This document shows positions 1 to 64,000 of a DNA stretch of 64,000 nt, in pieces. Position 1 is the first letter of the stretch. Each line of letters opens with the position of its first letter. Below the pieces are notes generated by a model. The model had not been told where the DNA came from, ran no database searches, and saw only the letters and a program-made list of their open reading frames with translations. A program made the position numbers and the translations under genes. Source of the DNA: Haliea alexandrii (lineage in GTDB: Bacteria; Pseudomonadota; Gammaproteobacteria; Pseudomonadales; Halieaceae); NCBI RefSeq assembly GCF_003719295.1, contig NZ_RFLW01000001.1:930001-994000 (forward strand). Reading direction: 5' to 3'.

Positions 1-1
1 T

Positions 2-1282
2 GCTGGCAACCAGCAAATCGCATGGGGTCAGTCGCTGTTCTTCCGGGTTATGGACGTTCCCAACGGTCTCGATCTGCGGCGTCACAGCGTGCTGGATTTC
101 GTTCCTGAAGAATTTTCAGACAAACGCGTCCCATCTCCGGCGATTCGAGCTCAGTACATGGTGGGTGGATGGGAGCTGGACGGGTTTGTTCAGCATTTTC
201 GACCGACTATATACGGAAATCCAGACACGCCTTACAACACAATTGCATCGCAGTTTACCATTCACGACATGTACGGTGATTATGACGACAAGGCAAATTT
301 CGGCGTTCGCGTACGCGGTGATGTAGGCGCCTTCACGGTGCAGGCAATGGCAACCAATCGCTACAATCCAGATGGTACATTTCGCTGGACTGAGTCTGGT
401 GTAAGCAAGTCACTAACGGGCTTACCCGGAGATGCCACCGCTGACCTGATGGCGACTACAGCCTTTGAGCGAGATTCTACTGGTGTGCTGTCTGCCAGGG
501 AGTGGTTTCATTACGCTGGACTTGCTCGGCTAGATGGCATCGATGGGCTCAATGCCGCGATCGCAGAGTTCCCTGGCGCACAGGCTCTTGGCGCCTATTT
601 GGTTGACAACGAATTTGACGCCGGACAGGAACTGGATCTGTTCTTTTCCTCTGCTGGAGGTCTGCGTGGGCATCTGGCGAGAGAATATCACCGCGAGAGC
701 GTATTCGGCCTTGGATTTGGCTATACCTTTAACGGCGAACCCGGTTCTTTTCTCGACCAGTTGATAGCCAACGTTGAGATCCAGTACGCGAACGACCGCA
801 CATTTACCAATCCGTCGCTAAGTCGCGAGCACATTGTCGAGGATGAAGTCATTACGTCGCTCGTGCTTGAGAAGTACCACCGTTTCTCCAGAGAGTTTCC
901 TGCGACCTATTTTGTGTTCCAGTGGATGCACCGTACCGAGAGTGACATCTTTGGTCGCCACCTGAGCGGCATGGGTGGGACTGAGGATCGTGCGGCACAG
1001 AACGCGCGAACACCTGGTAGTGCCAATTACGTAGCCGTAGCTCTTCAGCAGCCATCGCCAACGCTGAAGTGGCGTTTTGACTTCTCCATGCTGTACGACA
1101 TGGAAGGGGCTATGTTGTTGCAGCCAGCGGTGCGCTGGCGTCCGGGTGGGCCCTGGGGTGTGGAGGCATTTTTCAACCACATCATTGAGGACGGATTCAC
1201 CAGTCGCAGCGAAAATTACAATGCTCTTAGCACTGCGGGCTGGGCAGATGAGTTTACTCTGCGTGTAAGTTATTCGTTCTAG
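2..1282 (+). CDS. DUF1302-family outer-membrane protein, 5' truncated by window edge
   Basis: The reading frame is open from base 2, so the N-terminus lies outside the window; the first visible ATG is at 50, but in-frame residues before it (GNQQIAWGQSLFFRV) continue the protein. This stretch resembles the GxQxVxWGES-like region typical of DUF1302 proteins. The rest is rich in alternating polar and aromatic strands and ends in a C-terminal Phe (RVSYSF), as expected for an outer-membrane beta-barrel recognised by BAM. DUF1302 proteins usually lie beside DUF1329 proteins and RND-type exporters in lipid, sterol or terpene catabolic clusters; those partners would be to the left, out of view. The exact substrate is unknown. 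A clear terminator follows the stop codon. The segment looks more AT-rich than the right half of the window and lies inside the possible island ending at 4340. Confidence 0.72.
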   Translation, partial: AGNQQIAWGQSLFFRVMDVPNGLDLRRHSVLDFVPEEFSDKRVPSPAIRAQYMVGGWELDGFVQHFRPTIYGNPDTPYNTIASQFTIHDMYGDYDDKANFGVRVRGDVGAFTVQAMATNRYNPDGTFRWTESGVSKSLTGLPGDATADLMATTAFERDSTGVLSAREWFHYAGLARLDGIDGLNAAIAEFPGAQALGAYLVDNEFDAGQELDLFFSSAGGLRGHLAREYHRESVFGLGFGYTFNGEPGSFLDQLIANVEIQYANDRTFTNPSLSREHIVEDEVITSLVLEKYHRFSREFPATYFVFQWMHRTESDIFGRHLSGMGGTEDRAAQNARTPGSANYVAVALQQPSPTLKWRFDFSMLYDMEGAMLLQPAVRWRPGGPWGVEAFFNHIIEDGFTSRSENYNALSTAGWADEFTLRVSYSF

Positions 1283-1302
1283 TCTGTTGATGCGTTGTGT
1301 GC

Positions 1303-1334
1303 GCCCGTTTCCTCCTCGGAATCGGGCTTTTTTT
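1303..1334 (+). terminator. Rho-independent terminator after DUF1302 gene
   Basis: A ten-base stem with one mismatch (GCCCGTTTCC pairing with GGAATCGGGC) encloses a five-base loop and is followed directly by seven T residues. It lies 20 bases after the DUF1302 stop codon and about 80 bases before the next gene. Confidence 0.8.
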
Positions 1335-1415
1335 ACTCGAATACTGGCCGAAACACAGTCTGCGATATTTTGGGATCTTTTTGCAGTCAGGAGCGGTCGT
1401 AATTGAGGGGCAGTA

Positions 1416-2246
1416 ATGGCGGTATATAAACTGATCCTGGGTAACTACAGTTTCCAGGTGACTGACGAGGGTTCGGGTCCCCCAATACTGATGCTGCATG
1501 GGTTTCCCGATTCGGCGCGCCTCTGGCGATATCAGATACCCGCGCTGGTAGGGGCGGGCTATCGGGTGATTGCGCCTGACCAGCGCGGCTTCGGTGGTTC
1601 GGACAAGCCGCAGGAAATCGAGGCCTATGGGATAGCTGAGGTCCTGGGAGATGTGGTTGCTCTTCTCGATTATCTTGAATTGGAGCGGGTAGGCCTGGTC
1701 AGTCACGACTGGGGTGCGGCGGTTGGGTGGAGCCTGGCAGCTATTTACCCCGAACGGGTGGAGAAGCATGCTGCTCTTTCGGTAGGGCACATGACGGCCC
1801 TGTGGAATGCGGGTATCGCGCAACGACGACTGGCCTGGTATATGCTGGTGTTCATGCGGCAAGGGCTGGCCGAGGATATCATTACACGTCAGAACTGGCA
1901 GTTCTTTAGCGACCTGTGGGGCCATCATCCTGAGTTGGAGCATTGGATTCGTGATCTGTCGCGGCCGGGCGCCCTCACCGCGGCACTTAATTGGTACCGC
2001 GCCAATATGGATCTTGACTCCTGGACTGAAGAAGGCTGGCAAATGCCGCGTATCAGCGTACCGACAATGGGTATCTGGAGTAGCGGTGATATGTATCTGA
2101 CGGAAAGTCAGATGCTGGGTTCGGGGGAATTCATGGATGCACCGTGGCGCTACGAGAGACTGGAGGGCGCTACACACTGGCTCATGCTGGACAGACCCGA
2201 TAGCGTCAACGCCTTGCTGCTGGATTTCCTCGGCGCTGACAGCTAG
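1416..2246 (+). CDS. Alpha/beta hydrolase, epoxide hydrolase-like
   Basis: A 276-residue cytoplasmic alpha/beta-hydrolase. The oxyanion motif HGFP lies at residues 28-31. The nucleophile elbow reads SHDWGA with Asp98 as nucleophile, which fits epoxide hydrolases and haloalkane dehalogenases rather than serine esterases. Asp225 (SSGDMY) and His254 (GATHW) are the likely second acid and base. The cap contains NWYR near residue 192, a motif common in epoxide hydrolases that may supply a ring-opening Tyr. The start is supported by GAGGGG a few bases upstream. It probably hydrolyses an epoxide to a diol. The gene stands alone between a terminator and a convergent acyl-CoA dehydrogenase. Haloalkane dehalogenase is the main alternative; the substrate cannot be told. 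Confidence 0.82.
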   Translation: MAVYKLILGNYSFQVTDEGSGPPILMLHGFPDSARLWRYQIPALVGAGYRVIAPDQRGFGGSDKPQEIEAYGIAEVLGDVVALLDYLELERVGLVSHDWGAAVGWSLAAIYPERVEKHAALSVGHMTALWNAGIAQRRLAWYMLVFMRQGLAEDIITRQNWQFFSDLWGHHPELEHWIRDLSRPGALTAALNWYRANMDLDSWTEEGWQMPRISVPTMGIWSSGDMYLTESQMLGSGEFMDAPWRYERLEGATHWLMLDRPDSVNALLLDFLGADS

Positions 2247-2258
2247 GCGCGTACATCG

Positions 2259-2281
2259 GCGGCAGTAGGTCGTACTGCCGC
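2259..2281. terminator. Perfect hairpin between convergent genes
   Basis: GCGGCAGTA and TACTGCCGC form a perfect nine-base stem around a five-base loop, exactly between the stops of the convergent hydrolase and acyl-CoA dehydrogenase genes. There is no T-tract on either side, so it is not a classical intrinsic terminator. It could still act in both directions or protect 3' ends. Confidence 0.4.
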
Positions 2282-2287
2282 ACTGGA

Positions 2288-3589
2288 TTAGTTGTCCGGC
2301 GGAAACAGTCCAGCGCGTGCCTTCTCGTCGGCTTCAGCAAGAGTGAGAAAATTGCCGCTATTACCGTAGCGTGCAGGATCCGTTTCACCGACCCGACGTA
2401 TTTCCAGCCGGCCAACCTGATTGCGATGGACCTCGTCGGGGCCATCCGCCAGGCGAAGCAGGCGCGCCGTTGCATAAGCGGAGGTGAGGTGGTGGTCACT
2501 GCTTGTGCCACCGCCGCCGAAGGCCTGGATGGCCCAGTCGATAACCTGGCAGGCCATGTTGGGTGCCGCCACCTTTATCATGGCGATCTCCCGACGTGCC
2601 TCCTTGTTGCCTACCTTGTCCATTTTCCAGGCCGCATGCAAGGTCAGCAGGCGCGACTGCTCGATCATTATCCTCGCCTCCGCGATACGCTCCAGCGATA
2701 CTGACTGTTGTGAAACAGGGCTGCCAAAGGCCTCGCGGGCCTCTAACCGACGACACATGCGCTCAAGAATGCGCTCCGCCAGGCCGATCAGGCGCATGCA
2801 GTGGTGGATGCGGCCCGGGCCTAGGCGACCCTGGGCAATCTCGAAACCGCGGCCTTCACCAAGTAGCATGTTACTTGCGGGAACCCGAACGTTCTCGAAC
2901 ACGACTTCGGCCGCACGATCTGGAACGCCATAAAACCCGAACACTGGCAGCGAACGTACAACGCGGACGCCCGGCGTGTCCCTCGGCACGAGAATCATAG
3001 ACTGCTGCTTGTATCGATTCTCGTTATCTGGGGATGACTTGCCCATGAATATGATAATTTTGCAGCGCGGATCGGTTGCATTCGTTGTGTACCACTTACG
3101 GCCGTTGATCAGGTACTCGTCACCGTCCCTTACTATCGAGCTTTCAATATTGGTGGCGTCACTCGATGCTACTTCCGGCTCAGTCATGGCGAACGCGCTG
3201 CGGATTTCGCCGCGCAGAAGCGGCTCTGCCCACTGTTTGATCTGCGCTTCTGTACCAAAGCGGATTATGGTTTCCATATTGCCGGTGTCTGGCGCAGAGC
3301 AGTTGAACACTTCCGGGGCAAGGTGAGAGCGTCCCATCAGTGCGCAGAGTGGTGCGTATTCCAGGTTGCTGAGCCCTGCTCCATGCTCACTCTCGGGAAG
3401 AAACAGATTCCACAGGCCCTGGCTGATTGCGATCTTCTTGAGTTCCTCCACGACAGGATAGACTTTCCAGGGACCGAGTGTCTCGGCCTCGCGATAGAAC
3501 CGTTCTTCGTTGGGATAAATGTGGTCCGCAAGAAATTCCTCGATGCGGGCGGAGTATTCCCTCACTTTGTCACTGTATTCAAATTCCAC
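2288..3589 (-). CDS. Acyl-CoA dehydrogenase family protein
   Basis: A 433-residue FAD-dependent acyl-CoA dehydrogenase that would introduce the alpha-beta double bond in an acyl-CoA. Visible signatures are [15 protein letters not shown] near residue 60, the FAD/substrate motif [16 protein letters not shown] near 135, [18 protein letters not shown] near 245, and [11 protein letters not shown] near the C-terminus. These place it in the ACAD10/11-like branch; it is a clear paralogue of the dehydrogenase at 38711-39961. No electron-transfer partner is nearby. The upstream 700 bases hold no gene, so it probably has its own promoter there. It lies inside the possible tRNA-Lys-associated island, so it may have been acquired apart from the main catabolic operon. 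The substrate is unknown. Confidence 0.9.
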
Positions 3590-4295
3590 GGTATGGATTC
3601 CTGCGTTAGGGAGGGTTTTGTGGGTACTGCCACCTTCTCAATTACAATATGGTTTGCGTCGCGAAGGACTGCCGATCCTATCGTAGATATGGATCCTTAC
3701 TTATATTTAGGTTCTCAATGTATGCTAGACAGCCCCGCACTTCGGGTCAATAACCTACAAGGTTGTATTACAATAATGAGTGAACAATTCACCATTCGAT
3801 CACTGGCCAAGATGCAGACAATATTCGAGCGCGAGCCGAACTCGCAGCATCCCGCCCTAACGCTCTGGGTGCCGTTACCTAATTTTCATTACCCCCCGTC
3901 CCGGGAAGATTCTCTCCATAATGATAACGCAGGGGCATTTTGTTCTGGCGGTAACACCCCATTGCCTTTACCTGAGGCGCTCACTTGTGGCGTCCGACGA
4001 CAAGCTTCTGTTTCTTGGTCGAACCTGAGCAGGTAAGTTGAATTTCCTTCCTATATTCCTGGGCAGGTTGGGGTAAGACATCCCGGATCTACCTAATGAA
4101 GGCAATCCGCAGTTCGGGCCACCGGGGAGGAACAACGTCTGATGGCGGTAGGCGGGTAGTGCTCAACCAATCGGTCGCCACTGCCGGACTTTTGCCGGGA
4201 TCAGTCCTGCTTCGTTGTGCATTTCGGTGCGATTTGCAACGGGCGTCACCGATAAAAGGTACATTAAATCAACACGTTAGAAATTGGCTGGGCAT
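3590..4295. other. Non-coding stretch upstream of the tRNA-Lys fragment
   Basis: About 700 bases with no credible gene. Open frames here show no recognisable domain, and the longest one overlaps the antisense of the dehydrogenase. The sequence is AT-richer than most of the window. It presumably contains the promoter of the minus-strand dehydrogenase. Two short inverted repeats are visible: AACCT-aca-AGGTT at 3752-3764 and GTGAA-caa-TTCAC at 3780-3792. Either could be a regulator site, but neither is supported by a second copy. A 15-base stretch at 4164-4178 resembles part of the tRNA fragment that follows. I see no integrase or transposase remnant. Confidence 0.5.
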
Positions 4296-4340
4296 CTTTT
4301 AACCAATTGGTCGCTGGTTCGAATCCAGCACGGCCCACCA
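4296..4340 (+). other. 3' fragment of a tRNA-Lys(TTT) gene, attachment-site-like
   Basis: This 45-base sequence is what one expects for tRNA-Lys from the anticodon loop (CTTTTAA) to the encoded CCA end: the 3' anticodon strand CCAAT, a variable loop, a perfect T-arm (GCTGG-TTCGAAT-CCAGC) and the acceptor 3' strand ACGGCCC followed by ACCA. The 5' half is missing. The bases before the loop do not pair with CCAAT, and no GGGCCGT acceptor 5' strand lies about 76 bases upstream. A match starting in the anticodon loop and running to the 3' end is the usual att core of tyrosine-integrase elements that insert in tRNA genes. The terminator just downstream suggests this is the original 3' end, so the inserted DNA would lie to the left. 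Confidence 0.72.
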
Positions 4341-4368
4341 TATTCCTGAATAAAATCAGTAAGTTAGA

Positions 4369-4392
4369 AGCCTCCAGAACGGAGGCTTTTTT
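4369..4392 (+). terminator. Rho-independent terminator after the tRNA-Lys fragment
   Basis: AGCCTCC and GGAGGCT form a perfect seven-base stem with a five-base loop, followed by five T residues. It lies about 30 bases after the tRNA 3' end and was probably the native terminator of the tRNA-Lys transcript. The 250 bases from here to 4645 contain no gene I can support. Confidence 0.8.
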
Positions 4393-4645
4393 GTTGCTGT
4401 CTAGTAGTATCGAAAACACCCGATATTTCGAGTCAGATCGTTTCGTTTGCCGTCCGATCATGCCTCACGGTCGTGAGCTCACTTACTCTCAACATATCGA
4501 GTTGAGCCGGCGCTATCCAGGCTCAGCTGGAGCGCCGACTTTGACAAGGTCCTGGCACACGTCGAGGCAAAGGTTCTGTAACGGGAGGCCGCCACGCTCC
4601 CGCCGCCCCGTGCGAAAGCCGCTGTTGAATCCCCGGTGGCGGTCA

Positions 4646-5383
4646 CTACTCCTGGATAAAGAAACGCAGACGCGTGGGCTCTGACAGGTTACCGCGCCCA
4701 CCATTTGCGCAGGTGTCCACCGCCGTGCTCGCGGACCGCACGTCCTGATCGTCTGTGTAGCAGACCTTGTACATGCCGTTCGCGGCGTCGAAGCTCTCGA
4801 AGACGGCGTAGCCCGTCAGGTCGTTCCTGTCCGTGTCCGCGAGTTGCGTGTAGTTGATGACCGTGTCGTTGAGTTCGAAGGTGTACTTTCCGGCAGCTAT
4901 GATCGGCCCGGCGCGCTTGCTGTAGGTGCCGTTCTCAGAAAATTGATAGGTCACCGAGAGGCCAGACTCGCGCACCAGGAACGCCGTCGACTGGATGAGC
5001 GCCGGGTCAAATGCATCCGTGGGAATCTGCACGAACTGGGGTACGAGGAAGAATACTTCCTCCTGTCGCTCGATGAAGCCCATCAGGATGTCATTGCCCT
5101 CGAAGCCCGACGTGAAGAGCCGGCAGGACCCGTCGGAGCCGCCACACAGGCCGCGCTGGCGCTTCAGCCAGCTGTCGAAGCGGTAGCCGGTCGCCGGTTC
5201 GCCGCGGAAGGTTTCATCAAAAAACAGGTCCACGACATCGATTTCGCAGACGGCGCCAGTCTCGCAGGTGTAGCTACCGGACGTGGTGGTGACACGGCCA
5301 CCTTCCGGCACCTCGATGCGGATCTTGCAGCCACCCAGCAGAAGGGTGGACAAGGTGATGACTATCAGAATCGACTGCTTCAT
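4646..5383 (-). CDS. Lipoprotein with Cys-rich InlB-repeat-like domain (paralogue 1)
   Basis: The frame extends upstream, but the start at 5383 fits best: it gives a lipoprotein signal ending LLGGC (lipid Cys19) and has GAGGGAG about ten bases upstream. The product is 245 residues. Residues 19-100 form a domain with four further cysteines (40, 46, 80, 87) and the phrases VPEGG, DVVDLFFDETF, GYRF..W, RGLCGG and CRLFTSGF. This resembles the divergent InlB B-repeat pattern. The same domain, collinear without gaps and about two-thirds identical, is in the lipoprotein at 9815-10834; the C-terminal halves differ. The C-terminal half (about 120-245) contains beta-rich sequence with two more cysteines and no family I recognise. 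It is transcribed divergently from the winged-helix/TPR regulator at 5537, which may control it. Probably an outer-membrane-anchored periplasmic protein; function unknown. Confidence 0.75.
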   Translation of the reverse strand: MKQSILIVITLSTLLLGGCKIRIEVPEGGRVTTTSGSYTCETGAVCEIDVVDLFFDETFRGEPATGYRFDSWLKRQRGLCGGSDGSCRLFTSGFEGNDILMGFIERQEEVFFLVPQFVQIPTDAFDPALIQSTAFLVRESGLSVTYQFSENGTYSKRAGPIIAAGKYTFELNDTVINYTQLADTDRNDLTGYAVFESFDAANGMYKVCYTDDQDVRSASTAVDTCANGGRGNLSEPTRLRFFIQE

Positions 5384-5536
5384 TATGGGGTACTCCCTCG
5401 GATTCGCTGTCAGGACGGAATTCGCAATTCGCACCCGCAGGGTAGGACTTGAGACAAGTGGAGTGACGAAAACTGGACGAAAGTTCACGAAATCAGCGCG
5501 AAATTCGCGGAAAACTGTATTACGGGCGGTATGTGA

Positions 5537-7414
5537 ATGACTTCTGCAGTGGCCTCAGGGGCGCTCAGGCAATTTGAGCATTTTGCGATCGACGCAAGTC
5601 GGGGCGTGGTCCTGCGGGACGGCGAGACGATCACGCTGCGGCCGCAGTCGTTTCGCGTTCTGCAGTACCTGGTGGCCAACCCCGGCCGCCTGATTAGCAA
5701 GGAAGAGCTCTTCGACAGGATCTGGGGTGAGGCGGTGGTCACCGACGACAGCCTGGCGCAGTGTCTTGTGGACATCCGCCGGGCCCTTGGCGATGAGGGC
5801 CGGCACGCGGTCAGGACGCTGCCCCGTCGAGGGTACCTGTTCAATGCCCGGGCCGTGGATACGCCGGCCGCCACACAGCCGCCCGCGTCCGCAGCCTTGT
5901 CCGGCACGATCCGTGGAGCCTGGCTCGCGGCGGCGATAGTGGGATTGGGTGCATTGCTGCTGGCGTGGTGGCTGTTCCTGAGGCCCGAGTCCGATTCAGT
6001 AGATAGACCCGCGGCATCTTCCCCGGTCGTTGCGGTGCTGCCCTTCGCCGACTTCACGGCGGCGGGTGACAGGGACTATCTGGCCCTCGGCCTGCCGGAA
6101 GAAATCATCAACAGCCTGACCCGGGTGCATGGCCTGCGGGTTATCTCCCGCACCTCGTCATTCCTGCCGCAGCTGGGTCAGCAGCTGACCGCAACGGAGA
6201 TCGGTGCGCAGCTGGGCGCCACGCACCTCCTCGAGGGCAGTATTCGCGAACACGACGGGCTCCTGCGGATCACGATACAGCTGATCGAAACGAACAGTGG
6301 CCACCATGTCTGGTCCGAGACACTCGACCGCAGGTACGGCGATATCCTGCGCGTACAGAGCCAGGTCGCCAGCGCTGTTGCGGGCCTGTTCCAGCTGACG
6401 GTGATGGAGCCGGCCGGGTCTGACACGGTGATAGCCCCGGACGATTACACACTGTACCTGCGCGCCCTGCACGTGCTGCGAAGCGGTGAGTTCGCCGAAC
6501 TGGGCAGCGCGATCACGTCACTGGAGGGCGTCGCGCGCAGGAGTCCACGTTTTATCCCGGTGCGGGATCTTCTGACCCGGAGCTACCTGCTGCAGGTCTA
6601 TCGGGGCGAATTGTCCGGGACCGACGTGGCGCAACGGGTTCGCACGCTGGCCGAGGAGATGCTCGCCGTACCCTCCGGCAGTGCTGGCGCCCACGGGGCC
6701 CTGGCCGCACTGGCCCTCAAGGTAGAGAACGACCTGCCGGCAGCGGCGGAGCACGTGACCGAGGCCCTGGCGCAGGAGCCGTGGAATCCCCGGTTCCTGG
6801 GACTTGCCGGCGAACTTGCCTACGCACTGGAACGCTTTCCCGCGGCGGTGGCCCTGTATCAGGGAGCGCTCGATCTCGATCCCTTCTGCACCGCCTGCTA
6901 CATGCACCAGGCACAGGCCTACATCGCCGCCGGTCAGCCGCGCCAGGCCGAGGCCGCCGTCCGGCAGGTTATGGAACGGTCTCGCGGCGGCCACCTGACC
7001 CTCGGTCTGACCAGGATCATGCAGGGCGATTTCGCGGCGGCACAGGAGATTATCGATCAGACGGTGCCGGCAAAGGCGAGAAAGTTCCAGGAATTCTACC
7101 AGGCATTGCTGTGTCACGCGCAAGGCGACATCGCGTGCTTCCGTTCACGGCTCGAGCGTTTCGAGGCCGAGAACGGTGAATCCGAGGCCATGCGTATCGC
7201 GCAGCTGCACGCCGTCGGTGGCGACGTGGATGCGGCCTTCCGATGGCTGGCGCGCCTGCGCGAGCGCAAACAGACGCTGCTGCTGAAGAACCTGCCGGAC
7301 CCCCTGTTTGACAACCTGCGCGAAGACCCGCGCTGGCAGCACATGCTGGCGGAGCTCGGTCGCGCGCCGCAGCAGCTGCGGCAGATAGCGTTTGATGCCG
7401 CTCCACAAGGGTAG
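5537..7414 (+). CDS. Membrane winged-helix (OmpR/CadC-type) TPR regulator
   Basis: A 625-residue one-component regulator of the CadC/ToxR type. Residues about 10-100 form an OmpR/PhoB winged helix (LRPQSFRVLQYLVANPGRLI, then a wing with RTLPRRGYLF). One membrane helix follows at about 127-149 (GAWLAAAIVGLGALLLAWW). The periplasmic part begins with a TolB-like domain (VAVLPFADF, LGLPEEIINSLTR, LLEGSIRE) found in adenylate-cyclase-like TPR proteins, followed by tetratricopeptide repeats to the C-terminus. It would bind DNA from the membrane and sense a periplasmic signal through the TPRs. No phosphorylation site is expected. It is divergent from lipoprotein paralogue 1, with about 150 bases between them, so self- or neighbour regulation is plausible. 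The signal is unknown. Confidence 0.85.
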   Translation: MTSAVASGALRQFEHFAIDASRGVVLRDGETITLRPQSFRVLQYLVANPGRLISKEELFDRIWGEAVVTDDSLAQCLVDIRRALGDEGRHAVRTLPRRGYLFNARAVDTPAATQPPASAALSGTIRGAWLAAAIVGLGALLLAWWLFLRPESDSVDRPAASSPVVAVLPFADFTAAGDRDYLALGLPEEIINSLTRVHGLRVISRTSSFLPQLGQQLTATEIGAQLGATHLLEGSIREHDGLLRITIQLIETNSGHHVWSETLDRRYGDILRVQSQVASAVAGLFQLTVMEPAGSDTVIAPDDYTLYLRALHVLRSGEFAELGSAITSLEGVARRSPRFIPVRDLLTRSYLLQVYRGELSGTDVAQRVRTLAEEMLAVPSGSAGAHGALAALALKVENDLPAAAEHVTEALAQEPWNPRFLGLAGELAYALERFPAAVALYQGALDLDPFCTACYMHQAQAYIAAGQPRQAEAAVRQVMERSRGGHLTLGLTRIMQGDFAAAQEIIDQTVPAKARKFQEFYQALLCHAQGDIACFRSRLERFEAENGESEAMRIAQLHAVGGDVDAAFRWLARLRERKQTLLLKNLPDPLFDNLREDPRWQHMLAELGRAPQQLRQIAFDAAPQG

Positions 7415-7483
7415 AAATTCTGCGTAAAGATGCGATGCACAAGCAGCGAGACGTGCAGAGAGCGGTTGACTCGGTTTGAATTG

Positions 7484-7508
7484 CCCCGTTAACCTCACCG
7501 GGGTTTTC
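7484..7508 (+). terminator. Weak terminator-like hairpin before the GGDEF-EAL gene
   Basis: CCCCG and CGGGG pair around a ten-base loop and are followed by TTTTCT. It lies between the TPR regulator stop and the GGDEF-EAL start, so it may end the regulator transcript. The stem is short. Confidence 0.3.
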
Positions 7509-7527
7509 TACTCTTAGTGAGGACACT

Positions 7528-9498
7528 ATGGCGGGAGCGCCCAGCATGGTGGGAGCGTCCCGCGCGTCCGACACAGCACTCGAAACCGAAACCGTCCGCG
7601 AGGGGCTGGTCAAGCTGTTGTACGAGTCGCTGAGGCTGTCCTTGTCGATGAGCGTTCTCAATGGCTTCATTCTGGCAGCAATCATGCTCCCTGTTCTTGG
7701 CTTGGCGAGAGTCGGACCGTGGTATCTTGTTCTGCTGCTGATATCTGCCCTGCGATGGCAAGACATGTTGGCTTATCAGCGCGCCCCTTCTCAGCACGGC
7801 GCACGAGTCTGGGAGCGCAGAGCATTTCTGGGGGCTGTGGTCGCGGGTACCGTTTGGGGTGCCGCGGGCTGGTTGTTGTTTGCGCCGCACGACCCCGTTG
7901 ACCAGGTTATTCTCGCGTTTGTGTTAGCGGGTATGGCAGCGGGTGCGCTGTCGGTTTTGTCCTCCCTTCGTTATGCAGTCAACGCATTCCTGGTTATCTC
8001 GCTGTCCCCACTGATCCTTCGCTTCTTGCTCGAGGGGGGGCGTGTGGGCTGGCTCATGGGAGGCATGGCGCTGCTGTTCATGATTGCGCTGTATGTCACC
8101 GCCCGGCGTTTGAATACAACAATTACCGACTCTTTGCGTACACGTTATGACTGCCAGCAGGCCGAGAACTCGGCGTCGTATCAAGCGCGCTTTGATGATC
8201 TGACACAGCTGCCAAACCGGCGTTACCTGCGCGAACAGACCCAGCGAAATCTGGCGCGCTCGCAACGTCACGGCATTGGGGGGGCTCTGCTATTTCTGGA
8301 TCTGGATAATTTCAAGACCGTTAATGACTCCCTGGGGCATCCAGTTGGCGACCACGTGCTGCGGCAGGTTGCGGATCGGCTGCGCACCCGGTTGCGTACA
8401 GAGGATATCGCGGCGCGTCTTGGTGGTGATGAATTCGTGGTGCTGCTGTCGGATTTGAGTGTTGATGGACAAACCGCTGAAGCTGCGGCGATGCGCTTCG
8501 CCGAAGACCTCCAGCATGTGCTTACCGACCATCCCTACGAAACACAAGAGCATGTTCTGCACATGTCTGCGAGCATGGGGATCACTGTGTTCCCGGGTAA
8601 CGGAACAGATATCGACGACCTGATGCGACAGGCTGACACCGCGATGTATGACGCCAAGGCAAGTGGTCGCAACGCTATCAGTTTTTACCACGGTGCGCTG
8701 CACGAGGCTGCTAGCCTGCGCCTGCAGCTAGACCGGGAGCTACGTGTTGCATTGCGGGGCGGTCAATTGTGCTTGCACTATCAGCCCATGGTGGATCAGA
8801 ACGGACAAATCAGTGGTTTGGAGGCATTGCTGCGCTGGAATCACCCTGAACGCGGCATGATCCCCCCGGCGGAATTTATCCCTATCGCGGAGGAAACCGG
8901 GATTATTCTCGAGCTGGGTGAGTGGGTGCTACGCACAGCCTGTCATGATCTCGTACAGTTGCTGCGGCGGTTCGGTGACGCAACCCCGTCCATTTCTGTC
9001 AACCTCAGCGCGCGCCAATTCCGTTTGCCCAGCCTGGTTGATACGGTTTTAGCGATTGCAGCTGACGCAGGTGCACCACTGTCTAAATTGTGTCTGGAGG
9101 TTACCGAAGGTAGCCTGATGGATAATATGGAGCGTGCCATCAGCACCATGGAGTCTCTGCGGGCGCGTGGTGTGAAGTTCTCCGTTGACGATTTTGGCAC
9201 AGGTTATTCATCGTTGGCGTATCTGAAAAAACTGCCAGTCGATAACATTAAAATTGACCAGTCGTTCGTGCGTGATGTGCTGCTGGATCACAACGATGCG
9301 GGCATTGTAGGGGCGATACTCGCAATGGCTCAGCACCTGGGATTGGCGACTGTTGCGGAGGGCGTAGAGTCAGTCGAGGTGCGCGACTTTCTGATGGCGC
9401 GCCATTGTACGTATTTCCAGGGCTATTATTTCTCGCGCCCTCTGACCTTCGAGCATTTGCTGAACTTCATAGACCAGGCTTCACGGCAGCGCGCGTGA
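7528..9498 (+). CDS. Membrane GGDEF-EAL protein (c-di-GMP cyclase/phosphodiesterase)
   Basis: A 656-residue c-di-GMP turnover protein. Residues about 35-195 hold several hydrophobic helices forming a membrane sensor of a type I do not recognise. The GGDEF domain begins at DDLTQLPNRRYL; GGDEF is at residues 299-303 and an RxxD inhibitory site (RTED) lies five residues before it, so cyclase activity with product inhibition is possible. The EAL domain has EAL at 432-434, NLSARQF, EVTEGSLMDN, DDFGTGYSS, KIDQSFV and VAEGVE, the residues expected of an active phosphodiesterase. GTGAGGA lies upstream of the ATG. It is on the same strand as the TPR regulator, 113 bases downstream. Which activity dominates cannot be decided from sequence. 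Confidence 0.92.
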   Translation: MAGAPSMVGASRASDTALETETVREGLVKLLYESLRLSLSMSVLNGFILAAIMLPVLGLARVGPWYLVLLLISALRWQDMLAYQRAPSQHGARVWERRAFLGAVVAGTVWGAAGWLLFAPHDPVDQVILAFVLAGMAAGALSVLSSLRYAVNAFLVISLSPLILRFLLEGGRVGWLMGGMALLFMIALYVTARRLNTTITDSLRTRYDCQQAENSASYQARFDDLTQLPNRRYLREQTQRNLARSQRHGIGGALLFLDLDNFKTVNDSLGHPVGDHVLRQVADRLRTRLRTEDIAARLGGDEFVVLLSDLSVDGQTAEAAAMRFAEDLQHVLTDHPYETQEHVLHMSASMGITVFPGNGTDIDDLMRQADTAMYDAKASGRNAISFYHGALHEAASLRLQLDRELRVALRGGQLCLHYQPMVDQNGQISGLEALLRWNHPERGMIPPAEFIPIAEETGIILELGEWVLRTACHDLVQLLRRFGDATPSISVNLSARQFRLPSLVDTVLAIAADAGAPLSKLCLEVTEGSLMDNMERAISTMESLRARGVKFSVDDFGTGYSSLAYLKKLPVDNIKIDQSFVRDVLLDHNDAGIVGAILAMAQHLGLATVAEGVESVEVRDFLMARHCTYFQGYYFSRPLTFEHLLNFIDQASRQRA

Positions 9499-9814
9499 TT
9501 TTGATCTTGTGCTGAGTGACACGGCCGCATGGGTTTCAAAGACCTCAATCTGGAGCCCCTCCGAGAGCCGTAAGCGGGGTGAATAATCCGACACTGGTCG
9601 CACCTGTAGCTGCTGGCGTAATGATCGGCTCTCTGCGACCATGTGCGCATTGCCGTTCTTGGTGCACCACAGTGGCGGATTTGGACTATTCTTGTTATGA
9701 GTCTTCCTGTCGCTGGCGGCGTTGCTGTGGCTGTCCTGCGCGCTGCGGCGGTAGGTCGTCTGATCCTGCGGCGAGCTCGCGCCAGCCGTGATCGACAGCG
9801 AGGGAGGTAGCGTC
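9499..9814. other. Intergenic region before lipoprotein 2
   Basis: About 315 bases between the GGDEF-EAL gene and lipoprotein paralogue 2. A 91-codon plus-strand frame and a minus-strand frame cross it, but neither shows a domain, plausible composition or a good ribosome site. It presumably carries the lipoprotein promoter; I could not pick out a convincing -10/-35 pair. Confidence 0.4.
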
Positions 9815-10834
9815 ATGCGTTTTTACAGGTACAGCGGTGGTCTGCTCCTGCTGTTGGCGTTGAGCGCCTGCAAGATATCAATCACCGTGCCCGAGGGCGG
9901 CTCGGTGGTCACGGAGTCAGGCAGTCTGAACTGCCGGGCCGGCAGTACCTGCCTCGTGGACGTGGTCGACCTGTTCTTTGACGAGACCTTCGTGGCCCGG
10001 CCCGCCGAGGGCTATCGCTTTGCGCAGTGGCGCAAACAGCACCGCGGACTCTGCGGTGGCAACAGTTCGCCCTGCAGGTTGTTCACATCCGGTTTCGCGG
10101 GCAATGACGCCCTGCTCGCATTTCTCGATAACGACGAGGTGTTCTTCCTCGACCCGGTATTCGAGTCAACCACGCCGGGCGATTACGGCAACGAGCCACT
10201 CAGTGCCTGTTTCAACCCCGCACTCTTCAGGCAGGGCACGCGCTTTGTGTCTGAATACCGCAGGCCGGGGTTCGGCGGCGGCTACTTTGTGGCCGAATTC
10301 GACCAGGTGATTGACGGCAGCGGCCTGTTTCGCGGAAACGCTGCCACGCGCATGCGGCTGGAGCAGCGCGATGATGGCGAACTACTGGCCACCAACCTGA
10401 CCTGGTTTTCCATCAATACAAGCGCACAGCAGTTGCGGTACTACGGCAGTGAGGCAGAAACCACAATGCCGCCCACCACGTCGGCCACGGTAGTCCTCGC
10501 ACCATTCAAGCTCAACCGCTGGGACCTGGCGGCCGGACAGAGTTTCGAGCAAAGCTACTCCTCCACGGTGGAGGACAGCCGCGGTGCCTCCTCCAGCCAG
10601 AGCCTGGAGCTGAAGACCACGTATTTGGGCACCGAGACAATCACTGTGCCAGCTGGTACCTATACCGCTTGCCGGGTGCTCGAGGAATCGGTGGAAACGT
10701 CGGGCCTGGGAGTGCCCGTGCGCTCAGCGGAAACGCAGTGGTATGCACTGGGCAACGGTATACTGTTACGTGCCGAATCGGAGGATTCTTTTCAGGAGTT
10801 TCTGGGCGGAACGATCAACGGTGTCGCACAGTAG
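9815..10834 (+). CDS. Lipoprotein with Cys-rich InlB-repeat-like domain (paralogue 2)
   Basis: Start at 9815, preceded by GAGGGAGGT; an upstream in-frame ATG at 9788 would add nine polar residues before the signal peptide. The product is 339 residues. The signal ends LALSAC (lipid Cys19). Cys40, 46, 80 and 87 fall at the same positions as in the lipoprotein at 4646-5383, and residues 19-100 align without gaps (54 of 82 identical by my count). The C-terminal region is different: it contains LGTETITVPAGTYTACRV and WYALGNGILL, phrases typical of DUF3108/TapB-like periplasmic beta domains. The pair therefore shares an anchor domain joined to different effector domains. Probably exported to the outer membrane; function unknown. 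Confidence 0.78.
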   Translation: MRFYRYSGGLLLLLALSACKISITVPEGGSVVTESGSLNCRAGSTCLVDVVDLFFDETFVARPAEGYRFAQWRKQHRGLCGGNSSPCRLFTSGFAGNDALLAFLDNDEVFFLDPVFESTTPGDYGNEPLSACFNPALFRQGTRFVSEYRRPGFGGGYFVAEFDQVIDGSGLFRGNAATRMRLEQRDDGELLATNLTWFSINTSAQQLRYYGSEAETTMPPTTSATVVLAPFKLNRWDLAAGQSFEQSYSSTVEDSRGASSSQSLELKTTYLGTETITVPAGTYTACRVLEESVETSGLGVPVRSAETQWYALGNGILLRAESEDSFQEFLGGTINGVAQ

Positions 10835-10870
10835 CAGGGGCCGGGTAAGTCCGGCAGTTGGGGAAGCAGT

Positions 10871-11005
10871 ATGCCTGCAATGCAGGCCCCCGCCTGGTTG
10901 ATGTCCGGCTGTTCCAGTGGCTTTGGTCGGGAAATCGCCCGCACTGCGCTGGAGGGGGGAGCAAGGGTAGCGGTGACTGCACACGCAAAGGATTCGCGGC
11001 GCTAG
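10871..11005 (+). pseudogene. Truncated short-chain dehydrogenase remnant
   Basis: A 44-codon frame (ATG at 10871, TAG at 11003) encodes the start of an SDR: AWLMSGCSSGFGREIARTAL followed by a beta-strand ending ARVAVTAH. This is the Rossmann cofactor motif GCSSGFG of the classical 'TGCSSGFGR' oxidoreductases. The frame stops right after the second strand, so the NNAG, catalytic Ser-Tyr-Lys and substrate parts are all missing. Its end touches the stop of the convergent YidB-like gene. It is best read as the residue of a deleted gene, too short for a functional enzyme. Confidence 0.65.
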
Positions 11006-11418
11006 CGTAAAAAGGACTTTGCGGCCCCCATCAGCCCACCCAGGCCACCGACCGACTCCAGCAGGTTGCCGCCGCTGCTTGCCTTGTCCATCAGCTGTGG
11101 CAGCACGTCGGCAAGACCACCGGCCGCTGTCTCGGTGTTGGTGCCTAGCGTGTTTGCAAAATCGGCTACGTCGCCGCGCCCCAGCACGTCGAGAATACTG
11201 TCAGCGCTGATGGAGGCATTGCTACCATCGCCAAGCCAGGAATTGAGCACGGTGCCCAGCTCGCCGCTGCTCGCCATGCGGCCGGCCAGCCCGGCGAAAT
11301 CGATCGTGCCCGAACCGTCACCGAGCAAGCTCGACAAGGCATTTTTTACCGTTTCCGTGTCAACGTTCAAGCCCAGCTTTTGGGAGAGCAGCTGCGCACC
11401 GAGGTTCAATAGATCCAT
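11002..11418 (-). CDS. YidB-like DUF937 family protein
   Basis: A 138-residue protein of the DUF937/YidB family. It begins MDLLNLGAQLLSQKLG and is rich in Gly, Leu, Ser and Asp. The C-terminal half reads SILDVLGRGDVADFANTLG, then VLPQLMDKASSGGNLL, as in YidB proteins. There is no signal peptide or membrane helix. The biochemical role of the family is not established. It is a single gene, convergent with the SDR remnant and divergent from the yegP-like gene. Confidence 0.75.
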   Translation of the reverse strand: MDLLNLGAQLLSQKLGLNVDTETVKNALSSLLGDGSGTIDFAGLAGRMASSGELGTVLNSWLGDGSNASISADSILDVLGRGDVADFANTLGTNTETAAGGLADVLPQLMDKASSGGNLLESVGGLGGLMGAAKSFLR

Positions 11419-11574
11419 GGGATTGTTCCCTGTATATCGTTATTGTATCGCCGCAGTATACCCAGCCTGCCAGTCATACCAAGCACTATATTGTGCCACG
11501 CGGTACGGGTAGTTGGCGCTAACGCAAAGCTGTATTAAGCTGAAAGCGTTCCACTCACAGGAGATGAGCATCCC

Positions 11575-11910
11575 ATGGCCGGTAAATTCGACCTGAAGAA
11601 GAGCCCCAGCGGAAAATTCATGTTCAACCTGAAGTCCGGCAACGGGCAGATTGTGTTGACCAGCCAGTTGTATGACAGCAAGGCGGCCGCAGAAAAAGGC
11701 ATCGCATCGGTGCGCAAGAACTCACCGGAGGAGGGCCGCTTTGAACGCAAGGTGGCGACCAATGGCGAGAGCTACTTTGTACTCAAGTCCGGCAACAGCC
11801 AGGTGATTGGCAAGAGCCAGATGTACAAGAGCAAGGCGGCGCTGGAGAATGGCATCGCCTCGGTGAAGAAAAACGGTGCCGACGCCGGGCTTGCTGACAA
11901 CACCGTCTGA
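11575..11910 (+). CDS. yegP: YegP-like protein with two DUF1508 repeats
   Basis: A 111-residue protein made of two tandem DUF1508 units. Unit one (about 5-55) reads FDLKKSPSGKFMFNLKSGNG and ends SKAAAEKGIASVRKN. Unit two (about 58-105) reads FERKVATNGESYFVLKSGNS and ends SKAALENGIASVKKN. This matches the length and layout of E. coli YegP, a small cytoplasmic protein of unclear function. GGAGATGAG lies upstream of the ATG. It is monocistronic and convergent with the EAL-HDOD gene three bases away. Confidence 0.88.
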   Translation: MAGKFDLKKSPSGKFMFNLKSGNGQIVLTSQLYDSKAAAEKGIASVRKNSPEEGRFERKVATNGESYFVLKSGNSQVIGKSQMYKSKAALENGIASVKKNGADAGLADNTV

Positions 11911-11912
11911 CC

Positions 11913-13124
11913 TTATTCCAGCCCGGCCTGCCGGGCGGCAACATCGGCCCACTGTACAGCTGACATGTAAATGTCAGCGAGCGCCATGGCGTCGAGGTTG
12001 CGGAAGTCGACTGAGCCCGCGTCACCGGCTTCAAGGCTTAGTGCGCAGCTCAGCGCCCCGCCGCGGTCACCCTCACGGTTGATGAGAGCGTCCTGCATGT
12101 CTTCCGGCAGTGGCAGGTATTTGAGCGCCTCCTCCAGAGGCACATCAAGCAGGGCATCGAGCACTGAGAAGAGCCCCACGGTGAAGTAGCTGTCCGCGTT
12201 GGCGAGCCCACAGTGCTGTGCCAGCAGTTCACAGAGCCTGCCGCGTACCAGGCCCATGGTAACAATCTCATCGGCCTTGCCGTCTACGCCACTCATGATG
12301 TAGAGCACAACCCAGTTGCGGATCACGCCGCGCCCGAGATAGACAATGGCCTCCTTGATGGAGTCGATCTTTCGGTTCAACGCGTTGGCGGCGGAATTCA
12401 CATAGGCCAATGCGCGGACGCTGAGGCCCACATCCTGGCTGATCAGTGATTGCAGCTCTTCGAGGTCGGTGTCTGGGTCGCTGATTCGAGCGAGCAGTCG
12501 TAACAGCGCAATCTTGTTCGTGGGCAGGCGTTTGCCGCTAACAATGCGCGGACGGGCGAAAAAATATCCCTGGAAGTAGTCAACGCCCAATGCTTTCAGG
12601 GTCTGGAATTCTTCCTCGGTCTCCACCTTCTCTGCCAGCACTTTGCAGTCGTGGGTCTTGATGCGCCCGATTTGCGCTGCCCAGGTTTCTTCCGGCATGG
12701 CGCGTATGTCGATCTTTACAGTGTCCACCAGTGGCATGAGGCGGTCGTAGCTTGCGGATTCGACAACGTCATCCAGCGCGATCTTAAAGCCGGTCTCGCG
12801 CAGCGACGCCACCCCGGCGAGCACGTCGTCATCGGGCACCACGTCCTCGAGGATTTCCAGCATCACACGCACGGGGTCGATGGGCAGGAGGTCGGGATCC
12901 AGCAGGAATTGCCGCGGTAGATTGATGAATGTGATGTGACCGCGCGACAGGCGATCGATGCCGATCTCCATTGCGTTGGTCAGTACCTGCGCGGTGGCTG
13001 CATCGTTGTCCATGTCTGTGGGAGCACTGTTCTCATTAGACGAGCGGAATAGCAGCTCGTAGGCATAGAGCTTGAGGTCTCGATCCAGAATCGGTTGCCG
13101 CGCGAGGAAGAAATGATTCTTCAA
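11913..13124 (-). CDS. EAL-HDOD signalling protein with degenerate EAL
   Basis: A 403-residue two-domain protein of the YuxH/CdgJ type. The EAL part (about 1-200) starts FLARQPILDRDLKLYAYELL; the loop that reads DDFGTGYSS in active enzymes is ALDDVVESAS here, so phosphodiesterase activity is unlikely, although EKVE and YFQGYFFARP remain. The HDOD part (about 200-390) contains LLARISDPDTDLEELQSLIS, SVRALAYVNSA and EAIVYLGRGVIRNW. Such proteins usually regulate motility or signalling through protein contacts or c-di-GMP binding. No HD-type metal site is expected in HDOD. It is a single gene with its own upstream region. Confidence 0.9.
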   Translation of the reverse strand: MKNHFFLARQPILDRDLKLYAYELLFRSSNENSAPTDMDNDAATAQVLTNAMEIGIDRLSRGHITFINLPRQFLLDPDLLPIDPVRVMLEILEDVVPDDDVLAGVASLRETGFKIALDDVVESASYDRLMPLVDTVKIDIRAMPEETWAAQIGRIKTHDCKVLAEKVETEEEFQTLKALGVDYFQGYFFARPRIVSGKRLPTNKIALLRLLARISDPDTDLEELQSLISQDVGLSVRALAYVNSAANALNRKIDSIKEAIVYLGRGVIRNWVVLYIMSGVDGKADEIVTMGLVRGRLCELLAQHCGLANADSYFTVGLFSVLDALLDVPLEEALKYLPLPEDMQDALINREGDRGGALSCALSLEAGDAGSVDFRNLDAMALADIYMSAVQWADVAARQAGLE

Positions 13125-13206
13125 GAAACCCCTCCCTGTGTTTCTGTTGATGTATGTGCGGCGTGAGTATAGCTCAAGAGAGTTGATCGCGCCGCGTGGT
13201 CACGAC

Positions 13207-15513
13207 TCAGCGCGGAGGCGCGGTGAGGATGTTGACACGGCGCAGGCTGGCGCCAGCAAGTGGATAGCCGATGGGACTGTCGGCGGGATAGGTGCCTGCA
13301 GGAGAGCCGGTATCCACGCCAACATCAAAGGTTTCATCAATGGAAAAAAAGCTCGGTGGCGTGGCTGCAATACCCGCCTCATCCACGGCCTTGCCATCGA
13401 CCAGCAAGGTGAACTTGCCCCCTTTTGCATAACCGCCACCGTCGTAGGCAAAGTTCAGCGCAAGCTGCACGTCACCACTCACGGCGTCATCGCCCTGCAG
13501 CGTAATCTCGCCTTGCTCAAAGCTGCGATAGCGGAAAACAGGTCGCGATTGGTTGTCGAGGTACAGGCTCCAGCCGGCCACGGTGCCGCCCATGGTGGCA
13601 ATGACGCCGCGCGGCTCTGGCCCGGTCAGGGTCGCTTCGAGTGACCAGGAGCGGTTGAAAAGTGGCGGCCCTTGCGTTTCGGGAATACCCACCGCCTCGG
13701 GCCCGTAGCTGAATTCGCTGCGTTGTCCCCGCAGGCTGGGAAGCGGGTGGCTGTTCATCGTATCCATGGCGCTGCGCAAGGGCAGAATGCCGAGTCGTCC
13801 GGCTTCTTTCTGGAACAGGGCCTGCAACTCGGTCAGCTTCTCTGGCCTGCTGTCGGCGAGGTTGTGGGCCTGACTGAAGTCTTCTTCGAGGTTGTAGAGC
13901 TCCCAGGGATCGTCCTCCATGGGGCTTGGTGCCCGCGGTACGCCTACACTCCAGGGCAGGCGCTGGTGAAAAGCGGAGGCCATCCAGCCCTCGTGATAGA
14001 TGGCCCGGTTGCCGTTGACTTCAAACAGCTGGGTGGGATGGTGCTCTGGCGCCTTGTCCTGTGACAGGCTGGCAAGAAAACTGCTGCCGTCCATCGGGCG
14101 CTGGGCTACGCCTCTCACGGTCTCCGGGGCGCCAATTGCCAGCGCATCCAGAATGGTTGGTACCACGTCATTGACGTGGGTGAACTGCGAGCGCAGGCCA
14201 CCGGCCCGCTCGCCCATGATCCGGGGCCAGCTGACCACCGCGCCCACACGGGTGCCGCCCAGGTGCGAGGCCACCTGTTTAACCCACTGGAACGGTGATG
14301 TCAGTGCCCAGCCCCAGCCCGCAGGATATTGCGGGTAGGTAGTTTCGTCGCCGATGCGGTCCAGCGCTGCGAGTTGTTGTTCGAGGGTCTCGGGCATGCC
14401 CTGCAGCGCGCCCATGTAATTGATGCTGCCATCAATGCCGCCCTCGGCGCTGCTGCCGTTGTCACCGGCAATGTAGATGAACAGAGTGTTGTCGAGCTGC
14501 CCGCGCTGGCGCAAGGCGCTGGTCAGGCGGCCCACCTGGGCATCCGTATGTTCGAGAAAACCCGCGTAGGTTTCCATCAGCCGCTCGGCAACCTGCTTTT
14601 GCTCAGGGGTCAGGCTGTCCCAGGCAGGCAGGGCCTCAGGTGCGGGAGTCAGTGCGGTATCAGCGGGCACCACGCCCAGCGCTTTTTGCCGTTCCAGGAT
14701 AGCCTCGCGCATCTGGTTCCAGCCCGCGGAGAAGTGGCCCTCGTAGCGGCGGATCCAGGGCGCCGGCACCTGCAGCGGCGCATGTGTTGCACCGGGTGCC
14801 AGGTACACGAAGAAGGGCTTGCCGGGAGACAAAGACTGTACCAGGTCGACCCAGCCGATGGCCTGGTCCACAATGTCTTCGGTCACGTGGTAGCTGTCCC
14901 CCGCCGGGCGTCTCACTGCCGTCGTGCCGCGGTAGAGCGTGGGTTCGTACTGGTCTGTCTCTCCGCCCAAGAAGCCATAGAACGTGTCAAAACCGACGCT
15001 GGTGGGCCAGCGGTCAAAGGGGCCAATCGGAGACGATTCCCAGGCCGGGGTCAGGTGCCATTTGCCGAACGCGCCGGTGCTGTAGCCCTGCTCGCGGAGG
15101 ATTTCCGCAATGGTGGCCGTTTCGGGGCGCAGCACACCCTGATAGCCGGGCAGCGTGCTGGCGGAGTTCAGCACCGCACCCACGTTGGCGGCGTGGGCAT
15201 CGCGTCCGGTAAGCAGTGCAGCGCGTGTGGGTGAGCAGATGGCGGTGGTATGGAAGCGGTTGAAGCGTAACCCGCTTTGGGCCAGGGCATCCAGTGTGGG
15301 TGTTTCCACCGGGCCACCGAAGGTGCTGGTGGCGCCAAACCCCACGTCGTCCAGCAGTACGATGACAATATTGGGTGCATTGGGCGGAGGGGTCGGCAGT
15401 GTGACGGCCGCAGCAGTGCCGCTGGCGAACAGTGCCGTTGCCAGTACCCAGGAGGCCCACTGGCAGGCCTGTTGAGTGACTGGGTTGCCTGTCAGGCGTG
15501 ATGAAATCCACAT
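13207..15513 (-). CDS. Arylsulfatase-like sulfatase (formylglycine type), exported
   Basis: A 768-residue sulfatase. An N-terminal signal peptide (hydrophobic about 17-36, AAA near 34) suggests export. Metal-binding NIVIVLLDDVGFG lies at about 48-60. The activation motif C93-S-P-T-R97 is a CxPxR site, oxidised to formylglycine by a formylglycine-generating enzyme (not seen in this window). GKWHL, typical of sulfatases, lies near 147, and AGDNGS near 350. The last 150 residues form a beta-rich extension (YSLYLDNQSR-like region, then FTLLVDGKAVDE) resembling a carbohydrate-binding or LamG-like domain. This size fits the large arylsulfatases of marine bacteria. It would release sulfate from sulfated polysaccharides, sterols or aromatics. 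It is a single gene, divergent from the hybrid kinase. Confidence 0.92.
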   Translation of the reverse strand: MWISSRLTGNPVTQQACQWASWVLATALFASGTAAAVTLPTPPPNAPNIVIVLLDDVGFGATSTFGGPVETPTLDALAQSGLRFNRFHTTAICSPTRAALLTGRDAHAANVGAVLNSASTLPGYQGVLRPETATIAEILREQGYSTGAFGKWHLTPAWESSPIGPFDRWPTSVGFDTFYGFLGGETDQYEPTLYRGTTAVRRPAGDSYHVTEDIVDQAIGWVDLVQSLSPGKPFFVYLAPGATHAPLQVPAPWIRRYEGHFSAGWNQMREAILERQKALGVVPADTALTPAPEALPAWDSLTPEQKQVAERLMETYAGFLEHTDAQVGRLTSALRQRGQLDNTLFIYIAGDNGSSAEGGIDGSINYMGALQGMPETLEQQLAALDRIGDETTYPQYPAGWGWALTSPFQWVKQVASHLGGTRVGAVVSWPRIMGERAGGLRSQFTHVNDVVPTILDALAIGAPETVRGVAQRPMDGSSFLASLSQDKAPEHHPTQLFEVNGNRAIYHEGWMASAFHQRLPWSVGVPRAPSPMEDDPWELYNLEEDFSQAHNLADSRPEKLTELQALFQKEAGRLGILPLRSAMDTMNSHPLPSLRGQRSEFSYGPEAVGIPETQGPPLFNRSWSLEATLTGPEPRGVIATMGGTVAGWSLYLDNQSRPVFRYRSFEQGEITLQGDDAVSGDVQLALNFAYDGGGYAKGGKFTLLVDGKAVDEAGIAATPPSFFSIDETFDVGVDTGSPAGTYPADSPIGYPLAGASLRRVNILTAPPR

Positions 15514-15711
15514 GGGGTCAAATCCTCTCGAGTCGGCATGTTATTAGAGTGCGCAGGCTACCACCACTTTTGCAACTGCCGGTATCGTGCCAAATCCCGG
15601 CGCGTTGCGCGCTCGCTCCAAGCACGTCGGTTTGCCTTTATTAGCTACCATTGATTTCCGCGTATTTTTGGTGAAACAATCAAGATCCTCGCCGTTCTGA
15701 TAGGTGGCAAT

Positions 15712-18700
15712 ATGGGGCTCGGTAAACAGAAGCAGGGCGTGAGCTCCTCGGGGCGAGAGGCCTCAGGACTCTGGCGACTATTTCTGGGCAGTTTTATCCC
15801 TGCCGCGGCAGTCATTAGCCTGCTGTGCTTTGGCTGGATTCTATCGGAGCGTGAACGCACCAGTCAGCTGCTGGCTGCCAGGGACCAGGCTGCCCTGCAA
15901 ACCCTGAACCTTGCGCTGCAGAACCAGCTCATCAACTACGCTAGCCTGGGCCAGTTTTTCACACAGATACCGGCTTTGGACGACTACGTTAGCAATCCTC
16001 AGCCGACACAGCTGGAACGGGTCGCTGAGCGATTTTACACCTTGGGCGGTGTTAGCGAGCGGATCTTGCAGTTACGCCTCATGGCCCCTTCGGGCCTTGA
16101 AATCCTTCGCTTCGATCGCGATGCCTCCGGACTGATGCGTGTTGCGCAGGCAGATTTGCAGGACAAGTCGGGGCGCCCATATTTCCGGCAGGCGGCCCGG
16201 CTGGGTGATGGTGAGTGGCTGGTGTCCCCGATTGAGCTCAATATGGAGCGTGGCGTTATCGATTATCCTCTGAAGCCAGTTATTCGTGTTGCGGCGCCAC
16301 TGTTCCACGCAGGCGGGGATCTGCGCGCTGTTCTGGTGATTAATTTCGATGCGGCCAGCCTCTTGCGCGGCATTGAGAATGTGGATGACGCCATCGGCGA
16401 CGTGCAGCTATTGAACAGCGAAGGCTATTGGCTCAAGGCGGCAGACGCTGAGCAGGAATGGGGCTTCATGTTTGGTCGTGAAATTAGCCTGGCGGCCCGC
16501 GCGCCCGCGATCTGGAACCAGTTGATGCAAGCGCCTCAAGGCGGTTTGCAGCGGGAGGGTCAGTCATGGAGTTGGTTGCAAGTAGTGCCTTTTGCCAGTT
16601 TCCCCATGGGCCGGCCGGAGCGGGCGGCGGGATTTCGTGCGGAGGTCCCCAGCACCGCGATACGCTGGTATCTATTGATCACGCGGCCCCAGCCGGGCGT
16701 TATGGTGGCGCTATGGCGGGACCACCGCTATATCGTTTGGCTTTATCTGATACTGCTTACTTTCAGCGTTGCGCAGAGCTACCGGCTGGCGCGAACGCAG
16801 CGCAACGAGGCGCGTCTGAATTCGCAGCTGGTGGATCAGGTGCAAATAGCGGAGGAGGCCGCGGAAGTGAAAGGGCGCTTCCTGGCGAACATGAGCCATG
16901 AGATTCGTACTCCAATGAACGCGGTATTGGGCATCGCCTATTTACTGGAAAAGCAGATGCTGCCAGCCGATGCCCGCAGCCTGGTCAATAAACTATCACT
17001 TTCTGGCAAATTACTGCTTGGCATCATCAATGACATACTCGACTTCTCAAAAATCGAGTATGGCACGTTCGAGCTGGAGCGAGAGCCCTTCCAGTTGAGT
17101 AAGGTGCTGGAGAGCCTGTCCAGCGCTATGGCCAGTCTCGCGCTGGACAAGGACATTGATCTGGCCATTGCGGCGCCTGCGGAGAATATCGATTGGTTGT
17201 TGGGGGATGGCCTGCGTCTTGAGCAGGTCCTTATGAACCTGGTGAGCAATGCCATTAAATTTACCGACTCAGGGTATGTGGGTCTGTCGGTGCGGGTGCT
17301 TTCAACCCGGGGCAAGAATACACGGCTGGAGTTCGTGGTACGTGATACGGGTATCGGCATATCCGCCGCGCAGCGCGAACGGTTGTTTCAGCCTTTCACG
17401 CAGCTCGACACCTCAGCTTCACGGCGCTTTGGCGGGACGGGCTTGGGGCTGACCATCAGCCAGCACTTGGTAAACCTCATGGGGGGTGAGATTCGACTGC
17501 AAAGCGGGGGGGGTGAGGGCACCGTTGCCTCTTTTGCCGTTGATTTCGAGCGCAAGGACGATATAGCCGCCTTTTTCAGCAACCTGCGGGTACTGGACAT
17601 ACTGATCGTAGACGACAACACGGTATCCCTCGAGGCACTGTGTGCAACCGCCCGCAACCTTGGCTGGCGTCCGGTTCCAGCAACATCAGGCGAACATGCG
17701 CTATTGGCATTGGAGCAACGCTCTGCACAAGGCGGCCACTTCGGAGTGGTCATTGTGGACTCGAGCATGCCCGGTATGGATGGCCTGGCAACTGCGGAGG
17801 CGATCAAGGCGCGTGTCCGTGAAGACGCCAACACGATTATTCTAATGGCAACGTCCTATGCCTTGGAGCATATGGAGGATACCTCAAGCAGTCCAGTGCT
17901 CAGCGGGGTGTTGCGCAAGCCGGTTTCACCTTCCGCACTTCATGAGGCTGTGATGTCGGCGACGTTTCCCCGTAGTGTTTTGCCATCGCTCTATGAACGC
18001 CCTTCGCTGACCCGTCTGGCCGGTCTGCGCGTGCTGGTTGTTGATGACAGTGACATCAATCGCGAAGTGGCGCGGCGCATTTTTGCGGGCGAGGGCGCCA
18101 CCGTACACTTGGCCCACAACGGTCAACAGGCGCTGGACTGGCTACAGGTCAACCATGCCGAGGTGGATGTTGTGCTGATGGACGTGCAAATGCCGGTGAT
18201 GGACGGTTATGAGGCAACGCGCGCCATTCGCGCCCATGCAGACCCACACCTCGCTGCCTTGCCGGTGATCGCACTCACCGCTGGTGCTTTCCAGTCCCAG
18301 CAGGACGAAGCCAAGGCCTGTGGTATGACAGACTACATTGCCAAACCACTGGATGTCGATGCGGCGCTGGCGAAACTCGCACACTATCTGTCTCCCGGTG
18401 AACAGCCACCTGCGCCACCGCATTCGACCGCAACTAACGCGGTAAGTAGCGACCACAGGGCTGCTCTGAACTTGCAGGCCGGTTTGAAGATCTGGCGCGA
18501 GCCGGTGGTCTATCAACAATACCTGCGCAAATTTGCGCGTGATTTTGCCCACGTGGCCGCCACTTTGGTCGCCCTGGATGCTGCGGCTGCAAAGTCACTG
18601 ATTCACCGCTTGCGGGGAGCCGCTGCTAATCTGGGCCTGACCCACGTTGCCTGTTGTGCCGGTGAACTTGAAGAATGCATGATGGCTGGCGAAGATTGTG

Positions 18701-19029
18701 GGCCACGAATCGCGGCCCTGCAGGCGGCCTTGTCTGAAGCGATAGTCTTGATTTCAGCTTACGCAAGCAGCGTTCCCGAGACCGCCCCAACCCCGCAACA
18801 GGCTGCTAAGGTACTATCGGCGGCTACACGAGCACTGCTCGACGAGGTACTTGAAGCTCTGGCACTGGATGATCCGAGTACTGTCGAGCCACTGCTCGAC
18901 CGACTGGCAAGTCGCCTACCCGAGCAGACGTTGGCCCCGGTAAAGACCGCCGTGGAGAACTTCGATTTCCGGCAAGCGGAGCAGGCAGTGCTAATGATCG
19001 TGGAAACGTATTCCGAGGAGACTCGCTAA
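15712..19029 (+). CDS. Hybrid sensor histidine kinase with two receivers and HPt
   Basis: A 1105-residue membrane hybrid kinase. Membrane helices lie at about 22-45 and 328-350 and enclose a periplasmic sensor resembling a Cache/PDC domain. HisKA has NMSHEIRTPMNAVLG with phospho-acceptor His396; the ATPase part has NAIKFT, DTGIGI and GGTGLGLTI. Receiver 1 (about 625-745) keeps its acidic pair, Asp683, Ser/Thr and Lys; receiver 2 (about 770-890) has acceptor Asp824 (LMDVQMPVMDG) and KPLD. A C-terminal HPt domain has HRLRGAAANLG with His965. This supports a His-Asp-His phosphorelay. The stop codon overlaps the start of the next gene by one base (TAATG), so both are co-translated and the HD-GYP regulator is the likely output. 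The ligand is unknown. Confidence 0.95.
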   Translation: MGLGKQKQGVSSSGREASGLWRLFLGSFIPAAAVISLLCFGWILSERERTSQLLAARDQAALQTLNLALQNQLINYASLGQFFTQIPALDDYVSNPQPTQLERVAERFYTLGGVSERILQLRLMAPSGLEILRFDRDASGLMRVAQADLQDKSGRPYFRQAARLGDGEWLVSPIELNMERGVIDYPLKPVIRVAAPLFHAGGDLRAVLVINFDAASLLRGIENVDDAIGDVQLLNSEGYWLKAADAEQEWGFMFGREISLAARAPAIWNQLMQAPQGGLQREGQSWSWLQVVPFASFPMGRPERAAGFRAEVPSTAIRWYLLITRPQPGVMVALWRDHRYIVWLYLILLTFSVAQSYRLARTQRNEARLNSQLVDQVQIAEEAAEVKGRFLANMSHEIRTPMNAVLGIAYLLEKQMLPADARSLVNKLSLSGKLLLGIINDILDFSKIEYGTFELEREPFQLSKVLESLSSAMASLALDKDIDLAIAAPAENIDWLLGDGLRLEQVLMNLVSNAIKFTDSGYVGLSVRVLSTRGKNTRLEFVVRDTGIGISAAQRERLFQPFTQLDTSASRRFGGTGLGLTISQHLVNLMGGEIRLQSGGGEGTVASFAVDFERKDDIAAFFSNLRVLDILIVDDNTVSLEALCATARNLGWRPVPATSGEHALLALEQRSAQGGHFGVVIVDSSMPGMDGLATAEAIKARVREDANTIILMATSYALEHMEDTSSSPVLSGVLRKPVSPSALHEAVMSATFPRSVLPSLYERPSLTRLAGLRVLVVDDSDINREVARRIFAGEGATVHLAHNGQQALDWLQVNHAEVDVVLMDVQMPVMDGYEATRAIRAHADPHLAALPVIALTAGAFQSQQDEAKACGMTDYIAKPLDVDAALAKLAHYLSPGEQPPAPPHSTATNAVSSDHRAALNLQAGLKIWREPVVYQQYLRKFARDFAHVAATLVALDAAAAKSLIHRLRGAAANLGLTHVACCAGELEECMMAGEDCGPRIAALQAALSEAIVLISAYASSVPETAPTPQQAAKVLSAATRALLDEVLEALALDDPSTVEPLLDRLASRLPEQTLAPVKTAVENFDFRQAEQAVLMIVETYSEETR

Positions 19030-20027
19030 TGCACGTGAATAATGGACCTTTGCTGATTGTGGATGACGAACCGCAGAATTTGGCGGCCATGCGACAGGTG
19101 TTGGAGGGAGAGTATCCGCTAGTGTATGCACGCAACGGCGCCGGCGCTCTGGAGGCCGTGGCGAAGCATGCCCCCTCAATGATACTGTTGGACATCCAGA
19201 TGCCTGATATGGATGGCATCACTGTTTGCCGTCGTCTCAAGGAATCACCTGTTTCGGCATCCATCCCGATCATTTTCGTCACTGCACTTTCCGCCGACTT
19301 CGATGAGGCCGCAGGCTTTGCGGCAGGTGCCGTGGACTACCTGACCAAGCCCATTTCACCGGCAATCGTACGCGCTCGGGTTCGTACTCACCTGTCTCTG
19401 GTGACTGCGGCCAAGCTGGAGGAGAGCTATAACGAGTCCATTTTCATGCTGGCCGCTGCCGGCGAGTTCAAGGATACGGAGACGGGTGTACATATCTGGC
19501 GAATGGCCGCGTATGCCAAGGCGCTGGCCGATACCATCGGCTGGTCGGAAGAGCTGAGCAAGCGTTTACGTTTGGCTGCGCCAATGCATGATATGGGCAA
19601 GATCGGTATTCCCGACGCAATTCTGCGCAAGCCGGGCAAGCTGGACGCGGATGAATGGGGCGTGATGCAGCGTCACTGCGAGATCGGCCATGAGATCCTG
19701 TGCAAAGGTTGTTCACCGGTGATGGCCATGGCGGCCGAAATTGCTCTGTGTCATCACGAACGGTGGGACGGCACAGGCTATCCTCGCAAGTTACAGGGTA
19801 GCGCGATACCCGAAAGCGCGCGGATCGTTGCGTTGGCGGATGTGTTTGACGCGCTCACCATGGACCGGCCCTACAAGACTGCCTGGCCGATCGAGCGTGC
19901 GGTCGAAGCCATGTTGGCCGAGCGTGGCAAGCACTTCGAGCCACGGCTGCTGGATGCGTTTGAGCACATCCTGCCGCAGATTTGCGAAATAAAGGCCAAC
20001 TGGGATGATACACACCTGCCGCACTGA
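19029..20027 (+). CDS. Response regulator with HD-GYP c-di-GMP phosphodiesterase domain
   Basis: A 332-residue RpfG-type regulator. The receiver (about 7-125) has VDDEP, acceptor Asp55 (LLDIQMPDMDG), T of VTALS and Lys of TKPIS. The HD-GYP domain (about 140-330) has the metal and signature residues HDMGKIGIPDAIL, HHERWDGTGYP and DVFDAL, the pattern of an active phosphodiesterase that degrades c-di-GMP. It overlaps the hybrid-kinase stop by one base, so the kinase is its likely phosphodonor. Phosphorylation would switch c-di-GMP breakdown, affecting motility or attachment. Confidence 0.95.
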   Translation: MHVNNGPLLIVDDEPQNLAAMRQVLEGEYPLVYARNGAGALEAVAKHAPSMILLDIQMPDMDGITVCRRLKESPVSASIPIIFVTALSADFDEAAGFAAGAVDYLTKPISPAIVRARVRTHLSLVTAAKLEESYNESIFMLAAAGEFKDTETGVHIWRMAAYAKALADTIGWSEELSKRLRLAAPMHDMGKIGIPDAILRKPGKLDADEWGVMQRHCEIGHEILCKGCSPVMAMAAEIALCHHERWDGTGYPRKLQGSAIPESARIVALADVFDALTMDRPYKTAWPIERAVEAMLAERGKHFEPRLLDAFEHILPQICEIKANWDDTHLPH

Positions 20028-20041
20028 CCGCTTCAGCGTGC

Positions 20042-20701
20042 TTACCCGGTTTCCGGCTGGTAGAGCTCACGCAGTAAGTCCGGCGGGCTTTCACACACCT
20101 CGGTCAACAGGATTCCGCTCAACTCGATGCCGGCGGGCGGCTCGCCGGGTTGCACAGTGTTGTCGTCTTTCAACCACACGCTGAGCAGCGCCTCGTAGGG
20201 GAAGGCATTGCCCCCCCCCGGGGCCTGAGCAGATGCGCTGTCCATGGTGACGCGCAGTACCTGTTCATGATCGGCCAGTTGTCGACCCCAGGCGGCAACG
20301 CTGTCGGCAAAGGTTCCTCCGGCCCCGGTAATCGGCTTCAACAGCAGCATCTGCCGCAAGCGCCCGGGCGCTTCAACATCGCGTGGAGGCCCCGCAAGCA
20401 ACACTTCTTCCGCGCCGGCCGGGCGTATCAAACGCTGCTCCATGAAGCGGCGCTCGTCAGCGTCGAGTATTTCTCTCACGCGGCCACTGTGCACCCCGGC
20501 TACATCCAGGTCCGGGGCGAAGAAGAACTCGGTGATAACGTCAAAGTCGACCGCAGGCGAGGCAGAGAGCACATGGTTGCGGACGTACTTGGCGAAGGGG
20601 AAATAGCGACTACCCAACCGTGAGTGGTTGTTCTCGTAATAGTCGCGAAAGGCCTCCGGGCTGGTGCCCGAAAGGCGACTGAGCAGGCAAATGGATTTCA
20701 T
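20042..20701 (-). CDS. EthD-domain protein
   Basis: A 219-residue protein starting MKSICLLSRLSGTSPEAFRDYYENNH, the fingerprint of the EthD dimeric ferredoxin-like fold, with HSRLG and YVRNHVL following. The second half (about 115-219) may be a second, more diverged ferredoxin-like unit. EthD proteins often accompany degradation enzymes and have no agreed catalytic role. It lies 20 bases after the sulfatase on the same strand, so the two are likely one transcript. It possibly handles a product released by that sulfatase; that is inference. Confidence 0.75.
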   Translation of the reverse strand: MKSICLLSRLSGTSPEAFRDYYENNHSRLGSRYFPFAKYVRNHVLSASPAVDFDVITEFFFAPDLDVAGVHSGRVREILDADERRFMEQRLIRPAGAEEVLLAGPPRDVEAPGRLRQMLLLKPITGAGGTFADSVAAWGRQLADHEQVLRVTMDSASAQAPGGGNAFPYEALLSVWLKDDNTVQPGEPPAGIELSGILLTEVCESPPDLLRELYQPETG

Positions 20702-20721
20702 GCGTAAGCTCCAGGCGCGCG

Positions 20722-22272
20722 TTAGCGCGCCCCCTCCCTGAATCGCTCCATTTCCTGGTCAATGGTAAAGGAAGCCGGGCGCTGGCGCGGTGGGAACTCC
20801 TGGAATGTGGCCAGGAACTGGCGCACGAGAATCGCACCGGGAAGTCCGCGCGCAGCAATTTTCTTGTCCCACCAGCGGTTGTACATGTTGGAGTCGGTAT
20901 CCGCCCGCTCAAAGGGGTCCTGGCGAAGGTTGAATACCTTCGGTATGCGCAACTGCACGAACGGGTCGCGCCACACATCGAAGCGGTTCGCACGCTGCTC
21001 GGCAAAGACCAGTTTCCAGTCGCCATCCCGTACCGCCAGCAGGTCGCCATCGTCGCTCGCATAGAAGAACAGCTTGCGTGGGCCCTCTTGCACTTCACCC
21101 GTTAGGTAGGGCAGGAAATTGTAGCCATCGAGGTGCACTTTGTAGGTTTTGCCGCCCGCCCTGTGACCATCCAGCAAGTCGGCTTTGATATCGGGATCTC
21201 CCGCCGCCGCCATGAGGGTGGGCACCCAGTCGAGATGCGACATGATCTCGTTGGAGATGCTGTTGGCGGCCACTTCGCCAGGCCAGCGCACAATGGCGGG
21301 GACGCGGAAGCCGCCTTCCCAGTTGGTGTTCTTTTCGCCGCGGAAGGGCGTGATACCGGCATCCGGCCACTGGTTGTAGTGCACACCGTTGTCTGTGGTG
21401 TAAATCACGATGGTATTGTCGGCAACGCCGAGCTCATCGAGCTTGGCGAGCAGGGTTCCCACGTGGTTGTCGTGCTCGACCATGCCGTCGTTGTAAAAGC
21501 CCTGGCCGGAAAGGCCACTGCTTTCACTCTTCAGGTGCGTGTAGTAATGCATGCGTGTGGAGTTGAACCAGACAAAGAAGGGCTTGTCACTGGCGTGTGC
21601 GCGATCCATGAAGTTCAGTGAGGCGGCGAGGAACTCTTCATCCACCGTTTCCATGCGCTTGCGGTTCAGCGGCCCGAGGTCTTCTATCTTGCCATCGGCA
21701 TTCGAGCGAATAACACCGCGCGGGGTGATCAGCCGCGTGATTTGTGGATCGGTCGGCCAGGCTGGGTCTTCCGGGGCCTCCTCGGCGTTCAGGTGGTAGA
21801 GGTTGCCGAAGAATTCATCGAATCCGTGGTTGGTGGGCAGGAATTCATCCCGGTCACCGAGGTGGTTCTTGCCGAACTGACCGGAGGTATAACCCAGTGG
21901 TTTGAGCAGTTCGGCAAGCGTTGGGTCCTCCGGCTGAATACCGACATCGGCTCCGGGTACACCCACTTTGGTGAGCCCCGTGCGCAATGGATGCTGCCCG
22001 GTGATGAAGGCAGAGCGTCCCGCCGTACAGCTCTGTTCACCGTAGTAGTCCGTGAAGATCATGCCTTCGTTGGCGATGCGGTCAATGTTGGGCGTCTGGT
22101 AACCCATCATGCCAAGGCTGTATTTGCTGATGTTGGTGATACCGATGTCGTCGCCCATGATGACCAGAATATTGGGCCGTTCGGCGGCGGATGCGCTGGC
22201 AGCCAGGCCCATCAGCAGGGTGGCGCAGAGAGCCGGTAGTAGCCCGGCGGGGCGCGTGAGTCGTGGGCGCAT
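20722..22272 (-). CDS. Arylsulfatase (formylglycine type), exported
   Basis: A 516-residue sulfatase when started at 22272, which gives a clean signal peptide (LLPALCATLLMGLAASASAA) and has GGAG about ten bases upstream; the longer open frame to 22458 adds an implausible Arg/Ser-rich lead. NILVIMGDDIG supplies metal-binding acids near residue 40. The activation motif is C82-T-A-G-R86, of the CxAxR form, followed by TGQHPLRTG. GKNHLGD near 145 and TTDNG near 300 fit the family. The C-terminus contains a typical sulfatase FNLRQDPFERAD segment. It is in a likely operon with the EthD gene. It differs from the 768-residue sulfatase nearby, being only distantly related, so the two probably act on different sulfate esters. 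Confidence 0.93.
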   Translation of the reverse strand: MRPRLTRPAGLLPALCATLLMGLAASASAAERPNILVIMGDDIGITNISKYSLGMMGYQTPNIDRIANEGMIFTDYYGEQSCTAGRSAFITGQHPLRTGLTKVGVPGADVGIQPEDPTLAELLKPLGYTSGQFGKNHLGDRDEFLPTNHGFDEFFGNLYHLNAEEAPEDPAWPTDPQITRLITPRGVIRSNADGKIEDLGPLNRKRMETVDEEFLAASLNFMDRAHASDKPFFVWFNSTRMHYYTHLKSESSGLSGQGFYNDGMVEHDNHVGTLLAKLDELGVADNTIVIYTTDNGVHYNQWPDAGITPFRGEKNTNWEGGFRVPAIVRWPGEVAANSISNEIMSHLDWVPTLMAAAGDPDIKADLLDGHRAGGKTYKVHLDGYNFLPYLTGEVQEGPRKLFFYASDDGDLLAVRDGDWKLVFAEQRANRFDVWRDPFVQLRIPKVFNLRQDPFERADTDSNMYNRWWDKKIAARGLPGAILVRQFLATFQEFPPRQRPASFTIDQEMERFREGAR

Positions 22273-22384
22273 TATTATTCTCCAGTGTGTGAATGCTATG
22301 GCGGCCGTGCGATGGCAGCGCCTCGCAAGGCTGGTTGAAGGGTATGGGCTCGCTGTAGAGCTGTCAACGAATGCCACGCGCCAG

Positions 22385-22816
22385 CTACTCGGGCACCGCC
22401 AGCCACTGGTGCAGCGCTTCGTTGAAAGCGCGCGACAGGGCGGCGGTGGAGACGCCAATCATCAGGGCGCCGTTGATCGCCTCCAGCGGCCCAAGCAAGC
22501 GCCGCTCGGGTGACATGACGATATCGCCGTAACCCAACGTCGCGAAGTTGACCGCGGAGTGATAGACCGCGTCGCCCAGCGTGGCAAATTCTCCCAGTGC
22601 GTAGAACAGCAGTGCCCAGGCGGTGAACTGCAGTGTATTGCCGGCGATAAGGATCAGCATCAGCCCGCTGGTGACGCGCATGGCCGACAGAAAAGCAGAT
22701 TGCGCACGGTGGCGGCGCTGGTGAATGTAGTAGCGCAAAGCGGCAACCACGAGCAAACCCTGCAGTAACAGGCAGAGGCTCATCATGGTGAGGCCGAGCA
22801 ACAGGTTTTGCAGCAT
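22385..22816 (-). CDS. Two-helix potassium-channel-like protein
   Basis: The start at 22816 is set by overlap: its ATG shares one base with the stop of the upstream DUF2955 gene (TAATG). The 143-residue product has helices at about 5-27 and 46-73, a pore region with the selectivity-like motif TLGYGDI at about 93-99, then a last hydrophobic helix near 110-130. This matches the small ion-channel (Ion_trans_2) family, closest to TxGYGD potassium filters. There is no cytoplasmic RCK domain. It is the last gene of the efflux operon, an unusual partner for a pump; it might balance charge or potential. This coupling is inference. Confidence 0.8.
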   Translation of the reverse strand: MLQNLLLGLTMMSLCLLLQGLLVVAALRYYIHQRRHRAQSAFLSAMRVTSGLMLILIAGNTLQFTAWALLFYALGEFATLGDAVYHSAVNFATLGYGDIVMSPERRLLGPLEAINGALMIGVSTAALSRAFNEALHQWLAVPE

Positions 22817-23874
22817 TAGCTCACTCCCTTGCGTAGCGGTGAATGTGGCCGGCGCTGAGCGATTGCGCGGCGCACCCTTTCCAGAGACGACATGGCCAGT
22901 ACGGCATAGGCGGTAACGGCGAGAAACAGTGCCATGCGCACGGCAAACGCCCGGAATACGTCGTTGCCCTGTGCGCTGTCCTGAACTGCGGCCCCCAGCA
23001 GAATGATCAGCGTGGTCAGCGTATTGATCCAGAATGTCGGTGGCAGGCGTGAAGGCAGTGCGCCGTAGGTCCCGGCAGCCAGCGCGAGGCTCACAAGCAC
23101 TATCCAACCGGTAAAGAACCAGAGGTTTGGCGCCAGCTGCAGACAGCACCAGACCAGCACCGCGCAGATGCCTCCCAGAGCCGTGGAACCGATCAACTCG
23201 CGCCCGGCTGTGCGCAGGGCCGTGTTGGTCGCCTCGCGGCCCAGCAGGATGCTCTTCACGGTCACGGGCAGGTACAGTGCCGGGTTGGTCAGTGTGAGCA
23301 GAAATGCCGGCATTACAATAAGCGTGGCGCGCAGTGAGAGCCATCGGGCTTGTGGCGCAGAGCTGGGTTTCGCGGCTGTCGCGGGGCTTGTGTGGTCCTC
23401 TGGAAACAGCGGATAGGCAATCCAGTGCGCCACTACGGCGATGGCAATGCCGGCGGCCAGTGCCGTAATGACCGCACTGGCCAATGCCTGGCTGACCGCG
23501 CTGGTCGCCGGTATTACAGTCAACCCGAGTGCCAGCAATGTGGCGGGCGTTTCCTGCCCGCGCTCCAGTGCCATCTGGCTGCTGGCGAACAGCCCCGCTG
23601 TGATCAGCAGCAGCGCAGAGATGGGCGCGTATTGCAGTAGTGGGCCGAGTAGCACGCCCAGGCCAAGTGTGACGACCACCAGGGCGATCAGCATCAGCAG
23701 TTGCCGCGGACCGGGTGGTGGTGCTGGTTTGGCGCCCAGCAGCACTGCGAACAAAGGGGCAATGTAGGGCAGCGGCACACCTAAACCGTAGCCGAGCGCG
23801 AGCGCAATGCCCACGCCGGCGGCAAGGCGGAAGCTGCGACGTGCGGCGATAGGCAGCAACCGGTTCGTTGGCAT
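22816..23874 (-). CDS. DUF2955 (FUSC-like) membrane protein
   Basis: A 352-residue polytopic inner-membrane protein, with about ten hydrophobic helices in two blocks (about 15-150 and 195-335). The N-terminal half reads SFRLAAGVGIALALGYGLGVPLPYIAPLFAVLL, the signature of DUF2955, related to the fusaric-acid-resistance (FUSC) permeases. Its gene overlaps the fusion-protein gene upstream (ATGA) and the channel gene downstream (TAATG). In this context it is the likely inner-membrane pump partner for the HlyD-like protein. Substrates cannot be assigned. Confidence 0.82.
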   Translation of the reverse strand: MPTNRLLPIAARRSFRLAAGVGIALALGYGLGVPLPYIAPLFAVLLGAKPAPPPGPRQLLMLIALVVVTLGLGVLLGPLLQYAPISALLLITAGLFASSQMALERGQETPATLLALGLTVIPATSAVSQALASAVITALAAGIAIAVVAHWIAYPLFPEDHTSPATAAKPSSAPQARWLSLRATLIVMPAFLLTLTNPALYLPVTVKSILLGREATNTALRTAGRELIGSTALGGICAVLVWCCLQLAPNLWFFTGWIVLVSLALAAGTYGALPSRLPPTFWINTLTTLIILLGAAVQDSAQGNDVFRAFAVRMALFLAVTAYAVLAMSSLERVRRAIAQRRPHSPLRKGVS

Positions 23875-25019
23875 CAGTAGGCGTAGGACAGCAGGCTGAG
23901 CAGGCGGATGTACAGCTTGCCCAGTGCGCCGAGAACGCCATGGCCCTCGGTATAGGCGATGACCGAGGCCTGGCCACCAATGCGCAGCTGACGCATCACA
24001 CTCGGCTCCAACGGCGTGTCAAAAGCGACCTGCACCGGGAAGCGCTGTGCCTGGCGCAGCCAGTCGCGGCTGTTCTGCACACTGGGCAAGGCGCCCGGGG
24101 GTGTGCTGCCGCCGGCGCTCACTCCGACGCCAATGTTGCGAATGGAGCCGCGCAGAATGCGCCCTGGCAGGGCGTCGAGGAGGATCTCAACACGCGTCCC
24201 CGGGCGCAGGTTGCCGAGGTTGTTTTCGGTAAAGGCCGCGTTGATCCACACATCGTCGACGGCGATCAGGGTCATGACCGGAGTGCCGGTGCCGGCGAAC
24301 TGGCCGACTTCAGCGCGCAGGTCGGTGATCACCCCCGCCGACTCGGCAACCACCGTGGTGTTGTCGACATCCAGCTGTGCCCGTGCGACGCCGGTTCTGG
24401 CTGACTGCAGGAGCGCGTTGTCCGCTTCCGAGTCACCCCCTTTCTGTTCTATGGCGCGTTGAATGTCCGCGGCCGCTGCGGCGACTTGGGCGCTGGCCTG
24501 CTCCAGACCTGCGGCCGATACCTCCAGACGGCGCTCGGAGATGGTGCCCGGGTCTTCCTCGCGCAGGCGCTTGAGCCGCGTGTAGTCCTGACTTGCCTGC
24601 AGCTCACCGGCCAGCGCGGCGCGCAATTTGGCGCGCGCGGCCTCCACCGAGGCGTTGCCGGCTTCCACCTGTTTTACCGCGTTTGCGAGCTCGGATTGCG
24701 CGCGTTGCAGGGCCAGGCCGTACTGGTCCTGATCGATGCTGAACAGCACTTGCCCGGCACTCACGCGCGCGTTGTTCTCCACGGCAACCTCGGTGATGAT
24801 GCCGGCGACCTTGGGCGCTACGCCAACCACATACCCCTCAACGCGAGCCTGTGAGGTATACGGGGTGAAGCGGTCGGCAAGCAAGTACCAGCCCAGACTC
24901 GCGAGCAGCAGGACAAGCACCCCAATGCCACCGCGGGCAACGCTGCGCCCGGGTTGCTCGGCCACTGCGGTGTCGGGGGCTTCGTCACGTGCCTCATCGC
25001 TGTGCTGTGTTTCGTTCAT
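23874..25019 (-). CDS. HlyD/EmrA-family periplasmic adaptor (membrane fusion protein)
   Basis: A 381-residue membrane fusion protein. A single N-terminal helix (about 30-48, GVLVLLLASLGWYLLAD) anchors it. A lipoyl-like segment near VEGYVVGVAPKVAGIITEV is followed by a long coiled-coil region (about 85-210, rich in Ala, Glu and Arg) and a beta-barrel part with VITDLRAEVGQFAGTGTPV. It should link the DUF2955 membrane protein to the outer-membrane factor. The start overlaps the preceding outer-membrane factor stop and the end overlaps the next gene (ATGA junctions), so the module is translationally coupled. Confidence 0.9.
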   Translation of the reverse strand: MNETQHSDEARDEAPDTAVAEQPGRSVARGGIGVLVLLLASLGWYLLADRFTPYTSQARVEGYVVGVAPKVAGIITEVAVENNARVSAGQVLFSIDQDQYGLALQRAQSELANAVKQVEAGNASVEAARAKLRAALAGELQASQDYTRLKRLREEDPGTISERRLEVSAAGLEQASAQVAAAAADIQRAIEQKGGDSEADNALLQSARTGVARAQLDVDNTTVVAESAGVITDLRAEVGQFAGTGTPVMTLIAVDDVWINAAFTENNLGNLRPGTRVEILLDALPGRILRGSIRNIGVGVSAGGSTPPGALPSVQNSRDWLRQAQRFPVQVAFDTPLEPSVMRQLRIGGQASVIAYTEGHGVLGALGKLYIRLLSLLSYAY

Positions 25020-26536
25020 GGCGTGTTATCCGGGTCCTGGGGCAGCGGGGCGTCAAGCAATTCGCCCCAGTCGGTGCGCTCGCGCATCGTCTCGCGTAGC
25101 GCGGCGGGCAAAAGGGTCGCGTTGTCGGCCGCGGTCCAACCACCGCCCAGCGCGCGATAGAGATCGATAACCGCCGCCACATGCTGCCCGCGGTTGATGA
25201 CTGCACGGTCCGACTGAGCGAAGGTCACCGCCTGCGCATCCAGTACGCGCTGGAAGCTGGAGTATCCTTCCTGATAACGGCGGGTTGCAATGGTCAGGGA
25301 GCGTTCGGCTGCGACCAGCGACTGGTCGAGAATATCCTGTGTATCGCGGGTGCGGGCAATGCGGCTGGCGGCATCGTCCATTTCGCGAGCGGCATTGAGT
25401 GCTGTGCCTCGGAAACGCTCCAGCGCCTGTTGCAGGCGCGCATCCTGTGCGCGCACGCTGTTCTCGATGCGTCCGTAGTTGAACAGGTTCCAGCTCACAC
25501 TTGGCCCCATTGCCAGCTGAGTTGTTTCGCCCAGGATCTTGAGGCTGTTGTCGCTCCAGCTGAGCACGCCGAACAGCGATATGGCGGGGTACAGATCAGC
25601 CTGCGCAATGCCCACTTGAGCGGATTGGGCCGCGGCTTGCCATGCGGCGGCGCGAACATCCGGCCGGCGCAGCAGAAGTTGCGCTGGGATGGCGGTCAGG
25701 GCGCCTGGCTCCAGCACGGGCAATTGGCTGTTCACCGCAGAGAGCTCAGGCACATTACCGGGCGCGCGACCCAGCAGCGCGCCCAGTGCGTTGCGGGTCT
25801 GGGTGAGGTCGAGCTGCAGGCCGGGAATGGTTGCCAGGGTGGCAAGATACTGCGACTTTGCCTGTTGCAGGTCGAGTTCGGAGTCCTGCCCCCGTTGAAA
25901 TCGCCGCTCGGTAATTTGGTAGCTGCGTTCCTGCAGGGCCACGTTACGTTCGGCGATTTCGATGCGCTGCAAGGTTGTCTTGTAGTTGAAGTACAGTGTG
26001 GCGAGCTGCGCAGTGAGCAGTACCTGCGCATCACGTTGCGCGGCGAGCGAGGCGAAGTAGGCGGCGTCTGCCGACTCAATGCCACGCCGGAAGCGCCCCC
26101 AGAAATCCAGCTCCCAGCCCAGATTGAAGGCGAGTTCGCCGCTGCTCAGGTCCCGTGTGTCCCCGCCCGCCCGATGCTGGTTGACCCACGCCGCATTGCC
26201 ACTGAGCGTTTGCACTTGCGGGTAGCTCAAGCCGGTCGCGATACCCGCGAGCGCGCGGCTCTCCAGAATGCGCAGGCCAGCGATGCGCAGTGAGGGGTTC
26301 TCCGTGCGGGCGACACGCATGAGCTCACTGAGTGTGGGGTCGCTGAACTGTGCCCACCAGGCATCCAGTGTGACCGGCCCGGTGGCGGTGCTGGCGGGCG
26401 ATTCACCATATAACTGTGGTTGCCAGTCCTGCAGCCAGTCCTGTTCGGGTTCCTGAAAATCCGGCCCCAATGGGGCGCAGGCGGCAATGCTGAGCAGCCC
26501 GAGCACGGCGGTCACATGGCGCAACGAATTCAACAC
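25016..26536 (-). CDS. NodT/OprM-family outer-membrane efflux lipoprotein
   Basis: A 506-residue outer-membrane factor. The lipoprotein signal ends SIAAC (lipid Cys19), followed by PLGPDFQEPE. Two repeated TolC-like halves are visible: the first around ELDFWGRFRRGIESADAAY near 145-165, the second near QVGIAQADLYPAISLFG at 325-345. The length is normal for the family. It would form the trimeric exit duct for the fusion protein encoded immediately downstream (ATGA overlap). Ten bases separate it from the AI-2E-family gene. Confidence 0.93.
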   Translation of the reverse strand: MLNSLRHVTAVLGLLSIAACAPLGPDFQEPEQDWLQDWQPQLYGESPASTATGPVTLDAWWAQFSDPTLSELMRVARTENPSLRIAGLRILESRALAGIATGLSYPQVQTLSGNAAWVNQHRAGGDTRDLSSGELAFNLGWELDFWGRFRRGIESADAAYFASLAAQRDAQVLLTAQLATLYFNYKTTLQRIEIAERNVALQERSYQITERRFQRGQDSELDLQQAKSQYLATLATIPGLQLDLTQTRNALGALLGRAPGNVPELSAVNSQLPVLEPGALTAIPAQLLLRRPDVRAAAWQAAAQSAQVGIAQADLYPAISLFGVLSWSDNSLKILGETTQLAMGPSVSWNLFNYGRIENSVRAQDARLQQALERFRGTALNAAREMDDAASRIARTRDTQDILDQSLVAAERSLTIATRRYQEGYSSFQRVLDAQAVTFAQSDRAVINRGQHVAAVIDLYRALGGGWTAADNATLLPAALRETMRERTDWGELLDAPLPQDPDNTP

Positions 26537-26545
26537 CGATGGACC

Positions 26546-27643
26546 TTACCCGTTTGGTTCGGCGGGCGGGTCGGCGGGACGCGTTTCATTTACCCAGGCC
26601 ATAAATACCTGGTAGGCCATGGCGAGAATAACGGCACCGGCGAAGAGGCCGATGAGGCCACTGCTCAGCATGCCGCCCAGTGCACCCAGCAACACGATGG
26701 GCATGGGCACGGCAACGCCGCGGGCAAGGAACATGGGCTTCAACACGTTATCAGCCAGCCCGGCGATCACAAGGTAGATTGTGAGGAGGGTGTTCACCAT
26801 TGTTGAGCCATCACCGGCGGCCCAAACCCAAGTGATGGCCGGTATCGTGAACAAGGCGGCTGGCACCTGCACAATGCCGAGAAGCAGCGCGGCGACCGCG
26901 AGAATACCGGGTATCGGGATGCCCGCCAGCAGAAAGCCTACACCCAGTAATAAGGCCTGGATGAAAGATACGCCAACAACGCCCATGGCGACTGAACGCA
27001 CGGTGGCCACAGACAGCGTATGCAAATCATCCCCAACCTGTTCACCGCAGATTCGGCGAAAGATACGCTGGGTAGTGGATGCGCCCGGCTGGGCATAGGC
27101 CATCATCACACCCGCAATGATAAAAGAGGCCAACAGGGACAATAAGGTACCTACCCCCCCCAGCAAGGCTGAGGCGGCGCGACGTGTGGTATCACGCAGC
27201 TGCTGCTGGTGTTCACCGATAAACTCGGCAAGGTTCGCTGACGCGGATTGCCAGGTGGCGTGGATTTGTGCGCCTACCAGAGGCCATTCGGCAACGTGGT
27301 CGCCGGGTGGTGGCAGGTGAAATGTCCCGTTCATCACTGCGCCGTAGGCACGCAGCATGTCGTCGATAAACGACATGCCGAGCATGACCGTGGGCGTGCC
27401 CAGCAAGGCGAGAATGGCCAGCACCAGTAGCGTTGCAGACCAGCCGCCGCTGATGCCCAGCCTGGTGGCGATCCAGCGGGTAATGGGGTAAAGCGCAATC
27501 GCAAGTACCACGGCCCAGATCATCAGCGCGGCGAAGGGAGCGAACACGCGCATGGCAAGCCAGGCCAGCAGCGCCGCCAGCCCCAGTCGAATAACAAGGT
27601 CGACCACAGGGGTTTGTGAAGGGGGAGTGGGTAGTGTGGTCAT
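26546..27643 (-). CDS. AI-2E family transporter
   Basis: The start is taken at 27643, because the longer open frame has no membrane sequence and poor composition. The 365-residue protein has about eight hydrophobic helices, with the paired N-terminal helices (LVIRLGLAALLAWLAMRVF, then ALMIWAVVLAIALYPITRW) and the C-terminal PIVLLGALGGMLSSGLIGLFAGAV typical of the AI-2E/PerM family (UPF0118). These proteins transport diverse substrates, including Na+/H+ exchange in some cases; AI-2 transport is not implied. It leads the efflux operon. Confidence 0.88.
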   Translation of the reverse strand: MTTLPTPPSQTPVVDLVIRLGLAALLAWLAMRVFAPFAALMIWAVVLAIALYPITRWIATRLGISGGWSATLLVLAILALLGTPTVMLGMSFIDDMLRAYGAVMNGTFHLPPPGDHVAEWPLVGAQIHATWQSASANLAEFIGEHQQQLRDTTRRAASALLGGVGTLLSLLASFIIAGVMMAYAQPGASTTQRIFRRICGEQVGDDLHTLSVATVRSVAMGVVGVSFIQALLLGVGFLLAGIPIPGILAVAALLLGIVQVPAALFTIPAITWVWAAGDGSTMVNTLLTIYLVIAGLADNVLKPMFLARGVAVPMPIVLLGALGGMLSSGLIGLFAGAVILAMAYQVFMAWVNETRPADPPAEPNG

Positions 27644-27784
27644 CAGGGGCTCGTCCTGGCAGCGGTTGCTGTTACTGTTCTTCTGGGCATTGCCGCGGGT
27701 CATGCAACTTGAGTCTTGCAACATAGCGAAAAATGACGCTCGATACCATGACAAACACATGACCCGCACCGGAAACTCGCCACC

Positions 27785-29080
27785 ATGACCGACTTGCTTG
27801 CCACCTCTCTTGACCTGCCCTGCGGCCTGCAGCTGCCGAACCGTATCGCCAAGGCCGCCATGACGGAGGGCCTGGCAACCCCAGATGGGGTGCCGACACC
27901 GGCATTGAGCCAGCTCTATCAGCACTGGGCCGCCGGTGGTGCCGGCTTGCTGCTGACCGGCAATGTGATTGTCGATCGCAACCACCTGGAGCGACCCGGC
28001 AACGTGGTAGTTGATGGCGAGCCCGATGCTGTCATGCGTGAGGCGCTGGCTGGCTGGGCGCAGGCGAGCACAGCGGGCGGCAATCTCGCCTGGGTGCAGC
28101 TGAGCCACGCGGGTCGACAGACCATGAAGTCGGTCAATAAACACCCGCAAGCGCCATCCGCGGTCCAGCTGGGATTGCCCGGTGGCCAGTTTGGCACACC
28201 AGTGGCACTTGCCACCGAAGAGATGGCCGGTCTGGTGCAGCGGTTTGCCATCGCCGCGCGCGCTGTCTGTGAGGCGGGTTTCAGCGGCGTTCAGGTGCAT
28301 GCAGCGCACGGCTATTTGCTCTCGCAGTTTCTCAGTCCCCGCAGCAACCAACGCCGCGACGCGTATGGCGGTAGCCTGGAGAATCGCGCCCGCCTCCTGC
28401 TGCAGGTGGTGGCCGCTGTGCGCGAGGCGGTTGGCCCCCGCGCCGCCGTAGCCGTCAAGCTGAACAGTGCGGATTTCCAGCGCGGTGGTTTTAATTTCGA
28501 CGACAGCTTGCGGGTCGCGGGGTGGCTGGAGGCGGCGGGTGTCGACCTGATCGAGATTTCCGGTGGCACCTATGAACAGCCCCGCCTGCTTGGGGTGGAG
28601 GGTCTGGAGGCGCCCGATCCGCAGGGAGTGGCGGCCTCCACCCTGGAGCGAGAGGCCTATTTTGTTGACTTTGCGCTGGCCATGCGGCGTGAGGTGAATG
28701 TGCCACTGATGGTGACAGGCGGCTTTCGCACACGCGCTGCGATGCAGGCGGCGCTGGCATCTGGCGGCGTCGACGTGATCGGCCTGGGTCGGCCGATGTG
28801 CCTGCAGCCGGATGCGCCCGCGCGCTTGCTGGCGGGCGCCGCTGCGGTTCCTCGCTATGAAGAGGGCCTGGGGCTGCTACCGGGTTGGATGCATGCCTTG
28901 AAACGCGTCAAAACCATAAAGACGCTGGATACCTTTGCGGCACAGTATTGGTTCTATGCGCAACTGGACGCATTGGGCAAACGTGGTGCGGTGGAGCCGG
29001 AGCTGTCGGTGTTGCGCGGGGCGCTGCGGGTGGCGATTGAGCAGCAGCGTTTATTGCGTGGGCGAACCCGGGTGGATTGA
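27785..29080 (+). CDS. NADH:flavin oxidoreductase (old yellow enzyme family)
   Basis: A 431-residue FMN-dependent TIM barrel. It begins with LPNRIAKAAMTEGL near residue 17, has QLSHAGRQ near 100, the catalytic and substrate motif VHAAHGYLLSQFLSP near 175, DAYGGSLENRARLL near 195, and MVTGGFRTRAAMQAAL near 310. It lacks the C-terminal cysteine cluster seen in its relative at 31190. It would reduce activated alkenes (enones, dienoyl compounds) using NAD(P)H. It is a single gene, divergent from the efflux operon and convergent with tRNA-Gly. Confidence 0.92.
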   Translation: MTDLLATSLDLPCGLQLPNRIAKAAMTEGLATPDGVPTPALSQLYQHWAAGGAGLLLTGNVIVDRNHLERPGNVVVDGEPDAVMREALAGWAQASTAGGNLAWVQLSHAGRQTMKSVNKHPQAPSAVQLGLPGGQFGTPVALATEEMAGLVQRFAIAARAVCEAGFSGVQVHAAHGYLLSQFLSPRSNQRRDAYGGSLENRARLLLQVVAAVREAVGPRAAVAVKLNSADFQRGGFNFDDSLRVAGWLEAAGVDLIEISGGTYEQPRLLGVEGLEAPDPQGVAASTLEREAYFVDFALAMRREVNVPLMVTGGFRTRAAMQAALASGGVDVIGLGRPMCLQPDAPARLLAGAAAVPRYEEGLGLLPGWMHALKRVKTIKTLDTFAAQYWFYAQLDALGKRGAVEPELSVLRGALRVAIEQQRLLRGRTRVD

Positions 29081-29117
29081 AGTCACGCGTTGCTGGTTCT
29101 TCAGCAGTGCGGAAAGT

Positions 29118-29191
29118 TGGAGCGGGTGATGGGAATCGAACCCACGCTATCAGCTTGGGAAGCTGAAGTTCTGCCATTGAACTACACCCGC
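29118..29191 (-). tRNA. tRNA-Gly(CCC)
   Basis: A 74-base tRNA on the minus strand with encoded CCA. The acceptor stem pairs GCGGGTG with CACCCGC. The anticodon arm is TCAGC-TTCCCAA-GCTGA, giving anticodon CCC for glycine codon GGG. The T-arm contains GTGGG-TTCGATT-CCCAT (one weak end pair). The D-loop holds AATGG. The structure matches E. coli glyU in layout. The GC-rich promoter region just upstream is listed separately. Confidence 0.95.
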
Positions 29192-29203
29192 TTGGGCGAC
29201 GTG

Positions 29204-29232
29204 ATGGTAGCCTGAAGCGGGAGTGGCGTCAA
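29204..29232 (-). promoter_or_regulatory. Sigma70-like promoter of tRNA-Gly
   Basis: On the minus strand TTGACG (29227-29232) and TACCAT (29204-29209) are separated by exactly 17 bases and lie 12 bases upstream of the tRNA 5' end. The bases just after the -10 are GC-rich, as expected of a stringently controlled stable-RNA promoter. Confidence 0.5.
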
Positions 29233-29241
29233 AGCCGCACG

Positions 29242-30156
29242 CTACTGTAATTGCTCGTCCTGTTGCACTTCCACAATGCCTGCGGGGTCCTGGTGGATCA
29301 CCACATCGGCACCCGGCATGGCCGCGATGACCGCGGCTTCCACTTCGTCGGAGATCCGGTGCGCCTTGACCAGGGGCATGCTGCCGTCCAGTTCCAGGTG
29401 CATCTCCACGAAGTCGATGCGCCCGGCGCTCCGGGTGCGCAAGTCGTGCACCCCACGGACTTCGGGATGGCCCTCAGCAATGGCAATGATCTGCGCACGG
29501 TGGCTGTCGGGTAGCTCCCTGTCGACCAGTTCGTTGAAGGCGGAGCGCATGATGCTGCGCGCCGACCAGAGGATGTAAAGTGCAGCGGCAATGGCGAACA
29601 GCGGGTCGGTGCCGGGCCAGCCAAACTGTGCGAGCAACAGGGCCACCACCACGCCGGAGTTGGTCAGCAGGTCTGTGCGGTAGTGCAAGGCATCCGCGCG
29701 GATGGCCGCCGAGTTTGTGCGGCGTATCACGTAGCCCTGGAAAACGAGCAGCACGGCGGTGGCTGCGATGGTGATCAGCATCACGGCGAGGCCCACGCCA
29801 AATGCGCCGATGGGTTCAGGCTGCAGCAGCCGCCTGCAGGCCTCCACCAGCAGCAGCAGGCCGGAAACGATAATGAATGCGCTCTGTGCCAGCGCCGCAA
29901 TCGACTCGGCCTTGCCGTGCCCGAAGCGGTGCTGACGATCGGCGGGCTCCAGGGCATAGCGCACGGCGAACAGGTTGAGCAGAGAAGCCCCGGAATCCAT
30001 CAGTGAGTCCACCAGCGACGCCAGTATGCTCACCGAAGAGGTCTGCCAGTAGGCGACGCTCTTGGCCAGTATCAGCACCGTGGCGACGGTAACCGAGGCA
30101 TACGTCGCCATCTTCATCAGACGCGCGGCCTGTTCGGGTGATGTCGGGGCGTTCAT
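29242..30156 (-). CDS. fieF: Cation diffusion facilitator, FieF-like
   Basis: A 304-residue CDF transporter, exporting divalent metals (Zn, Fe or Cd) in exchange for protons. Six membrane helices span about 15-215. The transport-site residues are visible as LVDSLMDSG (D-x3-D) in helix 2 and ADALHYRTDLLTN (H-x3-D) in helix 5, the DD-HD quartet of FieF/YiiP. The cytoplasmic C-terminal domain (about 215-304) contains VRGVHDLRTRSAGR and FVEMHLELDG. The length fits FieF. It is a single gene next to tRNA-Gly. Confidence 0.92.
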   Translation of the reverse strand: MNAPTSPEQAARLMKMATYASVTVATVLILAKSVAYWQTSSVSILASLVDSLMDSGASLLNLFAVRYALEPADRQHRFGHGKAESIAALAQSAFIIVSGLLLLVEACRRLLQPEPIGAFGVGLAVMLITIAATAVLLVFQGYVIRRTNSAAIRADALHYRTDLLTNSGVVVALLLAQFGWPGTDPLFAIAAALYILWSARSIMRSAFNELVDRELPDSHRAQIIAIAEGHPEVRGVHDLRTRSAGRIDFVEMHLELDGSMPLVKAHRISDEVEAAVIAAMPGADVVIHQDPAGIVEVQQDEQLQ

Positions 30157-30225
30157 GAGTGTGGGTGTCCGCTGCGGGGGTGGTCGGGCAGCAGGATAGA
30201 GCAGCAGCGCGGCATTGGCAAAGAA

Positions 30226-31053
30226 TCAACCCTGTCCGGGCTGTGCCAGGCCAGGGTCTGCGATCCAGCCCTCGAGGGTGTCAGTGCTGGCAGGCAGGCC
30301 AAACTGTGGTGGGCCCTGACGCCATGCCCAGGCCGCCTGAATGGCGCACAGCAGGGCATCCAGCGTATCGGCGCCGGGGTCGTCTGCCAGTGTATCCGGG
30401 GCGCTCACGCGCAGCCCATAGCGGTCCTGCACGGCTGCGCCGCGCACGGCGTGCAGCAGGTCACGGCGGGCCTGTGTCTGCGCCGCTGTCTGTTTGCTGC
30501 GGGTATCCTGCTTATAGCTGCGCCGGCCAATACAGTGCCTTGCCAGCAGGCCGGGGTAGGCTTCTACCGCAATGCGGCCCGGATCGCCGCGCTGCAGACC
30601 CGCCACTGTCACCCCGGATGCCAGCAGCCGCGGCGCGCCCTCGAAGAACATCAAGCCCACCGGTACACCGTAGAGTTTTTGCGGACTGATGGCGCCCGCC
30701 AGCGCATCGCTCTGGCGCCGGTGCTCGCGGTCCCCTGCCGCCCGGCCGCGGCGATAGTCATCCAGCGCACTGCGAAAGCCGGCCCGCCCGAGCCCTTGCG
30801 CCAGGCCCACGTAGTCTGCCCATTGCTCGGGCCAACCGATGTTGCGGATGAAGCGGCGTGCTTGCCCGAAGGGGAAGTCCAGCCCCGCAATCCAGGGGCC
30901 GGGCCGCTCGAGGAGCGCTTCAAACGCCTCGAAGCTCTCCAGCCGGTGTAGCGCGCCTGCTTCGAGATGGTCACCCAGCAGTGTGCACTGCAGCGCGGTA
31001 ATGGGCTTGGCCCGGCGCGGGCGGCTGGTGAAATCGATGCCCAGAATCTGCAT
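30226..31053 (-). CDS. DUF429 family protein
   Basis: A 275-residue protein starting MQILGIDFTSRPRRAKPITA, the RNase H-like opening of DUF429, with further conserved stretches GLDFPFG near 57, KLYGVPVGLMFF near 125, AVEAYPGLLAR near 162, and DALLCAIQAAW near 232. It is predicted to have a nuclease-like fold, but no DUF429 activity is established. It is monocistronic and divergent from the oxidoreductase at 31190. Confidence 0.8.
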   Translation of the reverse strand: MQILGIDFTSRPRRAKPITALQCTLLGDHLEAGALHRLESFEAFEALLERPGPWIAGLDFPFGQARRFIRNIGWPEQWADYVGLAQGLGRAGFRSALDDYRRGRAAGDREHRRQSDALAGAISPQKLYGVPVGLMFFEGAPRLLASGVTVAGLQRGDPGRIAVEAYPGLLARHCIGRRSYKQDTRSKQTAAQTQARRDLLHAVRGAAVQDRYGLRVSAPDTLADDPGADTLDALLCAIQAAWAWRQGPPQFGLPASTDTLEGWIADPGLAQPGQG

Positions 31054-31189
31054 TGGCTGTGGCGTCTCCGTACGGTAGCTGTGCCTGTCATATTAAACCG
31101 ATCAAACTGTGCGCGCAGCGAGACATCGCGGTGGCCGCTTGCCGGGAGTACTATGTGAGGCACATTGCACATCAAGAGGTCAGCCCAGC

Positions 31190-32434
31190 ATGGCATCAAG
31201 CACCGTACCCACCCCTTTCGATCCGGTTACTATCGGCCCGCTTACCCTGCGCAACCGGTTCATCAAGTCGGGTGCGAATGAAGCGATGTGCCTGGACGGT
31301 AAACCGACCAAGGCACTGGTGAAGCATCACCGCGACCTGGCGGCGGGTGGCGTGGGCATGACCACGGTGGCCTACATGGCGGTGGCCAAGGTGGGGCGCA
31401 CCTTGCCCAACCAGATCTGGATGCGCCCGGAGGTCATCCCCGATCTGCGTGTGCTGACGCAGGCGGTGCATGACGAGGGCGCGGCCATTTCTGCGCAAAT
31501 CACGCATGGGGGTTCCTTCGTGACCGGCATGAAGGTTGCCGGCCGCACGATCAGCTCCTCCTCCGGCTTCAATCCCGCTGGCCTGATGAAAGGCAATATC
31601 CTGCAGCGCGCCATGAATGAGGATGATATGGCGCGCGTAGAGGCTGAATTTGTCCGCGCGGCGGAGCTGGCGAAAGAAGGCGGCTTTGATGCCGTCGAGT
31701 TGCACATGGGCCACGGCTACCTGCTCAACCAGTTCATTTCCCCCCTTAGCAATCGGCGTACCGACGAGTATGGCGGCAGCGCGGAAAACCGTGTGCGCTT
31801 CCCCGCGCGCGTGTTGGCGGCGGTGAAACGCGCCGTGGGCAGCGACATGGCGGTACTGGCCAAGATCAATGTGGCCGATGGCACCCGGCGTGGCGCCACG
31901 GCGGAAGACGGTGTGGTCACGGCCCAGGCGCTGCAGGCGGCGGGCGCAGACATGCTGGTGCTGTCCGGAGGTCGCAATGTGGAGTCCACCTGGTTCATGT
32001 TCGGCAGCAACATGAACCGTGAGATCATCGCCCGTGTACTCAAGCAGCAGGGTGAGTGGATCACGTCGCTGATGATGAAAGCGGCGGCTTCCAGCGAGCC
32101 CAAGATCGATTTCAAGCCCATGTACTTCCTGGAATATTCGCGCAAGATTCGCGCCGAGGTCGACATGCCGCTGGCGTATCTCGGTGGCGCCCGCTCGCTG
32201 GCCCATGCTGAGCAGTCGTTGGCGGAAGGCTTCGACTGCGTGGTGATGGCGCGGCCGCTGATTCACGACCCGGGACTGGTGAACAAGCTGCGCAGTGGCG
32301 AGCTGACCGAATCCGGCTGTGACAACTGCAATGGCTGCGTCGCCTACATCTACCACCCCGCAGGCACCTGGTGTGTGCATAACCCGCCCAACGCCCCGGT
32401 GCTGAATACCATTCCCGCCGCAGCGGTCCAGTGA
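31190..32434 (+). CDS. NADH:flavin oxidoreductase with 4Fe-4S-type cysteine motif
   Basis: Start at 31190 (AAGAGG upstream); the longer frame adds 27 unlikely residues. The 414-residue TIM barrel has PLTLRNRFIKSGANE near 18, QITHGGSF near 103, ELHMGHGYLLNQFISPL near 175 and DEYGGSAENRVRFP near 193. Near the C-terminus C-D-N-C-N-G-C-x11-C (about 379-396) has the C-x2-C-x2-C spacing of the 4Fe-4S site in trimethylamine dehydrogenase and the x11 last spacing of FadH. Those enzymes continue for another 250-300 residues with FAD/NAD domains; this one ends about 20 residues later. Electrons may therefore come from a separate protein. Possible roles are dienoyl-CoA or enone reduction. It is followed by an SDR 22 bases downstream. 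Confidence 0.88.
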   Translation: MASSTVPTPFDPVTIGPLTLRNRFIKSGANEAMCLDGKPTKALVKHHRDLAAGGVGMTTVAYMAVAKVGRTLPNQIWMRPEVIPDLRVLTQAVHDEGAAISAQITHGGSFVTGMKVAGRTISSSSGFNPAGLMKGNILQRAMNEDDMARVEAEFVRAAELAKEGGFDAVELHMGHGYLLNQFISPLSNRRTDEYGGSAENRVRFPARVLAAVKRAVGSDMAVLAKINVADGTRRGATAEDGVVTAQALQAAGADMLVLSGGRNVESTWFMFGSNMNREIIARVLKQQGEWITSLMMKAAASSEPKIDFKPMYFLEYSRKIRAEVDMPLAYLGGARSLAHAEQSLAEGFDCVVMARPLIHDPGLVNKLRSGELTESGCDNCNGCVAYIYHPAGTWCVHNPPNAPVLNTIPAAAVQ

Positions 32435-32456
32435 AAATCCCAGTGAGGAGTGCCCC

Positions 32457-33251
32457 ATGAGCAGTATTCTTGATCGTTTTCGTCTGGATGGTCAGGTGGC
32501 CCTGATCACCGGGGCAGGGCGCGGTATTGGCGCGGCCACCGCGCTCGCTTACGCGGATGCGGGCGCCGATGTGGCCATTTCCGCGCGCACCCTGAGCGAA
32601 CTGGAAAGCGTTGCGGAAAAGGTGCGCGCGCGCGGTCGTCGCGCGCTTGTGGTGACCTGCGATGTGACGAGTGCCGAGCAGCGCGCGGCCCTGGTGGAGG
32701 CCACTCTGGCGGAATTCGGGCGCCTGGATATCCTAGTCAACAACGCGGGTGGTTGGGGCCCCAAGCCAGCGCTGGAGACGACTGACGAAGACTTTGATGC
32801 CTGCTTCCATTTCAATGTGACCTCGGCATTCTCCCTGTCGCGGCTCAGTGTGCCCCACATGGTGGCCACCGCCGGCAAGGGGGCCATTGTCAATATCTCC
32901 TCTGTTGCGGGCAGCCTGCCCCAGGCGGGTTTTGCCGCCTACGGCACCGGCAAGGCCGCGTTGTCCTGGCTGACGCGGGCGCTGGCGCAGGACTTCGCGC
33001 CCAAGGTGCGCGTTAACGGCATCGGCGTGGGCGCCACCGTAACCACCGCGCTGGAAAACTTCATGACACCTGAAATGGAACAGACCATGTCCGCGCGCAC
33101 GCCGCTGGCACGTCTGGGCGAGGCCGAGGATATTGCCGCTTGCGCGCTGTACCTGGCGTCGCCCGCGGCGGCCTATGTCACCGGTGAGATCTGCGGCGTG
33201 AATGGCGGGCTGACCTATTCCCAGGTGGAGATGCCCCGGGCGCAGTTCTAG
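32457..33251 (+). CDS. Short-chain dehydrogenase/reductase
   Basis: A 264-residue classical SDR with the Rossmann motif TGAGRGIG near 20-27, NNAGGWG near 95, the catalytic region SSVAGSLPQAGFAAYGTGK (Ser near 146, Tyr and Lys about 161-165) and C-terminal ITGEICGVNGGL-like VTGEICGVNGG. NAD(P)H-dependent oxidation or reduction of an alcohol/ketone is expected. GTGAGGAG precedes the ATG. It is probably co-transcribed with the flavin oxidoreductase 22 bases upstream, suggesting both act on the same ketone/enone. Confidence 0.9.
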   Translation: MSSILDRFRLDGQVALITGAGRGIGAATALAYADAGADVAISARTLSELESVAEKVRARGRRALVVTCDVTSAEQRAALVEATLAEFGRLDILVNNAGGWGPKPALETTDEDFDACFHFNVTSAFSLSRLSVPHMVATAGKGAIVNISSVAGSLPQAGFAAYGTGKAALSWLTRALAQDFAPKVRVNGIGVGATVTTALENFMTPEMEQTMSARTPLARLGEAEDIAACALYLASPAAAYVTGEICGVNGGLTYSQVEMPRAQF

Positions 33252-33357
33252 CCTCGCGCAGGGCGTATCGCAGTTGGCGTGGGCGCCCGCGGCGCTGCAT
33301 TGACCCGGGAGGCGGGTGCGCGCACCATGGCGGCTCCGGGTCGGCGATGAGGGCAGC

Positions 33358-34494
33358 ATGAACTCGCTCAGTATTCCCACGCTGTTTCTGGTGATTGGCA
33401 TGGTGTCGGCGATGTGCACGCTGATCACCTTCATGCTGTGGCGCATCAACCGCGATATGGCAGGCGTGTTTCCGTGGTTCCTGGCGGCGCTGGCCAATAC
33501 AGCGGGCTTTTTTGCCGCGTTCCCTCTCGCGGGCCGCGGTGGCGTTGAGCAGTACCTGACCGTGTTCAACAACAGTCTGGCGCTGATAGGTGCCGCGTTG
33601 CTGTTGGAAGGTGCGCTGCAGTTTCGCGGCCATCTGTCTCTCCGTCGTTGGCGTTTTGGCCTGCTACTGATACCCCTGTTCATAGCTGTCGCCTGGGTGT
33701 TTCGCCTGGATCCGGTGGCGCGGCACCTGGCCCATGATGTGCTGTCGGCCCCGCTGATGCTGGCTGTTGCGCTGGTGATGGTGTGGCGCACCCGCGGGCC
33801 TGCGTTTCGTGTCTACGGTCTGGCTGCACTGTTTCCCGCACTCGTGGGGCTGGTGTTGCTATACCGCGGCTGGTGGGCCCTGCGCGTCACCCTTGACCCC
33901 AGCCTGAGCATTGACGCACCGCGGGCCATCGCCTTTCTGGTGGTTATGCTGTGCCTGATGGGGTGGACCTTTGGCATTACGGTCGCCTGCTACTTTCGCG
34001 CCCACCTCAGTACCCTGCAGCTGGCCATTGAGGACGTCCTCACGGGTCTGCCCAATCGCCGCAATATTGATGAAACGCTGCGGCGCACCTTGCGCCGCGC
34101 GAAACGCCATGCCGAACACTTTGCCGTGCTGCTGGTGGACCTCAACGACTTCAAACAGGTCAATGACCGCTTTGGCCACCAGGCCGGCGATGAGCTGCTG
34201 GTGGAAGTCGCGCGTCGTTTGCGCGGCTTCCTGCGTGAGGCCGATTTTGCGGGGCGGCTGGGGGGCGATGAATTTTTCGTGATTGTGCACGGCGTGGGCG
34301 ACGGCGTAAGCGCCCGGCGCGCGCGGGAGCGCCTGCGTGCGGCGCTGGATGGGCCGCTGGAGGTGTGCGGTGAGACCGTGGCTGTGCGTGTGGCGGTCGG
34401 CGTTGCGCTGTGGCCGGCCCAGGGAGAGAGCGCCGATGCCCTGATGCGTGCTGCCGACGCGGATATGTACGTCGACAAAACCGGGCATTCTTGA
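33358..34494 (+). CDS. Membrane diguanylate cyclase (GGDEF)
   Basis: Start at 33358 (GAGGGC upstream); an upstream in-frame ATG is less likely. The 378-residue product has about seven membrane helices in residues 5-210 and a C-terminal GGDEF domain. This begins EDVLTGLPNRRN, has VDLNDFKQVND and intact GGDEF preceded five residues earlier by RxxD (READ), so it should make c-di-GMP and be product-inhibited. The sensor part does not match a family I recognise. Its stop codon lies within the predicted promoter of the acyl-CoA dehydrogenase operon downstream. Confidence 0.9.
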   Translation: MNSLSIPTLFLVIGMVSAMCTLITFMLWRINRDMAGVFPWFLAALANTAGFFAAFPLAGRGGVEQYLTVFNNSLALIGAALLLEGALQFRGHLSLRRWRFGLLLIPLFIAVAWVFRLDPVARHLAHDVLSAPLMLAVALVMVWRTRGPAFRVYGLAALFPALVGLVLLYRGWWALRVTLDPSLSIDAPRAIAFLVVMLCLMGWTFGITVACYFRAHLSTLQLAIEDVLTGLPNRRNIDETLRRTLRRAKRHAEHFAVLLVDLNDFKQVNDRFGHQAGDELLVEVARRLRGFLREADFAGRLGGDEFFVIVHGVGDGVSARRARERLRAALDGPLEVCGETVAVRVAVGVALWPAQGESADALMRAADADMYVDKTGHS

Positions 34495-34519
34495 ACGCTA
34501 GCAAAACATACTGTATGTT
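34491..34519 (+). promoter_or_regulatory. Promoter with palindromic operator for the acyl-CoA operon
   Basis: TTGAAC (34491-34496) and TATGTT (34514-34519) are separated by 17 bases and lie about 70 bases upstream of the first operon gene. The -10 overlaps a perfect 15-base palindrome, AACATAC-T-GTATGTT (34505-34519). A dimeric repressor bound there would block the promoter. The TetR gene at 45262-45906 is the nearest candidate. Inferred, not tested. Confidence 0.5.
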
Positions 34520-34589
34520 CAAACCCGCGGCTGGCGCATTGGTTGCCCCGCTTTCTTGATTGGCTGTACCGACCTGAAGAGGTGCCCTT

Positions 34590-35768
34590 GTGAGCGACCT
34601 GGAACACTTTCGTGCTGATACCCGCGCCTGGCTGGAGGAAAACTGTCCCGCCGCCATGCGTGAACCCGTCCGCGGCTTTGACGACCTGTACATGGGGGGA
34701 CGCAACCCCGAAGTCGACCATCCCGACCAGCAGCTGTGGTGCGAGCGCATGGCCGAGCGCGGCTGGACTGTGCCGCAGTGGCCGCGCGAATACGGTGGCG
34801 GTGGCCTGAACAAGGAAGAGGCGAAAATCCTGCAGCAGGAGATGGCGCGACTGGGTGCGCGTCGGCCATTGGAGAGTTTCGGTATCTCGATGCTCGGTCC
34901 CGCCCTGCTCAAGTTCGGCAGTGAGGCGCAGAAGCAGGAGCACCTGCCGCCGATCTGCCGCGGCGAGATTCGCTGGTGCCAGGGCTACTCCGAGCCCAAT
35001 GCGGGGTCCGACCTGGCCAGCCTGCAAACCCGGGCGGAAGACCGTGGCGACCACTACATCATCAACGGCCAGAAGGTCTGGACATCCTATGCCGACAAGG
35101 CGGACTGGATTTTCTGCCTGGTGCGCACCGACAACAGCGGCAGCAAGCATGAAGGCATCAGCTTCGTGCTGTTCGACATGGCCAGCGAGGGGGTGACGAC
35201 GCGCCCGATCAAGCTGATCAGCGGCTCCTCTCCTTTCTGCGAGACATTTTTCGACAATGTACGCGCCGACAAGCGCAACCTGGTCGGCGAAGAGGGTAAA
35301 GGCTGGGCAATTGCCAAGTACCTCCTCACCCATGAGCGGGAAATGATTTCCGCGTTCGGCGCGGCGCCGTCGAAATCCCTCGGCGCGGTGGCCGTGGAAA
35401 ACCTGGGATCTGACGCCAGCGGGCGCCTGCGCAACGGCATCCTGCGCCACACGATCGCGCAGTACCAGCTGGATGCACTGGCTTTCGGCGCGACCATGAG
35501 CCGCGTGGGAGACGAAGCCAAAGCGGGGCAGGGCCTGGGCGCGGCGTCATCCATCTTCAAATATTACGGCACCGAGCTGAACAAGCGCCGCAATGAGCTG
35601 AACCTGGCGATCGGCGGCGAGCCGGCGCTGGGCTGGGCTGGCGATGTCTACGACGGCGGCGCCACCAGCCGGGATTGGCTGCGCTCCAAGGGCAATTCCA
35701 TCGAGGGCGGCACCTCTGAGGTGCAACTGAATATTATTGCCAAGCGCGTACTGGGCTTGCCGGATTGA
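34590..35768 (+). CDS. Acyl-CoA dehydrogenase, partner subunit A
   Basis: Starts with GTG at 34590, preceded by GAAGAGGTG. The 392-residue protein is an FAD acyl-CoA dehydrogenase with GYSEPNAGSDLAS near 132, HYIINGQKVWTS near 152 and a C-terminal SIEGGTSEVQLNIIAKRVLG segment. Where single-subunit enzymes such as MCAD have YEGT with the catalytic Glu, this one has EGGT, as in the heteromeric FadE/ChsE type used for sterol and bile-acid side chains. The second dehydrogenase follows 18 bases downstream, which is the usual arrangement of the two subunits. It would dehydrogenate a bulky acyl-CoA. It is the first gene of the ten-gene run. Confidence 0.9.
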   Translation: MSDLEHFRADTRAWLEENCPAAMREPVRGFDDLYMGGRNPEVDHPDQQLWCERMAERGWTVPQWPREYGGGGLNKEEAKILQQEMARLGARRPLESFGISMLGPALLKFGSEAQKQEHLPPICRGEIRWCQGYSEPNAGSDLASLQTRAEDRGDHYIINGQKVWTSYADKADWIFCLVRTDNSGSKHEGISFVLFDMASEGVTTRPIKLISGSSPFCETFFDNVRADKRNLVGEEGKGWAIAKYLLTHEREMISAFGAAPSKSLGAVAVENLGSDASGRLRNGILRHTIAQYQLDALAFGATMSRVGDEAKAGQGLGAASSIFKYYGTELNKRRNELNLAIGGEPALGWAGDVYDGGATSRDWLRSKGNSIEGGTSEVQLNIIAKRVLGLPD

Positions 35769-35786
35769 ACGCGAGAGGACATTGAC

Positions 35787-36926
35787 ATGGCACTGGTACT
35801 GACAGAAGAACAGATGATGCTCAAGGAGTCCGCCGCGGGACTGCTGGCACAGAAAGCCGGCCTGGCGCAGCTGCGGGCGCTGCGCGATGCGGGGGATACG
35901 CAGGGATTTGCGCCCGAGGTCTGGCAGGATATCGCCACCATGGGTTGGCCCGGTATTGCCATTCCTGAAGCCTATGGCGGCCTTGGCTACGGTTACACCG
36001 GGCTCGGGCTGGTGCTGGAGCAGGTGGGCCGCCACCTGAGCCCGGTGCCCTTGCAGTCGACGGTGCTGCTGGGAGCCACCCTGATCAACGAGCTCGGCAG
36101 CGAAGCGCAGAAGCAGTCGCTGTTGCCTGCCGTGGCGGCGGGCGAGCTGCATGTCAGCCTGGCGTTGCAGGAAGGGCCGCAGCATGCCCCCGAAGACACG
36201 GCGCTGAAGGCCGAGAGTGCCGGTGCAGGATACCGCCTGCAGGGCGGCAAGTGTCTGGTGCTTGATGCGCTCGCGGCACAGCAGTTCGTGGTGATTGCAC
36301 GAACTGCTGGCGTGCCGGGTGACAGTGCGGGCCTGACGGCGTTTCTGGTGGCGGCAGATGCGGCGGGCCTGACGGTGGAGCAGCGCAGCCTGGTGGATGC
36401 GCGCGGCGTTGGCGCTTTGCAGCTGGACGGGGTAGAGGTTGATGCCAGCGCAGTGCTCGGCGAGGTCGACGCCGCCTGGAACGGACTCAGCCGCAGTCTT
36501 GATATTGCCAATATTGGGCTCGCCGCCGAACTGCTGGGGGTGGCCACGGAAGCGTTCGAACGCACGGTGGAGTACCTCAAGGAGCGCAAGCAGTTTGGCA
36601 AGGTCATCGGTAGTTTCCAGGGCTTGCAGCACCGGGCCGCGGAGCTCTTCGCGGAGCTGGAGCTGGCGCGCTCCATCGTGTTGAAAGCCTTGCAGGCGGT
36701 TGATGCAGAGGATCCGCAATTGCCGCTGCTGGCGAGCGCGGCGAAGGCCAAACTCTGCGAGGTGGCGCAACGGGCCACCAATGAAGGTATCCAGATGCAC
36801 GGCGGTATCGGCATGACCGACGAGTACGACATCGGCTTCTTTATCAAGCGTGCGCGTGTCGCACAACACACCTTCGGCGACTATAACTATCACCTAGACC
36901 GCTTTGCCCAGCTCAGTGGATTCTGA
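35787..36926 (+). CDS. Acyl-CoA dehydrogenase, partner subunit B
   Basis: A 379-residue acyl-CoA dehydrogenase-like protein. It keeps the fold markers (GWPGIAIPEAYGGLGYGYTGLGLVLEQVG, RKQFGKVIGSFQGLQHR, QMHGGIGMTDEYDIGFF), but its C-terminus ends QHTFGDYNYHLDRFAQL with no EGT/GGT motif. The TEP flavin motif is also replaced (LALQEGPQH). This fits the second, degenerate subunit of an alpha2-beta2 acyl-CoA dehydrogenase. It lies 18 bases after subunit A. Which subunit holds the catalytic base cannot be settled here. Confidence 0.88.
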   Translation: MALVLTEEQMMLKESAAGLLAQKAGLAQLRALRDAGDTQGFAPEVWQDIATMGWPGIAIPEAYGGLGYGYTGLGLVLEQVGRHLSPVPLQSTVLLGATLINELGSEAQKQSLLPAVAAGELHVSLALQEGPQHAPEDTALKAESAGAGYRLQGGKCLVLDALAAQQFVVIARTAGVPGDSAGLTAFLVAADAAGLTVEQRSLVDARGVGALQLDGVEVDASAVLGEVDAAWNGLSRSLDIANIGLAAELLGVATEAFERTVEYLKERKQFGKVIGSFQGLQHRAAELFAELELARSIVLKALQAVDAEDPQLPLLASAAKAKLCEVAQRATNEGIQMHGGIGMTDEYDIGFFIKRARVAQHTFGDYNYHLDRFAQLSGF

Positions 36927-36958
36927 AGCGCCCTTCGGCCACCTGGAAGGTAAGTGAT

Positions 36959-38668
36959 ATGCAAGCATCCGCGGATCCATTCGCTGACTGTGTGGCCGCG
37001 CTGACCGCCGACGGGCAACCCTTCGCGCTGGAGACCGTGACGCTGGCCGGCGTGGATTTTCGCTCTTACAGCGGCATGCCTGCCAACCTGGGCCAATACT
37101 GCGCGTTGATGCGTCAGCACGGCGATCGCTGTTTCGCCGTGTACCGCGAGCAGCGCTATTCCTTTGCCGAAGCCTGGGCGCGCAGCGCGGCATTGGCCGC
37201 TGCGTTGCAGCAGCGTTTTGATGTGGCACCGGGGGACCGGGTGGCCATTGCCAGCCGCAACAACCCGGAATGGATGATGGCCTTCATCGCCATTGTCTCG
37301 ATTGGCGCGGTGGCGGTGCCGATGAATGCCTGGTGGACAACCGAGGAGCTGGATTACGGGTTAGCAGACAGTGGCAGCCGCGTGGTGATCGCCGACCCTG
37401 AGCGCGTCAGCCGCCTGGCACCTATTGCAACGCGCCACGCGCTGGCGGTGATTGCGGTGGGGGACTGCAGCGATACGGCACTGGAGACGGTGGGTTTCGA
37501 CGACCTGCAGCGGGACTTTGCGGGTAGTGATATGCCCGACGTGGCGGTGGCGCCCGACGACGATGCCACTATCATGTATACCTCCGGGTCGACCGGGCAC
37601 CCCAAGGGTGCGGTGTCCACGCACCGTGCGGTCTTGGCCGCGCTGTGGAGCTGGCTCCTCCAGGGCACGGTGAACAAACAGCTGTCGGGCGAGACGGCGA
37701 AGCCGGCCCACGGCCCCGCCGGCCTGCTGACGATCCCCCTGTTTCACTGCACAGCCAGCCACTCGGCGTTCCTGCTTTCGCTGCTGATTGGGCGCAAGCT
37801 GGTCATCATGCACAAATGGGATGTGCAGGAGGCCCTGCGGCTGATTGAGGCTGAACGCATCACCTGGTTCAACGGTGTGCCGACCATGTCGTCTGAATTG
37901 CAGGCAGCGGCCTTGACGAGCTCCCGCGATGTGTCATCACTGGTCGAGATCTTTTCTGGCGGCGCGGCGCGGCCACCCGACCAGGTGGGCAAGATCGCCG
38001 GTACCTTTCAGCGCTCGGCGCCGGGTATCGGCTACGGTCTCACTGAGACCAACGCCCTGGGTGCGGTGAATGCCGGTGCGGCCTATGTGGCGCGGCCCGA
38101 GAGCACCGGCCGGGTGGTACCTGCGGTGACCGAATTCAAGATTATCGATAGTGCGGGGCACGCCCTGCCCGCCGGCGAGCGTGGCGAGCTGTGTATCAAG
38201 TCCACTGCCAACGCGCGTGGCTACTGGAACAAGCCGGAAGCTACACAGGAAGCGTTTATCGACGGCTGGTTCCACACGGGCGATGTCGCGCGTCTGGACG
38301 CCGAGGGGTTTCTCTACATCGTTGATCGCATCAAGGACATCATTATCCGCGGTGGTGAAAACATCAGTTGTATCGAGGTGGAAGCGGCCATTCACCGCCA
38401 TTCCGCCGTGCGCGAAGCAGCCGTGTTCGGCCTGCCGGACGAGCGTCTCGGCGAGAGCGTAGCCGCGGTGGTGGTACTGCGTGAAGGCGAGGCGCTTGGC
38501 GTGGAAGCGTTGCAGCGTTTCCTGGGTGAACATCTGGCGGCGTTCAAGGTGCCGCTGCGGGTGTGGCTGCAGACCGAGGCACTGCCGCGCATTGCCTCCG
38601 GCAAGATTTTCAAGCGTCAGCTCAAGGCCCACTACAGTGCTGAACTGACACAGGCGGCCCGCCAGTAA
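36959..38668 (+). CDS. Acyl-CoA synthetase (class I AMP-forming ligase)
   Basis: A 569-residue adenylate-forming enzyme that activates a carboxylic acid with ATP and CoA. The P-loop-like IMYTSGSTGHPKGA lies at residues 205-218; GYGLTETN is near 358, GDVARLDAEGFLYIVDR near 440, and the C-terminal domain holds GGENISCIEVE and the SGKIFKRQLK lysine. The length fits a FadD-like or steroid-CoA ligase. It lies third in the operon. This is the entry step for whatever acid the operon handles. Confidence 0.93.
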   Translation: MQASADPFADCVAALTADGQPFALETVTLAGVDFRSYSGMPANLGQYCALMRQHGDRCFAVYREQRYSFAEAWARSAALAAALQQRFDVAPGDRVAIASRNNPEWMMAFIAIVSIGAVAVPMNAWWTTEELDYGLADSGSRVVIADPERVSRLAPIATRHALAVIAVGDCSDTALETVGFDDLQRDFAGSDMPDVAVAPDDDATIMYTSGSTGHPKGAVSTHRAVLAALWSWLLQGTVNKQLSGETAKPAHGPAGLLTIPLFHCTASHSAFLLSLLIGRKLVIMHKWDVQEALRLIEAERITWFNGVPTMSSELQAAALTSSRDVSSLVEIFSGGAARPPDQVGKIAGTFQRSAPGIGYGLTETNALGAVNAGAAYVARPESTGRVVPAVTEFKIIDSAGHALPAGERGELCIKSTANARGYWNKPEATQEAFIDGWFHTGDVARLDAEGFLYIVDRIKDIIIRGGENISCIEVEAAIHRHSAVREAAVFGLPDERLGESVAAVVVLREGEALGVEALQRFLGEHLAAFKVPLRVWLQTEALPRIASGKIFKRQLKAHYSAELTQAARQ

Positions 38669-38710
38669 GGGCGGGCTATTATTCATCACACGGCAAAAAG
38701 CGAGTACACC

Positions 38711-39961
38711 ATGGATCTTGGAGTCAGTGACAAACTTAAGCCCCTGTTGGCGCAGGTCAGGGCCTTTGTAGCAGAAGAAATAGCGCCGCTGGAAGAGGAG
38801 TACATTGCGGAGATCGGCGTCGGCGACCGCTGGCAGTTCACTCCGCGCCAAACCGAGATCATGGAAGCGCTGAAAGGCAAGGCAAAGGCTGCCGGGTTGT
38901 GGAATTTCTTCCTGACCGACGGCGAGCATGGTTCCGGCCTCACCACGGTAGAGTACGCCTACCTGGCGGAGGAAATGGGCAAATCGCATATCGCTGCCGA
39001 GGTATTCAACTGCGCTGCACCCGATACCGGCAACATGGAGGTGCTGCACAAATACGGCAGCGAAGACCAGAAACGCGAGTGGCTGGAACCGTTGTTGAAC
39101 GGGGAGATCCGCTCGGCTTACGCCATGACGGAGCCCGGCGTGGCCTCATCGGACGCGACCAATATCTGCACGTCGGCCGTGCTGGAGGGCGATGAGTGGG
39201 TGATCAATGGCGAGAAGCACTATATCTCCGGTGCTGGCGACCCGCGTTGCAAGATCATGATCGTCATGGTCAAGACGGATCCCGATGCCCCCAAGCACCT
39301 GCAGCAATCGCAGATACTGGTGCCCATGAACACGCCCGGCGTGGAAAACCTGCGCGCCATGAACGTGTTTTCCATGGACGATGCCCCGCATGGCCACATG
39401 CACCAGCGCTACACCAATGTGCGCGTGCCGAAGGAGAACATGATTCTGGGCCCCGGCCGCGGCTTCGAGATCTCCCAGGGCCGGCTGGGCCCGGGCCGCA
39501 TCCACCACTGCATGCGCGCCATCGGTGCGGCGGAAAAAGCACTCAAGCTGCTGTGTGAACGCGCGGTGTCCCGCACTGCCTTCGGCAAGCCGCTGGCGCG
39601 TCTCGGCGGCAATGTGGACATCATCGCCAATGCACGCATGGATATTGAAATGGCGCGTCTGCTGACGCTGAAAACGGCCTGGATGATGGACAACGTGCAC
39701 CCGAAGGAAGCCCGCGTATGGATTTCCATGATCAAGACCGCGGTGCCCAACATTTCCATCCGCATTGTCGATCAGGCCATCCAGATGTACGGTGCGCTGG
39801 GTGTTTCGCAGGACACGCCGCTGGCGGCCATGTACATGGGCCAGCGCACCCTGCGCCTGGCTGATGGCCCGGACGAGGTTCACCGCATGGTGGTGGGCCG
39901 CAATGAGCTGAAAGGCTATATGCAACAGCAGGAGGTCAATGCGACCTTCCGCGACGGTTGA
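38711..39961 (+). CDS. Acyl-CoA dehydrogenase family protein
   Basis: A 416-residue ACAD10/11-like dehydrogenase, paralogous to the one at 2288-3589: both have [36 protein letters not shown]-type, [21 protein letters not shown] and [11 protein letters not shown] phrases. It acts as an independent homomeric enzyme, unlike the A/B pair upstream. It may serve a later, shorter or differently branched acyl-CoA. The gap to the ligase is 42 bases. Confidence 0.92.
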   Translation: MDLGVSDKLKPLLAQVRAFVAEEIAPLEEEYIAEIGVGDRWQFTPRQTEIMEALKGKAKAAGLWNFFLTDGEHGSGLTTVEYAYLAEEMGKSHIAAEVFNCAAPDTGNMEVLHKYGSEDQKREWLEPLLNGEIRSAYAMTEPGVASSDATNICTSAVLEGDEWVINGEKHYISGAGDPRCKIMIVMVKTDPDAPKHLQQSQILVPMNTPGVENLRAMNVFSMDDAPHGHMHQRYTNVRVPKENMILGPGRGFEISQGRLGPGRIHHCMRAIGAAEKALKLLCERAVSRTAFGKPLARLGGNVDIIANARMDIEMARLLTLKTAWMMDNVHPKEARVWISMIKTAVPNISIRIVDQAIQMYGALGVSQDTPLAAMYMGQRTLRLADGPDEVHRMVVGRNELKGYMQQQEVNATFRDG

Positions 39962-40015
39962 GAGTCATCCCCGGCCGCTCACACAATTCGTACCCGTAAA
40001 CTCAAGGACACACGC

Positions 40016-40480
40016 ATGACCATGAAAGTCGTTCCCAATAGCGAAATGGTGAACCAGAAAGGCCTGAAGCTGGAACCGGGCCCCTGGATAACTCTGGATC
40101 AGGATCGTATCAACGCCTTTGCGGATGTTACGGAGGATCACCAGTTCATTCACATTGATGAGGAAAAGGCCGCACAAACCCCCTTCGGTGGCACCATCGC
40201 CCACGGCTTCCTCACGCTCTCCATGCTGGTGAAGATGTGTGAGGGTGTGGGCATCATGCCGGAGAAGGTGGTGATGGGAATCAACTACGGCTTCGACAAG
40301 GTGCGTTTCCTGACGCCGGTGCGCGCCGGCAAGCGTGTGCGCGCGCACGTCGAGATCGTGGATGTGCAGCCCAAGGAGGGCAACCGCTTCCTCATCAAGC
40401 AGGCCATTACGGTCGAGATTGAGGGTGAAGACAACCCCGCTCTGGTAGCCGAATGGCTTTCCATGGTGGTAGCAGGCTGA
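40016..40480 (+). CDS. MaoC-family (R)-enoyl-CoA hydratase
   Basis: A 154-residue single-hotdog hydratase. The catalytic pair is visible in TEDHQFIHID (Asp41, His46) with GGTIAHGFLTLSM following (about 58-70), the R-hydratase signature. It would add water to a 2-enoyl-CoA giving the (3R)-hydroxyacyl-CoA, which fits the MFE-2-like SDR encoded next. The gap to the SDR is 52 bases. Confidence 0.92.
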   Translation: MTMKVVPNSEMVNQKGLKLEPGPWITLDQDRINAFADVTEDHQFIHIDEEKAAQTPFGGTIAHGFLTLSMLVKMCEGVGIMPEKVVMGINYGFDKVRFLTPVRAGKRVRAHVEIVDVQPKEGNRFLIKQAITVEIEGEDNPALVAEWLSMVVAG

Positions 40481-40532
40481 TCTGGCGCGCCCGCTCAGCG
40501 GGTGCACAACATCGAATCAAGGGAGAACAGGC

Positions 40533-41453
40533 ATGAGTATTCGTTATGACGGCAAGGTCGCCATTGTCACCGGCGCGGGGCAGGGGTTGGGACGTTGTCA
40601 CGCCATAGAGCTGGCAGCCCGTGGCGCAAAAGTGGTGGTTAATGACCTGGGCGGCGCGAAGGACGGCACTGGCGCCTCCAGTGATGCGGCGCGTGCCGTA
40701 GTGGCTGAGATCGAAGCGGCTGGCGGTGAGGCTATTGCCAATGGTGCCAACGTGTCGCATTACGCCGAAGTGGAAGGCATGGTGCAGCAGACCATGGAAA
40801 AATGGGGCCGTGTAGACATTCTGGTCAACAACGCCGGCATTCTGCGCGACAAGAGTTTCACCAAGGGTGGCCTGGACGACTTCCAGCTGGTGCTGGACGT
40901 GCACCTGATGGGCACCGTCAACTGCACCAAGGCGGTATGGGACATCATGCGCGACCAGTCCTACGGGCGCATTGTCGTCACCACGTCGTCCAGCGGCCTC
41001 TATGGCAACTTCGGCCAGAGCAACTATGGCGCAGCGAAAATGGGTGTGGTCGGGCTCATGAATACGTTGGTGCAGGAAGGCGCCAAGTACAACATTCGCG
41101 TCAACGCGCTGTCGCCCACAGCGGGCACCCGCATGACGGAAGGGTTGCTGCCTGAGCAGGCCTTCGAGCTGCTCACGCCTGAGACTGTCACCCCTGCCGT
41201 GCTTTATCTGGTGAGCGAAGACTCGCCTAACCGCACCATTCTGGCCGCGGGCGCCGGCGGTTTTGCCGTGGCCCGCATTGTGGAGACAGAGGGTGCCTGG
41301 CTGCCGGTCGACGAGCAGACGCCGGAAGGCATTGCGGCACACTGGGAGCAGATCAGCAGCCGCGAGGGTGAGCGTGAGTTGACCGCAGGCTTTGAGCAGA
41401 GCGTCAAGATGGTGGGCAAGGCTGCAGAAGGCCTCGGTATCAAAATCGATTGA
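40533..41453 (+). CDS. (3R)-hydroxyacyl-CoA dehydrogenase-like SDR
   Basis: A 306-residue SDR resembling the dehydrogenase domain of 17-beta-HSD4/MFE-2. Motifs: TGAGQGLGR near 14, NDLGGAKDG near 37 (typical of this branch, NAD-binding), NNAGILRDKSF near 98, the catalytic SSGLYGNFGQSNYGAAKMG (Ser about 150, Tyr-Lys about 163-167). It should oxidise the (3R)-hydroxyacyl-CoA made by the MaoC hydratase. The C-terminal 60 residues extend beyond the core SDR, as in MFE-2-like proteins. Gene order hydratase, dehydrogenase, thiolase supports this role. Confidence 0.9.
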   Translation: MSIRYDGKVAIVTGAGQGLGRCHAIELAARGAKVVVNDLGGAKDGTGASSDAARAVVAEIEAAGGEAIANGANVSHYAEVEGMVQQTMEKWGRVDILVNNAGILRDKSFTKGGLDDFQLVLDVHLMGTVNCTKAVWDIMRDQSYGRIVVTTSSSGLYGNFGQSNYGAAKMGVVGLMNTLVQEGAKYNIRVNALSPTAGTRMTEGLLPEQAFELLTPETVTPAVLYLVSEDSPNRTILAAGAGGFAVARIVETEGAWLPVDEQTPEGIAAHWEQISSREGERELTAGFEQSVKMVGKAAEGLGIKID

Positions 41454-41495
41454 TTCAACAGGCGTGCGCGAGCTCGCGCGCCGGGAGAGACAGAC

Positions 41496-42674
41496 ATGAA
41501 AGAAGCAGTGATTGTAGCCACCGCGCGCACGCCGATAGCGAAAGCCTATCGCGGCGGGTTCAATAATCTCGGTGGTGCGAGCCTCGGGGCCGCCTCCGTG
41601 GCCGAAGCCGTGCGCCGGGCGGGTATCGACCCGGCCCGGGTGGATGACGTTATCATGGGCAGCGCCCTGCAGCAGGGCGCTACCGGCTCCAACGTGGCGC
41701 GGCAGATTGCCCTGCGTGCCGGTCTGCCGGTGACGGTGTCCGGCATGACACTTGACCGCCAGTGCTCCTCGGGCCTCATGGCGGTTGCCACCGCGGCGAA
41801 ACAGATCATGTACGACGGCATGACCTGCGTTGTGGGTGGCGGGCTCGAGTCCATCTCGCTGGTGCAGAATGAGCACATGAACCTGCACCGCATGGTGGAT
41901 GAAGAGCTGATGGCCATGCACCCCAATATCCACATGCCCATGCTGCAAACGGCAGAGGTGGTGGCCAAGCGCTACGGTATATCGCGCGAGGCCATGGATG
42001 AGTACGGCCTGCAATCGCAGCAGCGCACGGCTGAGGCGTATGAAGCCGGGCGCTATGCGGATGAGCTGGTGCCGGTCACCTGCAAACGCATCGTGTGGAA
42101 CAAGGAAACCGGCGAGCAGTCCGAGGCGGAGGCCACGGTCAGCGCCGATGAAGGCCTGCGTGCCACAACCGCCGAGGGCCTTGCCGGCCTGAAAACGGTG
42201 ATTGAAGGCGGCACCATCACAGCGGGCAACGCCTCCCAGCTTTCCGACGGCTCCTCCGCGCAGCTGTTGATGGATGCCAGGGTGGCAGAGCAGGAAGGCC
42301 TGCAGCCGCTGGGTTTGTATCGCGGTATTGCGGTGGCGGGCTGCGAGCCAGACGAAATGGGTATTGGCCCGGTGTTTGCCGTGCCGAAACTGCTCAAGCA
42401 GCACGGCCTGTCTGTCGATGACATCGGCCTGTGGGAGCTCAACGAGGCCTTTGCCGTGCAGGTGTTGTACTGCCGCGACCGGCTCGGTATCGACAACGAC
42501 AAGCTGAATGTCAGCGGCGGGGCGATTTCCATTGGCCACCCCTACGGCATGAGTGGCTCGCGCATGATTGGCCACGCCCTGCTGGAAGGCAAGCGGCGCG
42601 GTGTGAAATACGTTGTCATTACCATGTGCGTAGGCGGTGGCATGGGTGCCGCCGGCCTGTTCGAGGTATTGTGA
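41496..42674 (+). CDS. Thiolase (acetyl-CoA acyltransferase)
   Basis: A 392-residue thiolase. The nucleophile is Cys90 (LDRQCSSG); the C-terminal pair is His348 (SIGHPYG) and Cys378 ([10 protein letters not shown]). It has the length of FadA/AtoB enzymes and ends the beta-oxidation cycle by cleaving a 3-ketoacyl-CoA with CoA. Its stop is one base from the start of the next gene. Confidence 0.94.
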
Positions 42675-42675
42675 T

Positions 42676-43653
42676 ATGAAAGCGGTGGTATGCAAGGAAC
42701 ACGGGCTGCCAGACAAGCTGTCATTGGAGACGGCCTGGCCGGACCCGGAAATGGGTGACGACGATGTGCTGATTGACGTCAAGGCGGCCGGATTGAACTT
42801 CCCGGATGTACTCATCATCCAGAACAAGTACCAGACCAAGCCGGATTTGCCGTTCATTCCCGGCGGCGAATGCTCCGGCGTGGTGGTGGCGGTGGGCAAG
42901 AATGTGACGCGCCTGCAGCCGGGGGAAAAAGTGATTTCCATGGGTGCCCACGGTGCGTTCTGTTCGCGCATTGCGGCCAACCAGCACGCCGTGTTCCCCA
43001 TGCCGGACGGGCTCACGTTCGAGCAGGCTGCGGGTGTCGCCATCACCTACTTCACCTCCTACCATGCGCTCAAGCAGCGCGCCAACCTGCAGCCCGGCGA
43101 AACCCTGCTGGTGCTGGGCGCGGCGGGCGGCGTAGGCACCACGGCGGTGGAACTGGGCAAGCTGATGGGGGCACGGGTGATCGCTGCTGCCAGCACGGAC
43201 GAGAAGCTGGCCCTGTGCAAGCAGCTCGGCGCGGATGAACTTATCAACTACAGCGACGTGTCTCTCAAGGATGCCCTGAAGGAGCTCACCGGCGGCAAGG
43301 GTGTGGATGTCGTGTACGACCCGGTGGGTGGTGACTACTCCGAACCCGCCTTGCGCAGCATGGCCTGGAACGGACGCTACCTGGTGATCGGTTTTGCCAG
43401 TGGCCCCATCCCCAGTATTCCCCTCAACCTTGCGTTGCTCAAGGGCTGCTCGATCGTGGGTGTGTTCTGGGGTCGCTTCATGGCAGAAGAGCCCGCGGTG
43501 AACCTGCAGAATATCCACGATTTGTGGGCATTGTTTGCCGAGGGCAAATTGAAGCCGGTCGTCACCGACCTCTTTGCGCTGGAGGATTATGAAGCGGCCT
43601 ATGCTTGCATGATGGAGCGGCGGGCACGCGGCAAAGTGATTCTCACGCTGTAG
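42676..43653 (+). CDS. NADPH:quinone oxidoreductase-like zinc-less MDR protein
   Basis: Start at 42676, one base after the thiolase stop; longer frames overlap the thiolase. The 325-residue medium-chain reductase has an N-terminal GroES-like domain (VKAAGLNFPDVL, PGGECSGVVVAVG) and a Rossmann domain with GAAGGVGTTAVELG near 150 and DPVGGDY near 215. No zinc ligands are apparent, as in QOR enzymes. It may reduce a quinone, enal or enoyl substrate with NADPH. Within the operon it may serve as an enoyl-CoA or enone reductase. Confidence 0.9.
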   Translation: MKAVVCKEHGLPDKLSLETAWPDPEMGDDDVLIDVKAAGLNFPDVLIIQNKYQTKPDLPFIPGGECSGVVVAVGKNVTRLQPGEKVISMGAHGAFCSRIAANQHAVFPMPDGLTFEQAAGVAITYFTSYHALKQRANLQPGETLLVLGAAGGVGTTAVELGKLMGARVIAAASTDEKLALCKQLGADELINYSDVSLKDALKELTGGKGVDVVYDPVGGDYSEPALRSMAWNGRYLVIGFASGPIPSIPLNLALLKGCSIVGVFWGRFMAEEPAVNLQNIHDLWALFAEGKLKPVVTDLFALEDYEAAYACMMERRARGKVILTL

Positions 43654-43662
43654 GAGCACGCC

Positions 43663-44826
43663 ATGCAGCCTTTCGTTTTCAATACGGTGCCGCAGCTCAT
43701 TTGCCGACCGGGCAGCGCTCTGGCCCTGGCGGAGAGCTGCCAGCGCCTGGGAATTCGTCAGCCGCTGCTGGTGACCGACCCCGGCTTGATCGGGATCGGG
43801 CTGGTGCAGCCGGTGCAGGCCGCGCTGGAAGCGGCCGGTATGCCCGTCGTGCTCTACGATCAGGTGCGGGAAGACCCGCCGGAGGCCACGGTTGAGGCGG
43901 CAGCGGCGCTGGGACGCGCTGCTGGCGTGGATGGGGTGATTGCGCTGGGCGGCGGCAGCTCCATGGATGTGGCAAAGGTGGTGGCGGCGCTGCTGGCGGG
44001 CTCTCAGCCGCTGCAGGCCCTCTACGGCGTCGACCAGATCAGCGGCGGACGCCTGCCCCTGATACTGGTGCCGACCACCGCCGGTACCGGCTCCGAGGTG
44101 ACACCGGTGGCGGTCATTACCACCGGGGAGACCACCAAGGCCGGTGTCTCCTCCGCTGTACTGCTGCCCGATGTTGCCCTGCTCGATGCCGACCTGACCC
44201 TGGGCCTGCCACCCCGGGTAACGGCTATGACCGGCGTTGATGCCATGGTGCATGCCATCGAGGCCTACACCTCGAAACTGAAAAAGAACCCGGTTTCCGA
44301 CAATCTGGCGCGCGAGGCATTGCGGCTGTTGGCTACCCACATCCGCACGGCTGTCAGCGACGGTGACAACCGCGAAGCGCGCGCGGCCATGTTGCTGGGT
44401 GCCTGCCTCGCCGGGCAGGCGTTTGCCAACGCGCCGGTGGCGGCGGTACACGCGCTGGCTTACCCGCTGGGTGGCCACTATCACATTCCCCACGGTCTCA
44501 GTAATTCGCTGGTACTGCCCGCGGTGCTGTCCTACAACATGCCGGCCGCTGAAGCACGGTATGCGGAGCTGGCAGAGATTGTTGTGCCTGGCATCACCGG
44601 CAGCGTGTCCGCGCGCGCGTCGGCACTGGTGGAGGCGCTCAAGCAGCTGATAGCCGATGTGGGCCTGCCGGCCACGCTGGCGGATGCCGGCGTACCGGCA
44701 GCGGACCTGCCCATGCTCGCGGCGGATGCCATGCAGCAACAGCGCCTGCTGGTCAACAATCCGCGTGAGGTGAGCGAAGCCGATGCGCTGGCGATTTATC
44801 GCGCAGCGCACGGGGCCGGCGCATGA
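43663..44826 (+). CDS. Iron-containing alcohol dehydrogenase family protein
   Basis: A 387-residue group III alcohol dehydrogenase. The NAD site GGGSSMDVAK lies near 105, TTAGTGSEVTPVAV near 146, and metal ligands are suggested by GVDAMVHAIEAY near 198 and HALAYPLGGHYHIPHG near 270 (several His). It would oxidise an alcohol to an aldehyde upstream of an acid, or a 4-hydroxyacid. It overlaps the thioesterase start by four bases (ATGA). Confidence 0.92.
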   Translation: MQPFVFNTVPQLICRPGSALALAESCQRLGIRQPLLVTDPGLIGIGLVQPVQAALEAAGMPVVLYDQVREDPPEATVEAAAALGRAAGVDGVIALGGGSSMDVAKVVAALLAGSQPLQALYGVDQISGGRLPLILVPTTAGTGSEVTPVAVITTGETTKAGVSSAVLLPDVALLDADLTLGLPPRVTAMTGVDAMVHAIEAYTSKLKKNPVSDNLAREALRLLATHIRTAVSDGDNREARAAMLLGACLAGQAFANAPVAAVHALAYPLGGHYHIPHGLSNSLVLPAVLSYNMPAAEARYAELAEIVVPGITGSVSARASALVEALKQLIADVGLPATLADAGVPAADLPMLAADAMQQQRLLVNNPREVSEADALAIYRAAHGAGA

Positions 44827-45254
44827 GCAAGCGACCGCTGCGCGCCGACTATGCGGTGTTTTACCCCATCAGCACACGCTGGTCGGACAATGACACCTAC
44901 GGGCACATCAACAACGTGGTCTACTATTCCTACTTCGATTCGGTCGCCAATCGCTATCTGATTGAGGAAGGCGGGCTGGATATCGCGGATGGCGCCATCG
45001 TTGGTTACGTGGTGAGCTCGGGCTGCGACTACCACGCCCCGGCCAGTTACCCGGAAGCGATCGAAGGCGGCCTGCGCGTCGATCGCCTCGGTAACAGCTC
45101 AGTACAGTATGGCATCGCCATCTTCCGTGAGGGCGAGGATGAGGCTCTGGCGCACGGCCACTTTGTGCATGTGTTCGTCGAGCGTGCAGCCAACCGCTCG
45201 GTACCGATACCGGAGGGCTTGCGGGTAGCGCTGGAAAAGCTGACGGCCGGCTGA
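44823..45254 (+). CDS. 4HBT-type acyl-CoA thioesterase
   Basis: A 143-residue single-hotdog thioesterase. The family motif is WSDNDTYGHINNVVYYSYFD (residues about 20-39), with Asp22 or Asp24 as the likely catalytic acid. It would release CoA from a stalled or final acyl-CoA. Its start overlaps the Fe-ADH stop (ATGA). It is the last gene of the ten-gene operon. Confidence 0.9.
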   Translation: MSKRPLRADYAVFYPISTRWSDNDTYGHINNVVYYSYFDSVANRYLIEEGGLDIADGAIVGYVVSSGCDYHAPASYPEAIEGGLRVDRLGNSSVQYGIAIFREGEDEALAHGHFVHVFVERAANRSVPIPEGLRVALEKLTAG

Positions 45255-45261
45255 CGCCCCG

Positions 45262-45906
45262 CTACTTCAGCAGGTAGCGCAACAGCAGGCTCAACACCTC
45301 CCGGCGAAAAACCGGGTCCTCCAGTGCCTCAGGGCGCTCGGCGAGCGCCGACTGCAGGCTGGCATCCAGGCTGCGGCGAGCAATGAACGCCATGGTGTCG
45401 ATCGGGCCAGCGCGCAGCTGCTGCCGGTGGCGCCGCAGAAAACCCGGAAACCATTCCTCCCAGGAGGGGTTGGCGAGGGATTGGGTAAGCTGGTTGACGC
45501 GGGCACGTATATCCAGGCTCTGTTGGTACTGCAGGTAGAAATCGGGATACATGCGGTATAGCTGCAGGAGCAGTGTGGCCTCGAGGTCAATGATGGCCGC
45601 CAGGGTGGCTTCCACGCCCTGGTCAGTGAGGGCGTGAATACGTGCGAACTCACTCTCGGTCTGGGCCAGCAAGCCCGCCATACGCTCTTCGTACACTTCC
45701 GCCAGCACCGCTTCCTTGTTGGGAAAGTATTGGTAAAGAGAGGCAATGTTCACGCCCGCCACGTCGGCAATGCGCGCGGTGGTCAGCTGGTCCGGGCCCT
45801 CCTGCTCCAGGATTTTCAGGCAGGCTTCGCGGATGGCCCCCACCAGCGCGCGGGAGCGATGTTGGCGAGGCCGCTTGCGCGGAGCGGGCAAGTCATTGCC
45901 AGTCAC
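45262..45906 (-). CDS. TetR-family transcriptional regulator
   Basis: A 214-residue regulator. The helix-turn-helix lies at about 43-65 (LTTARIADVAGVNIASLYQYF, typical TetR N-terminus) after a basic start (RKRPRQHRSR). The C-terminal ligand domain has no specific match. It converges on the end of the ten-gene operon and is divergent from the sulfotransferase. It is the best local candidate to bind the palindrome at 34505-34519, sensing an acyl-CoA or related ligand. Confidence 0.9.
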   Translation of the reverse strand: MTGNDLPAPRKRPRQHRSRALVGAIREACLKILEQEGPDQLTTARIADVAGVNIASLYQYFPNKEAVLAEVYEERMAGLLAQTESEFARIHALTDQGVEATLAAIIDLEATLLLQLYRMYPDFYLQYQQSLDIRARVNQLTQSLANPSWEEWFPGFLRRHRQQLRAGPIDTMAFIARRSLDASLQSALAERPEALEDPVFRREVLSLLLRYLLK

Positions 45907-46080
45907 AGCGTCGCTTCAGTGACAAAAAAATGTAAGGCCTGTTGTCTCTGCATCGTAGGTTGACCTTAAAAGCCTTTTATAACAGCAGGTTACAGCTGTC
46001 CGTATTTCCTCTAAACCGCAGTTGCCAGCAGCTTCAAAGGGGCTAGAGTACTGGATTCCTGAAACTGGGCAAGGCACACC

Positions 46081-47262
46081 ATGTATTTCGACGTTGATTA
46101 TTACCTGCGCCTGCTGCGCCATGTGTGGCGGCTCAAAGAGTGGCCGGGGCGCCGGCGCCTGCTGCTGCGCCTGCTCTTGGTGACGCCGCTGGCTACGCTG
46201 TTTCATACTCTCTGCTTCCTGCTTGATTACGTGTTTTTCCCGCGGTTATGGACGCAGCGTGTCGTCGCGCCCGTGTTCATTGTTGGCCATGCGCGCAGCG
46301 GCACAACACTCATGCATCGGCTCCTCTCCGCCGACGGTGAGCGCTTCAGTGACTTTCTCTACTGGGAAACGCTGTTTCCGTCGCTGCTGCAAAAGCGGGT
46401 CATCCGCTGGCTGGGCTCTGTGGACACCCGGCTGCTGAATGGCGCTTTGTACCGCCGCATCAAGGCCTGGGATGACAACACCTTTGGACCGTTCCGGCAC
46501 ATCCACAACATGAGCCTGTGGACCTCAGAAGAGGATCAGTTCGCCATGCGCGCGGCCTTCGTCACGCAGCAGTGGTCCACAGACCTGCCGGTGATGGACG
46601 TACTGGACCTGTTTCATCTCGATCAGATGCCCGCCAAGCGTAAGCGCTGGATGCATCACTACAAGGAGCTGGTGAAGCGCCAGTTGTTACTCAACGGCGG
46701 GGAGCGCATTCATTTGAGCAAGAACCCGGTGATGAGTGGTTGGGTGGGATCGATCATCGAGACCTTCCCGGATGCGCGCATCGTGGTCATGCTGCGTGAC
46801 CCCGCTGAATGTGTGCCCAGCCTGCTCAAGCTGGTAGAGATTTCGTGGAAGAGCAAGGGCTGGCGCAAAGAAGACTACGCACACTCGCTGGCGCTATTGC
46901 TGGAGACCTCCTTCGAGAGTTTCGAGAACCCGGCGCAGCAACTCGCAGCGCGGCCGGATACACCGCGCGCCATCGTGGACTATCGCGACCTGACGAAGCA
47001 ACCGCAGGAAACGGTACATGCTGTGTATGCGGCGCTGGGTATGACGGTAAGCACACAGTTTGATGACTTCCTGCGCGCCAATGCCGAGCGGGAGAAGAGC
47101 CATCATTCCAAATTTGAGTACAGCCTTGGCGATTACGCCTTGTCACAGGAATTACTCGAGCAGCGCCTCGCCGACTTTTACCTGCGCTATGGATGGCCCG
47201 GCCACAATGGCGCCGGCCCCGACCCGGAGGCAGGCGCTGAAACGGAACGAGCGCCGGCCTGA
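46081..47262 (+). CDS. Sulfotransferase family protein
   Basis: A 393-residue sulfotransferase. Hydrophobic residues (about 27-53) suggest an N-terminal membrane anchor. The 5'-PAPS loop FIVGHARSGTTLMHR sits at about 67-80. The 3'-phosphate site fits SKNPVMSGWVGSI near 215 and VVMLRDPAECVPS near 235. It would transfer sulfate from PAPS to a hydroxyl on a lipid, sterol or carbohydrate. It is divergent from the TetR gene and is followed by the DUF1214 gene. Confidence 0.85.
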   Translation: MYFDVDYYLRLLRHVWRLKEWPGRRRLLLRLLLVTPLATLFHTLCFLLDYVFFPRLWTQRVVAPVFIVGHARSGTTLMHRLLSADGERFSDFLYWETLFPSLLQKRVIRWLGSVDTRLLNGALYRRIKAWDDNTFGPFRHIHNMSLWTSEEDQFAMRAAFVTQQWSTDLPVMDVLDLFHLDQMPAKRKRWMHHYKELVKRQLLLNGGERIHLSKNPVMSGWVGSIIETFPDARIVVMLRDPAECVPSLLKLVEISWKSKGWRKEDYAHSLALLLETSFESFENPAQQLAARPDTPRAIVDYRDLTKQPQETVHAVYAALGMTVSTQFDDFLRANAEREKSHHSKFEYSLGDYALSQELLEQRLADFYLRYGWPGHNGAGPDPEAGAETERAPA

Positions 47263-47305
47263 GTTCCAGGCGCTCCAGACCACTCACATTCCAGAGGATA
47301 ACAAT

Positions 47306-48688
47306 ATGTCAGAGCAAGAGAGCAGCCAGGCGACGCGTGACGCATTGCGTCAGGCCTTCGATGACATGATCGCCTGCTTCCAGGAGGCGCGGGATGCCAT
47401 TGACGATCCGGCGCTGTATCCGCCGCCGCCCACGGATCGCCACCTTGCCGAGGGTTATCGCTACGTGCTGGGCTTTATGCTGGCCGGTATCGAGCGTGCG
47501 CTGGGTGACCCGCTGTATCCGCGCTTTCGGCGCGCTATCCAGCCGATGAATCGCGCCACCATCGATAATTCGGACGCGGTCTATCTGGGTGTGGAGATCG
47601 ACGGTAATTACAGCTACCGCATCCGGGGCCGGGCGGCGGATAGCCGTCACTGGCGCGGTGAGCCGGCAGCAGAAGGCAAGACCGCCCCGCAGTATGTGAT
47701 CTTCGAGCTCGCCAGCGGCCACGCGGGGGACAGCGGTAAGCTGTCGGAAATGAAACCCGGTACCCGCATCAACACAGGAACGCTGGACAGTACCACCTTG
47801 CAGGTTGCCGACGATGGCAGCTTCGAGATCCTGATTGCACCGGAAAAGCCCGCCGGCTATACCGGTAACTTCATCGCCGGCAAGCGCATCAGTCGCGACG
47901 TGGAGCACGTGGGCAAGTTTCTCACCTGCCGCGAGCTTTTCCATGACTGGGAAAACCAGGACCTGTTGGATCTGGAGATCCTGCGCATCGGCTGTGAAAA
48001 CGAACCGCGCCCGCCTATTGACCCCGAGGGCGCGATGCAGATGTTGCGTGACGTAGGCAGCGTGGCGCGCAATCAGGTGCATTTCTGGAATGCCTTCAAC
48101 ACCATCACGCTGGAGACGTACGGTCAGGTGCCAGGCGGCATCAGTGAGCGCATGGGGCTGGACAAGCCCTTCATGCCGGTGAACGATATGAATCCGCCCA
48201 ATGCGCTGGGTCTGGCCACGGGCGGCGGCCAGAGCAGCAACATCTATGCGGGCGGCACCTATCTGCTCGAGGACGACGAGGCGCTGGTCATTACAACCCG
48301 CACGCCGGTGGAACCGCATTTTCTAGGCTTTCACCTGGCCAATTTGTGGGGTGAGTCGCTCGATTTTGAAAGCTATCCCAGTAATATCAACGCACATTTT
48401 GTCGAGGCGGACCCCGATGGTGTACGGCGCTGGGTGGTGTGTCACCGCGACCCGGGTATCGCCAACTGGGTGAGTACCACCGGCGTGCGCCACGGCTATA
48501 CCAGCATGCGCTGGACCTACCCCGAGCCGCCGCCAGAAGAGCAGTGGCCGGAACTGACGGTGACCCGTGTAGCCTTTGACGCCATTGCAGAACACATGCC
48601 GCATGCCCGGCAGGTTGCGCCGGAGGAGCGCGCCGCCGAGCGCCTGTTGCGTCATCGGCATGTGCAGCGGCGTTACCGGCAGTACTAG
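47306..48688 (+). CDS. DUF1214 domain protein
   Basis: Start at 47306 (AGAGG upstream); the longer open frame would overlap the sulfotransferase. A 460-residue protein. The C-terminal part carries the DUF1214-like stretch QSSNIYAGGTYLLEDDEALV, then FLGFHLANLWGESLDFESYP and RWTYPEP near 410. There is no signal peptide. The N-terminal half is helical and begins with a region where DUF1254 is sometimes fused; I see no clear DUF1254. Function unknown; such genes are common in sterol/lipid catabolic neighbourhoods. Confidence 0.75.
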   Translation: MSEQESSQATRDALRQAFDDMIACFQEARDAIDDPALYPPPPTDRHLAEGYRYVLGFMLAGIERALGDPLYPRFRRAIQPMNRATIDNSDAVYLGVEIDGNYSYRIRGRAADSRHWRGEPAAEGKTAPQYVIFELASGHAGDSGKLSEMKPGTRINTGTLDSTTLQVADDGSFEILIAPEKPAGYTGNFIAGKRISRDVEHVGKFLTCRELFHDWENQDLLDLEILRIGCENEPRPPIDPEGAMQMLRDVGSVARNQVHFWNAFNTITLETYGQVPGGISERMGLDKPFMPVNDMNPPNALGLATGGGQSSNIYAGGTYLLEDDEALVITTRTPVEPHFLGFHLANLWGESLDFESYPSNINAHFVEADPDGVRRWVVCHRDPGIANWVSTTGVRHGYTSMRWTYPEPPPEEQWPELTVTRVAFDAIAEHMPHARQVAPEERAAERLLRHRHVQRRYRQY

Positions 48689-48727
48689 TTTCACGGGCGT
48701 TCATCTAACCGCAAAAGGGAGCAGAGC

Positions 48728-49567
48728 ATGGGACAACTGCAAGGCAAGACGGCACTGATTACCGGCGGTAGCCGCGGTATCGGTCGCGCCATTGCAAAGC
48801 GCTTCGCGGCGGAGGGCGCAGCGGTGGTGCTGGTGGCGTCACGCGCGGGTGCACACGGCGACCTGCCGGGAACCCTCGACGACGCCGTGGCAGAGATCCA
48901 TGCCGCGGGAGGACGGGCCGCCGCTGAAGTGTGCAGCCTGCTCGATGTCGCGGCGCGTGCCGATCTGGTCGAACGCGCCGCGGCGCATTTCGGGCCTATC
49001 GACATTCTGGTCAACAACGCCGCCATGCAGCGTGCAAACATGCCGAGCCGGGTAAGCACCGATCATCGCAACCAGATGTTCGACCTGAACGTGAACGTGC
49101 CCATGGAGTTGGCCGCGCAGGCTTTGCCGGGTATGCGTCAACGCGGCGCGGGGTGGATTCTGAACATCAGCAGTGCGACCGCCCTGCAGCCGGTAGCACC
49201 GTATCGCCACACCCGTGAGGCAGCACTGGTGATTGCCGCCTACGGCGCCTCCAAGGCGGCCCTCAACCGCTACAGCGAGGGCCTGGCGCATGAGCTTGCG
49301 CCGGAGCAGATCTACGTCAATACGCTGGCACCGGAGAGCATTGTGCTGACCCCGGGTGCTGAATACGTGCGCGAAATCGCCCAGCGGTTCCCGGACTGGG
49401 CGGAACCGGTGGAGATGATGGCCGAAGCGGCTCTGTCACTCTGCAGCGGGACGCACGTGGCGCGGGTGGCCTACAGTCGCCAGTGGCTGCACGCGCAGGG
49501 GCGCTCGGTGCACACTTTGGATGGCAAGACGGTGCTGGGGGATGCGTTTCTGCCCGCGGATATCTAG
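48728..49567 (+). CDS. Short-chain dehydrogenase/reductase
   Basis: A 279-residue classical SDR: TGGSRGIGRAIAKR near 13, NNAAMQRANM near 97, SSATALQPVAPY (Ser near 147) and YGASKAALNRYS (Tyr and Lys near 173-177). NAD(P)-dependent alcohol/ketone oxidoreductase; substrate unknown. It lies 39 bases after the DUF1214 gene on the same strand, so the sulfotransferase, DUF1214 protein and SDR may be one transcript. Confidence 0.88.
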   Translation: MGQLQGKTALITGGSRGIGRAIAKRFAAEGAAVVLVASRAGAHGDLPGTLDDAVAEIHAAGGRAAAEVCSLLDVAARADLVERAAAHFGPIDILVNNAAMQRANMPSRVSTDHRNQMFDLNVNVPMELAAQALPGMRQRGAGWILNISSATALQPVAPYRHTREAALVIAAYGASKAALNRYSEGLAHELAPEQIYVNTLAPESIVLTPGAEYVREIAQRFPDWAEPVEMMAEAALSLCSGTHVARVAYSRQWLHAQGRSVHTLDGKTVLGDAFLPADI

Positions 49568-49594
49568 GCTGGTCTGGGCCGCCCTGGCCGACTT

Positions 49595-50026
49595 TCAACC
49601 AAATCGCCCACCGTATAGTTTGGGGCTGGATACCTGCTGCGGGTGGATCGTGATGACAACCCGCGCGGCGCCCGGCGCGTCCAGATCCTCTGGCGGTTCG
49701 GCCCCGTTTGATCCGGCCATGAACTGGCGCCGGAAGAAGCTGCGATCGTCGTCGTCCTGCAGGCTGGCGTGACCGCGGATCTCAACGTAGTCCATGACGT
49801 TTGTCCTGGAAACAACGCAAAAGGCGACACGGTTGTCGGCCGCGAGATTCCGGTACTTGAGTCTGCTTTTCAGGGTGGATATGCGGATCTGTTGACCGTC
49901 CCAGACAAAACCGACGGGATTGGAAGACAGTAACCCGTCCTTGGCCCGAATGGTTGTCAGCACGCCGAAGAAGCTCTCTTCCAGTAGTGCGTGGTTGTGT
50001 TCCGGGATAGTAATTGTGTCTGGCAT
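49595..50026 (-). CDS. PPOX-class (F420/FMN-type) flavin-binding protein
   Basis: Start at 50026 (AGGAG upstream); the frame continues to 50107 without support. The 143-residue split-barrel protein of the pyridoxamine-oxidase-like class has GVLTTIRAKDGLLSSNPVGF near 20, RISTLKSRLKYRNLAADNRVAF near 46 and YVEIRGHASL near 78. It would bind FMN or F420 and reduce or oxidise a small substrate. It is a single gene convergent with the SDR upstream. Confidence 0.78.
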   Translation of the reverse strand: MPDTITIPEHNHALLEESFFGVLTTIRAKDGLLSSNPVGFVWDGQQIRISTLKSRLKYRNLAADNRVAFCVVSRTNVMDYVEIRGHASLQDDDDRSFFRRQFMAGSNGAEPPEDLDAPGAARVVITIHPQQVSSPKLYGGRFG

Positions 50027-50188
50027 ACCAGGGCTCCTGTTATGAACGATCGTGCTACGAGTTGTTGTCCGGTGCCAACTGAGGCTCTCACAGGGTAAAG
50101 AAATCAACTGCGGGAAGGTAACTGCAGGCGTATGAGTATGCAGTCTGCCAAAGACATAGTTGCGAGTGGTCTGGTCGAAAGCGCCCGT

Positions 50189-51382
50189 TCAGGCTGACTC
50201 CCGCCGCACCAGCAACACGAGCACCAGGAAGAACACACTGGCGCTGAACAGAGGCGCCAGCGACGGGTGGATCTGATACAGGGCGCCGGCGCAGAGTGGG
50301 CCGGCGACGAATCCGATGGCGGGGCAGGCGGCGACCAGGCCGGCAACCGAACCCTGTTCGTCGGCGGATACCGCAAGCGACGCGCCGGCGGAAATCGACG
50401 GCATACTCAGACCCAGGCCTGTGCCGAGGAACCCCATGCCCACCGCCAGCAGCGGGAAGTGATCGGCGCTGGCCAGAATCGTTGCGCCAAACAGCATCGC
50501 CAGCAGGCCCAGGCGAATGAATTGCGTGGGCTCCAGTTTGAGCCGCTGCATCACGGTAATCTGTACCAGGAATGTGAACAGAGCCGACACCATCAGTGCC
50601 GCCCCGGTCATCTGGGCGGTCTGGATACCGTTCAACTCCAGTTTGTCCTGCAGGGTGAAGCCCAGTGTCTGCTGGATGCCGGAGAAGCCGACGAACAACC
50701 CCACGGCGGTGGCGAGCAGGTGGCGCACTCGCCGGTCGGTAAAACGCAGCCGTATACGCAAATGGCGTGGTACGCGCTCCCGGCGGGGTGTTTTCGGCAG
50801 CTTGCGCCACACCAGCAGCGCCGCCGACGCCGCGAGCGTTGCCGCAAAATACAGGGGTGCCAGCAGGCCGAAGGTTGCCAGGGCGCCGCTCACCGCGGGA
50901 CCGAGTATGGTGCCCATGCTGTTGGCCGTGCCGAGGCGGGCCATGGTGCGTGTACGGTGCTCGGCGGCGCTGTTGTCTGCCGCATAGGCGGTTGTGGCGG
51001 GGTTGGTGGCAGACATCACCACCGACTGCCCGCAGCGCGCCAGCAGCGCCACGACGTAGAGCAGGGTGCCGCTGAGAATACCGGCCAGCCCTATGGAAAA
51101 TACGCTGGTGAACACCAGGGTGCCCGCGGTGTAGCCGAGCAATCCGGTGATGATGATGGGCTTGCGTCCGACGCGATCGCTGAGTCGACCCCAGTGAGGC
51201 GAGGCGAGGGCGAACACCAGGGCGGAGATGGCGATGATCGATGTGATCTGCAGCTCTCCCAGCGCCACTTCGCGGCCCAGCGGCGCGAGGATCGCAAACA
51301 CCAGCGATTGACCCATGCCCGTTGCCATGAGGGCAAGGATCAGTACGGTCAGCTGCCCGGTAGAAAGCCTGGTCGTGGTCAC
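50189..51382 (-). CDS. MFS transporter
   Basis: A 397-residue major-facilitator transporter when started with GTG at 51382, just after the preceding SDR stop; the longer frame would overlap that gene. About twelve helices are visible; the loop motif GRLSDRVGRKP lies near 70. ARCGQSVVMSATNP appears in helix 4-5. It is a drug/metabolite exporter candidate; the substrate is unknown. It is likely co-transcribed with the SDR at 51408. Confidence 0.82.
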   Translation of the reverse strand: MTTTRLSTGQLTVLILALMATGMGQSLVFAILAPLGREVALGELQITSIIAISALVFALASPHWGRLSDRVGRKPIIITGLLGYTAGTLVFTSVFSIGLAGILSGTLLYVVALLARCGQSVVMSATNPATTAYAADNSAAEHRTRTMARLGTANSMGTILGPAVSGALATFGLLAPLYFAATLAASAALLVWRKLPKTPRRERVPRHLRIRLRFTDRRVRHLLATAVGLFVGFSGIQQTLGFTLQDKLELNGIQTAQMTGAALMVSALFTFLVQITVMQRLKLEPTQFIRLGLLAMLFGATILASADHFPLLAVGMGFLGTGLGLSMPSISAGASLAVSADEQGSVAGLVAACPAIGFVAGPLCAGALYQIHPSLAPLFSASVFFLVLVLLVRRESA

Positions 51383-51407
51383 GGATGCCTGCGCCGGGGG
51401 TGAGTGA

Positions 51408-52229
51408 TCACGCGTCGGCCTTGCCGATCTGGCCCAGTCCCGGCATGAAGCGGGGGTAGCTGACCGGAAACAGGCGTGCCAGCAGGTTGATGAGCTTGGC
51501 ATCGCTGCCTATTAACAGGCGCTGCTGCCTTTTTTCCACGGCGCGGATGATCTGTGCCGCCGCCGATTCCGCCGTGGTGCGCACGTGTTGCTCGAACAAC
51601 GCGGCTTTCTCGTCTTCGCTGACGGCGACACCGCCGCCGCGGCTGCGGCGCGCGATATTGGTGCCAACCCCACCGGGGTGCACGCAACACACGTGGACGT
51701 TGCTGCCCTGCATTTCCATGCGCAGTGCCTCGGTGTAGCCGCGCACGGCAAACTTGGAGGCGTTGTAGGCGGATTGCGTGGGCACGCCAATCATGCCGAA
51801 AATCGACGATATATTGACCAGGTGCCCCTGCGGGGCGCGTTGCAGCAGAGGCAGGAAAGCCATGGTGCCGTGGACCACGCCCCAGAAATTGATGCCCATC
51901 AGCCACTGCACGTTGGCGTAGTCACAGGCATCGACACGGTCGCTGTAGCCCACCCCGGCGTTATTGACCACGATGTCTACCGACGACTGTTGTTCGGCGA
52001 TGGCCCCGGCCCAGGCGTCCATGGCGGCCTTGTCTGCCACGTCCACGGACTGCTGCTGGGTAGCGACATCGGTGCGCTCCAGGCCCGCCACGGTTTCATC
52101 CAACCCGGTGGCATCCACGTCGCTCAGGAACAGGGCGCAGCCCTCGCGGTTGAGTTGCCTCGCAAGCGCGCGGCCAATGCCTGAGCCGGCGCCGGTGATT
52201 ACCGCTGTTTTCCCTGAACTGTAGGTCAT
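51408..52229 (-). CDS. Short-chain dehydrogenase/reductase
   Basis: A 273-residue SDR when started at 52229 (MTYSSGKTAVITGAGSG); the longer frame adds a Cys-rich lead without support. TGAGSGIGRALARQ near 13, NNAGVGYSD near 90, SSIFGMIGVPTQSAYNASKFA (Ser near 143, Tyr-Lys near 156-160), and CCVHPGGVGTNIARRS follow. Fits classical SDRs of the oxidoreductase type that act on lipids or aromatics. It is probably the first gene of a two-gene operon with the MFS transporter, and divergent from the Bcr/CflA gene. Confidence 0.85.
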   Translation of the reverse strand: MTYSSGKTAVITGAGSGIGRALARQLNREGCALFLSDVDATGLDETVAGLERTDVATQQQSVDVADKAAMDAWAGAIAEQQSSVDIVVNNAGVGYSDRVDACDYANVQWLMGINFWGVVHGTMAFLPLLQRAPQGHLVNISSIFGMIGVPTQSAYNASKFAVRGYTEALRMEMQGSNVHVCCVHPGGVGTNIARRSRGGGVAVSEDEKAALFEQHVRTTAESAAAQIIRAVEKRQQRLLIGSDAKLINLLARLFPVSYPRFMPGLGQIGKADA

Positions 52230-52410
52230 GTTTGGAGATATCCTGTTGTTTACGGTTATCGGCCCATCATAGAAAACCGGGTGTGTAGCGCAACTGTTTT
52301 CTCCAGTGCCGGGCGCCGAACACAGCTTTGCTGCACCTTGGTGCCCCGCGTGCGGTACACTGCAGTGGCCCGCGCAGCAACAAACACCCTGACCCTTCCG
52401 GCGATCCGTC

Positions 52411-53595
52411 ATGAATCACGCATCAGGCATTTCACTCCCGGTGATATTCGCCCTCGGCTTCACCATGATGCTGGGGCCTTTCGCCATCGACACCTACCTG
52501 CCTGCCTTCCCGCTGATTGCGGCGGCACTGGGGGTCACCCTGCACGATGTGTCCCTGAGCATCTCCGTGTACATGATGGGGTTTGCGCTGGGCCAGCTCA
52601 CCGGCGGCGCGCTGTCGGACCGCTATGGGCGCCGGCGCGTGCTGGCGACCGGGCTGGCCGTGTTCGCGCTGGCCAGCTTCGGCCTGGCACAGGTGCAGTC
52701 GCTGGAGGCGCTGTTGTGGGGCCGTTTGTTGCAATCTGTCGGTGGTGGCTGGATCGGCGTATCAGTACCCGCGCTGGTGCGCGACCGGGTGCAGGGCGTG
52801 CAGGCCGCAAAGCTGTTTTCAATGATCGGGATGGTCGCGATCGTGGCGCCTGCCATCGCCCCCGCGATTGGCGCCCTGCTGCTGGAAGTAGGTAGCTGGC
52901 GCCTGGTGTTTGTGTGCCTGGGAGGCTATGCCCTGTGCCTGTTCCCGCTACTCCAGGCCACGGTGTTCCGCGGGCCGCGCAAGCCCCCCGGGGGTGCCGA
53001 TGGCCTGAGCTTCCTGGCACGCTACCTGGGTGTACTGAAAACCCGCAGTGCGCGCCCCTACATATTCTGGCAGGCGGCATCGTTCGGCGGCCTTATCATA
53101 TTTGTAACCTACGCCTCGTATATCTACCTGGAGCATTTTGCCCAGTCCCGGGCCGCGTTCACGGCATTGTTTGCCTGCAATATCGTCGCGATTTTCGCCT
53201 GTAATCTGCTCAACCGGGTTCTCTTGAATCGTTTCGAGCCACGCCAGATCATGTTTGCCGCCACCTGGTTGCAGGCAGCCAGCGGCCTCGCCCTGTTGCT
53301 GGTGGTGTTGTTCGACGGACCGGTGCAGGCTTTTCTGCCGGCCATGATGCTCTACGCGGGCATGCTGGGTGCCATCAGCCCCAACATACAGGCGTGCTAT
53401 CTCGAATCGTTCCCCAGCAGCGCCGCCTCGGCGGCCGCGGTGATGGGTGCGGTCCAGTTCGGGCTGGGGGGCGCGGCGAGTGCGTTCAGTAACCTGCTGC
53501 CTGAGGCGCTGCTCAGTGTCGTCGCCTGTATCGCGGCCTGCGCCTTCGCCAGCCTGGCCTGCATGCTGTGGTCGCGCCGCAGCGCCGACCTCTGA
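52411..53595 (+). CDS. Bcr/CflA-family MFS efflux transporter
   Basis: A 394-residue transporter with twelve helices. It starts FALGFTMMLGPFAIDTYLPAFP, the classic opening of Bcr/CflA family proteins, and carries the loop-2 motif GQLTGGALSDRYGRRRVL near 62-79. It likely exports drugs or amino-acid-like compounds by proton exchange. It is a single gene upstream of carA, ending before the carA promoter. In Pseudomonas this upstream position is held by dapB. Confidence 0.87.
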   Translation: MNHASGISLPVIFALGFTMMLGPFAIDTYLPAFPLIAAALGVTLHDVSLSISVYMMGFALGQLTGGALSDRYGRRRVLATGLAVFALASFGLAQVQSLEALLWGRLLQSVGGGWIGVSVPALVRDRVQGVQAAKLFSMIGMVAIVAPAIAPAIGALLLEVGSWRLVFVCLGGYALCLFPLLQATVFRGPRKPPGGADGLSFLARYLGVLKTRSARPYIFWQAASFGGLIIFVTYASYIYLEHFAQSRAAFTALFACNIVAIFACNLLNRVLLNRFEPRQIMFAATWLQAASGLALLLVVLFDGPVQAFLPAMMLYAGMLGAISPNIQACYLESFPSSAASAAAVMGAVQFGLGGAASAFSNLLPEALLSVVACIAACAFASLACMLWSRRSADL

Positions 53596-53641
53596 GTTTC
53601 CCGCATGCGGTATTTGTGCCGTGCTTCTGCGCGCTGCTCGC

Positions 53642-53670
53642 TGGACAGGGCCGGGGGTATACCCTACAAT
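53642..53670 (+). promoter_or_regulatory. Sigma70-like promoter of carAB
   Basis: TGGACA (53642-53647) and TACAAT (53665-53670) each differ from consensus by one base and are spaced exactly 17 bases. Transcription starting near 53677 would give a leader of about 155 bases before carA, containing the leader frame and hairpin listed next. Confidence 0.6.
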
Positions 53671-53687
53671 TCTGCCCCAGATTTCAT

Positions 53688-53816
53688 ATGTCCGGATTGC
53701 GCCCCGGACGTCGTTTGTACCTGCGAGTAACCAGAGCTGATTCTATGAGAAAAAGCGAGATGTGGTGGCCCCCATCTCGCTTTTTTTCAGCGCGCGCAGC
53801 AAAGGTCCGCCGCTGA
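53688..53816 (+). CDS. Possible carA leader peptide
   Basis: A short open frame within the carA leader. It can start at ATG 53688 (42 codons) or ATG 53745 (23 codons, MRKSEMWWPPSRFF...), both ending at TGA 53814-53816. It runs through the terminator-like hairpin, the layout of the E. coli pyrBI attenuator, where a ribosome following RNA polymerase closely prevents the terminator from forming. Ribosome sites before either ATG are weak. It has no resemblance to a known protein, so it is offered as a candidate regulatory leader only. Confidence 0.35.
   Translation: MSGLRPGRRLYLRVTRADSMRKSEMWWPPSRFFSARAAKVRR
53751..53787 (+). terminator. Terminator-like hairpin, candidate carAB attenuator
   Basis: AGCGAGATG (53754-53762) pairs perfectly with CATCTCGCT (53773-53781) around a ten-base loop, followed by six further T residues; flanking AAA can extend the stem into the T-run. 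It lies after the carA promoter and 45 bases before the carA start, so it would end transcripts before carA unless antiterminated. Alternatively it simply ends the Bcr/CflA transcript. Confidence 0.75.
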
Positions 53817-53831
53817 ATCTTGGAGGTGTTC

Positions 53832-54974
53832 TTGTCCAGCCCAGCCCTTTTGGCCCTTGAAGATGGCACCGTTTTCAGAGGTGTGGCGATAGGAGCAGAC
53901 GGTGCCTCCGTCGGTGAAGTGGTCTTCAACACGGCCATGACCGGGTATCAGGAAATTCTCACTGATCCCTCCTACGCGCGCCAGATTGTCACCCTGACCT
54001 ATCCCCACATCGGCAACACCGGCACCAATGCCGAAGACGAAGAGTCGGCTAACATCTGGGCAGCCGGCCTGGTCATTCGCGATCTGCCGCTGCTGGCCAG
54101 CAACTACCGCAACCAGGAAGACCTGCAGAGCTACCTGCGCCGGCGCAACATTGTCGCCATCGCGGATATCGACACCCGTCGCCTGACGCGCATACTGCGC
54201 GACAAGGGTGCGCAGAACGGCTGCATCATGGCCGGTGACCAGGTCGATGAAGCTGCTGCGCTGGCCAAGGCGCGCGGGTTTGCCGGCCTCAAGGGCATGG
54301 ACCTGGCGAAGGATGTCAGTGTGGATGCGCCCTACGCCTGGCGTGAGGGCAGCTGGACGCTGGACGGGGGTTGCACGGAGCGTCCGGACGCGGATTTGCC
54401 CTGGCACGTGGTGGCCTACGATTACGGCGCGAAGCGCAACATTCTGCGCATGCTGGTGGATCGCGGTTGCCGCCTTACCGTGGTGCCCGCGCAAACCCCG
54501 GCCAGCGAGGTGCTCGCCCTGCAGCCGGACGGTGTGTTCCTCTCCAACGGCCCGGGAGACCCGGAGCCCTGCGACTACGCCATCAGCGCTATTCGCAGCA
54601 TTCTCGACACCGACATTCCCGTGTTCGGCATTTGCCTCGGCCACCAGTTGCTGGCGCTGGCCAGCGGTGCCCGCACCCTGAAAATGGGCCACGGGCACCA
54701 CGGTGCCAACCACCCGGTGCAGAATCTCGATGACCGCACGGTGCTGATCACCAGCCAGAACCACGGCTTTGCAGTGGATGAAGCGGGCCTGCCGGACAAT
54801 CTGCGGGTGACGCACAAGTCGCTGTTCGACGGCACCCTGCAGGGTATCCACCGCACCGACAAGGCGGCATTCAGTTTTCAGGGGCACCCGGAGGCCAGCC
54901 CGGGCCCGCACGATGCCGCCCCACTGTTTGACCATTTCATCGAATTGATGATCGCCAGAGCAGGGAGCCGCTAA
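53832..54974 (+). CDS. carA: Carbamoyl-phosphate synthase small subunit
   Basis: Glutaminase subunit that supplies ammonia from glutamine to CarB for arginine and pyrimidine synthesis. The TTG at 53832 is the best start: GGAGG ends five bases upstream and the protein then begins [12 protein letters not shown], aligned with E. coli CarA, which also uses TTG; the frame is open a little further upstream. The 380-residue product has [18 protein letters not shown] near 35, [10 protein letters not shown] near 115, and the class I amidotransferase nucleophile Cys268 ([10 protein letters not shown]) with [13 protein letters not shown] near 350. It lies seven bases before carB. The leader suggests regulation by attenuation. 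Confidence 0.96.
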
Positions 54975-54980
54975 ACCGCC

Positions 54981-58198
<3,218 letters not shown>

Positions 58199-58202
<4 letters not shown>

Positions 58203-58675
58203 GTAAAGTACCCATGACAGTCAGCGGTGAACGCCTGTTGCGGGAGGAGCTTGACCGCCTCAAGCGGGTAGAGCGCCCGCGCATTGTTGCGGCGATAGCC
58301 GATGCGCGCGAGCACGGTGACCTGAAGGAGAACGCCGAATACCACGCGGCGCGGGAACAGCAAAGCTTTGCCGAGGGCCGAATTCAGGATATTGAGAGCA
58401 AACTGTCCAATGCGCAGGTCATCGACGTCACGGCCATTGCCAAGTCCGGCAAAGTGATCTTCGGGGTGACTGTCGACCTGGTGAACATCGACACCGAAGC
58501 AACGGTGTCCTATCGCATCGTGGGCGACGATGAAGCCGATGTGAAGAACAACCTCATTTCGGTCAGCTCACCCATTGCGCGCGCCCTGATTGGCAAGGAA
58601 GAGGGGGATATTGTGGTTGTGCGTGCGCCCGCGGGCAATATCGAGTATGAGATTGATCAAGTCCGGCATATTTGA
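58199..58675 (+). CDS. greA: Transcription elongation factor GreA
   Basis: A 158-residue GreA that rescues backtracked RNA polymerase by stimulating transcript cleavage. The N-terminal coiled coil (about 1-75) contains [21 protein letters not shown], with the acidic tip Asp and Glu near 41-44. The C-terminal FKBP-like part has [17 protein letters not shown]. Start overlaps the carB stop (ATGA), so it is co-translated with carB. Confidence 0.97.
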
Positions 58676-58685
58676 TTCGAACTCG

Positions 58686-58701
58686 GGGCGCTCCGGCGCC
58701 C
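58686..58701. terminator. Short GC hairpin between greA and yhbY
   Basis: GGGCGC and GCGCCC pair around a four-base loop between the convergent greA and yhbY stops. It has no T-tract, so terminator function is uncertain. Confidence 0.25.
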
Positions 58702-58734
58702 GTCCCGTCGCGGGTGAGTGCTGACGCTCAGCCG

Positions 58735-59052
58735 CTACTGGGCCAGCGTTCGAATCAGGTTTGAGAGTTTGGGGTCAGGTTTCGTGCAGCGTTTCAGTAG
58801 CAGGGCCGTATTGCCAATGCTCTGTACGAGCGTGGCCCCGGTCTTGCTGCACATCTCCTCTATTAGCCTGTCGCGCGCGTCGCGGTCTCCCACAGACACC
58901 TTGATTTTGATCAGCTCGTGGTCGCCCAGGGCGCGCTCGATTTCCTGCAGGACGTTGTCGCTGAGGCCGTTACCCGCCACCGTGACCACCGGTTTCAGTT
59001 TGTGGCCGATGGCGCGCAGTTGCTTGTGATCCAGGGTTGCTTTCTTGCTCAT
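58735..59052 (-). CDS. yhbY: YhbY-family (CRM) RNA-binding protein
   Basis: A 105-residue CRM-domain protein, as in E. coli YhbY, which associates with pre-50S ribosomes. It has HKLKPVVTVAGNGLSDNVLQEI near 18-38, LIKIKVSV near 47 and the family GNTALLLKR (GxxxxLxR) near 80. The length and its place between greA and rlmE match the usual gammaproteobacterial neighbourhood. It is divergent from rlmE. Confidence 0.93.
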   Translation of the reverse strand: MSKKATLDHKQLRAIGHKLKPVVTVAGNGLSDNVLQEIERALGDHELIKIKVSVGDRDARDRLIEEMCSKTGATLVQSIGNTALLLKRCTKPDPKLSNLIRTLAQ

Positions 59053-59190
59053 GAGGTTTCCGCGCTACAATGCCGGGTAAAGAGGGCGCCCAGTCTACAC
59101 AAGCGCCGGCGCCGCGCCTAGTTTGGTGGGGCCAGTTCAGTGGGGCCAGTTCAGTAGAGTATGGCCGCGGATGTTGCGGTGGGAAAAGGC

Positions 59191-59823
59191 ATGGCCAAGA
59201 AAAAATCATCAAGCAAGGCGTGGCTCAAGGAGCACCGGGATGACCCCTATGTGCAGCAGGCACAGCGCGAGGGCTACCGGTCTCGCGCCTGCTACAAGCT
59301 GCTGGAAGTCCAGGAGCGGGATCGCCTGATCAAACCCGGTATGACAGTGCTCGACCTCGGTAGCGCCCCGGGCGGCTGGTCCCAGGTGGCGGCGCAGCTG
59401 GTGGGCCACAAGGGGCGCGTGCTGGCGTCGGATATTCTGCCGATGGACAGCCTCGCCGGGGTCGAATTCATCGAGGGAGACTTCACGGCAGACAGCGTGT
59501 TCGAGCAGATTCTCACCGCGCTGGGTGATACGCCGGCCGATGTCGTGATCTCGGACATGGCGCCGAACATGAGTGGAGTGAACGCTGTCGACCAGCCGCG
59601 GTCCATGTATCTGGTAGAGCTCGCGCTGGACATGGCGCAGCAGGTGCTTGCTCCGGGCGGGTCGTTTGTGGCCAAGGTGTTTCAGGGCGAGGGCTTTGAC
59701 GAGCTGTACCGCGATATTCGTGGTGCGTTCGGCAAGGTGGTAACACGCAAGCCGAAGGCGTCGCGCCCGCGCTCGCGCGAGGTGTATCTCGTGGCCACCC
59801 AGTTTCGCGCCGCGGAGGGTTGA
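59191..59823 (+). CDS. rlmE: 23S rRNA 2'-O-ribose U2552 methyltransferase
   Basis: A 210-residue RlmE/RrmJ (FtsJ) methyltransferase that methylates U2552 of 23S rRNA with SAM. Start at 59191 gives [15 protein letters not shown], equivalent to E. coli RrmJ; an upstream ATG adds only ten residues. SAM motif [15 protein letters not shown] near 52 and catalytic residues in [11 protein letters not shown] (Asp), FVAKVFQG (Lys) and RSREVYLVA (Glu) support the K-D-K-E tetrad, with the first Lys in SRACYKLLE. Confidence 0.96.
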
Positions 59824-59914
59824 AACGTGGAGCGGTGGCCCCATGTCATGTACATTGGGTACCTGTATCTGCGCTGGCATTGAGCCCTTTTCGGGGTGGC
59901 GGCGTATAACCGGC

Positions 59915-59920
59915 TATAAT
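59915..59920 (+). promoter_or_regulatory. Possible -10 box before ftsH
   Basis: A perfect TATAAT lies about 60 bases upstream of ftsH in the 158-base gap after rlmE. I found no matching -35 at the usual spacing, so only the -10 is supported. It suggests that ftsH can be transcribed independently. Confidence 0.3.
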
Positions 59921-59981
59921 CAGGGAGAAATTGGCTGTCTCGTCCATCCGTGCTGGATGGTTCATTCATGAGGAAACAGCG

Positions 59982-61916
59982 TTGAACGATATGGCGAAAA
60001 ATTTACTTTTATGGCTGGTGATTGCCGCAGTGCTGCTGTCGGTATTCAACAACTTCAACATGCAGAGCCCGACGCAGCAGGTGGGGTACTCCGAGTTTAT
60101 CGAGGAGATCCAGAACGAACGCATCAAGAAGGTGGTGGTCGATGGGCTCACCATCAATGGTGAACGCTTCGATGGCAGCCGTTTCGAAACCATCCGCCCC
60201 ATGGTGGAAGATCCCAAGCTGATCGATGACCTGCTGCAGCACAATGTCGAGGTTGTCGGCCGCAAGCCCGAGCAGCAGAGTGTGTGGACGCAACTGCTGG
60301 TCGCCAGCTTCCCGATTCTCATCATCATCGCGGTGTTCATGTTCTTCATGCGCCAGATGCAGGGCGGTGCCGGCGGTCGCGGTGGGCCGATGAGTTTTGG
60401 CAAGAGCAAGGCGCGATTACTGGGTGAAGACCAGATCACCACCACTTTTGCCGATGTGGCGGGGGTCGATGAGGCGAAGGAGGACGTACAGGAGCTGGTC
60501 GAATTCCTGCGTGATCCCAGCCGCTTCCAAAAGCTCGGTGGGCGCATACCCCGCGGCGTGCTGATGGTGGGTCAGCCCGGCACCGGTAAAACGCTGCTGG
60601 CAAAAGCCATCGCCGGTGAGGCAAAGGTACCCTTCTTCTCCATCTCCGGTTCGGATTTCGTTGAAATGTTTGTCGGCGTGGGCGCCTCCCGCGTGCGTGA
60701 CATGTTTGACCAGGCGAAGAAGCAGGCGCCCTGCATTATCTTTATCGACGAAATCGACGCGGTAGGCCGTCATCGCGGCGCCGGCCTGGGTGGCGGGCAC
60801 GATGAGCGCGAACAGACCCTCAACCAGTTGCTGGTGGAGATGGACGGCTTTGAAGTGAATGACGGCGTTATCGTGATCGCTGCCACCAACCGTCCCGATG
60901 TGCTCGACCCCGCCCTGCTGCGACCGGGCCGTTTCGACCGCCAGGTGGTGGTGGGTTTGCCCGATATTCGCGGGCGCGAGCAGATATTGAAAGTACACAT
61001 GCGCAAGGTGCCGCTGTCCGAGGACGTTGTGGCCTCGCGCATTGCCCGTGGCACACCCGGTTTCTCCGGCGCCGACCTGGCGAACCTGGTGAATGAAGCG
61101 GCGCTCTTTGCAGCGCGCGCCGGTGTGCGCACGGTGGGGATGACGCAGTTCGAGTTGGCCAAGGACAAGATCATGATGGGCGCCGAGCGCAAGTCCATGG
61201 TCATGTCGGAAAAGGAAAAGCGCAACACGGCCTACCACGAGGCGGGCCACGCCATTGTCGGTCGCCTGGTGCCTGAGCACGACCCGGTGTACAAGGTAAG
61301 CATTATTCCCCGCGGCCGCGCCCTTGGCGTGACGATGTTCCTGCCGGAAGAAGACCGCTATAGCCACAGCCGCCGGCATATCATCAGCCAGGTGTGCAGC
61401 CTTTTCGGTGGGCGCATTGCCGAGGAAATGACCCTGGGCAAGGACGGCGTCACTACCGGCGCTTCCAACGATATCCAGCGCGCCACCAGCATCGCACGCA
61501 ACATGGTGACCAAGTGGGGCCTGTCGGAGAAGCTGGGGCCGCTAATGTACGACGAAGCGGAGGAGGAGGTGTTCCTTGGCCGTTCTGCCGGGCACCAGAC
61601 CAAATCGTTGTCGGCGGAGACCGCCAAGCTGATCGACCAGGAAGTGCGCAGCATCATCGACGAGTGCTACAGCACAGCGCAGGGCATTCTGGAAGATAAC
61701 GTGGACAAATTGCACGCCATGGCCGACGCCCTGATGTTGTACGAGACCATCGACGCCGACCAGATCAACGACATAATGGAAGGGCGCACCCCGCGTGAGC
61801 CCGCTGACTGGGGTGGCTCGGATGGTGGCCCGCAGGCCGGTGTACGCAAGGCGACAACGGCCGAGGACGAGGATGAAGCGGCCAGCCCCATCGGCGGCCC
61901 CGCCGGTGAGCACTGA
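59982..61916 (+). CDS. ftsH: ATP-dependent zinc metalloprotease FtsH
   Basis: A membrane AAA+ protease that degrades misfolded membrane and regulatory proteins. TTG at 59982 is taken as start because AGGA lies seven bases upstream; ATG at 59991 is the alternative and gives the usual MAKNLLLWL. Two membrane helices (about 8-25 and 105-125) flank a periplasmic loop. The AAA module has Walker A GQPGTGKT (usually GPPGTGKT; Pro replaced by Gln), Walker [13 protein letters not shown] and the [12 protein letters not shown]. The zinc site HEAGH is near residue 419. The length of about 645 residues is normal. folP and glmM follow. Confidence 0.97.
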
Positions 61917-61931
61917 CCCCGCCGCTCGGCA

Positions 61932-62831
61932 GTGAGTGCTGCCCCAGGCCCGGCGCTTGATTGCGCCGGGCGCATGCTGGACCTCTCGCGCCCTGTTGTC
62001 ATGGGTGTGGTCAATACAACCCCCGATTCCTTCTCCGACGGTGGTGCCCTATATCGGGGTGGCCACCTTGATGTAGAGTGCGCGCTCGCACATGCTCGAC
62101 GGCTGTGTGCAGAGGGCGCGGCAATTCTGGATATCGGTGGCGAGTCCACGCGCCCCGGGGCACCGGCTGTATCCTCGGTGGAGGAGCAGGATCGCGTGCT
62201 GCCGCTGGTCGATCGTGTGGCGCGCGAGCTCGACGTGGTGATATCCGTGGATACCAGTGACCCGGTGGTGATGCGTGAGGCGGCGGCACTCGGGGCGGGT
62301 ATGCTCAATGATGTGCGAGCGCTCACCCGCGAGGGTGCACTGGAGGCAGCGGTGGCGTCTGGCCTGCCGGTGTGCCTGATGCATATGCAGGGCCAGCCGG
62401 ATACGATGCAGCAAGCGCCCACCTACACCGATGTGGTGGCTGAGGTGCGCGCTTTTCTGGCACAGCGACTGGAGGCCTGCCTGGAGGCGGGCATGGCGCG
62501 CCGGCAGATTCTTCTCGACCCCGGATTCGGCTTTGGCAAGACGGTGGCGCACAACCTGGAGTTGTTGGACCGCCTCGGCGACCTGGCGCTGGACGGCCTG
62601 CCGCTGCTGGTGGGTTTGTCACGCAAGTCGTTGATTGGCAAGGTGCTGGGGCGCACGACAGCCCCCGGGCAACCGGGGGTGGACATTGCACAAGACCGTC
62701 TCGCCGGCAGCCTCGCCCTGGCGGTGCTTGCAGTCGAGCGTGGTGCCGCTATAGTGCGTGCGCATGATGTGGCGGCAACGGTGGATGCGCTGGCCATGTG
62801 TGTGGCAATGAAGCGATGGGGGCGACCTTGA
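61932..62831 (+). CDS. folP: Dihydropteroate synthase
   Basis: A 299-residue folate enzyme joining p-aminobenzoate and a pterin. It starts with GTG at 61932 (no ATG in frame closer to the conserved LDLSRP). Signatures are [14 protein letters not shown] near 26 and [12 protein letters not shown] near 68. TIM-barrel motifs [14 protein letters not shown] and GLSRKSLIG follow. The stop overlaps the glmM start (TTGA). Confidence 0.96.
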
Positions 62832-64000
62832 GTAGACAGTTCTTCGGTACCGATGGCATTCGGGGCACAGTGGGTGAAGCCCCTATCACCCCGGATTTCA
62901 TGCTCAAGCTGGGCTGGGCCTGTGGTCGCGTGTTCGCGCGGGGCGCCAGTCCCGGTACCCACAACACGGTTATTATCGGCAAGGATACCCGGGTTTCGGG
63001 CTACATGTTCGAGTCCGCCCTGGAAGCGGGGCTGGTGGCCGCCGGCGTGGACGTCAAATTGTTGGGGCCCATGCCGACGCCGGCTGTGGCCCTGATGACC
63101 CGCACTCAGAACGCCGTGGCAGGGATCGTAATCAGCGCCTCCCACAACCCTTATTACGACAACGGTATCAAGTTCTTCTCATCGGGTGGCGCCAAGCTGG
63201 CCGACGAGGTGGAACTCGCCATTGAGGCCGAACTGGCCTGCGATCTGGTGGTCGTGCCGTCGCGGGATATTGGCAAGGTTGTGCGGGTTGCCGACGCCGC
63301 GGGCCGTTACATCGAGTATTGCAAGGCCACGGTGCCAGACAGTTTCAGCCTGCGCGGCCTGAAAATCGCAGTCGACTGTGCCCACGGCGCGACCTACCAT
63401 ATCGCGCCCAATGTGCTGGCCGAACTCGGTGCGGACGTGGTCAGCATGGGCGATCGGCCCGATGGCTACAACATCAACGAAGGCGTGGGCTCGACCGATA
63501 CCGCGCGCCTCTCGGCCCTGGTGCTGGAAAGCGGGGCCGACCTGGGTATCGCCTACGACGGTGATGGCGACCGCGTTATGTTCGTCGACGCTGACGGTTC
63601 CCTGGTGGATGGCGACGAGTTGCTCTATGTGATTGCTGTGCACCGGGCTGCACAGGGGCACAGCGAAGCGGGCGTCGTCGGCACACTGATGTCCAATCTG
63701 GGGCTGGAACTGGCGCTGCGCGAGCTGGGCCTGGAACTGGCGCGGGCCAAGGTCGGTGACCGCTATGTCAAGGAGCTGATGGAGGCTCGGGGCTGGCGCT
63801 TGGGCGGAGAGTCCTCCGGGCACATCATCTGCGCGGACCATACCACCACGGGCGATGGCATTGTTGCCAGCCTGCAGGTGCTGGTGGCCATGGCTGATGC
63901 GGGGGCTAGCCTGGCGCAATTGCGGGCCGGGCTGCGCAAGTGCCCGCAGACCATGATCAATGTACCGGTCAACGGCCGTTTTGTGCTCAGTGAACTGCCT
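62828..64000 (+). CDS. glmM: Phosphoglucosamine mutase, 3' end outside window
   Basis: Interconverts glucosamine-6- and -1-phosphate for peptidoglycan precursors. It probably starts with TTG at 62828, overlapping the folP stop, giving [12 protein letters not shown] aligned to the known start; ATG 62816 in the same frame is possible. The frame stays open through 64000. Active-site Ser105 lies in [12 protein letters not shown], metal-binding DGDGDR is near 246, and GGESSGHII near 331. The visible 391 residues lack only the C-terminal phosphate-binding domain. It is co-transcribed with folP. Confidence 0.96.

Follow-up and report, generated by a model that had tools for sequence, protein, structure and literature searches.

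A 35-kb genomic island, probably mobile, at a tRNA-Lys gene of the marine bacterium Haliea alexandrii, and related elements in Halieaceae

Haliea alexandrii, a marine bacterium, carries a 35.2-kb genomic island that is almost certainly mobile and inserted by site-specific tyrosine recombination at the 3' end of tRNA-Lys(TTT). The island spans C1:899151-934340 (C1, contig NZ_RFLW01000001.1); its right-hand 4.34 kb occupy positions 1 to 4340, unstranded, of the window, i.e. the whole 64,000-nucleotide stretch analysed (C1:930001-994000). Its limits were drawn from a repeated core and an intact tRNA-Lys gene, and from the contrast in identity with a second species described below. The ends, the integrase, the recent transfer and the unoccupied sites can be read in the sequences compared, from which we infer excision, the route of transfer and the substrate of the cargo pathway. 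The original prediction of a tRNA-Lys genomic island at 1 to 4340, with the inserted DNA to the left, is supported; its direction was right, and its extent is corrected here, as most of the island (30.85 kb) lies left of the window.

Positions 4296-4340 (plus strand) had been recognized by eye as the last 45 bases of tRNA-Lys(TTT), from the anticodon loop to CCA, lacking a 5' half. They are identical at 45 of 45 positions to C1:899106-899150, the 3' end of an intact tRNA-Lys(TTT) gene (C1:899075-899150) located on the same strand of the same contig, 35,190 bp to the left of the fragment, where such a gene was expected. Upstream of position 4296, no similarity to the tRNA 5' half was visible. 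ARAGORN called a tRNA at the intact locus and none at 4296-4340, the sole tRNA in the window being tRNA-Gly (29118-29191), and Rfam at gathering thresholds reported the tRNA and nothing else over 899001-936000 of C1. By a naive hand calculation, an exact 45-mer is expected about 1e-20 times by chance in this 3.96-Mb genome. Words repeated directly at both island ends were 8 bases long, for which about one per strand is expected by chance (hand estimate). The strong terminator announced after the fragment corresponds to a terminator-like stem-loop followed by T's at 4366-4390 (plus strand), outside the island; the 3500-5600 interval contained 4 terminator-like sites, compared with 1.6 expected from shuffles. 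The inserted DNA is indeed AT-richer, with a GC content of 55.1% in 1-4340 versus 62.3% in 4341-64000, and of 57.5% for the whole island versus 63% in the 9 kb to its left.

An integrase gene had been anticipated at the intact tRNA, and a tyrosine integrase gene (PF00589, E 1e-12, and PF02899) was found at C1:899174-900268, pointing at tRNA-Lys with its 3' end 23 bp away. Behind it lie an overlapping 111-aa ORF and then a second tyrosine recombinase (PF12834/PF12835). Integrases 92-98% identical to this one directly adjoin tRNA-Lys in G001, G007, G010 and G024. A tRNA lies at most 250 bp from the integrase 3' end and faces it in 59 of 80 named integrase relatives, and in none does one lie there in the opposite orientation; the other 21 have no facing tRNA within 250 bp, for which a stretch shorter than 150 bp beyond the gene can account in at most 5.

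Comparison of the genome under study (G000) with G007, an uncultured Haliea sp. of another species, indicates that the island was recently transferred horizontally. G007 carries the same island at the same tRNA-Lys, with 96.9-100% identity per kb (about 99%) from 903 kb to the core, whereas identity is 74-83% in the chromosomal part preceding the tRNA; the alignment stops 6 bp beyond the core. Between the two genomes, the integrase module (C1:899-903 kb) shows 88-95% identity and the cargo about 99%, and the ends and the cargo therefore have partly separate histories. Of 140 family genomes, 3 encode a 518-aa cargo marker protein, and just two of them belong to the genus, so that the fragment and its gene order are not common to all close relatives. 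G017 carries the same cargo in rearranged form, its main pieces being about 75-83% identical in DNA, and no tRNA-Lys was found in the 60 kb examined there; the cargo is thus not confined to this element.

Empty sites, with the intact tRNA-Lys followed directly by a hairpin, were present in several genomes, in line with what an insertion predicts; a hairpin lies directly 3' of the intact tRNA-Lys in 15 of 30 loci examined (folds judged by eye). Examples of unoccupied sites are those of G003, G008, G013 and G018. Only G018, which belongs to another genus, matches the right junction among these (83% over 4296-4394), and a sequence similar to the 4366-4390 hairpin lies 3' of its intact tRNA-Lys. 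The two genes before tRNA-Lys are conserved in G004, G008, G013 and G018, and the downstream genes differ; a search for a downstream neighbour common to G000 and either G013 or G018 gave none. The DNA from position 4614 rightwards adjoins ssrA and not tRNA-Lys in two further genomes of the genus, and in a third genome it lies beside a tmRNA-like 3' end; hence the right flank does not behave as a simple conserved neighbour.

We propose that the integrase recombined the attP site of an incoming circle with the last 45 bp of the tRNA gene. With its own copy of the core, the island would have rebuilt the tRNA at the left junction (attL), next to the integrase gene, and the 3' end originally present would have been displaced to the right junction (attR, 4296-4340). 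As no conjugation gene was found among the scanned island ORFs, transfer from cell to cell probably relies on other elements, transduction or DNA uptake.

Remnants of tRNA genes occur in genomes, and ARAGORN saw no functional tRNA at the fragment, as would be the case if it had arisen by decay or duplication and no integration had taken place. Such an origin has next to no likelihood: it does not account for an exact match beginning at the anticodon loop, for an integrase beside the intact copy, for the presence of this 35-kb block at the corresponding tRNA of G007, or for the conserved non-tRNA block that precedes 11 such cores. Both a chance match and tRNA decay were ruled out by the 45/45 identity together with the G007 comparison. 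We also consider it very unlikely that the island is a defective prophage or an integrative conjugative element carrying catabolic genes by happenstance. A PHROGs search of the two recombinases and the 111-aa ORF matched both recombinases to phage integrases, and a contig listed as viral in IMG/VR spans this tRNA-Lys site in H. salexigens together with a second copy of the core; its two end pieces that were compared match G005 at 100% identity. Nevertheless, no structural (capsid, tail), packaging, relaxase or mating-pair family was detected among the Pfam-scanned island proteins, the scan having covered the listed ORFs of 90 aa or more except three of 90-153 aa and a fourth that lies antisense to the hydrolase gene. 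Both identities were rejected for the scanned proteins.

Unlikely too, if somewhat less so, is a succession of two nested events, in which an integrase element would have settled beside an older cargo mobile only by homologous recombination. This would fit the lower conservation of the integrase module than of the cargo between G000 and G007, the existence of the cargo elsewhere in G017, and the hotspot character of tRNA-Lys, several cores occurring within a single genome. However, the other side of the cargo bears the right-end block and core typical of the element family, and integration of the island at tRNA-Lys by its tyrosine integrase remains the preferred reading.

The right-end block, about 115 bp just inside the right end (4178-4295, plus strand), was found in 18 of the 140 family genomes and is a candidate arm-binding region for the integrase. 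It aligned at 8 of the 10 tRNA-Lys fragments fetched (further fragments are known beyond those 10), the two fragments devoid of it being G005 C7 and G021 C9. A tRNA-Lys core with at most 3 mismatches comes after 11 of 21 blocks, and the G064 block is followed by the first 28 bases of this core only. Three of the 21 (G065, G131, G145) precede a tRNA-Arg(ACG) 3' end, exact in all three, and the G141 block precedes a partial tRNA-Arg-type 3' end, read by eye. No tRNA core was found within 260 bp of the blocks of G017 C23, G074, G048, G004 C36 and G142; for lack of such a core, the G074 and G048 elements have only provisional right borders. In G131, an integrase 71% identical to that of the island lies at tRNA-Arg(ACG), and 12,242 bp away the last 45 bp of that tRNA recur exactly after the block, a repeat that proves the same end geometry at another tRNA.

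As the block and the tRNA-Lys and tRNA-Arg cores show, related elements have their ends in common, differ in cargo and can insert at an alternative tRNA. A broader reading, tentative and in our judgement just short of an even chance when all its parts are taken jointly, is that one lineage of Halieaceae integrative elements acts as a cargo shuttle. The left module would comprise the integrase, the 111-aa ORF and often the second tyrosine recombinase, the right one the roughly 115-bp end and the 45-bp tRNA core, and catabolic, antiphage and efflux cargo would be exchanged between them. The target would have switched from tRNA-Lys to tRNA-Arg in some members with core length unchanged, and the island of the window would be the catabolic member, having spread an unusual phenolic-ketone pathway, with a multi-part dikinase and a biotin carboxylase, between species.

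Three cargo genes lie in the window: the 3' part of a DUF1302 gene (1-1282, plus strand; whole ORF C1:929411-931282; PF06980, E 6.9e-18), an alpha/beta hydrolase gene (1416-2246, plus strand; PF00561, E 2.1e-30) and an acyl-CoA dehydrogenase gene (2288-3589, minus strand; PF00441, PF02770, PF02771). The original prediction had listed them as a DUF1302 protein, an epoxide-hydrolase-like protein and a dehydrogenase. The island also encodes a three-part biotin-dependent carboxylase (BCCP, PF00364; BC, PF00289/02786/02785; CT, PF02436 and PF00682), and the cargo operon contains CoA ligase, short-chain dehydrogenase, thiolase and SurE genes. The kinase-type genes encode a 593-aa protein of PPDK type (ATP-grasp/PPDK_N and swivel), which is a pyruvate, phosphate dikinase by NCBIfam NF004531 (above cut-off), a separate 276-aa swivel-domain protein, and the 518-aa protein, which has no family match. 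As a single sequence the latter matched nothing in Pfam, NCBIfam or PDB; an eight-sequence profile gave no PDB match (an insignificant line to 1pf5, E about 0.6), nor did members searched singly against Pfam (insignificant DUF1707 and Rrp40_N, one member each, E 0.01-0.02). For the 276-aa protein, a PDB search at E 0.1 gave nothing. The HpeH motif, quoted as T/SxxGGxxxH in PMC12167813, was not found in the 276-aa protein and is present in the 593-aa protein as TEQGGSTSH.

The operon resembles phosphorylation-carboxylation pathways for 4-hydroxyacetophenone/acetovanillone, a substrate of this kind being presumed; most likely it would phosphorylate, carboxylate, CoA-activate and thiolytically cleave a phenolic ketone, and the MMPL/YCF48/DUF1329/DUF1302 set most likely serves a lipophilic compound. 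With the Hpe pathway of Rhodococcus rhodochrous GD02 (PMC9618137, PMC12167813) it shares gene kinds, namely putative dikinase parts, three-part biotin carboxylase and CoA ligase. It differs in its kinase genes (593-aa PPDK type, 276-aa swivel and 518-aa protein) and in the presence of thiolase and SurE genes; no NagD-type or CouO-type gene appeared in the Pfam hits of the scanned island ORFs. The anaerobic p-ethylphenol/4-hydroxyacetophenone pathway of Aromatoleum aromaticum EbN1 (Hped1, HacABC, AcsA1, TioL1; PMC10715001) likewise brings together short-chain dehydrogenase, biotin carboxylase, CoA ligase and thiolase genes, a likeness by description. Similar clusters were found in family f107.

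Among the literature matches listed, judged by titles and abstract openings, none dealt with islands at tRNA-Lys in Haliea or Halieaceae, or with hydroxyacetophenone pathways in Haliea. A tRNA fragment read by eye in raw sequence led to the precise location of a 35-kb mobile island, and a rare operon, probably for aromatic-ketone carboxylation, is tied to a transferable element in marine bacteria. The recurrent right end of about 115 bp and the related elements using tRNA-Arg(ACG) are new here, and the common ends offer a way to search for further relatives and to test cargo swap and the change of tRNA target by the integrase. That the island belongs to a known kind, the tRNA-integrated genomic islands, is well supported. 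Tycheposons of Methylophilaceae, by their description in PMC10872708, also combine a tRNA border, a tyrosine recombinase and variable metabolic cargo, the border described there being tRNA-Met and here tRNA-Lys. The tDNA islands catalogued by Islander (PMC4383910) similarly have an intact tRNA at one end, a displaced fragment at the other and a tyrosine integrase inside; the present island has, in addition, a second tyrosine recombinase and the conserved block at its right end.

The original prediction of a displaced tRNA-Lys(TTT) 3' fragment was borne out: window 4296–4340 matches the 3' end of an intact tRNA-Lys at 45 of 45 bases, from the anticodon loop to CCA, no tRNA similarity is visible upstream of 4296, where the 5' half is missing, and a terminator-like hairpin follows at 4366–4390. 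ARAGORN called no tRNA at the fragment, its single call in the window being a tRNA-Gly (29118–29191). The intact tRNA-Lys expected to the left lies at C1:899075–899150 (C1 is the contig carrying the window), and the integrase gene expected beside it encodes a 364-aa tyrosine integrase whose 3' end is 23 bp away. In this genome (3.96 Mb, 12 contigs) the 131 bases around the fragment match three sites, the fragment itself, the intact tRNA-Lys and, weakly, a site at tRNA-Asn on contig C6. Because both tRNA-Lys copies share one contig and strand, 35,190 bp apart, the island was delimited as C1:899151–934340. The proposed island is real and recently mobile, and only the right-hand 4.34 kb falls within the window. 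This part is indeed AT-richer (GC 55.1%, versus 62.3% in window 4341–64000); GC is 57.5% for the whole island and 63.0% in the 9 kb to its left.

Transfer between species was examined with the MAG of an uncultured Haliea sp. (G007). The backbone left of the tRNA (881–899 kb) is 74–83% identical between the two genomes, in 1-kb steps, versus 96.9–100% in each step between 903 kb and the core, the 45-bp tRNA 3' end; a 24.8-kb island piece is 99.35% identical, and the alignment stops 6 bp beyond the core. The integrase module (C1:899–903 kb, the island's first 4 kb) is 88–95% identical, versus about 99% for the cargo (903–934 kb), which suggests that elements have swapped modules. A 518-aa cargo protein used as a marker is present in three of 140 family genomes (this one, G007 and G017).

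The module comprises the integrase (C1:899174–900268, minus strand; PF00589, PF02899), an overlapping 111-aa ORF behind it, and a second tyrosine recombinase behind the integrase (C1:900484–901383; PF12834, PF12835); NCBIfam gave only Xer-type matches, far under the cut-offs. Among 80 named loci of integrase relatives, 59 have a facing tRNA no more than 250 bp away and none has an opposed one at that distance; 72 retain the 111-aa ORF and 24 the second recombinase. Their targets include tRNA-Lys, Met, Arg, Pro and Thr. Ten of the 80 integrases are at least 91% identical; eight have a facing tRNA-Lys call (in Haliea salexigens, the second, degenerate copy), and the two without one are a truncated copy and a locus on a short contig.

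The island's right end is also shared. About 115 bp just inside it (window ~4178–4295) are kept at eight of 10 fetched tRNA-Lys fragments. This block occurs in 18 of the 140 family genomes (E <= 1e-6) and the integrase in 30 (E <= 1e-100), own genome included in both. Eleven of 21 blocks are followed by the tRNA-Lys core (at most three mismatches) and three by the 3' end of tRNA-Arg(ACG) (G065, G131, G145); in the remaining seven the core is partial or absent. In G131 (L244, C1:1434548–1448125) an intact tRNA-Arg(ACG) is adjoined by a 71%-identical integrase, and the tRNA's last 45 bases recur exactly 12,242 bp away, directly after the block. Core length and anticodon-loop start are equal to those of our island, and the tRNA is different. 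A further integrase ORF (49% identical) faces the displaced fragment and stops just short of it, as would be expected of a tandem element. The block shares 8-base words, taken without a chance control, with the end of our island that bears the integrase; these could be arm sites for the integrase.

Cargo of related elements was scanned for selected large ORFs. The 12.2-kb G131 element carries an RND pump. In G074 (L242–L243, C1:1590071–1614850) there is an integrase at tRNA-Lys and, some 24 kb from it, a block, with LmuB, AbiEii and GajB-like proteins in between. In G048 the block is about 7 kb from a tRNA-Lys with integrase, and three further tyrosine recombinase ORFs lie in a row between them (L245, C74:2638–5931). 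No second core was found in G074 or G048, so both sets of borders are provisional. G144 has genes for a sulfatase, a TonB receptor and a molybdopterin oxidoreductase, with a truncated integrase on one side and a core-bearing block on the other, and no tRNA was found in the 26 kb; on contig C23 of G017 a PglX-type gene is about 11 kb from a block without core or tRNA.

Among 30 tRNA-Lys loci, an integrase of the family lies directly 3' of the tRNA in five (this genome, designated G000, with G001, G007, G010 and G024), and an integrase piece is near the G004 locus. In 15 a hairpin comes immediately after the intact tRNA (G003, G004, G008, G009, G011–G018, G022, G033, G034), as judged by eye from predicted folds, 10 other loci being left unclassified. 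Two genes 5' of the tRNA, which we take to be queE and queC, are kept in G004, G008, G013 and G018, and the genes 3' of it differ. In H. salexigens there is a second core about 41 kb past the intact tRNA, with a 93%-identical integrase after it (L042–L044, C7:168350–210948), which may be read as two elements in tandem; a 46-kb IMG/VR contig across this stretch is classed as viral. The flank on the right of our island is itself either rearranged or mobile.

Window 4614–7400 lies near the tRNA-Lys fragment here. Its counterpart is next to ssrA, the tmRNA gene, in G003 and G006, both of the genus; in a third such genome, G001, it adjoins what reads by eye as a tmRNA-like 3' end. Proteins encoded on opposite strands at window 4646–5488 (minus) and 9788–10834 (plus) share a similar lipoprotein-like N-terminus (KI.I.VPEGG), and window 9959–10155 has 69–71% DNA similarity to relatives of the 4646–5488 gene.

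In kind the island is ordinary; its cargo is unusual, its ends are well marked, and some of its relatives use another tRNA. Protein families were scanned in its ORFs of at least 90 aa, apart from C1:901485–901757, 901809–902270, 902679–902972 and antisense 931254–932177. The left part encodes, in order, SurE, a thiolase-like protein, an acyl-CoA ligase, GntR, two SDRs and GntR. A minus-strand operon encodes a thiolase (397 aa), carboxyltransferase (484), biotin carboxylase (455), BCCP (175), a PPDK_N plus PEP-utiliser protein (593), a 201-aa protein, an acyl-CoA ligase (494), the 518-aa protein and a PEP-utiliser (276). SurE, MMPL, a YCF48-like protein, two DUF1329, DUF1302, an alpha/beta hydrolase and an acyl-CoA dehydrogenase make up the right part. 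The operon order is kept, at 43–76% protein identity, in G365, G466 (C81) and G243 (C18, without the thiolase in the fetched stretch), and partial second clusters are also present. N. resinovorum pSA1 carries a related cluster that includes a SurE gene and is ordered differently, and another occurs on R. oxybenzonivorans pRB98. The 518-aa protein (L005:10903–12459; C1:918903–920459), a conserved family without match in Pfam, NCBIfam or PDB, is found in four of 369 class genomes, own included. In all eight loci examined, this island and seven related ones, a swivel-domain gene adjoins that of the 518-aa protein or is at most about 8 kb from it. The 593-aa protein, named pyruvate, phosphate dikinase by NCBIfam, matches no more of PPDK than that enzyme's N-terminal ~550 residues.

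In published pathways, 4-hydroxyacetophenone or acetovanillone is phosphorylated by a two-component dikinase (HpeHI) and carboxylated by the biotin enzyme HpeCBA, after which the phosphate is removed and the acid CoA-activated (PMC9618137, PMC12167813); the order in A. aromaticum is Hped1, HacABC, AcsA1, TioL1 (PMC10715001), and Sphingobium SYK-6 has a similar Acv pathway (PMC13101465). By inference from these pathways, we lean slightly towards the operon specifying a phenolic-ketone pathway. The island's SurE genes could be the source of the phosphatase, and our guess from context is that substrate binding falls to the 518-aa protein. The island holds the same gene kinds as the published phenolic-ketone pathways, among them the SurE genes and those for the 593-aa PPDK-type protein, a separate swivel-domain protein and the conserved 518-aa protein without known family.
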